Origin: Capniomyces stellatus
Taxonomy: Eukaryota; Kickxellomycota; Harpellomycetes; Harpellales; Legeriomycetaceae
Length of the DNA stretch: 64,000 bases
Reading direction: 5' to 3'
Assembly (NCBI GenBank): GCA_001661515.1
Contig: LUVW01000001.1
Coordinates: 1,769,374-1,833,373 of the forward strand
In this document: positions 1-64,000 of the stretch, piece after piece
Layout: each line of letters starts with the position of its first letter
How positions within the stretch are numbered: position 1 is the stretch's first letter
Made by a program: the position numbers and the translations under genes
The notes under the pieces: model-generated
What the model saw: only the letters and a program-made list of their open reading frames with translations
What the model was told of the DNA's origin: nothing
Databases searched by the model: none

Positions 1-32
1 TCTAGTTTGGCCTTTTTAAATTGGGCTATCAA
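1..32 (+). repeat. Left arm of a 32-bp perfect inverted repeat
   Basis: Bases 1-32 are the exact reverse complement of 2419-2450. The arm may extend left of the window, because the window begins inside it. On the inner side the match stops at base 32. The two arms bracket the seven-TM gene at 1254-2276. Confidence 0.9.
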
Positions 33-1253
33 ACTAAACTCTTTTCCAGGTGGTATAAAATAAAACGTGATCTTAGTTTCAATGATAAAATACAAATCTC
101 CACTTGACTTAATTTCCAATCTCGTTTCTAAACCCTCTCATTGCTGATATTTAAAGAGCCATTGAACCATCCAACTTTTCTTTCTTCGCTTAAACATGTT
201 TTCAGTCTTGTTTTTGTTTTGCTGAATTACTTGTGTTTGTTCTCTTTCATTGACTGTTGTCTGTTTTAGCTTTGTTCTTATTACATTGTTTTATTTTACA
301 TTGAAACTATTCCATTTTTTTTCAATCGCCAGCTCAAAACATATCATGCTCAATGTTGCAAAGCTGAAAACTAGCTTGTTATTGACAAGCCAACAAAAAA
401 AAACTCTCTATCAGCCTTATTGTAGAATAGAGCTGGGCCAGCCGTCTGAACAACCTTACTTTTACTAGTTTCCAGTTGAAGCTGCTCAGGACTTTTACAG
501 CCCCATGTCTACATGTGAGGTTTGGTTCCATACACTCTTGGTGTATTGTGCCTGCTTATTAACTCAGATGCGATATATTTATATAGTTGCTCGCCTTTCT
601 ATTTGAGTGATTTTGGTCTAAAATCCACTTTACTAGTTAAAATTCTAAAGACTGCGCAGGCAACACAATATCCACTATGTCTAATTAACACGCATTCCCT
701 CCCCCAAATATGGTTATAATAACGGAGGCAAGGTAAGCATGTGGTTGATTTGGCGGAGTTGCGCTTAATTGCTTCAATTATCTACTTGGTCACATTTTGT
801 TTCTTTCAAATATCAATTGTGCGGAGGATAAAAGCTGTGAGACAAAACATCAATTCACCAAATCATGATTCTCCTGCTTTTTAATTTCTATAACGAAATC
901 AGATGGCTTGATACCCATTTCTTTATTGATATTATATCCCTTTTTTATTTATTATGACGGCATTCCTTTTGTATTGTGATGTTAGCCCTTTTTTAGAGAG
1001 ATCCAAATCAACTTGTACTTTTTAGATTATTTTTTCAAATGCAAGCAGATACTAGTACTTGAGTGTGCAGTTTCCAAACCAAATAATATTCATGACAAGC
1101 GTTAAACTAAGATACAGAGCATAAACCTGCTTGCAAAAACTTTGACGCCTTGACAATACAGTTGGCCTTTTTCCTCTATTGAAGTCTGCTAGTCATACTT
1201 CAACCCTTGAGACAAAGCTGAGTATATCCAACTTTATACATGGTTGTTTCGGT
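33..1253. other. Upstream region, no gene recognised
   Basis: AT-rich DNA with only short open frames (for example 250-468 and 522-719) that show no recognisable domain or splice structure. It presumably holds the promoter of the receptor-like gene at 1254. Confidence 0.5.
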
Positions 1254-2276
1254 ATGAGATTTTCAAATACACCATTCAGCTACGACCAATATGTAGCAGG
1301 AGCAATACCCACAATGACGATTATAATTTTATCAACACTCGTGACACTTACCGTCCCAGTGTTTTTTCTGTTGTTCTACCTCGCAAAAAGAAAAATAGTG
1401 AGCCGGGTAATCATGCGACAGCTGCTTCTGGTGTCTTTATCGTGTGCCATCAGAAATATATTTTTTTGCGTCACGATTGGGATAAGGAACAGTACAGTCG
1501 GTTGTATATTCATCAGAGTTACGTATACATTTTTCTCGATATTGTCGCTGTACATTGGAGTCACTGTGATTTTGCACCCTCTCTTAATTTTTCGGTATCA
1601 TAGGAAGAACACGGCAAGATATGAAAAATACTATTATATAGTGAGCGCATGTTTTGCATCTTTAGGAATAATCCAAGGCCTTTTGAGCTTATCTATAAGT
1701 CGAAATACAAGTGTGGCATATTGTGGATACGTTTATATAGACTCCGCAGATACTCTGGGCCCTGCTATTGTAGGATACTTTTTTATAACGGTATTTGGTT
1801 CGGGTGCTGGGATGGTGTTTGTGGTTCTAATGTTCAATACAATAGCGAAGGCCCGAAATTCAATTGAAAACAGTGATCCTAATGAACAAAATATAGGCAG
1901 ATACATATCTAAGCTAAACAACAGATACAACAACAACCTGACCAAAAAACTATTCAAAAGATTGTTGTGGTATCCGATAATACCGTTTATATTGAGTTTT
2001 TTTTCTCTGACATTTCTTGTAATTCAGTACATAAAGGAAACTGCTACATTGATATCCACCAACATCATATTCATTTTAAAAAGCCTGGATGGAATGCTGA
2101 TAGCATACATTTTTTTCTGCGACCCATTAATAAGCAAATCAATGAATAGGGGCACATTAACGCTATATGTTAGAAGAGTGAACCACAAGTACTTTTGTGG
2201 AAGAGAGGTAGATGAGGACATGGAGGACGCAGAATCGTTAGACTTTGACTTTGATCATGCATCTTCGATTAACTAA
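1254..2276 (+). CDS. Seven-transmembrane receptor-like protein (fungal GPCR, cAMP-receptor/Git3-like)
   Basis: Single-exon frame of 340 residues from the first in-frame ATG at 1254; the frame is open upstream but without another ATG. Seven hydrophobic segments are visible at about residues 20-43, 55-77, 83-110, 125-146, 165-190, 240-262 and 270-297. A Cys at the start of TM3 (GCIFIRV) and one in the second extracellular loop (AYCGYV) could form the disulfide usual in GPCRs. The end of TM7 reads FFCDPLIS, reminiscent of the CDPL motif of cAMP/Git3-type receptors. The TM5-TM6 loop is basic and Asn-rich, and the tail after TM7 is short and ends acidic. This suggests a plasma-membrane receptor acting through a G protein, but the ligand is unknown and the subfamily is my inference. 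The whole gene lies between the arms of a 32-bp inverted repeat. Confidence 0.65.
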   Translation: MRFSNTPFSYDQYVAGAIPTMTIIILSTLVTLTVPVFFLLFYLAKRKIVSRVIMRQLLLVSLSCAIRNIFFCVTIGIRNSTVGCIFIRVTYTFFSILSLYIGVTVILHPLLIFRYHRKNTARYEKYYYIVSACFASLGIIQGLLSLSISRNTSVAYCGYVYIDSADTLGPAIVGYFFITVFGSGAGMVFVVLMFNTIAKARNSIENSDPNEQNIGRYISKLNNRYNNNLTKKLFKRLLWYPIIPFILSFFSLTFLVIQYIKETATLISTNIIFILKSLDGMLIAYIFFCDPLISKSMNRGTLTLYVRRVNHKYFCGREVDEDMEDAESLDFDFDHASSIN

Positions 2277-2418
2277 CACAAAATTTCTAATTTGCGACTA
2301 AATGATATGCCACCTTTACTATTTGTACCATATTGATATCCTTAGAACCAACTCACATCCACTTACTAGGTTTTGTTTTTATGTATTGTTCAGTCGTATG
2401 CTTTTGTTTGTAGCGTAC

Positions 2419-2450
2419 TTGATAGCCCAATTTAAAAAGGCCAAACTAGA
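2419..2450 (-). repeat. Right arm of the 32-bp inverted repeat
   Basis: Exact reverse complement of bases 1-32. It lies about 140 bp after the stop codon of the receptor-like gene. Confidence 0.9.
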
Positions 2451-2810
2451 ATTTGCCAAAAAAATTAACCAGCAAGTTTCATGGTTTTGAAATCTCACTA
2501 GTTGGATTACAAATACCGTTGAGTTTCAAAAAATATCACTAAAAGAGTAATATTGCCATTGTAAAATAAGTAAAAACAAACACAATCTCACACACATAGG
2601 GCCTGAATATATCAAAATATCAGGCTATACACATGTATAATATCACACGGTGTGCCATATATAAATGCACCAAAGTTTGACCCCAAATACTTGCATGCCG
2701 AGTTTTAACCTTGACAACAAAACACAATAATAGCTGTCAATGCTGATTCATAAAACCCGCAGCTTGTTGTGTATACCGAGAAACTATAAATATTGTATAC
2801 AACATCGGTC

Positions 2811-2945
2811 GGTTCTAATGAATATGATGCTCTTTCTTTACTGCGTAACTTACTGGAAGCAAAATTGTCTGTTCAGCAGAGAAAACGCCCTGTTGTAAAA
2901 AGTGACACTGGGAAAATATAAAGCAAATCACAAACCCAGTAAATC
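2811..2945 (+). repeat. Dispersed repeat, copy A (partner at 44316-44450)
   Basis: This stretch aligns with 44316-44450 in the same orientation. Shared blocks include TTCTAATGAA, CTCTTTCTTT, TGTTCAGCAGAGAAAAC, AAAAAGTG and AAATCACAAA, with small indels between them. Both copies have a TATAAATA element about 30-50 bp upstream. No protein is encoded. It could be an old transposon fragment, a non-coding RNA gene or a duplicated regulatory block. I could not match it to a known snRNA or snoRNA. Confidence 0.6.
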
Positions 2946-3150
2946 GAGGCAGCTAATGTATGTACTATGTATCTCTTCAAAAGAGCTGATGTATATTACC
3001 AATGCAGATATCCTGGGCTGAGAGATGCACTGGTCAACGGCTAGACCCGTGCATGGTGGTTCGTTTGACATATACAATGACCTATAAATTTGTAGACACA
3101 TAGATAGTGTATTAGAAATAGAGCAAGGCTGAGGTTTGGTGCTGATTTGA

Positions 3151-3231
3151 GTTGGTAAATCCAAGAGCCAGATTTCGGTTGGTAAATCCAAGAACCAGAG
3201 TTGAGTTGGCAAATGCAACAACCAAATTTGT
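3151..3231. repeat. 27-bp tandem repeat, three units
   Basis: Units begin GTTGGTAAATCCAAG at 3151 and 3178, and a diverged unit begins GTTGGCAAATGCAAC at 3205. On the minus strand the array is open and would read as a 9-residue repeat (LPTQLWFLD-like). That frame lacks other support as a gene. Confidence 0.75.
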
Positions 3232-3503
3232 AATTTGGAGCGTTGTTTGTCTGAGATTCAACGGCGTTCATAATTTAGCTGGGAAAGCTTCAAAGCCGTG
3301 AGATTTACTAATTGTTTTCTTGGCGCTTTGTTGATTATTTTTTCTGTCAATGGTAGAATATAAATTTTCTCATATTTTTATTTTTATTTTCATTAAACAT
3401 TATTATAGTTCAAAATAGCTTAGCATTAAAAGTAGATATTAGTTTATAAATATTGATTAAAGTACGGAAACAACGCTTTGTAAATTAATTGGAATGGCCT
3501 AGT

Positions 3504-4313
3504 TTAGTTTGGTGGAAATATGTTGTTCTCAGTCTTGCAGTATCCTGACTCTAAATCACACCGCTTACTTTTACTCTCACAGTGGGTGCAAGATTTGCTG
3601 TTTGATTCTTTTGCGTATCGGTTGATCATCATGACAATAGACGCAAATATCAAGCTGAAAAAGGCAAAAATCACAAAAAATGATCCTGACTCGTTGTAAT
3701 TTCTGTTTAATGAACTCCCTCCTGCAACCATCCTTTGCTGGCCCAAGCTACATCTTTGTAAATTGTTGTAGTTGAATCTTGGTGGATACCTGTATGGAAC
3801 ATCACTGATTACAAATACTCTTGGCACTTGCTGTGCGCCTTGGCCGCTTGGGCTTGCGTACTTGATTTTTTGTGGATAGTACCTAAGTGTCAATGGTGCC
3901 AACCCTCTTCTGCCAATCACCTTGTTGTAGTAGTAAACATTGTTTGTGGCTAACGGCTTCTTGTCCACGCAAATATTATTCCTATCGCACACAATTTTGC
4001 TATCTACTGAGTGGTTCAAATTAGTGCTGACTCTGTCATTGACCTGAACTCTTGTTGTTGGTCTTTTTAGATGCTCACCAGCTCGCACTTTTTTGTGCTT
4101 AACCAGTGGATACAACTTTTTTAGCTGCTGGATTCTATCCATGTACTTTGGGTCGTTGCACTTGCCTCTGTGGTATATAACATTTTTTCTCACAACTGGA
4201 CTTGGTTCACTTTGCGGGTTCTTGTCTAAGCCTGGGTTTTTTTGAGCCTGGTTGCTGTTCTGAGTTTGGCTAGTTGTATCAACGGCCTTTGTTTTCATCA
4301 TTATCGCAGTCAT
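3504..4313 (-). CDS. Uncharacterised single-pass membrane protein with Cys-rich tail
   Basis: A 269-residue single-exon frame starting at an ATG at 4313. The first half is polar and basic, rich in Gln, Asn and Lys (residues about 1-130). A clear transmembrane segment follows near residues 210-232 (SFFVIFAFFSLIFASIVMMI). After it comes a short tail with four Cys residues spaced like a small metal-binding or disulfide motif (CTHCESKSKRCDLESGYC). There is no N-terminal signal peptide, so it is probably tail-anchored or type II. I do not recognise the family. The length without stops, the good ATG and the clean TM segment argue that it is a real gene. Confidence 0.6.
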   Translation of the reverse strand: MTAIMMKTKAVDTTSQTQNSNQAQKNPGLDKNPQSEPSPVVRKNVIYHRGKCNDPKYMDRIQQLKKLYPLVKHKKVRAGEHLKRPTTRVQVNDRVSTNLNHSVDSKIVCDRNNICVDKKPLATNNVYYYNKVIGRRGLAPLTLRYYPQKIKYASPSGQGAQQVPRVFVISDVPYRYPPRFNYNNLQRCSLGQQRMVAGGSSLNRNYNESGSFFVIFAFFSLIFASIVMMINRYAKESNSKSCTHCESKSKRCDLESGYCKTENNIFPPN

Positions 4314-5551
4314 AGTTATAGTTTGTGTTTATCCTGGTTATATTAGTTTGTTTCTAAAAGTAAAAAGTATATATTAAGAGTATATTTTGCTAAAGCCAAT
4401 GTTACTGGTGTCTAGTTATTGTATGGTGCTATGGTTGTGTCAAGCGTTACTTGTATTGCTTTAAAAATTAATAGATGTGTTAATGTGGATGAGATATAAA
4501 TTTGATGATGGCCATAACATAACCGAGCCGACACTTGAGTATTTATACTAATCGTTGAGTCGAAGCACACCAACTTATATATATATCCCAGATTTTTGCC
4601 TACATATAGCCCAATATCATTAAACTGGAATAGATATTACATTGCCAACCAAGTCCTACACTATTGTATTAGATTTGGCTGTTCTGGTTACATCTAGATA
4701 CATTATTTTTAGCGGAGATGGGCACTCGACTTGAAAGTAATAATGAAAAAAAAGACTCTGTAGCTTGGATTTTTATTCAAGTACACCTTTAAGCCAACTA
4801 ATGTTGTAACTTGGACTAGATCTCAATTCTGCTCGTAATTTGATTCTCAACTGTGCTCCTACTTTAGAATTATTACCGCTGATGCTGTAACTGTAATATC
4901 TAGTCAAAAATCAATTTAAGCAAAATTAAATTCCAAAATTGCTAATTTAACCAAACCAAGTTTAACTTGGATCAATATATTTTACCAAAGAAAAAAAAAA
5001 CTTGAAATGGACTTTTCTTAATAAAATAAAATAAACTAAATTTGTGGGGTGATGGGTGAGGAAGGGGGAGGAAGAGGGTCTAAAGATCTGGGATTTATCA
5101 ATAATAGTCTAAAGCTATTGAGCCATTACAACATCAACAAATTATGATTGGCCAATTCGAAGCTCAATTGACATTAAAAAGTGCGGATTTAAGTAGGATG
5201 AATGAAAAACAGATTTTAAAAATAAAAGCTTATATATTTTGTCTGAAAAGGTGAATATGGATATGAATGCATGTTGACAGTTAGGCTGTATGATAAATCA
5301 ACTGTATAACTTCAATGCCTAGGCGTTTTAAATCGGTCAAGGCGGAAACGTGGTTTTAACTTAATCAAAGCAATGAGCAATTGGTTTTATTTCAGTAGAG
5401 GACTAGAAATATTGAAATCAAAGTGGAATGTAAAAAATCAAAAACTGTTTTCGATAAAACGAAATTGTTGTAAGCCTAGATACAAGTGTTAATGATTCAA
5501 TTTAGTTTAATTTAACCTAGCATGACTTGGTTTGATCCAGGTTAACTTGAT
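4314..5551. other. Intergenic region, nothing recognised
   Basis: AT-rich sequence between two minus-strand genes. It holds poly-A/T runs and no open frame with recognisable content. It should include the 5' region of the 269-aa gene and the 3' end of the aminotransferase. Confidence 0.4.
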
Positions 5552-6799
5552 TCAGTTTTTCAAGTGGCGGCGGCAGAAACTATCGATTCTGTCAAATGCC
5601 TCATGAAGAATTTCTGGTGGTGGTGTGATGACAACTCTGAAACTGTTAGGGAAATCAAACAGTTCTCCAGGAAGAATCTCAACATGTTCCTCCCATTTGA
5701 GAGCATGGAACAGGTCATATCCGTTGCTAATCGAGTCATCAAACTTGTTGCAGTCCATAACAACCATTATGTACATTGCGCCCTGTGGGCGAATCGGCAC
5801 CAACCCTTCAATCGAATTAAGCCTGTCTTCGCAGATTCTGGCATTGACTTCAAGCTGCTTGTTGAGATTTGCAGCAAAATCTGGCGAAACTACCTTTGGG
5901 TCAAGAATTTTAGGAACTGCGTGTTGGATAATCGAGTTTGGTCCAATCAAAAGATTCACCAACGACCCTAGTCCCGCCTTGATCTGTTTAAATACGCCAA
6001 TAGGGTCGTGGACCGTTACCCATCCAACCCTCCATCCAGGCACCAAGTACTGCTTAGCCAAGCCACCGAGCGTCAAAACCGGAACCTGCTTTGATAGACT
6101 GGCAACTGGATAAAAGACCTCGCCGCTGAACACCATGTCGTCATAAATCTCGTCGCTGATAATAGGGATTTTGCGGGCTTCGCAGATTTTTAGGATTTCT
6201 TCAATATGTTCTTTGCTGAAATTGCTTCCGCAAGGGTTTGACGGGTTGTTTAACAGAACTGCTTTTGTCTTGGAATCAATAAGGGACTCCATTTGTTGCA
6301 AATCAACTTCCCATTGCTTTGAAGGCAGCAGGTTGTACTGTTTAAACTCAATTCCCTTTGACGCTATTACGGTCTTATAAAGAGGAAACCCTGGGTTTGG
6401 AATAAGAATGTTATCTCCCGCACTGGCAATAACATTAATAGCCAACTCTACTGCTCCTGAACACCCATTTGCCAAAAATACGTCAGACGCATCCAATTGG
6501 TACCCAGGTCTGCTGTACTTTGTCGCCACCGCCTTTCTGGCATCCTCTTTTCCTGCGGACGGCAAATATCCATTGCATTTATAACTAGTAAGTGATTCTT
6601 GAACTGCGCTCACAATCGCAGGATCTGTTTTGAAGTTTCCATACACTGTTGGGTCTCCCAATGAAAGGTTGACCAGGTCCTTGGTGCTTTCCTCTCCCTT
6701 CTGCACTGCCGATGCCCCTCCAAGCAACGCACGGATAGGATTCAAAGTATTTTGCGCTGAATCTGAAGATTCTATCTCATTCCAACCATTGACAGACAT
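5552..6799 (-). CDS. TAT: Tyrosine aminotransferase (PLP-dependent, class I)
   Basis: A 415-residue single-exon enzyme of the tyrosine aminotransferase group, which moves the amino group of tyrosine to 2-oxoglutarate as the first step of tyrosine breakdown. Visible motifs include NLSLGDPTVYGNF near the N-terminus, GYLPSAGKEDAR, NPGFPLY, NNPSNPCGSNF (the cofactor Asn), ISDEIYDDMVF (Asp and Tyr contacting PLP), GGLAKQYLVPGWRVGW carrying the Schiff-base Lys at about residue 247, and a C-terminal SFRVVIT with the carboxylate-binding Arg. The GGLAK-x4-PGWRxGW signature matches animal TAT more closely than typical fungal aromatic aminotransferases. The length is a little below human TAT (454) because the N-terminal extension is short. 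The ATG at 6799 is the first in frame. Likely cytosolic. Confidence 0.9.
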   Translation of the reverse strand: MSVNGWNEIESSDSAQNTLNPIRALLGGASAVQKGEESTKDLVNLSLGDPTVYGNFKTDPAIVSAVQESLTSYKCNGYLPSAGKEDARKAVATKYSRPGYQLDASDVFLANGCSGAVELAINVIASAGDNILIPNPGFPLYKTVIASKGIEFKQYNLLPSKQWEVDLQQMESLIDSKTKAVLLNNPSNPCGSNFSKEHIEEILKICEARKIPIISDEIYDDMVFSGEVFYPVASLSKQVPVLTLGGLAKQYLVPGWRVGWVTVHDPIGVFKQIKAGLGSLVNLLIGPNSIIQHAVPKILDPKVVSPDFAANLNKQLEVNARICEDRLNSIEGLVPIRPQGAMYIMVVMDCNKFDDSISNGYDLFHALKWEEHVEILPGELFDFPNSFRVVITPPPEILHEAFDRIDSFCRRHLKN

Positions 6800-8102
6800 T
6801 ATTTGTTTTTACTCGTTCTTGTTTTTACTCGTTCTTGTTCTTGTTTTTGCTTTTAATATCGAAATTGGCGTTTTTTATATCGGTTTATTTCTGGGTGTAT
6901 TGTATACTTTTCTTATTTTTATAAAGTTCTTTTTGAACAAAATAAAGCAATTTTATTCAAGAGAGAATATAATTATCAACATTGTTGTCTCCATTAAACA
7001 GCTCGGTTAATTATGTTGACAATAAAACAGCATGAAATCATCCAGAAATAGTATTCCAGTATTTACGCAGATTATCTAATTATTCAATCCTCCACACAGT
7101 TTTTTTTTTGGTGATCAACGCATCTTTTAAGAAATGTGAAACATTCAATTCTATTTAAATAAAAACAAAAGAATCATTCAATTCTGATGCTTTTCTTTAA
7201 AAAGCAGCCGTCTTTTTCTGTGTGCATTTTATAACCAAACTATACACCCAATTAACCATGCTTGTTTATTGTTTTTTTTTTTTTGGATCTCAGTGCTATC
7301 TAATGCTTTAGAATAAACCATCATTTACTCTTTTGTAAAAAAAAGACCATACCCGTATCATATACCTTTAAGAATGGTCAATGCTGCCAATAAAAAAAAA
7401 AAAATGCTGATACACTCAACGAATCCCTTTAACCTAAAGTTTGATCAACCCCTTTAAAAAAAAGAAGATAAGGAAGATAAAAGAAGAAAAGGAAATACAC
7501 CATAAAGCAGCTACAACCTATGATCTCGCATTGGTTTGTGGCCTGCATTGCATAAAATAATAATTACGTATTTGTCTACCAAGTAGTTTTTCCATTTTCA
7601 GACTTAATCAACAACCACATTTGCAATCAATACGTAAGCAACTCTAAGCAAACCAACTATCTAGTTGGCTAAAACCAACGTCTTTACAACATTTACTACA
7701 GCGTGAGAAAAAGTTTTAAAATAAGGAAAAGTTTTTTCAAGCGGGCTAACTAGACCGGTCTTGTTAGAAATCACAAAACACATTTTCACACCAAGAAAAC
7801 TATAGGTTTTGCTCGAAGACCGCCTTTCTAAAAAGCCTTTACAACTTGCAAGTTGTGTTTATTCAAGAATTGTAAACTCATTATATATAAATCTGTGTTG
7901 GTTTGGTATAATTTACTTTCAATAAAACAAAATAACATTTAGTCAACTCCAAATAGCAGATAAGCTATACTATAGTGTAGTATAGTTGGTGTATTATTTA
8001 GTTAATGTATTATATTGGTTTATATTTATATTTATATTAAAATGTATTAAAAGGCTAATAAGTATTTATACAGGTAAACGCATCAATCCACGCAGAGTGT
8101 TC
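6800..8102. other. Intergenic region, nothing recognised
   Basis: AT-rich, with homopolymer runs near 7100, 7270 and 7390. The 3' end of the large minus-strand gene lies at 8103. No open frame with recognisable content was found. Confidence 0.4.
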
Positions 8103-11100
8103 TCATGTAATGTAATGTGTGTTATCAGCAGAATCTTCATGGACTCGCATCTCATAGAATTTATAATCGTTTAGCTCCTGTTTGATCAAAACAGCAAGAT
8201 CGTCGGTGATTTTAAAGTTGGGGTACCCTTTTCGGTCATACTCATCCCGGCTGTACGCCTCATAAACCAGAACTGATTCATTAAACCTGAAATTTTTGCT
8301 GCTGCCACTTTCAAACCCAATTTTTAATTGGTTATAGTTGCTGCGACTTTGCGGAAGACCCCACTTGCTGTTTGATTTGGAGAAGCTTGGTGAGAGCATA
8401 CTGAAGTTCAGCTTTAGTCTGGATTGAGACTTTGACTTGCTCAGTTTGATTTCGCTGGGAATGTTATCGGTTGTTCTTGCGTTTATAGCCAAACTTTCTG
8501 TATTTAAGTTATACTTGTGGCTTGCTAGATTATCGGTAGACTTTGATTTTTTCAACTTGTTTGGTTCCGAGGTCTTGTCTTTTCTCTTGGGTCCATCGCT
8601 ACTCTTATTTACTTGGTCAAAGCTGCCCTCATAACCATGCTTTCCATCCGATTCGTCGTAAACAAGCTCACAGCTTGGTTCTTCGGGCTCGTTAAACTCT
8701 TTGTGTGATTTTGGGTTGTGTGGCTTGGTGGCACCAGAAACTTCTTCCTTTGAGTATTTCTTTGAATCATTCCTTCGTATTGTTCCTGATTTGCTTTTCA
8801 AGTACGTTGAGCGAATCCTGCTTAGCGACTTTTTGATCTTGATGTTATCAATAGAGAACTGCCAGTTCCCTGCTTGCATTTCCTTGGAGTCGTCATGTGC
8901 AGCGTTGGTGGCTTTGCTTGGTTGCTTCGAGCTGTACTCGCTTCTCAAAAAGCTGAAAGTCCGCTTGGGCTTGTTTTCGATTTTTTTATCACTGTGAGGA
9001 TCAATCAAGCTTTTTTTGGCAGCTTTGCGGTTTTTGGTCTTGGCCTTATTGCAGTCGTCGATATTCAACCCAAATGCAACGTCGTACTCGGAGTATTGGT
9101 CAAAATCTGCGGATGCAATCGAGCCACTGTTGCTATTACAAGTCTGGTATTTGGTTTTGTTTGCCAAGTCATAGTTTGACGCGTTTCTGCCAAAGCTCTG
9201 ACTGTCTTTATTCAATGGGTCGTTATACGCAAAGTTGGCCATTTCGTCTTGAATATTTTTTAGATTTTTGCTCAACCTATTCTTAGCCACACTACATCCA
9301 CTTTTAGGTCTGTATCCCACCACGCCTCCCCTGCCAGTGTTCTGTCCGCCCAAAGATGCACTCCTTGTCTCCTCAGCGTTTCTATTACTTTCGCTGTTCA
9401 AATATATCGAATTATTTCTATTTATCATCCCTATGTCCAGCAAGCTTAGGATAGACTTTGTAAACTCCATTTGGTACTTTTTCTCAAACTCCTCAACCAT
9501 GCTAAATCTTTCACGCGGCTTCTCCCTATCGCCTATATCCGAGTCCGCACCATTCCATTTAGTATCATCACCTCCCTCGCCTATCAACTTTATCCCTTCA
9601 ATGCTTTTTAATGCGTCTTGCGACTCGGCACACAATTTTGAATCAAACTCTTTGAATTCGCTCATCTGGCTTTTGATTATTCTTTCAAAATCCAACCCCA
9701 ACTCGTCTATATTAAAGCTGGCCAATGTATTAAACTTTCCTAGCGAAGTGTATTCTCCAAACTCGTTGCTGCCTACGTTTATGTAGCTCTTGGTTCTATT
9801 TGGGCTCTGCAATCTTACCGAGTTATTTGCACTCTCAGGGTTGTCCTTTAGGTGCTTTATGTTTGCAAAAATTGCTTGGAAGTCTACTTTTTCTCCAACC
9901 AAATAGCTGTCTCGGATCCGTAGCTTTAAATCCATTATATCATTAAAATCATCTTTATCAATGTATCTCCCCACTAGTTTTTCCAGCTCTTTGGGTTTGG
10001 ATAGAGCGTCAACTTTAACCTTTTGATTTCTGACATCTACAGTATCCGTTTGATAAATCGCGTTGTTTACTCTGGCATCGGACCCACTACCCTTGGCCCT
10101 GTTGTTAAAATCGCTATCCATTGCTGCCAACAGCAGGCTATCCTTATAAGCTAGATCGTTGCTGCTAGCTATACCGCCTTGTTTCAGGTATAGCAGACTT
10201 GTGCTCTCATTGCTGCTCTTATAAAACGCATTCGGATGACCGCTGCCTACACGCCCTGAATCAACATTCTCAAACATACTTTTGCTTGGCGACCCTTCAA
10301 TTGTTTTGGAATTTTCGTTGTTTGAGTTTATATCCTGCGAGTCTAAGCTTAGGTTTGATATTTGTACTTCCGAGGAACCACTAGTTCCAAAGTTTCCCAG
10401 CCTGTCTGTATCGAACGCCATGTTTGAAACTAGACCCGCTTTAGTATTAACCGCCCTACCTGTGCGAGCGTCTACGCTGGAGTTTGTGCTTATGTTTACA
10501 CTATTACTAGCTGTAATCTGGCTTCTTGTGACTATCTCGCCGGTCATCCGTTTGTTTGGCAAAACATACCCCACCTTCGTGCACAAATTTCCTGGACCGC
10601 CTTTTACACCATTATTGCTCCTGATGGCGTTTTCGTTCGCCATACCCGTCACACCAGCGCCGTTTGGCTCTCTAGCAGGCAAGTTGGCCGGACCTTTCGC
10701 CGAATGCAATCTATTGCTATTGGCGGATGTGTCTTTGATGTTTGACTTTTGCTGAGAAACAAACGAGGCTGCGCCAGAGTTCTTTTCTATGTAAATCTCG
10801 TTGTTTATATCGCCACGCACAGTCTGGTTTTTGGTATTTTGCCCTTTAAGATCAACTGTGCTTGATGAAGACCCACCATCAGTTTCCATTATTGGTGAGC
10901 TGTTGAGCTTCCTCAGTTTTTGATCTCTGTTGACTGGGCTAAAAAGCACGTGGTAATTTGACGAAACTTTGCGTCTCAGACTCACAATACTATCATTTCC
11001 TTCAGAATACTCATGTTCGTTCATTTCGAGCTGGTTGTTTGGAATTCTTGCAAATTTATTCCCCTTGTTATCGCACTTGGAATATCTCTCCTGAGCCCTA

Positions 11101-11693
11101 ACAACGCCTTGAGATTTTGTAGTGTCGCTATGTCCACTTCCAGCATTCTTTTTGAAATGGTTTGAAAGGCCTTTGTCTTTAGCGAAAGTGTCGACGTATG
11201 GTCCCAGTATTGAGGAGCTGGAGCTTTCCTTGGTGTTATATTTACTATCTGTGTAGACTGTTCGTCTAGTGTTTGTGTTTGTCTTGTAGTTAGTGTACCC
11301 CGCTGCGTTATCACCCTGCTCCCTTGACAAGCCCTTTCTAAACTCTTGTGAATATGCTGTACCCCCAAGTTTGTTTATATCAAAGCTACCATAATCAAGC
11401 TTTTTTGCGTTGTTTGTTCCTAGACTCAAATGACTTTTGGATCTAGTCAATTTACTTGGGATAAAAAACCTGTTTGCTGGCTTCGTCCCGCTTGATTCTT
11501 TTGCGCCACTAGATTTGTGTTTTGGAGTCGTGTTGGACTTGCTATCATTCCTATCACTGCCGTCACTCTTCAAATTGCTGTTGCTCAGTATGTTTTTTAG
11601 TGTGTTTCCAAACCCCTTAAACACACCACTTTTTGTGCGTTTATCTTGTTTTAATGGCCTATCCTTCTCGGAACTAACAGCCATTGACATCAT
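8103..11693 (-). CDS. Large low-complexity protein with Bni4-like C-terminal block
   Basis: A single-exon frame of 1196 residues, rich in Ser, Asn and Lys and presumably disordered over most of its length. The last about 65 residues stand out: NFRFNESVLVYEAYSRDEYD, then a stretch ending LIKQELNDYKFYEMRVHEDS and THYIT. From memory, this resembles the C-terminal block conserved in fungal Bni4-type proteins, which contains an RVxF-like docking site for protein phosphatase 1 (here FRF) followed by a pattern of the form EYDR, IKxELN, EMxVHExS and TH. Bni4 links PP1 and chitin synthase to septins at the bud neck. If the match is right, this would be a PP1 regulator involved in cell-wall or septum organisation. 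No other domain is visible. The N-terminus is basic, with two Lys/Arg clusters. The gene itself is certain; the function is inferred. Confidence 0.7.
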   Translation of the reverse strand: MMSMAVSSEKDRPLKQDKRTKSGVFKGFGNTLKNILSNSNLKSDGSDRNDSKSNTTPKHKSSGAKESSGTKPANRFFIPSKLTRSKSHLSLGTNNAKKLDYGSFDINKLGGTAYSQEFRKGLSREQGDNAAGYTNYKTNTNTRRTVYTDSKYNTKESSSSSILGPYVDTFAKDKGLSNHFKKNAGSGHSDTTKSQGVVRAQERYSKCDNKGNKFARIPNNQLEMNEHEYSEGNDSIVSLRRKVSSNYHVLFSPVNRDQKLRKLNSSPIMETDGGSSSSTVDLKGQNTKNQTVRGDINNEIYIEKNSGAASFVSQQKSNIKDTSANSNRLHSAKGPANLPAREPNGAGVTGMANENAIRSNNGVKGGPGNLCTKVGYVLPNKRMTGEIVTRSQITASNSVNISTNSSVDARTGRAVNTKAGLVSNMAFDTDRLGNFGTSGSSEVQISNLSLDSQDINSNNENSKTIEGSPSKSMFENVDSGRVGSGHPNAFYKSSNESTSLLYLKQGGIASSNDLAYKDSLLLAAMDSDFNNRAKGSGSDARVNNAIYQTDTVDVRNQKVKVDALSKPKELEKLVGRYIDKDDFNDIMDLKLRIRDSYLVGEKVDFQAIFANIKHLKDNPESANNSVRLQSPNRTKSYINVGSNEFGEYTSLGKFNTLASFNIDELGLDFERIIKSQMSEFKEFDSKLCAESQDALKSIEGIKLIGEGGDDTKWNGADSDIGDREKPRERFSMVEEFEKKYQMEFTKSILSLLDIGMINRNNSIYLNSESNRNAEETRSASLGGQNTGRGGVVGYRPKSGCSVAKNRLSKNLKNIQDEMANFAYNDPLNKDSQSFGRNASNYDLANKTKYQTCNSNSGSIASADFDQYSEYDVAFGLNIDDCNKAKTKNRKAAKKSLIDPHSDKKIENKPKRTFSFLRSEYSSKQPSKATNAAHDDSKEMQAGNWQFSIDNIKIKKSLSRIRSTYLKSKSGTIRRNDSKKYSKEEVSGATKPHNPKSHKEFNEPEEPSCELVYDESDGKHGYEGSFDQVNKSSDGPKRKDKTSEPNKLKKSKSTDNLASHKYNLNTESLAINARTTDNIPSEIKLSKSKSQSRLKLNFSMLSPSFSKSNSKWGLPQSRSNYNQLKIGFESGSSKNFRFNESVLVYEAYSRDEYDRKGYPNFKITDDLAVLIKQELNDYKFYEMRVHEDSADNTHYIT

Positions 11694-14413
11694 CCTTGCG
11701 TATGTGTTTGTAATTTAATCTCTTTCAAATATATATATCTGCTTTCCTCCCTCACTTTTGTTGTAATGTCGAGCACTGAAACTCTCGATAATCTGTAAAA
11801 CCTGTGCTCTTGGTAGCAAGAAAAAGGACGAATTGAAATCTCAAGCGTCGCTATTATCTGTTTAAAACTTCTTTTAGTGAGATGATGTGGTACTATGCTT
11901 TACTTGGCACTATTCTCGGTCATAAACTATGTGTTTGTTGGACCGAAGCTTTGATTGTAATTTTCCCCTGTTTCCCAAATAAAAAAGTATTGATTTGAGT
12001 GAGCGTCAATGTGTGTTGATGATATACGCGCTTGTTGGTATAATATAATTTCAGCTGACGGTGTCTATTTTCTGAATCTACGCTTGTATAGCTGATGTTT
12101 TGGCCTTGGGCTTGGTTTGCAAACCGAAACTAAATATCTTGTTTATGTGTTCTAGAAAATATAAAAAGTTGTTTTCTTAAAGTTTAGAGTGTTGATTCCT
12201 TTTGGCGCACCTTGAGAGACTTGCCACTATATTAAAATTGTCGAGCTTGTCACTGTCGCTTTCGATTGCTTAATTCAACGGCTGTATATTAGTTTATTTT
12301 CAACAACAAAAAAAGAAGCTTTGTAGTGAGATATTAGCGAAAAGGAAAGCTTTTTTTTGACTTTTTTTTAGATAGAATATTAAGTATTAGTATGTATAAT
12401 TAACAATGTTATCACTCTAAAGTTTAATGCAAAAGCTTGATTAAAACGTCTAGACATACATCCATTACTTGGTTAAACCTTGGATAAAACAGTGTACTGA
12501 ATTAGTGTGTGTATCGAAATACAATTTGATTATTCTAATTAAAATTAAGTAGCGTAACAATAACAGTAAAAAATGTGCCCAAGGTACATCAGTAGAATTC
12601 TCTGTATTTATTGCAGTTCAAAAGAATTGCCGAAACTTTTAAATAATACAACATTTTGATGCTTTGGTATTCAGAGTTTTGCAAAGTGATTATTAATAGT
12701 AATGGTTGCAGTTATAGCAACAATAATAGCAGGCTACTAGTGCAGCTTTTTTTTAAAAAAATGTGTTGCTAAAAGTTTTACTAGACTGCTATTGTGGCAG
12801 AATTTGAATATAATTGATTCATTATGCTTTATAATCGACTTTACATATTTGGAATAAAAAAGTGTGGGATTCAGTTTAGAGCCTATCATTATTAGACTTG
12901 ACGTGTTTATTAGCTGTTTTTATTTTCAAAGTGACACTTTTCAATTTATGTTTTAAAACAGTCCTCAAGTAAAGCTACAAAACCTACAATAGCAAAATAA
13001 TTTAAAAAAATTCAAAAAAAAATGGTCTAAACGTGTAAACACAAGTAAAGCGTTTACATTTTCAAGTATCGAGCAATCTACTTGCTTAAAACTCTAAACG
13101 ACTAAAACATGTCTGTTTCTTTTTGCGGATTTTAATCAAATTGGATATTAATGTTTTTGAATTGACCCAGTAACCTTCAGTCACAAAAATGTTTTATTTT
13201 ATAATTCGTCACAAATACGCTGCTTCTTTGTTTGGTGTACAGCCAAAGCTGAAGGTTTTAGTACACATTCAATGGCATACTGCTTTCTGGCTGGTCTTTG
13301 AATGTTTTGGTTTGCCACTAGCCTCTTGCTAATTCTTAAAGACCTTGATATTTCGCTCCAAGCGATTATTAATCCTAAACACGCCCTGCCAAATGATCCA
13401 TTAACGCTCTTTGTTTCGGTTTAGCTATTACCATTGCCAACTTTGTGATATTATTTTTTAAAAGGACCTTTTACATTACCAATCTGAAACATATTTTACA
13501 TAGGCTCGCTTCTTTTATAAGCGGTAACCAAGATTTTGTCCCTGAAATCACAACCAAAACCTTCCAATATACATTTATAAAGATACAACTTTCAACACAC
13601 CAAAGTAAAATTATTGGGCCGGTGTGCCTAACTTTTGAAAAGTTGAAGAATGCCGAGTTATATCGCGGCAGGCTTCACATTAAGTTTCCACATTTTTAGA
13701 TAATAACAAGTGATAAAAACTCAATCAGTGTACAATAAAAACATCAACAATAGGATCAACAAAGTGAGATAAAATATACTTTACTAACACGGCCACTTTG
13801 CTCAATGGCATTTAGCTGGCTTCACCAAAACTTTAATAATGCTGGGTCAAGCACTAAATGCATGTTTTTGCAGAAGCTAGTTCTGAGATACAAATAGCAC
13901 TTTGTAATTGCTGTTGAGCCAGATGCTAGTTTGTTGGCCATTGTTTTTTAGGACCAGTCTCAAATATTCTTTGGGTGCTGATTTACAAATTCGATGTTGC
14001 CGTCCTAACATGGCAATGCTTTTTGCAAGACTGCGGCCGTTCAAAACCATCCTATTAAATGCATGTTTTCTAGCCTTGGTAATACATTTCATGCTGTATT
14101 ATTGGACAAACCACTCTTGTAATTTCAAAACCCAAAGTTTACCACAATTAAAAATAGCCAAAACTGGCATGATTTCTTTTGCTTATAGCCAATGATCTGC
14201 AAGCCACCATCATTAATCAAAAAATCGAATCTTTAAAAATTCCAAAGTTTAAAATTTTTGAAGTAACAATTGAAAAAAGTTCAAATCCTATAGTTATTTC
14301 TTATATTCGATACTTTCTCTCTCTGTCCAAAAATCTTACCAGTATCTAACGTCGGTCTGGATCTAAGAAAAACGATAGTTTATCAATTTAAACAATAAGT
14401 ACAGAATATAAAA
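11694..14413. other. 2.7-kb intergenic region, no gene confirmed
   Basis: AT-rich. Short frames exist at 13445-13699 (+), 13877-14092 (-) and 13908-14195 (+), the last two overlapping on opposite strands. None shows a recognisable domain or convincing splice partners. One of them could be a real small gene or a decayed element, but I cannot support it. Confidence 0.4.
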
Positions 14414-15184
14414 ATGGTTGTAAGTACACTGATTTTCATACATATATTTACCCGCTATCCAAATACGCAAATGCATGTTATTTTTCCGTTGCGAGGGCTT
14501 GGCACGTAGATTGTAGCATTCGAATCCAACTCGTATTTAGGGATTCGATATATTGAAATTGACTGTGGCTACGATTCAGCTCAGTCTACATTTAAATTGG
14601 GTTGTACCAGGCTAGTCGCTATTTTTTAAACAGAGAATGACGTTTTACGAGGGATTATGGATTCGCTATGCCTCGAAACTACTGCATTTATACAGCCTTT
14701 TGTCAAGCCAACCCAGCTTCAACAGTTGAGTTTTAACAGACATGACACCAACTAATTTTTTTCCTTTCCTACTTGTTGTATAGCTTGCAGTCGATTTATT
14801 GAATCCATCAGCTGATCTTATCAAGCGCACACACAAGCTCAAGCGCGTTGTCCAAAGCCCAAACTCCTACTTTATGGATGTTAAGTGCCAAGGATGCCTA
14901 AACATCACCACTGTATTCAGTCACGCTCAAACCGTAGTTGTATGCAATGGATGTTCAACCATTCTTTGCCAACCAACTGGAGGTATTGCTCGTCTCACTG
15001 AAGGTAATTATGCATATATATTCAGATTTTTTATAATTCGGTGCTGGTGTCTATTAAGACCGCCGCTTTTTTAAAACTTTATTATGTTTGTATTTGTTGT
15101 TGGTGAATGTGTATGACCAAAGTACTGATTTGACTACTGATTAATGAATTTACAGGCTCCTCATTCAGACGCAAGCTCAACTAA
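14414..15184 (+). CDS. RPS27: 40S ribosomal protein S27 (eS27)
   Basis: Three exons: 14414-14419 (ATG GTT only), 14784-15003 and 15156-15184, giving 84 residues. Introns use GTAAGT...TAG and GTAATT...ACAG. The protein begins [15 protein letters not shown] and ends [17 protein letters not shown]. It carries the C4 zinc ribbon of eS27 (VKCQGC ... VVCNGC) within the near-invariant stretch [14 protein letters not shown] and [11 protein letters not shown]. It is a small-subunit ribosomal protein with one zinc ion. Length and ends match the family exactly, which confirms the tiny two-codon first exon. The first intron is about 364 nt, long for this window. Confidence 0.95.
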
Positions 15185-16317
15185 GCTTCTTCAGCACCTT
15201 GGACAGATATTAAAAAAAACAATATATAATGGTTCCTACTTTGTTTTTGGTTATGCTTAGTTTTATTGCTTTTAATTCAAATGCATTTTTAGTGAGCTCT
15301 TAGAGTCGATTTTTAACTTGATAAACTAAAACTCAAACTTCGGTTGTCTAAGAATTATATCAAATTATATAATGTATTTTATACGCGGAAAGTAATAAAG
15401 GCATACACATATTCAAATCGGCTTATCCATTACGACGACGTACATGGATATGCTCCTTAACACTACATTCCCCAGACAATGCTATATTGTGCTTTATTGG
15501 CTTTCTAATGTTATGAATGCGGACTTATTACCTTTTTCGCCTATACTCCCGAGGACATTTGTTGGTATGATTTAACTAAGTGTATTGTGTTCATAACACT
15601 GTACCGCACTAGCAATTTGGCCACAGATTCCCAATTATTCGCACTTCACTTTACAGTTCACGCCTGTGCCAAAATGACTAATGCTACATACAAACACCAT
15701 TCAAATGAATGGTGGGGTTTTTTGTGTATTTTTTTTTCTAAATTGGAATAATGAGAGAAGCCAAATGCTATTATTGCTGTGAAAAGTGGCTGTATTTGTT
15801 CTATGCCCTAGCTTCGCTGTTTCGTCATAGCTGGCCTAGAGCCTTTAAAAGCGTTTCAACATAAAAATAACCCTCGTTGTAACATTGACTCAAGTTAGAG
15901 TTCTGCCCAAGGCATATTCAAAAATGTATATTTAAGCGTGTGGTTAAAAGTGCGATTAGTTCTAGAACAAATAGAGCTAGTCGCCAAGCTACCGACACCC
16001 ACTTTTCTCAAGAAGATATGTAAACAACGCACTAACATACTGATACTAAAAAAAAATACAAGGCATATAAAGACAAACGCATAACATTGCCCCAGGCTAT
16101 AGCAAACTTTAAACATAAATATTCACATTTTTGGTTATAAACGGTTGGTATTTGATTTCAAAAAATTTTAGACACCACTACACTTTACTTTACTATACTA
16201 TACTATAGCATAGCATATCGTATCGTATCGTATCATAACATACCATTTCATATTGAATTTATTTATTTATCCAAGGGTTTGCAGAGGAAGCAGAGTACTA
16301 GAGATACGCCAGTAGCT
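15185..16317. other. Intergenic region ending in a pentamer repeat
   Basis: No gene recognised. The open frame at 15895-16116 (-) has no support. The last part (16186-16245) is a period-5 repeat listed separately. Confidence 0.4.
16186..16245. repeat. Walking 5-bp tandem repeat upstream of NF-YC
   Basis: A period-5 array whose unit changes stepwise: TACTA, TACTA, TAGCA, TAGCA, TATCG, TATCG, TATCG, TATCA, TAACA, TACCA. It lies about 75 bp before the NF-YC start codon, where it could affect the promoter. Confidence 0.7.
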
Positions 16318-16907
16318 ATGGAAAAAACAGGATTCTTGGAAACATTTTGGACAAAGCAATTGAAAATAATACAGGATTCAGATGTTGACTTCAGAAACCA
16401 TGTTCTGCCCTTGGCCAGAATCAAAAAAGTAATGAAGTCAGACCCGGATGTGAAGGTAATGCGACATAGTAAACTAAAAATACCACCCTGCCACATATTC
16501 ACTGTTTAACGTCCCAAAAACGCCCAAATGAATGCAAACATGTTGTTCCAAGTAAAACAAAAAACAAAAAACTGTTGGCTTCCCGATAGATGATATCAGC
16601 TGAAGTCCCTGTATTGTTTTCAAAGGCCTGTGAGATTTTCATTTCTGAGCTCAGCCAGCGTGCGTGGATGAGTTCTGAAGAGAACAAGAGGAGAACTCTG
16701 CAAAGAGCAGATGTTGCTGTTGCGGCTTCAAAAAGCGAGATGTTTGATTTTCTAATTGATGTGATTCCTAGAAAAGAATATGTAACCAGCAGCAAAAAGA
16801 ACCAGTCTACAAAAGAGGTAATGACACCCAACCTTTGTATATGAATATTTTTGTGATAAAAAATTGGTATGTGGGAGAATAAAAAGCGAGAGAGAGAGAG
16901 AGAGAGA

Positions 16908-16939
<32 letters not shown>

Positions 16940-17844
16940 TAAATATGCCAATTTTTTCGAGCTCTTTTGATGAGATGTAAAATAAACAAACAAATGTCAA
17001 ATTCTAGATCATAGATAAAAATTTCATTGCAAAGTTAACAGGAAATAGTGCCGGAAAATTAGCTGAGCGTATTTTGCCAAGCGAAACGGGCCTACAAATA
17101 GAACCAACCCGAGAATTAACCCAGGACAATTATGCTGTTTTGTACCAAAATAAAAGTGACGGTAGGCCAGATGGCCCTATAATTGTCAGCGACCCAAGTC
17201 ACTCTGGTATATACCAAGCTCTCGAGCCTGAAAACTCAGAGCAGATACTCGTGGAGATTAAAGCACAAAGCAGCAGCACAGGCGACTCGGTTCCTATTAC
17301 TAGCAAAGAGCCGGAGCCAAAGGGAAATGGACTCTCTTTCAATAACAGCATAGTTGGCTCGTTAAAAAATGGACCCGAAAAAGATCTAATTGCACAGGCA
17401 GAAGGCCAAAGTGTTGCAAATATGCTGCCAGTAAAGCCAAAAGCTGTGGGGTACATTGATGGTTTATCGAACCCACAAACCGATTCTATTGGTGGCTCGG
17501 CACACAGCCAAAGTCCAAGCTCAAGCTCAAGCCCAGAATCGCACACCAGCTCTGACTCAAGTTCAAGCGACGCTAAATACGCTGATCTCGGTATTCTGAA
17601 AAAAAGAGAGTGTAGCATTGAAATTGGACTTGATCTAGATGACGAGATCTTGCCGATAAGACCATACTACCCAGAGTTGTGCCAAGAAAACTATTCTATA
17701 TTTACAAAGAGCGAGGATGCTGCTAAGCAAGTTGAGGTTGGAGAAACTGTGTGCCATCAAGTAGATGTGGATTTAAGCGAGGAGAATTCAAAGACGTCAA
17801 TCTTGGCACAGCCTATATCGGGGGGAACATGCAACTCGGTGTAG
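16318..17844 (+). CDS. HAP5: CCAAT-binding factor subunit C (NF-YC / HAP5)
   Basis: Three exons: 16318-16455, 16590-16817 and 17008-17844, all joined in phase 0, 400 residues. Residues about 9-105 are the NF-YC histone fold: [55 protein letters not shown], and [20 protein letters not shown] followed by LIDVIPR. These match the family almost residue for residue. The protein pairs with NF-YB/HAP3 and, with NF-YA/HAP2, binds CCAAT boxes. About 295 residues of Ser/Pro/Glu-rich low-complexity sequence follow, longer than usual, perhaps an activation region. The start codon is the first ATG in frame in the exon, and an extra upstream exon cannot be excluded. Intron 2 holds a (GA)n(GT)n microsatellite. 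Confidence 0.92.
16887..16936. repeat. Compound (GA)n(TG)n microsatellite in NF-YC intron 2
   Basis: About 24 bp of alternating GA followed directly by about 26 bp of alternating TG. It sits within the intron 16818-17007. Confidence 0.95.
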
Positions 17845-18203
17845 AGTGTTTTGCAGTAACAAGCATGGGGTTTTGGGTGTTTGCCTAGTTACTACACAGC
17901 TGAGGTGTATTTGACCCAGCATATTTAATACACTCACGCATTAACAATATTTTGTATTCAGATCAATAAATAAGATATACTTAAGGATAAACAGCAAATG
18001 GTCGTTTGATACTTTCTCGTCATGTGTTGAATAAAGTTTGTAAAAAAAATAAATAAAACATATAGTTGAACTAGGTTTAGACAGGTCAAGTCTTGTAAAA
18101 GAAAGGAAAAGTTCGAGAGAAAAAAAAAAAGGAAGTAAACCTTTGTGAAAATCTGTCTGATTGTTTTTGCATTGACACCAATATGTGTTTGTTTGCTTGG
18201 CAC
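17845..18203. other. Short region between convergent genes
   Basis: The 3' ends of NF-YC (+) and PHB1 (-) face each other across about 360 bp of AT-rich sequence. There is no gene. A-runs near 18120 are the only visible feature. Confidence 0.4.
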
Positions 18204-19261
18204 TTAAATGCCACCGAGGTTCAAAAGCATGTTTGTGTTGCCTGAGCTGTTGCCAGATGGAATGTAGGAAATATTTTTAGACTTGGACAGGGTTTGGGCA
18301 ATTTCGCGAGCAGCCTCGATGCGACGGAGCTGCAAAAGACCCTGACCAGCGCTTTCCAAAGCCTTTGAAATAACCTTGGCGGCCTCAGCCTCACCCTCAG
18401 CTCGGATAATAGAAGCGTTTCGCTCTTGTTCAGCCTTTTCAACGACAAAACGGGCACGTTCAGCTTCCTGTTGGGCGATTTGTTTTTTCTCAACAGCCTC
18501 GGTGAACTCTTTTCCAAAGTTGAGGTGGGTAATTGATACATCATCCAGTCTGATGTTAAACTCGTTAGCCCTCTCAACCAGCTCTTTGCGGATTTGGTCT
18601 GAAACTGCTTGACGCTGGGTAATCAGCTCACTGGCATCGTACTGGGCAACAACGCTCTTTAAAACCTCGTTACCGATAGATGGAAGCACACGCTCGTCGT
18701 AATCCTGGCCTAAATTGCTATACAGTTTTGGCAAGCTCTCGATCTTTGGTCGCTGCAAAACACGAAGCGTAATGCTCACCATTTGCATATCCTTTGACCC
18801 TGTGGTTGTTGAGATGTTTCTTGGGCGAATGCGGACATCGAATATAATCGACTTCTGCAACCATGGGATCAAAAAATGTGTTCCCTCTGGTATAACCTTG
18901 TCCTTGACTCCCTGAAGTCGATCAAAAATCACTGCTCTATGTCCACCTTTAACTATTTTTGCGTAAATTAATTTGTTGTGTTTAGATTTATTTACTTTAG
19001 TTTTTTGCTAGTTTACTTTAGATTCTGCTTGCTTGCATTAAATCTCATTCATTCATTTATTCTAGTTGGCTTGTTTGTACGTATAGTAGCCATAGTTGCG
19101 AATGGTAGGTAAATGCGATAGGGAATCATCTACCAATCTGCTCAAAAAGTTTAGTCCGTATATAAAAGGTTACCATCAAAAATTGAAGCCTGGGCAAATC
19201 CTACACATAATCCTAATCCTACAAGAACCCCTGGGGCACTTGCTACTAATCTTTGGCTCAT
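18204..19261 (-). CDS. PHB1: Prohibitin 1 (inner mitochondrial membrane scaffold)
   Basis: Two exons on the minus strand: 19261-19174 (29 codons plus one base) and 18952-18204, with a 221-bp GT-AG intron, 278 residues. Exon 1 encodes [20 protein letters not shown], the hydrophobic N-terminal membrane anchor. The join restores [20 protein letters not shown], which is diagnostic of prohibitins. The SPFH core and the coiled coil ([20 protein letters not shown], then [18 protein letters not shown]) match fungal PHB1 over its full length. It forms ring complexes with PHB2 in the mitochondrial inner membrane and chaperones respiratory subunits. The assignment to PHB1 rather than PHB2 rests on [14 protein letters not shown] and [11 protein letters not shown]. 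Confidence 0.95.
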
Positions 19262-20397
19262 TTTATCTTGCTATAATATCGATCTTTAAATTCAAATTTA
19301 TCAACTAGAAAGTAAAGAAGTGCTCTATATAATTATTCTTATTCTGCTGCGCTCTTTAACTTGATCGTTTTAAGAACCATTCAACTAGTGCTATTTTTTT
19401 CTGGCTTTTTCTTTTTTTTATTGGAAGATTAGTTATGATATCAACACCATTTAAAGAAATTGGAAGAAAAAAAATGTGATGGTTGATTAAGTGGTTAATA
19501 TTAATCGAATCGCAAAGATTCTGTTTAAGTTTCATGATTTTGCCTAGAATTTTTGCTATTTCGTTCGAAAGTCAATCCGATTAAAATCAGAAAGCCAGAT
19601 AATAGAATATTTGCACCTTCATTCTGCAAGCTGGACCGGTTATAGCCCAACAACTTAAAATAACAAACTCTATTCATGTTGTCTACGCAAACTAGCTTAG
19701 GTCAGCACCCTCTTGACCCTTATCCCCCTCACCCTCTCTTCCACGTAAACTAACTGCCACATCCTGGCCCATCATTTCACCTTTGTGCGTATGTATCTAC
19801 GTGCCAAATTAAATAGTTGAAATGTGCTACAGAGTTATAACACACTTGCACAGTGCTACTTCCACTCGAGTTATAGGATTACAGTCAATGGTAGTAACAT
19901 TGGCTTGTAGATGGAAAAGTGTATTATGGATATCACACACAGGGCAAGGATTACGCCAAGCTTAGACTAATTGGGTGTATCAAGTGTTAGCTGGGCCAAT
20001 AAGAAGGCGAAATGTCGCTATTTATAACAATTTTTTTATTGTGCGATTTATTTCAGGCGTTTGCTTTATTCAGCATAGTACACTAAAAAAACAAGTACCA
20101 AATAAATAAATAGAAAAACGAAATGGAAAATTCAACTTGCTAGTAAATAATAGCAAATACACGCTCGGAAGTAATTTTTTTTTTAGCAAACTTCAAGATT
20201 ATACAAAGCCAAACGATTAACGAGAGCAAGAGTTCGGTTGTTGCTGGATTAGTATCACTTAAACATTAACTCGACGAGGAACGAACATTAACAGTAGGAA
20301 GTAAAGTTACACTTGGAATTTGAAATTGAAAAGCCACTTTAACCACTAGTCGAATCTGTTACCTTGACTTTACAACAATAATAAGGGCGAATACATT
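19262..20397. other. Intergenic region between divergent PHB1 and LSM4
   Basis: Probably holds both promoters. No open frame of interest is present. Confidence 0.4.
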
Positions 20398-21484
20398 ATG
20401 GTAATGGTTTAAACTTGAACTTATTGATTGGATTTATCAACCAGGTTTTATATAACAGTTGGGAGGGGGGGGGGTATGTTTATTTTGGCGGTGGTTTTGA
20501 AAAAGAAAGAAAAATGAAACTGTAAAAGGATTACTTCATTGCTGCAGACTTCAGACTTTATTAACAAATCTAAATTGTATGTTTATATTTTTAAAAAAAA
20601 TGCAACTCAGCTTCCTTTAACACTTTTAAATGCAGCAGTTGGCCATCCTGTGGTAAGAGAGCGCGATTTGACTATAGATGTGTTTGCTGACACTACTTGT
20701 TTGTTTGTTCATTTGTCTGCTTACTAGTTTTGTGTTAATTTTAATGACTTAAAGTAAACGTATAATTGATGTTTGTTGCCTTTTCTTTATATCTACCCAG
20801 CTAGTAGAGCTTAAAAACGGCGAAACCATAAACGGACATCTTGAGAAATGCGACAATTTTATGAATCTATCCTTAAGAGAAGTAATCCAGACATCAATGG
20901 TAAGAAAGCAACCATTAAACACCAGATAGCTTTTTCTTTTAAAGAATGTTTTTTTAGACCTGGAGGGATAAAGCTTGTGTATAAACATAAACGCACCAAG
21001 GTATATGGCGACTGGTTTTGCAGCAGGTATGTGGGATACTAATGCGGTTTAATTGATGTAAAACTCGACTAGGATGGAGACAAATTCTTCCGATCGGCCG
21101 AAATAAATATACGAGGAAATACAATCAAGTATCTAAGAATCCCAGATCAGGCAAGTGAATATTAGAATTCCTATTTGGATATGACTGAGATGTGTTGTTA
21201 AGAAAAAAACTACAATAACAATAAAAGGGCATGGAAAGAAAACAACCAAATTATTGGGCGTACGTGAGTAGCAACAAATACTGGATTTTAATCGCGATTA
21301 TAATTTACATAAATAGGTTATTGAAAAGGCAAGAGAGGATGTGTTGAACAATAGAAATAATTCTAGAGGAGACGACCGAAACAGGAGGGGCCGTGGACGT
21401 GGCCGTGGGGGAGGTGGTGGTGGTGGTGGAAGAGGAGGCCACGGTTACCACTCAGGTGGCCGAGGTGGGTTTAACCAACAATAG
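20398..21484 (+). CDS. LSM4: U6 snRNA-associated Sm-like protein LSM4
   Basis: Five exons: 20398-20400, 20611-20652, 20801-20899, 21073-21150 and 21317-21484, 129 residues. The protein reads M, then [14 protein letters not shown], then [20 protein letters not shown] with [13 protein letters not shown], then [20 protein letters not shown] with LRIPDQ, then an RG/GG-rich tail. Sm1 and Sm2 motifs are intact ([13 protein letters not shown]). LSM4 is part of the Lsm1-7 decapping and Lsm2-8 U6 rings; the RGG tail is typical. Exon 1 is inferred to be only ATG, followed directly by GTAATG, because the family starts MLPL and exon 2 begins with CTTCCT after CTCAG. Intron 4 starts GCAAGT, a GC-AG intron. 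The protein ends and exon phases are secure, and only the placement of exon 1 is uncertain. Confidence 0.92.
20462..20474. repeat. G-run in LSM4 intron 1
   Basis: A run of about ten consecutive G within an otherwise AT-rich intron. It is one of few G-runs in the window. Confidence 0.7.
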
Positions 21485-22081
21485 GATCCTCTTTAACTTG
21501 TCGCCTCGGATTTTTTTCTGTTTTTAAATTTATTTTTCGCTATCAGTAATATTTTTTATGTTTTTTTTCTTTTCTTTTTTCATTTCACTTCTTCTCTATT
21601 ACTCTTCAAACACGAAAAATAGAAATCCGTTTTTGACTTTAGTAATATCCATTTTACCAGTATTAAGGAAATGGGGAAAACGCCAAACTTTCTATGTTTT
21701 CAAAGCAAGCAATAAAGCCTAAGGAGCGTGTGATTAGGATGAAGCATACCTGGTTTGGTTGCAAAGTGGCTTGTGTTTTACCATATTTATTTTCGATAAA
21801 TTATAGACAGGAACGTTAAAGAACTGTGGCATATTGGACTTCACAATCCATTTATTTGATTTATAAAAACGAAGAAAATAACAACAACAAAAGGACAGAC
21901 AAACCTATATATGGACCAATCTTGCAGTTCAAGGCAGAAAGAAGGGTGTCAAAATGGGATAAACATACTTCAATAAATAATATAAAAAAAATAGAATAAT
22001 CATGCCAAAAGACAAGGTTTTTTCCACAGGTGATAGGGCCACGTGGGAGGAGGGAAATAATGAAAAAAAGAAGGAACAAGT
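21485..22081. other. Region between convergent LSM4 and FIS1
   Basis: T-rich 3' region of LSM4 followed by the 3' region of FIS1. No gene recognised. Confidence 0.4.
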
Positions 22082-23062
22082 CTATTTTCTGTTGTTGACT
22101 AGAGCAGCTATAATCATTCCTACTGCAGCTACAGCACCACCAGCCACAGCCATTCCAATGAATCCATCTATAGTTCAAACAGTTTATTTTTCGGTAGTTA
22201 GAGTATAGACCAGCACAAACCTCGTTTAACCCGTTTTGTTCTTGCAATAAAATCAGACTGGATATTTGCTTGTAACCATCAGTGCCAATATGACTCATTT
22301 TTCCCGAGAGCCAAAATAAACAGCTTGGCTTTTTTTATATTCAAAGCTGTGGCTTATAAATCGACTTTGTACAAATACTTACCTCTGGTACACTTCTGTT
22401 CAATAAGCTTTTTGAGCGACCGTGCCTGCTGGTTGTCAGGCTCAATGCTAATCAAAGCATCGTTGTATCTGTTTGCCTCGCTATAATTTCCCAACTTGTA
22501 ATGCCCAAGCGAAATGTAGTATAGACACTCTCTTTGTCGTTCAGGGTACTCTTCAAATATTTCTACAAGTTTTGGTTATTCATTATACATTAGCATCGCC
22601 ACTATTCTTTTCTCTCTCACTGTATACACTGTCATTACAACCGCCACTTGCTGGTGTTTTTGTTCTCTTCCTTTTCCCTCCTTTGCATTACTTGGTTTAA
22701 GTTGCTAAATTCTCCTATTGTTTATCTACTCTACCTTCTAACAGTTGAACTCCAAATTCTTGTTCGGCACTTTTGTTGCTCTTGACTAAACCCCAAGCAT
22801 AGTTAAACTTGGTTTGAACACCAACACGACGGCCCTCACGCTCAAACTGCCTTCTCAATACCTGAAAGTTATTTTTCAAATATAAAAAAAAAACAAGCAA
22901 TTGAAATATTGCAATCCAAATCTTAACACTTTTTTCCCTTAATAATTCTCTGTTTAATTTAAATAGGATCAATAACTATGCCTCTCTTACCAGCAGCTCC
23001 TCGACAGACAATGCTGATTCGGCATCAATGGCATATGGGAGATCATCCTTTTCGTCAAACAT
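22082..23062 (-). CDS. FIS1: Mitochondrial/peroxisomal fission protein FIS1
   Basis: Four exons on the minus strand: 23062-22991, 22861-22735, 22562-22383 and 22167-22082, 154 residues with phases that join cleanly. The TPR-like helical bundle is recognisable: [40 protein letters not shown] and [17 protein letters not shown]. The last exon gives [20 protein letters not shown], the C-terminal tail anchor, with the DG-x2-GMA signature of the family and a short polar end (NNRK). FIS1 sits in the outer membrane of mitochondria and peroxisomes and helps recruit the dynamin-like fission machinery. The start is the ATG that gives [18 protein letters not shown], the usual length for the N-terminal arm. 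Confidence 0.95.
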
Positions 23063-24742
23063 TTTTGCTCCTACTTTTACTTTTCCAACTATTGGTTTGT
23101 ATTTACCCAATGTTTTTAGATTTGTTTTGCAAAAAATAAATAGTAATAATCTGCTCTTTATCTTGTTATTGCCGACTAAATTGCTTTGGATTCGTTGTGC
23201 TGAAGTCTGTACTTACTCTAATATTTGGCTTCTAGTATAATATATGCTATCAGTTCTGATTCCAATCGATATATTTACAATTTTAAATAAAACAAAATCA
23301 AAGCAATAAATAAGTAATATCTTTATAAACTGCGCTGTATTATTATTATTGTAGTTTAAGCTTTCAGTAAAGCAAAAATATTTATACTCTTTTTTTGCCT
23401 AATCATCAAGTGGATGGAGTCTAAACTTGATAATTTAGTACCTAAACCTATCTTTTGTTAATTCAAGTCCAGGTGACAAACTTGATGTAGCTTGCTTTTT
23501 TTTACGCTAATTTAAAACAATTGAACGTTTTTTTCCAGGCAAAAAATTGTTTGCCAAAAAAAAGCCTTGGGAGTCACGATAAACTCGATTGTATCTAAAT
23601 GGTTTTGCTTTTATTTTTATTTTTTATTAAAATTGGTTTTGCTCTTTTTTTTATTCCTCGACTAATAGCTAATATTTAGCAAATAGAAATCTCCAACATC
23701 TGTCCCATTTCAGCCTTTAATCCTTTCGAATGACTTGGGATCAAAACCCATCCAACAGCGACTTTGCTCCTTTGCTCAAATTCAAAAATTAAAACAAAAG
23801 ATAAATGAACCTGACATAATGCTATCAAATTGTAGTTTCACGACCTATTATTTGGCTTTGAACTTTGGACCTAAACCATTGATGTTGTAATTATTTATAT
23901 GCTTATGTAATCACGCACTTGAACACACGCTTTACATTTTTGCTCTGTCTTGCAAAGTTTAAACTCTAAAACAGTAAATTTCTTTTTTTTAAAAAACAAA
24001 CCTTGTCTTGTAAGAAAATAGAGTCATAGTAAACTGGGATATATACTGGTATATGGACTAGAATGTGAACTGGGATATAGACTGAGATATATATATACAA
24101 ACTAGCCCCAGTTTCTAAACATATCTTTCTTTTAAATTCAAAAGGAAAATGGCTTGAAGATATAGAAATAAACTGTACGTAACTAACACACCCAATCTTT
24201 GAGTTTATTCAAGTACTGTTTCTAGCGCTTCGGCCAAGGCGTGCACATATATACAATGCTCAGCTGCTCATAGTTTTCTTTAACCAATTCGAGTACCTTT
24301 AGTAATTGGTTTATATATTGTACTGTTTAGTGCAACATGGCTTTTATTGATTGTAGTGGTGTACCTTTGCCAATAAAGAGGATGGTGGCATGATGTTTCT
24401 GGTTGTACACTTTACAGCACTAATTAAATGCAAGTTGGGCTTTTTGAGAGATGACCGATGATTGATAGAAAAGCTGCACAGTTCAAATTCATTAAATCAA
24501 CCAAACTTGCAAGTTATTTAATTGGAATGCTTTAAAACGGCCACTTTTTCTTTGCTGGAAAAATGATTTTGTCTCGAGAAATTTGCGCAATTGAGTGTCA
24601 AATCAGCTTCAAAAGATTCTCACAATTCATGATAATGTTGCCAAAGCAAAGTTGGCAAATTATAATAATATAATAAAGCAATTTCAACAAAAGTAAAGCC
24701 AAAACACTTTTCTTCATTTAAACCAAAAATAAAAAAGCGATA
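23063..24742. other. Divergent intergenic region between FIS1 and EMC8
   Basis: AT-rich, 1.7 kb. Around 24030-24095 there is a loose repetition of ACTGGGATATA/ACTGAGATATA-type units. No gene recognised. Confidence 0.4.
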
Positions 24743-25821
24743 ATGCCAGATTACTGCATCTCGAAATTGGCATACTCAAAGCTGGTGTTGCATTCGATAA
24801 AGTATAGCTTCAATGACGTGCATGGAGTTTTGATAGCCGATAAAACTGACAAAGCCAATGTTGTCAGAATAGTGGATGTGGTTCCTATTGGCCACTTGAT
24901 GATTGAGACGAGCCCAATGGTAGATGTTGCTTTACAACAGGTAATTAAAAGAGAGAAAGAATAGTTAGAAAGAATAGTTAGAGTACACTTGCAGCCAAGG
25001 GGTTAGCCGTATCGTTTTAAAATCCCCATTGCCAAGAGTTGGGTTTTAAACAGTCTTCCAATCAAGGTTTGATTATCGTGCTATTGTAGATTGATATTTA
25101 TGCAAAAAAGAGCGGCAAGGTTATCGCAGGATACTATGCAGGATACACGGACATAAAGCGAAAGAGCTTGTCGGCAAGCGGGGAGTTGATTGCGAATAAA
25201 CTTAAAACATTGAATGTTGACAACGTTGTTTTAATAGTAAGTGGATAAAATCAATTGATCGAGTTGAGTGTTAGGCCGAGCTAATGTTTAAAGTTGTTTT
25301 TCTTGAGAGAAATTTTTGAAGTAGATTGCTGAATTTAAATACTTTTCAACTTGCTAAATTGTATAAACAGATTGACACGCTGAAGTTTAGTTCAATTGAC
25401 GTTGACCCAGTGGTTATTGTAAGTCCATAATATAAAGCTAAAATTGATTGAGAAACAAGATTGTTTTTTGTTTTTCTGTTTTTCTTCTTTATTTTCAATG
25501 GTGTACTGAATAGTCAAGATAAAGATTTGAGAAAAGGAGATAAATAATGATAAAATGATTTATTTATTTTAGCCATTCACATCGGTTTTGTCGCAATGGA
25601 AAGAAATTCCGAATGCGTTCCAAGCGCCAGTCTCGGAATCAGAAACAACTAAAAAACATGGCCAGGTATACTTTGAAAACAGTATGGTGATCGATACTTT
25701 AGCAAAGTTGGTGCTGGTGGTTGACAAGATCACAATTTGCGATTTCGATTCACATTTGGAAGATGTGTCTAGAGATTGGCTTCAGAATATCCACTTCAAC
25801 AACCTGGTTCGGCTAATGTAG
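24743..25821 (+). CDS. EMC8: ER membrane complex subunit 8/9
   Basis: Four exons: 24743-24940, 25090-25236, 25371-25418 and 25573-25821, all joined in phase 0, 213 residues. It belongs to the EMC8/EMC9 family (MPN-like fold): CISKLAYSKLVLHSIKYSFN, VHGVLIADK, VVPIGHLMIETSPMVDVALQ, VIAGYYAGYTDIKR and a C-terminal DFDSHLEDVSRDW that matches the FDNHLDDIRNDW block of human EMC8. The EMC inserts tail-anchored and multipass proteins into the ER membrane; EMC8/9 is the cytosolic cap subunit. The catalytic JAMM metal ligands are absent, as expected for the family. Confidence 0.93.
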
Positions 25822-26115
25822 CACACTAGGCCCGGGGTTTGCTATAGTGCAGCACTCGACCATGTCGATAAACTCTTTAAACTTTGAATTTAAAATTCTT
25901 TCTTGGTATTTTCAAAGCAATTAATAATGTTTTTTTTATTAATGTTGATCAACAGAATAATATTGATATACACTTCTTGGTTATGTATTTAAAGATATCA
26001 GTTTATTGTACAAAAAAATAACAACAATAGTATAAGAGAACTTCTAATTTGATTGAAACAGGAACGATAATAATTGGTAATTTACAATAGTGGTGAACTG
26101 AGTTATGGTTATGGT

Positions 26116-28245
26116 TTAAATGTCTAAGTTTGTAATGAGGTTATTTAGATTTTCGAGAATAGCGTTTTGGTCAAAAACCTCGACATTTTGGGATATTAGC
26201 AGCTGACATACATCTGCCTGGAGTAACTTGATTGCATACTCATAACGAACCTTATTTACTCCTTTTGTTGGGTAAAGTGGAAACACCCTAATTCCAGGAA
26301 ATGGGTGTTGTTAGAACTGTATTTTAGGCTGCAGGTATAAGCAAGGCGAAATATCTTCTTTTTTTCTTTCTTCCCCTGTATATACACAGGGTTGACTGGT
26401 AGTGAAAAAAGACTTACAACGAGTTCTGCAATGACTTGGCAACAAAGCTGTAAATCAGCGGCTCAGACGACCGAGGTCTGATGGGGTAGAGAAGGCTCAC
26501 ATTCAAATACGTTGACAGCCAATAAACCAAGCAGGCTGTAAACCCTATAGCTGCTGAGTACTCGTGGTACAGCAACGCTCCTGTAAACATCCACATGATT
26601 GATAGCACAGGCATAAGCATAGAAAAAAATTTCCCAAATAAAGCCAACATGGCACCATTTTAGCAATGGAAAATCAATCCAGCACTCATTTGTATTTACA
26701 TATAAACAGCAAGTATATACAAACATACATGCTTTACACCAGAAACCAAATCATACCTGACGATAGTGTGCTTAACTTCAGTTGCAACCCGCATATTGTC
26801 CATGTATCTTCTCTGCCAAAATCCTATTTGAGAATCCCATAAATTTTGTTGTCAAACATATAAAATGTTCCCAAGATTTTAACAAAAATAATAATAACAA
26901 CAAATAATTGACATGATATGATATGACACGAAATGATATGATATGATTTGACATGATTTTATATGTCATGAAATGCGCGGTAAAAGCCATATATGCTGTC
27001 AACAATGGACAAATAAACAATTCAATATTCTATAAGCAGTGCCGTGTTAATCTTACATTTAGTATCGGTAAAATAAAGTGCAACTCGTTGACCATTTCCG
27101 CCCTCTTCTTTGACAACAACTCAACCGTATTTTCGTATATAATCTTGTTTTGCGCCAGAACAACCCTGCTTTCCCCCAGTTTTACTGGATCTTGTTTTCG
27201 GACTTCGATTTCCTCCTCAATTTCCTTTCGCCTTTCACTATTTCTCATTTCTCTAACCTCAATCACTTTGATGGCTTGATTTATTTTCGTTTTCGTTTTC
27301 GTTTCCCAATAGCACATAAGCACAAGTATACATATATATATTTCACATTGGTCAATTAACTCTGATAGCCCCCTTTTTTAAATCAAAATCAGTCCATGTC
27401 TGTGTGTGTACTTGTATTTAAGAGTTACATTTATCCAGCTGGTCTCGCTTTTTTAGAATCTGCTGCCTCATCCTGTTGATTTGTTCCTTGAGCGTTGCAT
27501 TCTTGTTTTTCTACAATCGCAATTTCGCAGTTTCTCTTCAATTATATAAACCCAATCCTGCCTTTCCTCTTTTTTTTCAAACGCTCATCTTGCTTAATAT
27601 CTTTCCAATTTGAATAAAGACTATCCATGTGTCAAAGTTTCCTTCCATAAACAGGAAAGGAAATGTCAACTTACCAGTGCTATCGATCGTTCGTGTGCTT
27701 TAAAGAATTTATCCACTTTGATTTTTTTGTCAATAAACTTTTCGGTTTCTTCGTAAATCGATTTCTCCACCTCGCTCAATCTGTTGAAAAAATCAACAAT
27801 ACACAAGTATCACATAAATCTAAATCCATCAAACATCAAAACCCAACCAGACTCCACGCTGCGCACTCAAATAAGTGGGTTCTTATGTTTTAGTATAGCA
27901 CCAGCCCCATTATCTTACCTGCATATTAGCCCAATTCCATACGATTCAACTCTGACTTTCTATTTTTTTTTCAGTCATCACACGTTTCTTGTTGTTTCAA
28001 TGCAATCATTCTTGGATTTAATAATATTTATATATCGTCTACTCAATCACATTCTAGCCACCCTATAGATTGATATTTTTTCTCATCCTACTAACCATCC
28101 TTTCGTTGGTTGCATCCTCAACACCAGCATGTGACATAGAATCGTTCTTTATCAAAACATACTCTCTAAATTGATCGTACGTTATACTTGCTTCTACGTT
28201 TACATCAAACCAATACACATCATGATAATTTATCCCTTTATACAA
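26116..28245 (-). CDS. UVRAG: UVRAG/VPS38-type subunit of PI3-kinase complex II (5' end unresolved)
   Basis: Exons on the minus strand, from the 3' end: 26116-26287, 26418-26580, 26757-26823, 27057-27274 (5' edge least sure), 27429-27510, 27675-27780, 27919-27959 and 28096 to about 28245. Phases agree at every join. The C-terminal half matches UVRAG block by block: VNELHFILPIL, EDTWTICGLQL, IGFTACLVYWLSTYLNVSLL then YPI, and VFPLYPTKGVNKVRYEYAIK then LL. Before it lies a long coiled coil (SEVEKSIYEETEKF, KEQINRMRQQILKKRDQLDK, ERRKEIEEEIE). UVRAG binds Beclin/VPS30 and VPS34 in endosomal and autophagic traffic. The N-terminal C2 region is only partly found. A possible first coding exon near 28880-28896 (MQLKRIRQ, like the RRLRHL motif of UVRAG) is tentative. 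Confidence 0.8.
26899..26962. repeat. Period-5 GATAT-like array in a UVRAG intron
   Basis: Units GATAT, GATAT, GACAC, GAAAT, GATAT, GATAT, GATTT, GACAT and similar follow one another. The style is like the pentamer array upstream of NF-YC, with a different unit. Confidence 0.6.
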
Positions 28246-30737
28246 CTCCTTTCATCCCTCCCCTCCCCTCTCCATTCAAAATCTTCAGTCTTCGCCTTTT
28301 CTTTTCTGTCTTTATCTACTTGACATCAATTTTTTACTTTTTTTTTATCCACTTGAACCTTACCATTCATCTAGTCCCTGCTTATTTTTTTTCACTTTAT
28401 CAACCTTCTCATTTACTTGAATCGCGCTACCTCGTGTATTTAAATTATGTTTCCTAAATTTGAGCTACCCAACTATACATAACTTTAAGTTTACTCCAAC
28501 TTTAAGTCATTTTACTTGCTATCTGGTGTTAATTTCAAACTCAGCTTTTACTTTCATTAATTGTACTTTTACTCTGCTTTTTTTTCCTCGTGCCAATTTA
28601 AATTGGGGCTATTTTTAAGTCAGCCTAATTAAGGACTAAACAAATCTCACCAGTTTGTCAACTACTTTATGTATTATGATTGGTTATTTAATCCTTTAAC
28701 ACTTTACTCTTGTTACACTTTTCACATACGACATTTACTTCACCAACTTTAAACCAAGCTATATTTACTATGATTATTGGGTATACAAAGACAGAGAAAA
28801 AAGAAAACAATGATGGTAATAAAGCAATAAAAGTTCGATAGCAGCACCTTACAGATCATGCCTCTAACACCATTGACGAATACGTTTTAATTGCATCAAT
28901 GGCGATGTAGTGCTGTATCTCTGTTTAATGTCGTGGATTGAGTTTGCTAGCACATGTCCATGCAGATACCGACCAAATGTTTTATAACAAAGAAAGCATA
29001 GCAACTGGCACAAGCTATACCCAACCTGGATAAACGTTTAAAATGTAACCCCAACAAGCCTTACACGTCCGAATGTATCAAGTCTGAATGTATCAAGTTC
29101 AAATGTATCAAGCTTGAACAAGTTGAGGTGTAAAGTCACATGACTTGGGCGTGCTTTGCTGTTTGAAACCAAACAACTCCTTTCATCAGCTTTGTTTGGT
29201 TGGAAAAGCGAAGGTATGCGCTATAGCTGAGCAAAAGTGCAGCTCAACAGATTCTCCCGTTTAGGTATACCAAATGGGACAGTTTATTAGGTGGTTAATT
29301 GTTTCGGTATTAGATCTGGATTACAAATGTTTGATGTACTTATTTGATATGTGGGTATATTAAAAATATAAATTTGTTGGGGATGAGAAAGGAAGGAAAA
29401 CAAATACAGGGAATGGTGGTTAGTTCAAGCAATGCAAGTTTCACAACATCGATTGAGGATTCCTTGCTGAACTTAAAGTTAGTAAAAGTCAAGTTCACAA
29501 AGTCGGGATATTAGTAATTCCTTTATATGTAACACCTTCTTAAAAATAAGTTTGTAATTTGGGCAGACTTTCCATTTATACAAATGCTCGCTTAATTTAG
29601 CCTTATTGCTGCTGCATTCATAAGCATTAAAGCTTTTTTTGTGAGAGTATGGTCTAAAGATATGAGGATGCAGACTCCTTTTTTTTTGATTAATTAGTAC
29701 GAATTTGGATCAAATGAAAGCATAGCTGTGTTTGAGAATGTTTCACTTGACTCTGCGAAGAAATAAAATTGTCAGCTGTTGGCCTTGTAACGCACAAGCA
29801 AATAACTGCCAGGATAAAGGTAACAAAGTAAAGACAACAAAAGTAAAGACAACAAGATAAATGGATCCTAACCAACTCGATTCATGTAAACTAACCAACC
29901 AACCAACCGACCAAAATGTGGTTGGGTATTAGAGCCTCCTTGGTGATCCAGCACACATCAGTGGATTTAGAAGAGTATGGGAATAATAACTAGACAATAA
30001 ATACCGTGAAGATAATATATTGGCATCTGTATAGAACGTTGTTGCTTGAACGAGTTTTTAATTTATCCAGTTTAACGAAGAACATATGCGATGGGGCTTT
30101 TTGAGAGGATCGGTGGTTTAAGTGAAAAATATAATCATGTTTATGAAATGTATAATGTATAATGTGCATATATTACTAGTTGGTATTTTTCTGTTAATGC
30201 TCGAAATAATATGGATTTACAAACAGTGGCATTTTACCATAATATAACGGGTTGCATTTGGCGAAATGTATTAATCAGCGGTTATTGCAATTCTAGTTAG
30301 GGATCCCAATGAGGTAATAACCAACGGCCATAATCCAGATATCGTTCTTAGTGGTGGTTTTAGATGGTAAAAATGGTTATAAAAAAGCTGCTCTGCAATA
30401 TCTATTGTTGACGAATAACTATCCAAAACATTTCATTCAATGAGCAAAAAAAAAAAGAAAAATTATGTTTAAAGATTGGCTGTTTGTATTGTAGTAGCTG
30501 TAAAGAGTAAATCGACATTGGTCGTCGGAAAATGCGGAATAATTAGCAAGCTGGCAATGTGAAAGTGAAAAAAATAAATAAATGTATTAATAAAATCATG
30601 GTGATTTTTAAATGGCCAATGTTAAGATTCAATAGCTTCGAGGTGCAGGCGGCAAAAAAAAAAACACTTTCAGTAAAAGGAAGGCAAAAAAAGAGTCGAA
30701 TCAAATTACAATGTAGCGAAGCGCAATCACAACGACA
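28246..30737. other. Region between the UVRAG-like gene and 30.7 kb
   Basis: Bases about 28230-28460 are strongly pyrimidine-rich on the + strand. A possible first UVRAG exon lies near 28896. A three-unit 15-bp repeat lies at 29071-29115. Otherwise AT-rich, with no gene that I can support. Confidence 0.4.
29071..29115. repeat. 15-bp tandem repeat, three units
   Basis: Units GAATGTATCAAGTCT, GAATGTATCAAGTTC and AAATGTATCAAGCTT follow each other without gaps. Confidence 0.85.
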
Positions 30738-31041
30738 ATGGAGAAAGTAACCGGGGAAGAAGAATAGACAAAGAATTAAGCAAAGTTTTTGGGAATTCTA
30801 GGTTTGGAGAATTATTAACGTTATTATTATTAATTTTTTTTTTTTGGCGAGTTGGTTGAAATCACAAGCAAATCGTTCAATAACTACAAAGTGTTGACTG
30901 GTTGCGAGGAGTTTGTACAGCAAGTAAACACAGAATGGGAGGTAAAGTGGACCATTTTTTTTGTTGTTGTGTTAATAAAGGTTCTGATTTTAGAATAAGA
31001 AAGCAGTGTTTGCATCTCGCTTTTACCTACCATTTCAATGA
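30738..31041 (+). CDS. Candidate small three-exon gene (48 aa), unknown function
   Basis: A tentative model: exon 1 30738-30746 (ATG GAG AAA, then GTAACC), exon 2 30852-30941 and exon 3 30994-31041. The phases are all 0. The product would contain LVEITSKSFNNYKVLTGCEE, FVQQVNTEWE and NKKAVFASRFYLPFQ. The exon 2/3 join uses a good GTAAAG donor and a TTTTAG acceptor. The sequence looks like protein rather than random translation, with balanced composition and no low complexity, unlike its surroundings. I do not recognise the family. It could also be the 3' part of a larger gene. Confidence 0.3.
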
Positions 31042-32770
31042 CTAGGAAAACAATGACCCGCGCACAAAAACTTTTTGTATACCTTTTCTCTTTTCAGTCT
31101 CGTCCTTTTAGGAAAAAAGAGCAGGTTGAGTATAACAGGTTTCAAAAATAATGGGGAAGCGAGCCAACGAATAGGGGTGGATCAAGCAAACTGAAATATG
31201 TGCCCTTGGTCTCTCATATTCCTCTCCCCCTCCCCTCTATTCCATTTCTTAGTCACTCTACCGGTTACGCTTTCTGAATGAAAAAAAAAGACAGCTGTAA
31301 GGTTTTGAGTTGTCTTTCAAAGAGAGGGATTGGTGGTGCGTGAGAGGTTGAAATAAACCAAGCCCTTTTATAAATTCCTGTAACGCAGTATAAATCCGTG
31401 ATGATAGTTGCAGAAAAGTAAAAGGAGCTGAGATATATGGGATTTAGTAATGGTAGCCAGGACAAGGAGATGAATTATCAGAATTAAAACAGTAAATAAA
31501 TGAAAATTATTATCGATTTTGTTATTGGTATTTTGTTGTTAAGGTAAGCTATTTGTGACGTATGCTGAACGATTTTTTCGTTTATTAGTTCATCAGTTTA
31601 TTTGTTTAGATTATGGTTCTTGTGGTATTAATTTTTTTTTCTTGGGTAATTTAAGCTAATTGTTGTGACTTTTTAATTCATATAACCGATATTTTAAATT
31701 GCAGTTTTTTTGTAAATGGCTTTCTTGATCAGGTTGGAAAAAGAGCACAGGAGTAAAATGTACGAATCAACAAGTGGTACTAAGTTATTAAAATCAATCG
31801 CACTTATAATTAGGTTAATAAGATTATGTATAAAAATAATCGAAACCAAATATAATGATGGCTGATTTGGATAAGAAAGTGTAGCTGTTGCAGTATATCC
31901 AATAGATGTACGATTAGGGCAAAAATTATATCCAATTAACTTACGGATATCAACAGCTTGTAAAAAAAACAATCAAAAGCACAAAAAGCAAAGTAGTACA
32001 AAAGAAAGGAATTAATTTGCTGGAATTGATAATTTCTGGATACAAGAGTAATAATAACTGAATCTTACAATAAAGAAACTAAAATTAAATATTGAGAGAA
32101 TCAGTAAAATAGAGAGCGCGCTTTGATAATTGTGATGAATGGAGAAACAGTGGTGGGTTCGTAATAAATGTAAAACTGTGGTGGAAGAAATGGAGATTGA
32201 TGCGAATAAAGAATGTTTGTAAAAGAGTAATTGATTGTTGGTTTTGTTTGAAAAGGGAAGAAGGGCCTAAGGAAAATAAAAAGCAGAATTTATACCAAGA
32301 CTTTTTTTATGTAATAAAAGTGGCATTACCAATAACATTGTAAGTGTGGAGGGTAGGGGTGTAAAGTAAGGACAGAAGTGGTATAAAATGACAGTATACT
32401 GGGTTTGGATAATGGTAAAAGATAAAGGAAAGAAACGTTTAGTGGGATTGGGGATTATGATAAAGGGAACTGAAGAGAGTGCTAAGGAGTGAGTGTTATA
32501 GTAGTGATTAAAGGTTTAGAAGCCAAGGTTAAAGAGAAAAAAAGGAAAAGAAAAGGAAAAGAAAAAAAAAAGTGGTGATTACTAATGGTAATTAGGCAGG
32601 AAGTGGCAAGAATAGATCAAAGTGTTATAATAAGAAAAGGTAGGCTGAGTGGGCGGATTTAGCAGCACAGAAAATTAGGTAAATAAATTAAACAGACGGA
32701 TATTTCAAGTAATAAAATCAAGTTGAATGAATCAGAAGAAAAAAAAGATAAAAAGTAAAAGATAAAAAGT

Positions 32771-32802
<32 letters not shown>

Positions 32803-33414
32803 TAGAATAAATGCAGTATGATGGATTTGAGGAAATATAAAAGTGCAATTTTAGAACAAAAAGAATCTAAATAGTTAATAAGTGAGGATTTCACAAGATT
32901 GTAATATAATTTATAATGAGCAAAAAAAAAAAGCTAGATAGTGAACGGGGGGAAGGGGAGGAGTATTTATCCGTAAAAGAAAAAAAGAAAAGAAAAGTGA
33001 ATCGAAGAGAGGAATAAAAAAAAAAAGTAAATAAATAGAAAAAGTAAATTAATGGAGATTTATTCGATTGGAGGAATACAACAGATAATTTTAAAGTATG
33101 CTTTGAACTATTTTTGAAATGGCTCGATTAGTTTGGGTTGCGAGATATTTAAGAGCTAGAGCTCAAGCACATATTTTTTTTTCTTTTAAGATTTTTAAAA
33201 TTAATTTTTCCATTTTCCATTTTCCATATTTCAACCAGCAACAGCATTAAAAAGAAAGAAAGAAAAAAAAGCAAAGTAAAGGCGAGGATAGAAATAGGAG
33301 GGTTTTAGAATATAAGCCAGGATTTAAACCAATACAGTTTTGGGAGCAGAAAGGATAGGTGTAGTAGATAGAGACAAATAGAAGAGAATAGTAGGCAAGT
33401 GGAGAGAGAATAGA
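31042..33414. other. Purine-rich upstream region of the PX gene
   Basis: More than 2 kb in which the + strand is dominated by A and G with few C. For example, 52 of the 60 bases in 32521-32580 are purines. Many GAAAG/AAAGTAGAA-type runs are present. No gene recognised. The purine bias continues into the following coding region. Confidence 0.6.
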
Positions 33415-36400
33415 ATGGTGGACAATTACACGTTTCCAGCACTATCGTTGTTGGTGGACGGGTCAAAAGTAGAGTACGTTTCAGAAAAGGTAAAGAAAGT
33501 AAAGGGGGTAAAGGGGCAGGAGGTGAAAGAGACTGTGTATAAGATAAGAGTGAAGAACCAGGCGCAGGTAAAATTGGGGGGACGGAATAGCGTACAGCTG
33601 TTTGACAGTTCGGTGTACAACAAGTTGTTGGGAGACGAGTACACAATCACAAGGAGTTTCCAAGAGTTTGTCAAGCTGTATGCAAAGTTGGAGGCAAAGT
33701 ACATGCAGTTTGTCAAGGGGCAGTTTGAGATGGAGCAAAAGATCAGGGACAGAAAGAGGTATTTTATTGATTTTGGGGGGAAGGACGAGTTTGAGGGGAG
33801 AGAGGAGATAGTGAGGCAAATGATATCAAGGATATTTGAAAACAAGAGGATGGATAACGGGGGTAACAGTAGCAATGGGGAAGGAAACTATAATTATTAT
33901 GTTAGTATGGGGCTCAGCGGGGATCAGGTGGTTGATTTCAAGTATAGTATTGTAGTCAAGGAGTTTTTTGGGCGGTGGTCAAGGGATTTTGAGAGAGATA
34001 TCAAGGATAGAAGCAAGAAGGCAGCACTAACAGAGATCAAAGAGATCAAAGAGGTCAAAGAGGTCAAAAGTATGAAAAGTATGAAAAGTATGAAAAAAGT
34101 CAATAGTGCCAAAAGCGTAAAGAGTGAGAGAGATGGAAAGGTGGATGGAAAGGTGGAGGGAGGTGATAGATATAGTATAGATTCAGAGGTAGTAGAGGTG
34201 ATGTCAGTGGGGACGGTGAATGGGAATGGGAATGGAGACAGGATGATGGATTTGGAAGAAGCACTTTCGGACTTGTCAAACCCGGCAAGAGGGGTGGAGA
34301 GGAAGGGAAGAAGAGTTGAGAGCAAAGAAGGTGGTTTAGAAAGAAAAGGAGGGGAGGAAGGAGTAGGGAACAAGTTGATGGTGAAGATATCAAGCAATAG
34401 GTTAGACACAGAATACATAAGTGAGATGTTGAGGGGTTATGAAGTAGGGGACCAGAGGAGTGTGGGAGTTGGAGGAATTCGGAAAAAGCAAAGATCAAAT
34501 TCGGCAAGCAGCGCAATAAATGAAAAGTACAATGTACAGAGAGCAGAGTTGGATTTGGTTAGAAGCAAGTCGACCAGGGTTGGGTATGGGAGAAACAAAG
34601 ACATGGGATCAATACATGGAAATGGAAATGGAAATTGGAACGGAAATGGGAATGAAAGCATAAAGAAAGTATCAAACAGGATCTTTGGAATGATAAGGAA
34701 TGCAAGTATAAAGATTGCTGGAGGTAGAAGAAAGGAGGCCGAAAGTCATAGGAACGTGTCAAGAGAAAACATTAGCATAAACAGTACTAGTAAAAGTAGC
34801 AATAATAACAGTACTAGTAAAAGTAGCAGTGATGGTAGTGTACTTGGGGTTACAAATAAGGATATAGAAAAGAGGAAAAGTAACATCAGACACAGAAATG
34901 CAAACAGAAATGGTGTGGTTGGAATCGGTGAAATTGGTAAAATTGGTAAAATTGGTAAAATTGGCAAAATAGAAAAATGGGATGGAGTCGGTAAAGTAGG
35001 AGAATTGGGTGACATTGGTAACAGCTTAGGAATGTCAAGACTGGAACTCAGGGTCAGCAGGTTTGGGGAACCATTGAGCAAAAGCTTTGATTTGGATGAG
35101 GTACGGGTGAGTAGGGTATACTGTCCTCCACCAATAAAAGAGCTGGACTCGGAGCCAGAATCAGCTGCAGGATCAGCTACAGAATCAGTAACAGAGTCAG
35201 AATCAGAGGTAAAAGTTGGAGAAAAGGAAAACAAACAAGAAGAGATCAAGAGCAAAAAACTAAACAATTTGAACAAGAAGGAATTTACAGAAATATACCA
35301 ACAAAAGGTGATTGAAATCTATGGACAAGAAGCAATAGCAGCAAGACACAACTCGATAAAGCTACAGCAACAACAACAACAACAACAAAGCAAGAACAAG
35401 AATAAGAGTAAGAATAAGAGTAAGGAAAATGAAAATGAAAATGAAAATGAAAAGAATAAGGAAAAGAATAAGGAAAAAGTAGTAATAAATGGAACAAACA
35501 AAATGTTGACAAACTCACAAGCCGAAACAGTGTACAACGAGTCAACCGAAAACATGTACAACGACCATGACACGCACATAAATGTACAAGAATGTACAAG
35601 TGCACTGGACAATACAAGCAGTCAAGAAACCAAGTTTGATTTGCAGATAAAACGTAAAAGCGAGAATGAAGAAGAAGATAATGAAGAGGGTAAAGGGTTC
35701 CAGGCATATCTTATGACTAGAGCAGATCCAGCAGTTGAAGAGTTGAGGGATGAGGAGGATAGAAAGAGAGGAGGAAAATTAGGAGTAGTTGGAAACAACA
35801 TATATTACATAAACAGTAAAGGAGAAAACAGTGGCAGTACTTTGAAGGAGAAGAGGGTGATGAATATGATTACTTTGAGTGGTACAGAATTGGTGAGGAC
35901 GATTTCGACCAAGTCAAAACGGTTGTTTAGTTTTAGAGGAAGAAGGGGGAGCAAGAACCAAGCTGAAGGAGGAATAGATAATGAAAAAGAAGACGAAGAA
36001 AAAGGAGAAAAGGAAGGAGAAGGAGAGAAAGAAAAAGGAGTGGTGGAGAGTAAAGATTATGCGAGTAGGTTTGAAGGGAGCAAGTTTAGGCAGTACAGAA
36101 GAGTAGCGAGGGGAGGAGAGAGCAAAGGGGACACGAGCTCAGTGGTAGTGATAAAGGAGATGGAGGAGGAGTTGAGGAATAGGAAGAAGAAGATGAGAGA
36201 TGGAAAACAAGTAGGCGAGGTAATTGACATGGGGTACTTGAGCAAGTTTGTGGCAAAGTACCCAGAGTTTAGCAGGAGTTTGGAGATGTCAGTTTTGACA
36301 AAGAGTACGTACAAGGCGGCCAGATTTTTTATGGCTCGAGCTGACCGGTTTGGAACTGAAAATGCACTGAGTCGGTACGGTGCTTTGAAGGAGGATGATG

Positions 36401-36953
36401 CTGATGGTGTTGATTTGGACGGTGGTAAGTTTATCCTGTACAATGTTTGTTTGGGCGATGGTTGCTGTCTTGTTGTTGGGTTGAACAGTCAACTCCCCGT
36501 AACCAAACTCAAACACGTTTTGTTTGATAAAATGTTCACTTTTGGGTACAATATTGGCCATGCAAAACACCTCAATTTAATCTGCAAACTTCCCCCCAAT
36601 TCTCCATTAAGCCACTCCACTCTTTTCCCAACAACCCCATCATCTTTATCTCCTGCCCCATCTCTTGCCAACATCGATCCAATCTACCTAATCGACTCTA
36701 ACGCCAAGTTCAGAGTTCTTGTTGATTACATCCTCTCAACCTCATCGCAACAATCACACTTCAACTCCAATAACACTTCCAAACTCGACCTCCACGCCCT
36801 TAACAACAACAACAACAACAACAACATCAATTGTAACAGTGATCAAATCACTCCAGATCCTACCTTTGAATCTCTTATTTCCACAAAGCTTATTCTCAAA
36901 ATCAACTTGTACCTCGTCAACAATTCCACTCTTGAATCCATCAGACTTTTGCA

Positions 36954-36984
<31 letters not shown>

Positions 36985-36987
36985 TAA
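33415..36987 (+). CDS. PX-domain scaffold with PB1-like C-terminus (Bem1/Scd2-type candidate)
   Basis: A single-exon frame of 1190 residues. Residues about 40-200 look like a PX (phosphoinositide-binding) domain: VYKIRVKN, YTITRSFQEFVKLYAKLEAK and, at the end, SIVVKEFFGRWSRDFERDI. A very long Lys/Glu/Asn-rich section follows, with repeats such as IGKIGKIGKIGK, MKSMKSMKK and poly-Q. Near residues 1000-1130 a folded region returns: GKFILYNVCLGDGCCLVVGL, NSQLPVTKLKHVLFDKM and a later IDSNAKFRVLVDYIL, which fits a PB1-like fold. PX followed by a C-terminal PB1 is the arrangement of Bem1/Scd2 polarity scaffolds, but I see no SH3 domain. The function is inference. The coding DNA is purine-rich up to about 36.4 kb and C-rich after it. 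Confidence 0.65.
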
Positions 36988-37003
36988 CATCAATAATAAC
37001 ATT
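36949..37003. repeat. CAACAACAT-type repeat running across the stop codon
   Basis: Repeats of CAACAACAACAT encode the final HQQ units of the PX protein. They continue beyond the TAA at 36985-36987 as CATCAATAATAACAT. The stop is a one-base variant of a repeat unit. Confidence 0.75.
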
Positions 37004-37279
37004 TTTTATTTTTTATTTTTTATTTTTTATTCTGTACTATTATCATCACCACTATATACATTTATATATATTCATTTATTTATTTATTTTTAAATCAATT
37101 AACGGATCATGATTATTATTGCTTTTATATATATATTTTTTTTTTTTTGCTAAATCGGTGTTTTTTTGCTCGAGCAAATAAATAAATAAATGATAAATAA
37201 ATCAAACTAGTAATGGTAATAATTTAATTAATAAAGTGTAATAAATATTATAATTTTGGTTATGAATTATATTGGTCTA

Positions 37280-38939
37280 CTATTTAGTGCTTGCTTTTCC
37301 CTTCTTTGTTGGTGTTTCCTTCTTTGCTGGTGTCTCTTTTTTAGCTGGTGTGGCTTTTTTGGCAGGAGTTTCTTTCTTTGCTGGGGTTTCTTTTTTAGCT
37401 GGGGTTTCTTTCTTTGCTGGTGTGGCTTTTTTTTCTACAACTTCTTTTTTGGCTGGAGTCTCTTTTTTGGCTGGTGTGGCTTTTTTGGCAGGAGTTTCTT
37501 TCTTTGGAGTTTCTTTCTTTGCGGGAGTTTCCTTTTTGGCTGGGGTGGCTTTCTTTACTGGAGTTTCTTTTTTGGCTGGAGTCTCTTTTTTAGCTGGTGT
37601 GGCCTTCTTTGGAGTCTCTTTCTTTGCGGGAGTTTCTTTTTTAGCTGGAGTTTCTTTTTTAGCTGGAGTTTCTTTTTTAGCTGGAGTTTCTTTTTTAGCT
37701 GGAGTTTCTTTTTTAGCTGGTGTGGCTTTCTTTGGGGTTTCTTTTTTTTCTACAACATCTTTTTTGGCCGGGGTTTCTTTCTTTGGAGTTTCTTTCTTTG
37801 CGGGAGTTTCCTTTTTGGCTGGGGTGGCTTTCTTTACTGGAGTTTCTTTTTTGGCTGGGGGAATAGCTGAAGCTTTGGCAGCAGCTTTGACGGCTGAGGC
37901 AACAGAAATTGGTTTTTTCACTGACTCAGTTTCAGTCTCAGTTTTAGTTTTAGTTTTAGTTTCGGTTTTGGATTTAGGAGTAGTTTTGGCTTTTTTAGCG
38001 GGAGATTCGGTTGAAGAATCGGCTGTAGATGCGGTATTGGAGCGTTTAGACTTTACTTTTTCGACATTTTCGACCTTTTCGACCTTTTCTTTTTTGGTGG
38101 AGGATTTATCGTCTTTGGAGGGAATTGGATTGATTGGTTCAAGAGAATTGTAGAATGGAAGTGCTACTGAATCGGCAGATTTGACCGATACGCTCTTGAC
38201 ATTTGCCCACTTCTTTGTGATTCTTTGGACGGTTTTCGAAAGAACAGTTTCAATGTTTTCGGCCAACTGAAGTGCCGAGTGCGAAGCTGACGATCCTACC
38301 TTGATTGCAATTGTCGATCCTGTCGCTGGAATAAAGTACGTCGAATTCAACGCCTTGTACAGCTCAGCCTTGATGTCTGGCTTTGTTATGTCGACAATCA
38401 CTGGCTGCTTCTTCTTTGAAAAGAACTTTTTTCCTATCAGCTTTGGAAGCATTGGCACTATTCTGTCGTCCACCATAAACACCCCATAAGAGTCCATCAA
38501 CATCCTCTTTGACTCGTATGTCTTGTACTTCTTTTTCAGCTCACTCACTCCCATCACCTCCTTCACAAACCCTACCTTCTTCTCCGCTATCTTCTCCTCA
38601 TAGCTCTCCTTTGGATCCTTTGTAAACAAACACACGTCTACTCCTTCCCCGTTCAATCCATGCTTCAACGCTATCCTAACCGGCTTCGTCTTCACCTTGT
38701 TTGGCACCGTCTTTGTCACTAATATCATCCACACCGCCTCATCATTATCCTCAAAAAGGTCCTTCTTTCCCTCTTTATTCCCCTCCTTTTGCACCTTTTC
38801 CAAATGCCCCAACAACGCTGTTGTCGCCTTCAATACCTACAAAAAATCACAATTTTATTTCCCCTTTATTTCCCTATTCCACACACTCTCTCTCCCACGT
38901 TTGTTTTCTATTTACTTACTTGTTCCTGATCTAAACTCA
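37280..38939 (-). CDS. RSL1D1: Ribosomal L1-domain nucleolar protein with AKKETP-repeat tail (RSL1D1/Cic1/Utp30-like)
   Basis: Two exons on the minus strand: 38939-38919 (MSLDQEQ) and 38836-37280, with an 82-bp GT-AG intron, 525 residues. Residues about 10-240 are a ribosomal L1-like domain: VWMILVTKTVPNKVKTKPVR, DVCLFTKDP, FMVDDRIVPMLPKLIGKKFF and STIAIKVGSSA. These are features of the RSL1D1/Utp30/Cic1 family, which acts in ribosome assembly. The remaining about 280 residues are Lys/Pro/Ala/Thr-rich and, after an acidic Ser/Thr stretch, consist of repeats of AKKETP and AKKATP. This resembles histone-H1-like or nucleolar basic tails and human RSL1D1's own Lys-rich tail. The conserved family start requires the short first exon. 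Confidence 0.85.
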
Positions 38940-39610
38940 TTCTTATTTTCTTTATTTCTTCTGCTTTTGCTTTTCTTTATTTATCTTTTATCCTATTTCT
39001 TAAATTAATAAAAAGAGCGCTCTTAGACTTTTCTTTCTATATTCCTTCTCTTTATTTTCCCTTTATTTTCCCTCCCCTCCTTTTCTCCTTTGAAATATTT
39101 ACATTTTATCCAAAAACTTTTCTATTTTTTTTTCTTTCGTTTTTTTCATTTTCACTATTTTTTTTTTCCTATTTTCCTATTTTCCCATTTTCATTTTTTT
39201 TTTGGCATTACTGCTATTACGAGTTTTATTTATTTACTGTTTTTCTTTTCTTCTTTCCACGTCTTTTACTACTGGGCTTTTCCTTTTTCTCCCTTTTTTT
39301 TCTTCCTTTTTTTCGTTTTCCAAACTGAATTTGAAAATTTTTTTACCTTTACCTTTACCTTTTGATTTTTATTTTCACATTTCTGCTTTTTATTTTTTAT
39401 TTTCTAATTTTTTTTGCTTTTTATTTTGGATTTCCCATTTTACTCGAATTCAAAAGCGAAAAAAAAGCTAAAGTAACATATTTTTCAAATTAATTCCAAA
39501 ATCCCGTTATTTTTTTCACTTTTAAATTCACCTTTTTTCTTTTTTTCTTTTTCGCTCACTCTCAACTTTTCTAATTTTGCCGCTTTTTTTTCTTCTTTCC
39601 ATCTACAACT

Positions 39611-39640
39611 TCCATTTCCATTTCCATTTCCATTTCCATC
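39611..39640. repeat. CCATTT hexamer repeat
   Basis: Five consecutive CCATTT units inside the pyrimidine-rich block. Confidence 0.85.
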
Positions 39641-39796
39641 TCATTTTCATTTTTCTTTAAAATAATCCGCACTTCTTGTACATCACACGTGAATGCACTT
39701 TTAAAAAAAAACAACCAAGTGCCGTTTATTTACTATTTTCTCCCCCATCTCTTTTTTTTTTCTTTATTCTTTTCTCTCTATTCCACCAATTTCGAT

Positions 39797-39857
39797 TTTT
39801 AATTTTTAATTTTTAATTTTTAATTTTCGATTTTCGATTTTCGATTTTCGATTTTTA
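39797..39857. repeat. TTTTTAA and TTTTCGA heptamer arrays
   Basis: About four to five units of ATTTTTA are followed by about four of ATTTTCG, one array passing directly into the other. Confidence 0.75.
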
Positions 39858-40329
39858 ATTCTTAATTTCAATTTACTTCAACATTCGCGTCTTCATTCTT
39901 TTTATTTCACTCTAAAATAACCTTTCGATTTCCACCTATCTTTTCTTTTGCTTCTCATTTCTCCTTTTCTTTAATCTCTCCCCATTCTCATTACAGCTCT
40001 CGATTTCGTTCTTTCCTTTTTTTCGTTTCTCTAATTTTTATTTTATACCCAACTTTAGCTCTTACCATTTTATTCAAAATGCCTCCTCCCACCATTGTTG
40101 TTTTTCGTTTCTCACAACTTTAAAACCAAACATTTTGCTATTATTGTAACACTCGATATGCCACTTGAATTTAATATTAATTTCCCTTTTCCCTTTTACC
40201 TATTTTGTTTCTGTTTTTATTCTTATTTTTTGCTTTTTTTGCCTTTTGCTTTTAAAAATGAAAAAAAATATGAAAAATTCGTGTAAATCTGGCTATAGTT
40301 TAAAAACTATTGTGAACTGATATTTAACA

Positions 40330-43300
40330 CTAATCACAATCATTATCAAATGGAACCGATGGAAATGCTCCCGGAATATTTAATCGATATCCCGAACTAT
40401 TGGGCCTTTCGTTTCTATCTATATCGCTATTACCCGAATTCGTTGTTGTGTGTCCATTGGAGTCAGAATTAGAATTGGGGTTGTAGCTATACTCATTGTT
40501 ATTATCTGTGCGTATACTCAAGCTTTCGCGTCTATTATTTAAAGTTACAGGTTCATGCTGTGCACTGTTTTGTGGTTGACTCGTTTCTGATGAGCCTGCG
40601 TCATTGCCCCCAGAGCCCCTCGAGCCACTCGAACCATTTGGATTACTCGAGCCATTTGTACCACTTGGATTTTGTGTACCGTCCGAGCTGTCGTTATTCG
40701 AATTTTGACCCTGGCTTTGACCCTGGTCATGCTCGTGGTCATTTTCGTGATCATGACCTTCTGTACCGTCGCTTTTTGATCCATCAATTACATATCGACT
40801 GGTAGAACAAAAGCAATAATATTAAAAATAAAAAAACAGCACCAGTTATTATCAAATCCAAATTCAGGTGTCAACTTTTTTTTTTTTCTTCAATTTTTTT
40901 GTCGTAATAAAATTGTGAATCTAACAATCGAATTTGACACCCCCTCCCGTCGCATTTTTTATTTGCTGTCATTTTGACAAAAAAGAAAATAATCAAAAAT
41001 TCATTGTTTCAAATTGGCCAAATGCTTACCAAATCGGACAAGTCCCATTGACAGTCAACCATTGAACTATACAGTTCTCGTGGAATTCGTGGTGACATTG
41101 TAAACCAACAATTTCGTCTTTTGGCTTGTACTCATCTAAACAGATACCACACTCTTTGTTGGACTCAATGTATTCATTAGGAACAGTGAATCTAGGAAGA
41201 GCCTTGATTATCTCTTCTGAGGAAGGTGGAGGAGCAGATCTCCTATAATACACGACAATAATTTGGGTGTCAAACAATCCAAGAACAATAAAATGACATA
41301 AAGTAGCATATAAAAGTACAACATAAATTACAATAAAAATTACCCTTGTGTTTGCTCCATCAACTCTGTAATGATGTCGTCAAGACCTCTTGGGCCCCAT
41401 GCATAATCACCGAGATTTCCTATATTTCCAAATAATGGGCCCATTCGAGTTTCAATTCCCGAATTGCCATCACCAGACAGCCCACTAAACAAAGAGTTGA
41501 GCAATGCGCCAAAATTCAAAGGCCCGTTTTCCTCGGGGTTTATAAAACGACTCTGGTTGCCTTGTCCTTGGCCAGGGGCTTCGTTTGGGTTTGTGCCCGA
41601 GTTGGCTGTTGGACTGAGGTTTAGGTTGGCATTGTTTGACTGGAAAATAGTGTAGCTTGCACCGTTCCTGCCAATTCTTTGGAATGTGGTGCCAATATTG
41701 GGGGCTCTCTGGCCTTGCTGTATTCTTTCTCCAGACCCAGTCCTTTCCTCAGCTCTTGGCCCCTCAAATCCAGAAATAATCGTGTCATTTTCATCCAATT
41801 CCCGATCCAGATTATCCATGTCGACATCTCTTCTAATAGTAAATGTTCTGAATATAGGCTCTTCACTCCCCCCTTCGCTTCTTCTTTCTCTTCCCTCCTC
41901 ATTTTCTCTTTCTTCTCTGCTTTCTCTTCGTCCCTGCGCCGGCTCATGTCCCTGTCTTTGTGTGTCTGGACCAAACAAACTCTGGGATCTTTCCTCAGTT
42001 CCAGTTCCAGTTCCAGTTCCTGCCCCAGCTCCGGTTCTTGTGCTAGCCCCAAGTCCTGCCCCAAGTCCAAAATTTCTCCCAGTAAATTGAGACAGCATCT
42101 GACTCATCAGCATTGCAACTTCCGAGTTGACGTTTGGTGCTCTTCCAAACTCAAAATCCATCGCTGTAGTATCTCTTCCTCCCTCGTTGGGTAATACATG
42201 GGGCCTTTGGCCAGGGTAGTTTTCATTAGTATGATCCATTTCTTCGTCGCTTTCCTCCATAATAAAATCTCTTGGATCATTATTCTCGTCAATCTATTTA
42301 TTTATTTATCATTCATTTATTGTTGGTTTGTTATTCGTTTATTGTTCGTTTATTGTTCGTTTATTGTTCGTTTATTTAATGCATTGTTAAATAATTCATG
42401 ACACCAAAATAAACAAGCCAATAGAATCTTACCTCTTCAACAAAATCCCCTCGGCAATATGGACACACAGGTGTCGGCACCATTAGTGCTGTCATTTCTC
42501 TTTGACATTGGTGACACCAGTATCTCCTATTGGCTCTTTGAGACTGTGGTTGTGGCTGTGGCTGCGTAACTTCAGAATTATCTCCGTTTGCTACTCGTCT
42601 GTTTGGAGTTCTGTTGATCTGTTCATCGGTTTCTCTCTCTATTAAATGGCCTGTTGTTGTTGGTGGTGGTATTGGAGATGGCAAAATATCCTCTACTTCT
42701 ACTTCTATTTCTTCTTGAGGCTGATCCCCGTTTCGTGAGTTAATCCCTTCCTGCTCTGAAACAAAAGGTCCACGTTGTTGTTCGCCTTCTTGTCTTTTCT
42801 CTATATTTTTATTTCCTGTTTCACTCTCGGAATTGACTTTTTCTCTTCCAGTCTCAATCCCAATATCAATCCCAGCTCCGTTTTGACCCGTCATGTCCGT
42901 ATTCTCGCTTTTCCCGCCAGTTGAGGCCATACTTGGGCTACAAGAGTCTTTATCCCCTAAATGAGATCTTAGACCCGTATCTTCATCGTTCTCATTGCCC
43001 TTCAGCCTCTTGTTGTATGGCTGCATTGTCTCCCTTCTCTCAGAGTTGCTGCTTTTCCTGCCAGCTTCTTCCATCCCATAGTCTAAATCCATCAGTTCTC
43101 TATTACCATTGCTCTTGCTCTTACTCTTGCCCTCTCCACCCATTTCTACGCTGGAATCCTCCATTTCTACCAGTTTACTTGTTCCTGCTTGGCTTTCATC
43201 CCCAGCTACCTTTGCTTCACCTCCCAGATTTTCATCCGTCAATATTCTTCTTGGGTCTTGTCCATCCTTTATTTCAATCATTTCTTTCACCTCTTTATCA

Positions 43301-43416
43301 TGTTTCCCTTCTGTTGTCACTTTAGCGCCTTCATCGCCCCCATCCACTACTTCTTTTTCCAAACTATCCATCGAACTGTTTGGATTGCTCATATTTTCCT
43401 CCTCTACTTTTTTCAT
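40330..43416 (-). CDS. RNF115/RNF126-type RING-H2 E3 ubiquitin ligase
   Basis: Four exons on the minus strand: 43416-42433, 42293-41344, 41242-41030 and 40798-40330, 871 residues. A zinc finger of the BCA2/RNF126 N-terminal type straddles the end of exon 1 (YWCHQCQREM, then PTPVCPYCRGDFVEE). Exon 2 ends with DYAWGPRGLDDIITELMEQT, as in RNF126. Exon 3 holds the RING-H2: ECGICLDEYKPKDEIV, LQCHHEFHENC and GTCPICR. The final zinc-binding Cys codon is split (TG|T) across the last intron, so the exon-3 frame alone seems to lack it. Such ligases ubiquitinate misfolded or mislocalised membrane proteins and receptors. The protein is more than twice the usual length because of Glu/Ser/Asn-rich additions, mainly about 310 residues before the zinc finger and about 150 after the RING. 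Confidence 0.9.
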
Positions 43417-46362
43417 TTCATTTTATATTATATTATATTACATTTAATTTATTTTTTAGCTTTGTTACTACACCTATATCTACAAATTTTCCAAAGTCTA
43501 TTTTCATCCCCCTCAACATTGCCCATTTATCTTTCATAGTTTTCAGACCAGTTCTTTTTTTTATAGTTTTATGTCGACTTGGCTATTATTCATTTGTTGT
43601 TTTCAAACCATTCAATCATTCCAGCATTAACAACTACCTTATTCCCTGTTGCCTAGTTCCTTCTCGGTTTTACACTATGTCGTGCCCTTCAATTGTTGTA
43701 TTGTGTTGTATAGTATTCTTTTTTTATTTGTTTATTTGCTACTAATGTTACTAGATGGCTATTCCTTTGATAATCTTAAACCCATTCAAACAAAACCCCT
43801 TGATAACTTTACTATACAGTCGTCTTATATCTAATAGTGCTCGCATTGACGTTAGTAAGCATTGTTTTAATTTGCCTGATTTTTTTTTCTTTCACTTTTT
43901 TTTTATTCATTATTCATTACTCAAGCTTGAAACTGAATTTTAAAACCTTGGCTTCCAAAAGTTCTCTTTGTTTGCAAAGTTCGTTTTGCCTTGGCCCAAC
44001 TCCCTTTATTTTACTTTCCAAGGTTTTCTGCCTGAAAAAAGCAATCCCTTTACAAATATCAAATGCTTTAGTTTCAACACTTAATTATCTCCCAATTCCA
44101 TCCATTTCTCCTAACTTCGAAGCGAATTGATAAAATAACTCTATGTCAGGTTTCATTTCATTCGAATTTCCCATTGGCTTGATTCCCAAGCATGTGGTTT
44201 TGTTAACTCTACAACGCTCTATTTATCCAAATATCACCCTCTTATTTTTGCCTAGCTATGTTGCAGATCGATTCATATAAATATGCACCTTTTTTTTACT
44301 GATATGAGTCAATTCTAATGAAGCTGTCACTCTTTCTTTTGCTCAGTAAATTCCTGGAGACAAAACTGTTTTGTTCAGCAGAGAAAACCGCCCATTTGAA
44401 AAAAGTGTCACTGAAAAATTACAAAGTAAATCACAAATTCAATAAAACATTATAAGTAATATATCAAGTTTTGAATCTTCAAAAAATCTTGACACATATT
44501 TTTCACATATTTTTCACTCTAAAAAGACTCAGCAAAGGTCGGTTGTTAAATAAAACTGTAATTGCTTTGTTTTTTCACCACCAAGTCTTTTACCGGCAAC
44601 CTATTCCCAGTTATTTAGTTTTGCGGCGTTATACATCGGAGGCATCTTTTGTCTTCAGTAGCAAGAATATGCCATAAATATATATATATTTATTTATAGT
44701 TACGTTGACGGGCAATGCCGTTTGCTTGTGACCAAAACGGCCAACGCTTTGTTCAGCAAAAATAAAGTAATAATGCGACCAAAGATTGCAATTGTTTGTT
44801 TAATTACTTTCCTTCGTACTGTCTTCGTTTGGTTTGAAACTCTGTAAAACCAAAACCAAATTATAAATGCTGGATTGCACAAGTTCTGTTTAAACTCTAT
44901 TTTCTTGCCATGCCTACTTTGCACAGACCTAGCTATATGAGTTTTTGAGCCATTACTCTTTATTACCATGCATATAAAATTGGTGATATTAAAAAAATCA
45001 ACATAGTTAATGGTAAATCCAGAGTACAGAAGCCTTTTGGTTCTAGATTCATTTATCTAGAGTATTAATCTAGTTCACAAATACATATTTTTCCAAATTG
45101 GTTTACTCGGGTACTAAATCTGGTATTCAAAGTAAGAGTATTGTTACTTTTGCATGATGACTTAAAATCTCACAACCTAACCCGCCTTTAAAAGATATTA
45201 GTAAATAATTGTCTGTTGGTAAAAGTATCAAAGTATATCAATAAAGCAAAGTGCCAGGATATCGGATAATAAAACTTGATGTTTATAGTGTTTTAGCACT
45301 AATTCATCTAGAGCCGTGTCTGGAACGGTATTTAGGTAATAAACGGAGGTTAAGGATGTTTTTCGAGTCAGTAAAATGAATGATCGACACAGGTGTCGAT
45401 CACGCAAATCCTTATTTCATCGAATGCGTACATTTACTTAACCAGTCCAGACAGGCTATAAATCAATAAAAAAAATGGCATTAAAAAAAGAACAGATCAA
45501 TTCCCAACAGGTAGCAAGGTTTTTGATACCCTTTATTGTAGGAAATATGCTGGTTAACAGACAGAAAAGTTTTTATGCGTAAACACGACTATCCCAAGTG
45601 ATTAATCTGGGTCAAATGCGGGATCAACGAGTTTTAAAAATCTCCAAAAGTAATAGAAATTAAACTTTGAACAATTCCAAATTCGTCCAGATTCATCCAA
45701 AAATGCTCACTTATTCACTTATTATGTTATTATAGTTAAAACTTGAATTACATCCTTTACTCGGGTAGATTAATGCTGTAGATCACCTTAAAGCGACTAA
45801 AATACATTTCCAAGTGCTTGGACCATTATCAATATCATAATAGTCATGCAAAAGTTTTGAACATCATTTTTGTGGCCAGTCAATAATTATTCACACAGTA
45901 TACTTGGCTTCAAAACACCAAAGTTCTCGATCACCATTTAACAAGTCGGTGTACTAGTACTAGTACTAGCACATGTGACATGGTCCTGATATAATATATC
46001 TCTATTTATTTATACTTAAAATACTGGTAAAACAACTGCTAGTAGAGTGCAGATGTTAGAGTCAAGCTATAACACATTATTGAGGCCATTTAGTCGCATA
46101 CTAAGAGTTGCTAGAGTAGAGAAAACCCTCGTTATTTCTATATAAACCCTACAATCCTCCACAATAAACCAAATATTATCAACCTTGTGCTCTAAATCCC
46201 ACATTTTAACTTAGAATTAGACTTGACTAAAATATAACTATCGCAACTAGAAGTACAAATTGGAATTTGGCACAAGTTAGAAAAAGCTAAACAAAAACAC
46301 CAGTTTAAATCTCAGAACTATCCAAAAACACCTTACTTTTCAACTCAAGAAAACTATTAAAA
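43417..46362. other. Intergenic region, first part pyrimidine-rich
   Basis: Bases 43417-44150 continue the C/T-rich character of the preceding gene's upstream side. Dispersed-repeat copy B lies at 44316-44450. A 16-bp palindrome made of TAGTAC units (CTAGTACTAGTACTAG) is at 45954-45969. A minus-strand frame at 44700-44969 is not recognisable. No gene is supported. Confidence 0.4.
44316..44450 (+). repeat. Dispersed repeat, copy B (partner at 2811-2945)
   Basis: Same orientation as copy A and alignable through TTCTAATGAA, CTCTTTCTTTT, TGTTCAGCAGAGAAAACCGCCC and AAATCACAAA blocks. An upstream ATATAAATATG element is present, as in copy A. Confidence 0.6.
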
Positions 46363-48456
46363 ATGAAGCTCAAAAACGTCGTCTTAATTACCTACCTGGC
46401 TCTCGCAAAAGCAGAAAGCGTCCTCAACATTGACAACAATGGTATGAACGAACTTGATCTCCAAGGGAACAATGTCAACTACCTTGCTACAGAAGCTTAT
46501 GGGGACTATGATGAAGTCAAAGACAATTATGATGGTATACATAAATACAAACATAAGCATGGGTACAAGCATAAACACGGGCACAAACATAAGCACGGAC
46601 ACAAACACGGGCCTCTTCACAAACACAAACACAGACATGGAAAAATACACAGACATAAACATGGGCACGGAAACGGGTATGGCCACGGTAACGGGTATGG
46701 ATATGGGCATGGACACGGGCACGGAGGCGGATATGGGCACGGAAATGGGCACGGAAATGGGCACGGGCATGGAAACAAAAAAAAATGCAAAAAATTTTGC
46801 AAAACCAAGTCTGTGACAGTTAGAGGTACCGTGATTGTAACAAAAAATGTCACCAATGCCATGACCACCACTAAGACAGAAGTTGAGACCAAGCCAGTGA
46901 CGATCAACAACACCGTGGTTGTAACAGATAAGGTTACTACTGTTGAGACAAAGCCAGTGACAATCGACAACACCGTGGTTGTGACAAACAATGTCACCAA
47001 TGCCATGACCACCACTAAGACAGAGCAACTCTGGTTCGGTCACTGGATCAACAACACCGTGGTTGTAACAGATAAGGTTACTACTGTTGAGACAAAGCCA
47101 GTGACAATCGACAACACCGTGGTTGTGACAAACAATGTCACCAATGCCATGACCACCACTAAGACAGAAGTTGAGACCAAGCCAGTGACGATCAACAACA
47201 CCGTGGTTGTAACAGATAAGGTTACTACTGTTGAGACAAAGCCAGTGACAATCGACAACACCGTGGTTGTGACAAACAATGTCACCAATGCCATGACCAC
47301 CACTAAGACAGAGGTTGAGACCAAGCCAGTGACAATCAACAACACCGTGGTTGTAACAGATAAGGTTACTACTGTCGAGATAAAGCCTGTCACAACTGTT
47401 GAAACTGTAACACTCACACAATGTACTGGCAATGCCAGCGAAGAGTGTAAATGCCCAACCTTGCCAGCTGGTCAGGTTGAGAACAGACTGTTTTTGCCAA
47501 TAAACGTAGCACCATTGGAAAAGTTAGCAAACAGTCCATCTCTTTTGGTGTATGCTGATATTGAAGGTCCATTAAAGCAGTTAAGTGCTGGAACTAGAAA
47601 TGGAGACCCTGCGTCAATGGCGGCAAGTGTAAGTGCGGGACAAAATGGACTCAAGTATGGTTCAACCAGAATCAAAGAGTTCTTTGACGTGTTTATGGAA
47701 ACAGCCAAAAAATACGACGCCGAGTTCACCAAACAAGTAAAGACAGGAGGAGCCGAGATCAACAACAGCGCGACTCTAGCCAACAGAATTTCAACAAACA
47801 TCAAAAGTTTTGCTGGAAACGAAAAGGCCATTGCCAAGTTTGTATCTGATGTGTTCAGAGGAATGCACGAGAATGCAGAAGCTAGACTAGGAATGATTAA
47901 TTTCTTGCATTTGTCACTCGCAAAAATACAAGCAGAAACAAAGCCAACAGCCGCTCAGTTGGCTGCGCTTTCAGATGCTATTGACAACTTTGAGACTACC
48001 GTTAGCACAACCTATATTTGCAGAAAATCCTTTATGCCTACTAACGAAGACACCTCATTTGGAAAAATCATTACGGGCGCACTAAGCGGCGACAAAGCTA
48101 TAATTGACAAGTTGTTTAAAATAACGCTGTACTTGGCAAACAGAGATAGCGCTAGATTTGAAAGCGATTTGACCAAGGTTTTGACTGTATCAAGCACATA
48201 CACCAACTACATCACATTGGGTATTTATGACACGTATTCAATGGCTTCAGGAACATCAGTTTCATTGACCAACAACATCGTTGCACTCGGCAAGTACTTG
48301 GCTGAAAACAAGAGTGTGGTTGAGGCAGCTCTGTGTGCATATGCCAAGACATACAATTTGGGAAGAATTGATATTGTGGAATTTATCCTCAGATTGTTCC
48401 CAATATTGTTTGTAATGATGATTATGTTCTTACTTCCAATCTGCTGTTGTTGTTAA
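46363..48456 (+). CDS. Secreted or surface protein with His/Gly-rich and Thr/Val repeats
   Basis: A single-exon frame of 697 residues. Residues 1-17 form a signal peptide (MKLKNVVLITYLALAKAES). Residues about 62-145 are packed with His, Lys and Gly (HKHKHGHKHGP, GHGHGHGGGYGHGNGHGNGH) and could bind metal ions. After a Cys/Lys pair, residues about 155-350 consist of a 48-residue (144-bp) repeat: ETKPVTINNTVVVTDKVTTV, then ETKPVTIDNTVVVTNNVTNA and MTTTKTEV. It is Thr-rich with many N-x-T sites, as in cell-wall proteins. A folded, possibly helical domain of about 300 residues follows. The end is hydrophobic (FPILFVMMIMFLLPI) and finishes in four Cys, like a membrane or GPI-type tail. The second repeat copy holds an anomalous segment at 47026-47045. 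I do not recognise the family. Confidence 0.8.
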   Translation: MKLKNVVLITYLALAKAESVLNIDNNGMNELDLQGNNVNYLATEAYGDYDEVKDNYDGIHKYKHKHGYKHKHGHKHKHGHKHGPLHKHKHRHGKIHRHKHGHGNGYGHGNGYGYGHGHGHGGGYGHGNGHGNGHGHGNKKKCKKFCKTKSVTVRGTVIVTKNVTNAMTTTKTEVETKPVTINNTVVVTDKVTTVETKPVTIDNTVVVTNNVTNAMTTTKTEQLWFGHWINNTVVVTDKVTTVETKPVTIDNTVVVTNNVTNAMTTTKTEVETKPVTINNTVVVTDKVTTVETKPVTIDNTVVVTNNVTNAMTTTKTEVETKPVTINNTVVVTDKVTTVEIKPVTTVETVTLTQCTGNASEECKCPTLPAGQVENRLFLPINVAPLEKLANSPSLLVYADIEGPLKQLSAGTRNGDPASMAASVSAGQNGLKYGSTRIKEFFDVFMETAKKYDAEFTKQVKTGGAEINNSATLANRISTNIKSFAGNEKAIAKFVSDVFRGMHENAEARLGMINFLHLSLAKIQAETKPTAAQLAALSDAIDNFETTVSTTYICRKSFMPTNEDTSFGKIITGALSGDKAIIDKLFKITLYLANRDSARFESDLTKVLTVSSTYTNYITLGIYDTYSMASGTSVSLTNNIVALGKYLAENKSVVEAALCAYAKTYNLGRIDIVEFILRLFPILFVMMIMFLLPICCCC
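46882..47400 (+). repeat. 144-bp coding tandem repeat, four partial/full copies
   Basis: The start of the unit (GTTGAGACCAAGCCAGTGAC) falls at 46882, 47170 and 47314, exactly 144 bp apart with one slot between. That slot, 47026-47045, is occupied by the base-by-base complement of the same 20 bases. The remaining sequence of each unit is nearly identical among copies, which implies recent duplication. Confidence 0.95.
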
Positions 48457-49520
48457 TAACAACAATTCCCATCTAGTCGGTTGAAACTAACTGAATGCAC
48501 CAGATCTCAGGTAGTTGATTTTTGAGAAACATTATTGCGCTTATTGCTTGAGATTAGTCGGTTCATTTTTTTGGACTAGTCGGTTATTGTTTGTTTTTAT
48601 TAGTCAGTTTATTTTCTTTTGATTATTCAGTTTATTTACTCGAGATGAAAAAGTTCAACTCAGATCCTTCATTAAATAAATTGCATATCAAACACAACTT
48701 TGTCCGGGAATGCTATTCCGTATAACCATTATATTGGACCAGTTTGTATATGATGTGGGGAATGTCGTAAAAGTAAATTAAAAAGGCAACCTTTACAGGT
48801 GTTTGGTTGGTTTGTTGAGCCCATGAAATTCTTGAGTGCTGTTTAGTCTTTATTTTAATACAAATCAGCCAAAACTAACCATGTCATTTCTTCAAGTAAA
48901 GCATGATTCCGTATCAATCATCAACTTCCAGATGTATAAAGAAACAGTTTTTTCGAATACTGATTAAAAAATAAACTGATGGGCTTATAGATATTTATCA
49001 GAAGATTCGACAATTACAAAATACCGGGTTTTTCTGGAAAGAATATTTGATTTTGCTGATTAGTAAAGCGAATGCACAATTATACATAATTACTTGGCGA
49101 AGCCATAAGATGCCAATCATGGCTCTTCAAAATACTCGCGACATATTCAGCTGATTATAGAATTGATTGAGCAAGGGATTTGTTGAAGATTTTCGTCCAA
49201 ACTTGTATTCAGGCTGGAAAATACAATCACCGACAACAAAAACAATGGAAAGAATATGTGTAAATGAAATAACGCTATTAGAATAGAGTTTTGAAGCGAG
49301 GGTGTATAAAAAGCAACATTGGAAAACTTGGATAAATGGTTCAAATCCAAAGATGAATCTATATTTGGCTCTTTTGTTCTTTTGCTCATTTTATCCTCTA
49401 ATAATTTTTTAATTGTAATTTTTATTGTAACTTTTACTCATCATTATACACATTTTTTTTGACTCAAAGCATAGCTAAGCTGTTTATAAAAGATAAAAAC
49501 AGACATACCAACTAGTTACA
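48457..49520. other. Intergenic region, nothing recognised
   Basis: After the repeat-protein stop there is a stretch with TTAGTCGGTT/TTAGTCAGTT-like elements recurring at about 48475-48630. No gene is supported. Confidence 0.4.
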
Positions 49521-50294
49521 ATGGACAGTACAGTGGGTAAAGCGTCAGCGACTGAAGACAGGTACTCGTACTTGGATAAAAATAGTGCGTTGAAGAAAAC
49601 CAAGGAGCATATGGAGTTGTATTCGTACAAGTATAGCACAAAGCAGCCAGAGAACATAAAAGAGGTATTTGAGCGCACCCATCAAACGGAAAAAGAGGCA
49701 TATATGATGATTTCCCCGCCAGAGGGCCAGCTTATGTCACTGCTTGTAAGCATGCAAAGGTCAAAAAAAGTGGTTGAGCTGGGATGTTTTGTTGGATACT
49801 CGGCGCTTTGGATTGCAGAGGGGCTTGCGCAAAACAATGAGGAGCCAGGCCACTTGTGGACCTGCGAGTTATCGCACCAATATGCAGAGCTTTCAAGAAG
49901 CAACATAGAAAAGGCAGGATACAAAGAGTACGTGACAGTTGTGGCTGAGCCTGCGCAAAACCTGCTGGATAGCTGGCCAAGTGACGAGAAAATCGACCTT
50001 GTGTTTATAGACGCCAACAAAGACGGGTATCTGAATTATTACAACACCATTTTGGACAGAGACTTGCTAGCACCAAATGGGGTGATGGTGGTTGATAACA
50101 CCCTGTTCTATGGTAAGGTCCATGTTCTAGACGATGAAAATGTCAAAATAGAGTCGGACCCAGCAAAGAAAAGGACCGAGGATTGGATTTATGAGTTCAA
50201 CGCAGCAGTCGCAAGGGATCCAAGAACAGAAAAGGTCATCCTGCCTTTGTTTGATGGACTCACAGTAATCAGAAAATCCAAAAGGGCCCAATAA
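49521..50294 (+). CDS. SAM-dependent O-methyltransferase (COMT/CCoAOMT-like, family 3)
   Basis: A single-exon, 257-residue enzyme of the class-I O-methyltransferase family that includes caffeoyl-CoA and catechol O-methyltransferases and animal COMTD1. Visible motifs are ISPPEGQLMSLLVSM, VVELGCFVGYSALWIAEGLA (SAM-binding motif I), VFIDANKDGYLNYYNTIL (metal-binding Asp) and NGVMVVDNTLFYGKV (second metal ligands D-N), ending LPLFDGLTVIRK. The reaction is methyl transfer from SAM to a catechol-like hydroxyl with Mg2+. The substrate cannot be read from the sequence. Length and motif order are those of a complete enzyme, with no signal peptide. Confidence 0.88.
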   Translation: MDSTVGKASATEDRYSYLDKNSALKKTKEHMELYSYKYSTKQPENIKEVFERTHQTEKEAYMMISPPEGQLMSLLVSMQRSKKVVELGCFVGYSALWIAEGLAQNNEEPGHLWTCELSHQYAELSRSNIEKAGYKEYVTVVAEPAQNLLDSWPSDEKIDLVFIDANKDGYLNYYNTILDRDLLAPNGVMVVDNTLFYGKVHVLDDENVKIESDPAKKRTEDWIYEFNAAVARDPRTEKVILPLFDGLTVIRKSKRAQ

Positions 50295-50510
50295 GCAAAT
50301 TTTTTGGAAGGATATTAATGGCGGCACTGACACAGCCAGAATTCAATTTAACATCATATATATATATTTTTTTTAAAAAAGGGAGAAGGTATAATAAAAC
50401 AAATAAACAAGTATTAAATTTCAATAAAAAAAACAAATATTAAATGTAAATTTCAATAATACTAATAATAAAAAGGGATCAAGTAAGAAATAATAAGAAA
50501 AAGCGGCAAA

Positions 50511-53500
50511 CTAGGTGATGTACTCGTAAAATACACTGTCGCTATCAGCAGCGCTTTCGCTAGAGCCGGCATTGTTGTCAATGCTGCTGCCACGTTGCAA
50601 ATAGTCACGGTCAATTAAAGACTCGATACGGATTTTGAAATCCAGGTTGTCAACTCTGTAGCCAATCAAGTTGAACAATGCAGATTTCAAGTTTGTATGC
50701 GTTAGTTGGCGGTGGTGTTTCATAATCCGCACAATTGCAGCATCAATTTTGTAAATCTGGTCTTGTTGAATTTTGCCTGCTTTGTGTTGGCTGTTTTCCT
50801 GGTCAGAATCCAATGCATCATTGCAACCTAAACCAGAGGTGCCATTTTCGTTGTCATTATCATTTTCGTTATCATTGGGATTCATCTTTCCATCTTCAGT
50901 TTCCATGTCAACATCGTCAATTTCATTATCATTATTTTTGGCTGAGCCTGGGGTTGATTGGCTTTGACTGGACCCAGGATGCTGAATTGACGGGTTTGAG
51001 TTTGACTTGATCCTTTTTCTGGAGTTGCTTAGGTTTGTGGTGTAGTTTACGCCACCAGCAGCGTTTGAGCCCTTAGCACCACTGGAAGAGCCAGATTGTG
51101 AGGCTGGTAGTTGGTTGATTTTCAACCTATACAGGCTCTTGAGCGTAGGGTTTGATATTTCGTCAATACAGTTTTCGTTAAAGGAGAAAACATCGGACTC
51201 AGTTATTGAATTAGAGTTTGGAAGCTTGTTCAGGAGCTTGATTTTACCGGTGCACAAAGACAAGAGAGTGCGGTTCATTAGCTCTTTGTCTTGGGTCTGA
51301 GTCAGTTTCAGTATCTCCTTGCAGTTCAAGTTCTGGACAGTTGAAGACTTTGTAAAGAGAAGCAAAACAGCAGCCTGGCACTGGCTAACAACAAACTCTC
51401 TTTTCCCGTAAACAGGAAACTCGGTTGTCAAAATCACATTTCCTAGATTGGCCAGCCATTGGAGTTTTCTCCCATTGTGTAAATTGACGTAGAAATCGTT
51501 GAATTTATCCAAAATAGACTGCATTTCGTTTGGCATGGCTATTTTGGTTGGGGTGTAAGTTGGCCAAAAGTTCTGGGACAAAACGTTTACGCTAAAGTCA
51601 CAATCAGAATTTTTCCTTGACTTGTTGTTGAACTCGTTGGTTAATTGGCTAGAAATCGTAATGTCTCTTAGCATGCCTTCAAGCTTGTTTGTAAACTCGG
51701 ACCCGCATTCGGTTTTCAGCTTAAACAGCAGCAGACGTTCTGAGTCTCTGCTGGCGGATTTGTTTAAAATGAGTCTTTTTGCCATATCTCTTTTGTAGAA
51801 ATTCTCAAAGTCAATTTTGCTACTCAAGAACCTAAACAGCTTCAAAACCTTGTCAAAAATTTCGCCGTCTTTTCCACCCCTCTCATCATCAGTACTGTTT
51901 ACGTTTCTCAGCTTTTCGTCCAAATATCTTGCCATCAGCTTTGACAACCTGGTCTGCTGCAGGTTTATTATCGCCTCAAATGACTCGGTTAGGCTGTGGT
52001 TGAACTGCTCGTTTCCTTTGAAACTTCTCGCCAATATATTGCTCACCTTGTCCAAAAACTTTATCAGGTCTGAAATCATTGTTTTCTCTCCGTTTACTCT
52101 TGTGACAATTGCTATGCCTGTCCTTTTGACGTACAGCTGGTAAAACTGCTTCAGTTCCCTCTGCTTTTTCACCAGCTGAACCATCGAATAGACTTTTTCC
52201 AACTCTTCAATTCTGTTCCTCTCCATCATTTCACTAAATCCGTGTCCTAAAACCACGCCTGACTTGTTGGTGATCATTTCCTCGTGGACTATTTTTATCA
52301 ACTGCTTTCGGCTGCTTTCCCCCAAATACTTTTTGATCCTCGACTCCTCCTCCAAAATCCGCTTCTCCACCTGTTTAAAGTATCTCCCCACCACCGTATC
52401 TCTGTCTCCAACAATCTCCTCCCTCTTCTCTGTAGCACCCCCAAGTTCCGTGTCTTTCATTTCCGCTTCTTTAAGTCGCAGTTCTTGTTTCATTGACCCT
52501 ACTAATTCATCTGCCTCTTTTCTGTAGTACTCTCTGCTGCTTTCCATGAATTCTCCCTCAAATTTACCCTGGTATATTCCCAACTCTTGAAACATCCCCA
52601 CCAACTCCTTGACCATTTCTTGCCACATATACTCGCCATCCCTTTCACTCTTTATTGCCCACAACAACCCAGCTTTTAATCTCTCAAACACCCTTTTTAC
52701 CAGATTCTCTTGTTTTTTTACCACGTCTAGCCCCATTTCCCTATTAATTATCGCCACAGAACTTGTATTACTACTCAGCCTTTATCATACTCTACTTTTT
52801 ATTATTATCTCGACTATCTAACCCTATTCCCTTCCGCCCAACAATTATATCGCTACTATATTTCCAATTCTCTTTAATAATAACAATATAATAAAACCAA
52901 TCTAATTACCAAATCGACAACAATCCTACAGTATGGATAACATATGTCCTGTCCAAATACATGAACACCGACCTAACCGTACCCTATTTGCTCCACATCC
53001 AACACAGTACATTGTTACTCAAAGAATCAAGGCTCAAATATCACCATCTCTATACTAACTCTACTAAACCTACCAACTTTAACGTATATCGCTTCCAAAA
53101 CTCAACCATTGAACCCAAAACCTTCTCATTCTCCTCGCCACTGCGTTGTACATTTTATATCCATTTATAACCATTTTATTCACACATTACATTCCAAATA
53201 TTACCACGCTCACTTAAAAGTCTATTCATTTCCCATCCTTTTCTATTTCCCCAGCTCGCTATATCTTTATTCATTCATTTATTTGTTTTTTGCTGTTTCT
53301 ACTTTGCTTCATGCCTACCTCTTTTCCATCAACTTCTCGCTTTCAAGTCGAATGTACTCTTTAATTTCTGCCTTTAGCTCCTCGTAAATCTTCATCCACT
53401 TTCCCTTTAGACACAGTACTTCGCAATCCTACTTTTTTATTTTATTTTCTTACATTTAAATTTGCACTCCAACTTTAATATCTATTTTTATGGCACATTT

Positions 53501-53738
53501 ATTCACTGGTTTACTTTCGGTCTGTCGCACTTGCCCTATAAATTTCCTCGTATCCCTTTTCCATACACTCTTCGTACAGTATTCCTCTAATCGCCCGTTT
53601 CAATCCTACCATCAGCTCCTCTTCATACTCATCAACACACGATGCCTTTTCTAGTCGCTCTTGGCTTTCAATGTTTATCTCGATGCTTTTCACATCTACG
53701 GTCAAGTTTTCGCCATTAAAGCTTTTACTCCAATGCAT
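50511..53738 (-). CDS. CUL4: Cullin 4-type scaffold of a ubiquitin ligase
   Basis: Six exons on the minus strand: 53738-53515, 53472-53454 (a 19-nt microexon), 53428-53319, 53140-53074, 52983-52910 and 52740-50511. Phases agree and the model totals 907 residues. N-terminal cullin repeats: LKRAIRGILYEECMEKGYEE, VEFWKRYTLKL, VFMYLDRTYVIHTVGLLSIW then EMGLD; the SIW-x-MGL block points to CUL4. The C-terminal cullin domain has FENFYKRDMAKRLILNKSAS, ECGSEFTNKLEGM, FWPTYTPTK and GRKLQWLANLG. The neddylation region IDAAIVRIMKHHRQLTH and the YEYIT end are intact. A low-complexity insert of about 100 residues lies just before the neddylation module. CUL4 bridges DDB1-type adaptors and RBX1. The microexon is inferred from phase and is the least certain part. 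Confidence 0.9.
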
Positions 53739-54267
53739 TTTGTTTCTCTCTTTCTTTTTTCCTTTTCAATTATTTCCCTTCCTTCCCTTTATCAGTTCTC
53801 TTCTACTTTCTTTTCGCCGGTTTGTTATTATTGGTATTCAATCTTAAATATATTTTCTACGTGTTTTCACTATTGTTTACAAGAATCCTAAATGTCAAAG
53901 TTGGAAAAACGTGTTAGATTTTTTTTTGTTTATTCCGGATTTTTAAAGTAATTGAGGCTTTCTTTGCTTATTTTTTTCCCTCCTATTTGACTCGTTTCAA
54001 ATTCAATCGACTTTAGTTTGAAGTTTAGTTACTTGATTTATTTGTGTCACAATCCGGTTTTATCGACATTTAGTCCAAAGCGTTTTCACCTGACAATTTT
54101 TATCAATATCAGGACATTTCTCGTAAAATCATCCATTTTTTAACTTTTAACTTTTTGATTTTTCTATTTATTTTCAACACGAAAAAAAAAAACATTCTAT
54201 TTATATTGTAATATACGCTGTAAAAAGCTAAATTAAGACTGGCTTGACCAATTTGCCCCCCGATTTG
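53739..54267. other. Region between cullin 5' end and CK2-beta 3' end
   Basis: T/C-rich on the + strand near the cullin, becoming generally AT-rich. No gene. Confidence 0.4.
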
Positions 54268-55279
54268 TTAGTTTTGGTGGGCAGCCTTTTCAAGTCTTTT
54301 CAGCTGCTCTTCGCGGACCTTGTTTTGCCACCTGTGTATGTTTTCAATGCTATGTATTTTAAAGTTGAAGATTTTAGGCGTGTATCTATGATCCAGATCC
54401 AGCGGTTTGGGCTTCAGCGAATTATAAGTCTGAATCAGCATTTGTGGGAAACTTGTGCCAAAATACGATCCGTCTATAACCCTATACACCGGCTGTTTTG
54501 GTATATACAGGTCTTCGCACTTTGGACAGTATAGCTTTACACTTGATTGTCGTGGCACGTCTGTTATTGCTACTGGCAACGTCGATTGTCCTAAGCACAG
54601 AACCCGTGGACATTTGCCAAACTCTGATTTCTTGTACTTTTCCAACTATTATATTAACCAAAAAACAACATTTACTTAATTACACTTTTTCCATTCACCT
54701 CAAAACTAATTCCATCCAAGGATGAATTATAGTAGTAATACAATAAAAAAACTGCACATATGTCCCTCCCCTCAATCACCATTTTCTTTATTACCATTTT
54801 GTACAACCCGATCGATGTGAGTATAAACCGCGCATGTATAAGCCCATACAGGTGTTTGGCTGATTTTTCAATAACTAGGTTTGTGTCATCGTCAAAATTG
54901 TCACTATCTAGTAATCCAAGTACAATATAAATCAACCAGCTGAATATTAACCTTTTCTTTTTATCTTGCATCAAAGCATCCCCATTTATCCTGGTACGCC
55001 ACGATTCATACTAGCATAAAACACTAAATCGAACTCATTTAAACTGAAAACACATTCAAAAACCACCAAGCTAAACCAACTCTTACCTAATTGATCTGTT
55101 ATCAACTTAATCGCCTGTGGATACATTTTAACCTCCAATTGAAGCCCCGTTAAATTAAACCGGTCTAGGATATAATCCTCATCAACCTCGCAAAAGTACT
55201 CGTTGCCTTTTGAATTTAAAAACCATTCTACCCAAGTTTTGCAGTAATCACTATCCGAGTCGCTGGATGTATCCACCAT
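54268..55279 (-). CDS. CKB1: Casein kinase II regulatory subunit beta
   Basis: Three exons on the minus strand: 55279-55087, 54907-54795 and 54645-54268, 227 residues with consistent phases. It shows the CK2-beta hallmarks: WVEWFLNSKGNEYFCEVDED, YILDRFNLTGL, SAKHLYGLIHARFILTSIGL then YKM, LEKYKKSEFGKCPRV, the four-Cys zinc finger (CPRVLC ... YCPKCEDLY) and DGSYFGTSFPQMLI. It dimerises through the zinc finger and holds two catalytic subunits. It is an essential and constitutive kinase regulator. The N-terminal acidic Ser stretch (TSSDSDSD) resembles the usual autophosphorylation site region. The acidic loop is shorter than in yeast. Confidence 0.95.
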
Positions 55280-55965
55280 CGCTATACAAAACCACCAATA
55301 CACAAAATCCGGAAATTAGCCCTGTTTTTATTACCCCCAATTTAAACGTTTAGTTACACTCCACTTGTTGGCTTCAAATTTGTGTATCTTTTCACTGCTC
55401 AATCAATTAAATAATTTTACTTTTCGATTTATGGGCCCTCTACTTCGATAAGTTGCGGATAGAGTAGGTTTGAACGGCAGAATCTCGAACTTGTTGTACT
55501 CGATTCTAACTCCAACCACAAGATCAGTAAACTCTAGTGTTTTTAAAAAAAAGAACCTTATTAACTAAAAATGACTAACAAAGACTATCAAAGTGAAATT
55601 ATCACAGTCTGAAACTTTTTGAACAAGGAAGTTGATCTACTTCGTTTTAAACCAAATTCAAACAATTAAATTCCGTTAACCTAAATTTCAGTTCCAACCC
55701 GACCAAAATTGGCTTTGATTTAATTAAGCTTTTTTTATTGTTTCCTTTTTACTTATTTTTTTTGCCTTTTTTTTTTCTAAAGCCTTTCTTGATTTACACA
55801 AATCAAATCAAGATAAAAAAACGGAAGAAAAAAAAATCAATTTTTTTTTGTAAAATCAAATTTGGAAATTAAGTGCATGGTATAAATCAAAAGCAATGCG
55901 AAATTAAAGCAAGAATAGGCAAAACTCGGTAAAAATAAAAATGAAATAAAAACAACCAAATATTG
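55280..55965. other. Intergenic region, nothing recognised
   Basis: AT-rich with A- and T-runs near 55720-55850. No gene. Confidence 0.4.
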
Positions 55966-56304
55966 CTATTCAAAAATGGTTTGAAATGCGACCTTAGGTT
56001 TCTTGATTACATTGATAATCCTATTGAGCGATAGCTTCCGTTTGATCTTGTATGTTGTAATATTGAAATTATCATAGCAGTATTTTTGATGGCTAAGGTC
56101 GCAGTACTTGTTACAGTATCTGGGGTTCTCCACCTTTTTCCCACAAAATTCGCATCGGCGCTCTCCCGCCTTTCTGCTGATATAAACTCCCAATTTATCT
56201 ACAGTGTAATTTGCTACCTTCTTTATAAACCTCACTCTTTTTGCCGGGTATATAGTCTGGTACTCGAACGGCTTGTCATCTGCACTGGTGGAGCTACGTG
56301 GCAT
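55966..56304 (-). CDS. Small basic zinc-finger-like protein, paralogue of 57893-58252
   Basis: A 112-residue frame from the ATG at 56304. The middle reads KLGVYISRKAGERRCEFCGK followed by KVENPRYCNKYC, a C-x2-C-x9-C-x3-C motif that could bind one zinc. The flanks are basic (AKRVRFIKKV before it, YKIKRKLSLNRIINVIKKPK after it). The same layout and spacing recur in the gene at 57893-58252, so the two are diverged tandem copies on the same strand. This shared motif is the main evidence that the frames are genes. I do not recognise the family, and a DNA/RNA-binding or ubiquitin-related role would be guesswork. Confidence 0.6.
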   Translation of the reverse strand: MPRSSTSADDKPFEYQTIYPAKRVRFIKKVANYTVDKLGVYISRKAGERRCEFCGKKVENPRYCNKYCDLSHQKYCYDNFNITTYKIKRKLSLNRIINVIKKPKVAFQTIFE

Positions 56305-57204
56305 TATCTCGACTTTAAGACCAGTCAAACAATAATGTAACCGTCTTTTACTAACCAGCAGTATCCAGTAACAACTGACTTTAAAACGGTAAACTCACCG
56401 AATCGCTGATTGCTATAATAAATAGTTTATAAATTACCCTAACCTCGATTAGGTGGTAACCTTCAAGAAAATATATTTAAAAAAACAAGAGACTTTTTAC
56501 GGCTCTTGATATAAATTAATGACCAGATATTAGATTAAAGGATATATCAATGTTATGTTGCTTAAGAGTTGTGCTGTACAGGTATTTATCTCCCTCGGGC
56601 CTTGGTATCAGAAATCATACTCGTCAAGCCTTGTGTTTGGTAAATCTCAAGTACCCAAAAGCTCTCTCAAAAACTCCATTCCCAAAAAACCCAAAACCCG
56701 AAACCCACTCCTAAAGGCCCAAACCCCAAAAACCCAAAGCATAATCTGATGAGGGTCAAAGCAGTCTCACGGCCACACCATGCTGTTTTCTGTTTGCTAG
56801 AAACCAGTCAAATAATATTTTGGTTGGTCAGAATGGAATCAACCCAAAAAAAGAACTGTACTGATGATACTGTTCCGCCATTGTTCCAGCCAGGACAAAA
56901 TCCATCAGAAAACCCTGGCATACTCTGAATACTTTGTCCCCAGAATATAGCATAAATCTATTCAAAGGTTCAACAACAATGATTCCAGTAAAAAATAAAG
57001 AAAATCTATAAACAACCAGAATCGAAGCAATAAACAATCGAATGGCTGCTACAAATGCTGATTTTATCACAGTCGGGATATGCACATATAGCACACTTAC
57101 AGAAATGCGGGTTGATACAATATTTCTAGATCTGGCAGCGTCTCGCTCTTCTATTGGATTTTCAATATTTATTTGTTGGTCTCACTCTATTATTTTTAAA
57201 AAAA

Positions 57205-57274
57205 TGGTTTGGTGTTGATGTTGGTGTTGATGTTGGTGTTGGTTTGGTGTTGGTGTTGGTTTGGTGTTGGTGTT
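57205..57274. repeat. TTGGTG-based minisatellite
   Basis: Repeated TTGGTGTTGATG units pass into TTGGTGTTGGTTTGG units. Confidence 0.85.
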
Positions 57275-57585
57275 AGCAGAGTGTGCAAGGGGTAAGGTGT
57301 GCCGAGGCAGGGTCCTAGCTTGCTTTCCAAATATATCCAGATATTCCATCCTTTTTCAACACGGCCAGCAAACCAGATAGTATCAAACGTAGACCGATGA
57401 TTAACACAATTGTGACAGAGGCCGTGTATTACTCGACCACTATACTGGCGCTACAAATACCTGAGGCTTTAAACATGGCTGTGTGAAAAACAAGCAGATA
57501 GGATTTATCAGAAAGACATAATTCATCAATAATAAAATAATTACAATCTACAATGTTTGCTTGAATGCCGTGATTATTCAATACC

Positions 57586-57619
57586 AAACAGCAAACAGCA
57601 AACAGCAAACAGCAAACAG
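57586..57619. repeat. CAGCAAA heptamer repeat
   Basis: About five head-to-tail CAGCAAA/CAAACAG units. Confidence 0.85.
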
Positions 57620-57689
57620 TTGAACTATGTTGGCGAAATACATAATATGGGTAAAAGTAGCGTATATTATGTTCGGAATTGAACAAAGG

Positions 57690-57800
57690 ATGGACAGTGT
57701 TGAATAATGTTGGGTAATGTTAAATAATGTTGAACAAATGATGAATAATGTTGGGTAATGTTGAGTAATGTTGAACAAATGATGAATAATGTTGGATAAT
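57690..57800. repeat. AATGTTG-based imperfect repeat
   Basis: Phrases AATGTTGGGTAATGTTGA and AATGTTGAACAAATGATG recur several times. Confidence 0.75.
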
Positions 57801-57892
57801 GGAGTAGTGTTGAACAAATGACAAGTTAAACGAGCCTAGTTTGTGTGTAAACAATGTGTCATGCATGTAATATGCATAGAACGCAGCTAAAA

Positions 57893-58252
57893 TTAGGTAA
57901 ACCGATATATCAGGATATTTTGCGGCACCAACACACCACAATGCACAAAGTAGTCCAGACTGGAGAGCGAGATGTAAGCGCCGCTGGATCTGACCGTGTA
58001 CCTAGTTTTGTCGTCCGACCTGGATATGTTTTTGCGGCCAACCACGTCATTGCGGTAGCAGTAGTCGGTGCAGTGTGTGTTGCCTCCGCATCTAGCTCCA
58101 CAGAATCTGCACCTGTTCCTGTCCGCACTTCTGTTGAGTACAAAGTCTTTGATGTCGATTGACACACTTGACGCCTTTTTCAACAGGCTCATTTTCTTGG
58201 GAGCCCGGAAACTTTGGATGGTCGAGGCCGTTTCATTGTTTACTTTGACCAT
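57893..58252 (-). CDS. Small basic zinc-finger-like protein, paralogue of 55966-56304
   Basis: A 119-residue frame from an ATG at 58252. It begins MVKVNNETASTIQSFRAPKK and contains LLKKASSVSIDIKDFVLNRS, then RNRCRFCGARCGGNTHCTDY with C next. The C-x2-C-x9-C-x3-C spacing is identical to the neighbouring paralogue at 55966-56304, and the preceding LKK ... Y/F-x2-N/S-R segment aligns too. An extra Cys lies inside the finger. The frame overlaps a shorter plus-strand frame that has no support. Its upstream side is a 10-bp minisatellite, which probably lies in the promoter or 5' UTR. Confidence 0.6.
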   Translation of the reverse strand: MVKVNNETASTIQSFRAPKKMSLLKKASSVSIDIKDFVLNRSADRNRCRFCGARCGGNTHCTDYCYRNDVVGRKNISRSDDKTRYTVRSSGAYISLSSLDYFVHCGVLVPQNILIYRFT

Positions 58253-58260
58253 TCCTACTT

Positions 58261-58340
58261 GGATTGAGTTGGTTCGAGTTGGTTTGAGTTTGTTTGAGTT
58301 GGTTTGAGTTGGTTTGAGTTGGTTCGAGTTGGTTTGAGTT
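58261..58340. repeat. 10-bp GGTTYGAGTT tandem repeat, about eight units
   Basis: Head-to-tail decamers GGTTCGAGTT/GGTTTGAGTT directly upstream of the start codon of the minus-strand gene at 57893-58252. Confidence 0.9.
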
Positions 58341-58407
58341 GTTATGGGATGTTATGAGTTAGTCCAAGGTGATATATACTAAGCAGAAAAAAAACAGATA
58401 TTTTTTA

Positions 58408-58500
58408 ATCCAAAACACCAGTTCAACACCTCAATGAAAATAGATCACCAGCTCAATACCACAATAAATTAGATCACCAGCTCAATGCCTCGATAAAAAT
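58408..58500. repeat. Roughly 30-bp tandem repeat, three units
   Basis: Units of the form CACCAGCTCAATACC followed by TCAATAAAAATAGAT recur with point changes. Confidence 0.8.
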
Positions 58501-59876
58501 AGAAATAAACTTTCAATAAAATAAACAAGTAAGTAAACACCAGTTTAATTGTTGGTAATAAGATCAGAGTCGGTGTGCTGTTTGGAGGGTGGGGGGATGC
58601 ACAGTTGTGTTTTTTCAAGGATATGGCAGCGAATAAGCGCAGCCCATACCAAAAGCATAGCTAAATGCAGGCAAGATAAACAGTGGAAGCATGGTTGGAG
58701 TTAAACATCAACAAATGCAGTGCCAAAAACCAAACTGCTTGGAAATAGACGATTTGGAAATACACAACTTGGAAATAAACGACTTCAACAGATGGTTTAA
58801 TGGTGAATAGTAAACAAACGATTTTAAATAACGAGCAATAAAATAGGAGTAGATAATAGTGACGAGTAAATAAGAGTAGATAAGAGTAAAACCATCAAGA
58901 AAATTCAAACATGCAAAATACAGGTGGAAGGATAGGATAGAGAGGATATAGTGAGAAAATGATGTTGGGCTGTATGCGGCTGTACCATGTTTGCTATTGT
59001 GGCCCAGAGTACTGCTGGCGCATGGTTGGCGAGGATTTATGTATGTGTACAAGGCTACACTGTCTGCAATTATGAGGACTCAAGGTGGTTTTGGAATAGT
59101 ATTTGTTTGTTGTTGACTGGAGCGGCCTTGGGCTGGGATAGAAATTGAGCATTGGCGTTGCACTGGGAGCAGTAAAGTGAGCCAAGTTGGGCAGGATTAT
59201 CAGCGTAGTGTTTCTTTTTTAGCTAAGATGAATGATCTTGCGCTGTATTGATATTATTCTATGCGATGACGTTCTAGTTTATTGTAGTTTGGTAATTTTA
59301 CTTTCATTTATCTATCTGCATCTTAAAAACTGCCGCTGCTTATTCTTGCTTTATCTTAACTTGTGAATCGCTTTACCCAATAATAACATTGCCCTGTAAT
59401 TCCAAATTAAATTGCGTTGTCATTAATTAATTTTATTTTAGACTTAAAAACTAAACTTCAACGTGTAATTTTTTTTTTTATCAATTCAACGTGTAGTTTA
59501 AGAAATTTTTCGATTTATTTTCTCGTTGTAATTTAATTTGCTGAGTTGAAAATTCTTGTTTTTTAAAGATCATTTTCGAATGTTCGATTCTGTATTAAAA
59601 GTTACAAGTCTGTTTTAAAATTGTATTTAATAGTCTAGCTTGCTCATTTTAAAAAGTCATTATCTAACTTATTTATCTGCGTATTCAGCTGCTATTTTAT
59701 CTGCTATCAAATACTGCATCTCAGCGACAAACATATACAGATTCTCAAAAGGAAAAATCGGCATTGGAGGCTTGCATTACTATCAAAACATCAAACTATA
59801 ACCCAGAACAGACGATTGGTTCAAGTACCAACACACGCAAAGAAGAAACTAAATTTATATATCCTAAATCGCCAGA
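58501..59876. other. Intergenic region, nothing recognised
   Basis: Short minus-strand frames at 58708-59052 and 58994-59185 show no domain. The region before 59877 should hold the promoter of the next gene. Confidence 0.4.
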
Positions 59877-60440
59877 ATGGATTGGGTAAACTACGGAATG
59901 GAGATGATTAACTATATTATTAGTCTGGCTTTCTATATTCATTCTCTACTCTCGCCCATTTCGAGGACGCTGTTGTCGTTTTTAGTATCCAAATACATAT
60001 TCTTTCACAATCTTGACGAAATGCTCGGAACAGCAGTTTTGCAAACTACCTTTGAGGTTGTCTTTGTATACGTAGCAATTTATCTTCTTGGGTACTTGAT
60101 CAGGAAGATAAGCTCGATTTTGTACTTTTTTTTAAAGCTCACTATAATTATCGGGATATGCTTTTTGATATTAAGCATTGTGTATGGTGGTGGCGGTATC
60201 GAGAACGACCATATAAATGCGATAAATCGGGAGAGGATGCGCGCTTTTAATAAACATAGCTATGGAGGCGATAGTTATCAACGTAATACATACTACACAG
60301 ACTCTCGGCATAGAGGACCCAATAAAAACGATTTTACGTTAGAATTTAGATCGTATTTTAACGCAGCAAAAGTGGTTCTAAGCACAACCTTCAACGCACT
60401 ACACGGGCTGTTCAACCAAAATTTTAATATCAGGCGTTAG
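59877..60440 (+). CDS. Small membrane protein with two to three TM segments, unknown
   Basis: A 187-residue single-exon frame from an ATG at 59877. Hydrophobic stretches are at residues about 10-40, 55-75 and 80-105 (FVYVAIYLLGYLIRKI and LTIIIGICFLILSIVYGGGG). A polar C-terminal half follows (NRERMRAFNKHSYGGDS, RHRGPNKNDF). The hairpin-like pair of TM segments followed by a soluble tail recalls small nuclear-envelope/ER proteins such as Apq12, but I cannot confirm that. There is no signal peptide, and the family is not recognised. Confidence 0.6.
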   Translation: MDWVNYGMEMINYIISLAFYIHSLLSPISRTLLSFLVSKYIFFHNLDEMLGTAVLQTTFEVVFVYVAIYLLGYLIRKISSILYFFLKLTIIIGICFLILSIVYGGGGIENDHINAINRERMRAFNKHSYGGDSYQRNTYYTDSRHRGPNKNDFTLEFRSYFNAAKVVLSTTFNALHGLFNQNFNIRR

Positions 60441-63400
60441 TTTGGGTATCAATTCCATACTAATACCTCATTCCCAGCGTTTAGCACTTGTTATTAATGG
60501 TGATGGCCAGTCAGTCATATATATCGTTGAAAAATACGCATATATTTTATTAATTTAACTCGTTGCTTGTCTTTTATTTAGCGCAAGTTTGAACTTCAAA
60601 CTATTGTTATTTTGCTTTTTTAACTTTAATTATTTCATATTGCTATATATATTATTTCTTGTTATACTTTACAAACTAGACCTGGCCATTTAAATATTGC
60701 ACAAACTTTAAATATATTTAAAACATATGGATTTATTATCTTTTTGACGTTCACTTTTATTCAAGTGTGAATTGGCGACTTGTGGCTTTGGGTATAAAAG
60801 ATAACTGAATCACAAGTGTACGCTTTTGAGTGTAAGCGTTCCAACACTGCTATACTGCTGGTATTTGGTGATAACGGATCGGATGTGTTTGGTAACTTGG
60901 ATAGATGTAGTAGATATAATGTTGATTTTATAAAAAAAAGATGTTGAAATAGACCAAATAAAAACAAGGGTGTATAAAATGTTGTCAACTTGACAATGGG
61001 GAACCGTCAATAGCACAAATAAAGTTGGGTTTAAGGTAAAGCACAAACAAGCAATAACTACTATTTATATCTTATATTCAATAGGAAATAAACTAGAGTT
61101 TGAAACTAGGGCTGATCAATTAGGTTAAAATGGTAATTATTTAGAGTTTAGCAGCTATACTTTGTATTTTAAGAATCATAAAAGCAACAGTAAAGGGGGG
61201 TAGATTGAGTAAAATTCAACAGTTTAGATTCTACTTTTATACATTTCTGCTTTTTCAGTTTAAAAATTGAAAGTAGCAAATATTTACGAAGGTAGATAGT
61301 AAATAGGTTGAAATTACCAACAATTGGAAGATTAAATAGAGTAGATTGAAAATAGGGCAGATTGAAAATAGAGTAAATTGGTAAAATAAAAAATAAAAAA
61401 GTAAACAATGCGATTATTAAATTGGAATTAGGCGTTCTAGATTTGGTTTTTTATTGGGCAAGCAGGTTGAAATACCCTATTTGAATTTTGAATTAGCAAT
61501 TTGGATTGAAAGTGACAAAAGAAACATTGGTTTGGAAAAAAAAGTGGAAAAAGCAGAAAAGCAATAAAACAGTACGCGGTGGTGGGGCGGTTGAGGGTAG
61601 AGCAAATATTTAGTCGAGTTTGGATGAAACAATACTTTTGATAGTAGTTTCCTCTGAAGTGGGACTATTTCCATTACTATGTTTGTGTCAATAAGATACA
61701 TTCATAAATGGTTACTAGAATAAGGTTGGCAGATATCAGAGGGGATGTTGTAGTAGTTGTTGAGGTATGAAGATGCCAAAAGTGGTTTTATGAGCATGTA
61801 ACAAGGATTGGGAGCTGCATTGAACAAGTGAGGCCTGTAGTTTTATTTGCTTTAGTGGTCGAAGGTTATTCATTTGTTCTTTTGCCTTTTTGGGGGAGGG
61901 GGGGGGCTTATCTTCATAAATAGCAAAACAATCAAAATTGTGATCTGATTGTACACGAAGATGGTGATTAATAGCGAGTAAATTGGCTATGAATCGAAGG
62001 ACAATGTTGAGACTAACAAGGTAGAAAACTCATAATAGTTGTTAATTGAAAAAGTAAAGCAAGCAAAAAATTCACGTAGAAGGGTTATAGAGACTTTGCA
62101 TTAGCCAGAGTTTGACAAGTTTTCGCAAATGGCAAAGTATAGATCGAGTAAATGTCAAAAAAAAAGGTCAACAAACGTGAATTTGTAAAATTAGAAAAGT
62201 AATAGAAAGCAAAAAAAGGCAATAAGAATAGCAAACATTGAGAGATTGGGAAAGTTGAAGCTGGCGAAATGTACTATTGTTATCTAAAAGGATAAAAGTA
62301 AAGTGTGTATATGCGAATTAATAATACCAAACCAAATGAAATTAAGCAATTTCAATAATAAAAAAAGGAAATTAAAGAATAAGGAAAAAAAAGACGAGTA
62401 GGAAAGAGAAAAAAAAACAATAGATTAATCCAAATGGTGGCGATTAAAAATACGCGATTACAAGGAAGTAAATCAACTAAAGAAAGAAAGAAAGAAATTG
62501 AAAACAGAGAGTAAAAAAAAAGCCAACATCAGGAGTGGAAAGGTTCGAATTGATGGAATTGCTACAATTTGGTTGCTGTTACAGGAATTAACAAATTAGT
62601 GATTAATAGATTTGATTTAGCAACAATAAGCGATAATAAATAGCGAGGTTGATGATTAGTAAAATACAGTTAAATTAAAACGAAGAGTTTAATTGCTGGA
62701 CAATTAGGAAGGATGTAACATTAATGAGAGAAAAATAAACAAGTTGAATTGAAAGTTTGGCTAATGATTTCAAAATAAACAATCGAATAGAAGCAAACAG
62801 AATTGATATTAAAAGTTTTCTAGAGGTAAATTAATAATTGTAATTTTTTTTTATTACTTAATTTAGTTTTAGTCTGCTAAATTTTACTGCAACATTTTTT
62901 TTTCTTCGACGCAATATTGTACTGATACCAAACCATTGCCAACTATCATTCAGCTTTTAAGACTTGCAGACTTGGGAATAAAGAGTTTGTGATAGAATAT
63001 ATACTTTTTTTTTCTTCTCTCTATTGTCTTGAAATTTTTTCTTTCTTTTGTAGGCATTCTAAATGTCTATTAAGAAATAGGGACACAAAAGAATAAGAAA
63101 AACAACTTGATATACTTCAACTAGTCACGATCACTTTTATTGATAAATACAGCGGACACGGGTTTAGGCGTTTACAGCTTCAACAATATATCTATGCAGT
63201 GTTAATTGAATCGGATAGATAGAGGGAAAATTGTATTTTTTTTTATTTTAAAAAAGGGGTGTGAAGGATAAAAGGTATAACAGGAACTTTACCACTGCAA
63301 CTGTGTACAGCAGGATTTGCATTGTGATAGAACAAGCGAGGGGTAGAAGATAACGTTGGCCAGGGTCTCAATACAAACACAGTCAAAGCAAAAGCAACAA

Positions 63401-63749
63401 CAACAGCCTCGGTCTTTTTATTTTTTTGTGTGTGCAAGAGAGAGAGATAGGGAGAGATAGATAGATAGTTCGTGTATAGGCTGAGAGGATATATCAGCAG
63501 AGTGAGTTTAAATAAACAGAAATTAAAAAAGACAAACGTGTGGATACTTGGTAAAGATATTGTGACAAGGTAGGATAGAGCAAAGTAGGATAGAGTAAAT
63601 TAGGATAAGGGACGGGAAACAAAAGGGGGGAGTGAGTAAAAAGGAAATAACCCCGTTAGAAAGGACTTGGTATTGGGACTAGGGAGTAAAACGATAAAGT
63701 AAAGAAGAAAAAGAGAGTATAGATATATAGATAAATAATTGTTGTATTG
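60441..63749. other. Intergenic region becoming purine-rich toward the right
   Basis: No gene recognised. From about 61.1 kb the + strand becomes increasingly A/G-rich with few C, as upstream of the PX gene. This continues into the coding start at 63750. A G-run is at 61894-61909 and an AGAGAGAGATAG repeat near 63437-63470. Confidence 0.5.
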
Positions 63750-64000
63750 ATGATAAGGTCAAACGAAGTTGAAGAGAGATATGGTGTATATGGAGGTAAA
63801 GTGGGAGAGGGGATAAATAATGGAGGTAGGAGTAAAGGGTTGAGCAAGAAGATGGTTAGTAGTACAGATACATTTGACTACAAAAGTTCAGACGGTAGCA
63901 AAGAGGTGGAGAGATGGGAAAAGACAAAGTACGGGATGAAGCAAAGTCCAAAAGACAAATCAGGAGAGAGAAACAGAAAGAAAGGAGTGGATCGAGAAAA
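63750..64000 (+). CDS. Start of an unidentified basic, Lys/Gly-rich protein (runs off the window)
   Basis: An ATG at 63750 opens a frame that stays open to base 64000 (83 codons). It begins MIRSNEVEERYGVYGGKVGE and continues with GINNGGRSKGLSKKM and a Lys/Glu/Arg-rich stretch. The codons are strongly purine-biased (AAG, GGA, GAG, AGA), as in the 5' part of the PX gene. A several-kilobase purine-rich leader precedes it, the same arrangement as at 33415. The product cannot be named from this fragment, and the purine bias itself makes long open frames more likely. Confidence 0.5.
   Translation, partial: MIRSNEVEERYGVYGGKVGEGINNGGRSKGLSKKMVSSTDTFDYKSSDGSKEVERWEKTKYGMKQSPKDKSGERNRKKGVDRE

Follow-up and report, generated by a model that had tools for sequence, protein, structure and literature searches.

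Three known kinds of change in a DNA sequence, or in its written record, come close to the one analysed here. In tandem-repeat misassembly, by collapse or by false join, an array holds long identical blocks and two copy contexts meet at a block that they share. This much is alike at our locus. However, after an ordinary false join the letters of the overlap are normal, whereas here the overlap is complemented without being reversed, a change that we call a flip. A micro-inversion likewise swaps a short internal segment, in place and with its length kept, for letters derived from its complement, but it yields the reverse complement, which a flip does not. The third is the decoding error of SOLiD sequencing, in which an unreversed complement is possible between two colour errors. 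SOLiD colours are identical for a sequence and for its unreversed complement, and two wrong border colours flip everything that lies between them. Errors of this type should also give the two other constant letter swaps (A<>C/G<>T and A<>G/C<>T); in contrast, the flanked runs described below show none.

Results

The window, by which we mean the entire 64,000-nt stretch that was analysed, comes from a 59-contig assembly with a total length of 24,510,316 bases, where it occupies C1:1769374-1833373. On its plus strand it carries a 144-bp tandem array of 3.9 copies (46828..47395). The repeat unit starts with GTTGAGACCAAGCCAGTGAC at 46882, 47170 and 47314, so that the normal block occupies 46882..46901 in copy 1, 47170..47189 in copy 3 and 47314..47333 in copy 4, all on the plus strand. 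At 47026..47045 of the same strand the array reads CAACTCTGGTTCGGTCACTG, which is the unreversed complement of GTTGAGACCAAGCCAGTGAC at 20 of 20 positions. The flip is exactly 20 bp long and brings no change in length. Over all 144 columns, copies 1 and 3 are identical; between copy 1 and the flipped copy, the differences are confined to the 20 flipped columns and the last column of the unit. An exact search of the 64,000-nt window found neither the reverse complement nor the mirror of the unit start. The original prediction, that the block at 47026-47045 is a 20/20 unreversed and not a reverse complement, is confirmed by this search, and an inversion or micro-inversion was rejected on the absence of the reverse complement from the window.

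The array lies within a plus-strand open reading frame of 697 codons (46363..48456). As had been predicted, this frame stays open through the flip, where VETKPVTI is read as QLWFGHWI. Judged by eye from its hydrophobic N-terminus, the product is secreted-looking; it has a His/Gly-rich part and V/T-rich repeats, and it matched no Pfam family above the cut-off. Searches with the flocculin, Rpb1 repeat and PIR families also gave no match, but they gave none in the control genomes either and are thus uninformative. Three paralogs were seen, at 46363-48456 of the window, at about 85000-87000 of C58 and at about 483700 of C16. Those of the window and of C58 have in common, by eye, a hydrophobic tail with four Cys at the end. 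As to the reading of such frames, CTG codons stand at Leu-fitting contexts in window 5552-6799, 49521-50294, 37280-38728 and 50511-52736 (by eye), which suggests that CTG is translated as Leu in this genome.

The parent assembly matches window 46820-47420 at 100% identity, flip included. In an exact search of the 24.5-Mb assembly, the flipped 20-mer gave one forward and no reverse matches. Because the parent assembly has the flip and the 20-mer is unique there, the flip is not peculiar to the window, and it was not copied in from another part of the assembly. Two candidate explanations were rejected on these grounds: an edit confined to the window, as the parent assembly carries the flip, and a transposed copy, as the 20-mer is otherwise absent, as an exact match, from the 24.5 Mb. 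Public viral contigs scanned for the flipped 20-mer gave no match, although the viral set is uninformative for a yeast-like genome; from its proteins and composition, we took the organism to be an ascomycete yeast.

We examined the borders of the flip by comparing its flanks with those of the other copies. The 180 bp to the left (46846..47025) match those preceding copy 4 (47134-47313) without a difference, while agreement with the left flanks of copies 1 and 3 is 0 bp. The 123 bp to the right (47046..47168) are the same as those that follow copies 1 and 3, and agreement with copy 4 is 0 bp. The block is thus bounded by a variant on each side. At 47025 there is a G, as before copy 4, where copies 1 and 3 are preceded by A; at 47046 there is a G, as after copies 1 and 3, where copy 4 is followed by A.

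A search for further unreversed-complement runs in the genome had been proposed along with the original prediction, and with about 1.1% of the assembly scanned it yielded a second case, at C58:103769-103817. This flip is 49 bp long, is a pure complement and lies in register in a tandem array of 18-bp units; its letters are those of the copies at 103481 and 104075, complemented. Its left flank has 72 bp in common with the copy at 104075 and 0 with that at 103481; its right flank has 239 bp in common with the copy at 103481 and 0 with that at 104075. At all four borders of the two flips, the bounding variant is A/G. These flank agreements mean that each flip is the longest exact block common to two kinds of copy, at the place where the assembly switches from one context to the other. 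When a block of equal length was slid along the array, this bounded-block property was found in 1 of 124 placements in the window array and in 1 of 240 in the C58 array, and in both cases that placement was the flip itself. This border match is the decisive point in favour of an assembly join. The flip had earlier been treated as an isolated event; the observation is correct, but the flip is not single, since there are at least two in the assembly. The C58 stretch was picked for its paralog of the window gene, and for this reason the two cases give no genome-wide rate.

The C58 flip also bears on a long reading frame. On the minus strand there is a frame of 1,247 codons, a figure that counts two internal stops and the terminal stop. 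Those two are its only internal stops, and both lie inside the 49 flipped bases, with 931 open codons before the flip and 304 after it. On the plus strand, a frame of 468 codons is open through the same 49 bp. We take the minus strand to be the coding one, since it has by far the longer frame and, by eye, that frame starts like a signal peptide; whether the flip would break a gene depends on this choice of strand. The breaking of the long frame, with nothing else nearby, would look like an error, though a real mutation could do likewise. The minus-strand frame (C58:102858-106596) encodes a secreted-looking protein in which we saw, by eye, three copies of the motif (I/S)EYR.LTQ.N. Each of them ends in a basic pair (KK, RK and KR), and the protein is reminiscent of Kex2-processed repeat proteins.

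These observations bear on whether someone wrote the change into the sequence. A deliberate edit, or a planted test sequence, would suit a flip of a round 20 bp placed within the given window, and the copy of the assembly that we searched could itself be edited. However, the flip is present in the parent assembly too, a second one of 49 bp lies outside the window on another contig, and both end exactly at bases that vary between copies, which is unlikely to be an editor's choice. We therefore regard an edit as very unlikely. The original prediction had placed a sequence-handling error and a deliberate edit side by side as the likeliest causes. The first is supported by the maximal-overlap borders, the recurrence on C58 and the stops in an otherwise open frame; the same borders, recurrence and C58 stops make the second unlikely.

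The borders alone would also be expected of a real recombination event between repeats. In a junction formed by single-strand annealing or unequal crossover, annealing would extend in each direction until the first mismatch was reached, which is where the flips end, and the annealed interval would have had its strands exchanged base by base. Only the complementing excludes recombination. Polymerases and ligases work on antiparallel strands, so they would not produce an unreversed complement, and the C58 flip puts stops into a long frame. We know of no process that sets a complement in the same 5'-3' order. A genuine junction of this type is therefore improbable in the extreme, and we give scarcely any credence to the broader proposal that a real process in this organism marks repeat-recombination junctions with the unreversed complement of the exact shared block.

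We scanned parts of the assembly for flips and for the other letter swaps in two ways. The first was an exact-match search without a flank condition, over 274,032 ACGT bases, which make up about 1.1% of the assembly, and with a complexity filter. It gave 14 unreversed-complement matches of at least 20 bp, all of them from the window array and the C58 array. This bears out the earlier claim that chance agreement is negligible, and a chance origin of the 20/20 complement in the window is negligible. At a threshold of at least 17 bp there were 30 filtered complement matches, 24 in the two arrays and 6 elsewhere (17-19 bp). In the same 274,032 bases, neither the A<>C/G<>T nor the A<>G/C<>T swap gave a filtered match of at least 17 bp. 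After filtering, 11 mirror matches of at least 17 bp were left, and the only one of at least 20 bp was a simple repeat. The unfiltered totals at this threshold were 502 for the complement, 266 for A<>C/G<>T, 232 for A<>G/C<>T and 880 for the mirror, the remainder having been removed as low-complexity.

The second scan compared copies in register and looked for runs where a single constant letter swap turns one copy into the other. In its flanked form, with N excluded, it covered 284,598 bases, which are the same assembly stretches plus L032, L039 and L040. Flanked runs of at least 6 bp gave four rows in these 284,598 bases, all from the two flips and both pure complement; runs of that length for the A<>C/G<>T or the A<>G/C<>T swap numbered 0. 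With any flanks allowed, the complement accounted for 14 in-register runs of 8-16 bp and for 5 of at least 17 bp; each of the remaining two swaps had 1 run in the shorter class and 0 in the longer.

The scanned stretches include seven arrays that are at least 200 bp long and have a period of at least 10; two of the seven contain a flip, and none was found in the other five. Nor was one found in a polyubiquitin array of four copies, alike at 213 to 216 of 216 bases in pairwise comparison. No more of them turned up in the C2-C6 stretches, the C16 paralog locus or another 6 kb of C58. Thus, the error that produced the flips is not general.

The scans bear directly on colour-space decoding. If an error in decoding SOLiD two-base colours had produced the flip, the colours of the flipped copy should agree with those of a normal copy except near the borders, and compared with copy 1 they differ at three places only (-2, -1 and 19). 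The flip itself needs two such differences, and the neighbouring A/G variant explains the extra one. However, random colour errors should yield the three swaps equally, and both flips are complements, with the other swaps at 0 in flanked runs; this outcome is weak on its own, as it would be met about 1 time in 9 with 2 cases. Furthermore, had the colours of different copies been mixed at the bounding A/G variants, an A<>G/C<>T swap would be expected, and a complement is seen. There is also no sign of colour-space data behind the assembly. We consider a decoding error of this sort highly improbable. We also considered whether the flip follows the byte boundaries of a file packed at 2 bits per base, and dropped this as a weak idea; calculated by hand from the contig coordinates, neither its start nor its end lies a multiple of 4 bases away from one of the ends of the contig.

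Discussion

We conclude that the 20-bp flip is very probably an assembly artefact that arose when an overlap was joined with letters of the opposite strand, and is not biology. The evidence for this reading comes entirely from the assembly sequence and comprises two cases in about 1.1% of it. Two contig or fill-in ends would have been joined inside a tandem array through an exact overlap, of 20 bp in the window and 49 bp on C58, and a program would then have written the overlap columns with opposite-strand bases in plus-strand order. The slip may have consisted in reading a reverse-complemented string backwards; alternatively, minus-strand bases may have been placed in the right columns without being complemented. 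We observe directly how the flips are bounded and that they recur, and from this we infer the join step, the strand slip and the program at fault. A join inside the array would make the copy number at the join doubtful.

Other features of the assembly deserve mention. The shortest of its N runs is 1 base and the longest, with adjoining stretches summed, about 16.6 kb; such runs would be expected of a scaffolded assembly, but withheld stretches read N too. In the fetched stretches (L003-L015, L018, L020 and L025), 8 of 11 N runs touch a poly-C/poly-G tract of about 14 or more bases on at least one side, as counted by eye after runs across adjoining loci had been merged, and long C/G homopolymers seem to be where the assembly breaks. 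Separately, a stretch of ~738 bp at window 56514-57250 recurs 12 kb downstream, at C1:1837856-1838593, with 99% identity. The search showed only these two places, and the second copy, which ends exactly where the ~16.6-kb N run begins, is possibly a redundant contig end.

The signature of this artefact is sharp and machine-testable, in that it is an in-register, pure-complement run bounded by variants between copies, and self-comparison could screen any assembly for such flips. For the present assembly, one long frame, on C58, seems to be falsely broken by a flip, and the copy numbers of both affected arrays are not to be trusted. Were the flips real biology, the antiparallel rule of DNA copying would be broken in this organism; hence the value of showing that they are very probably an artefact.
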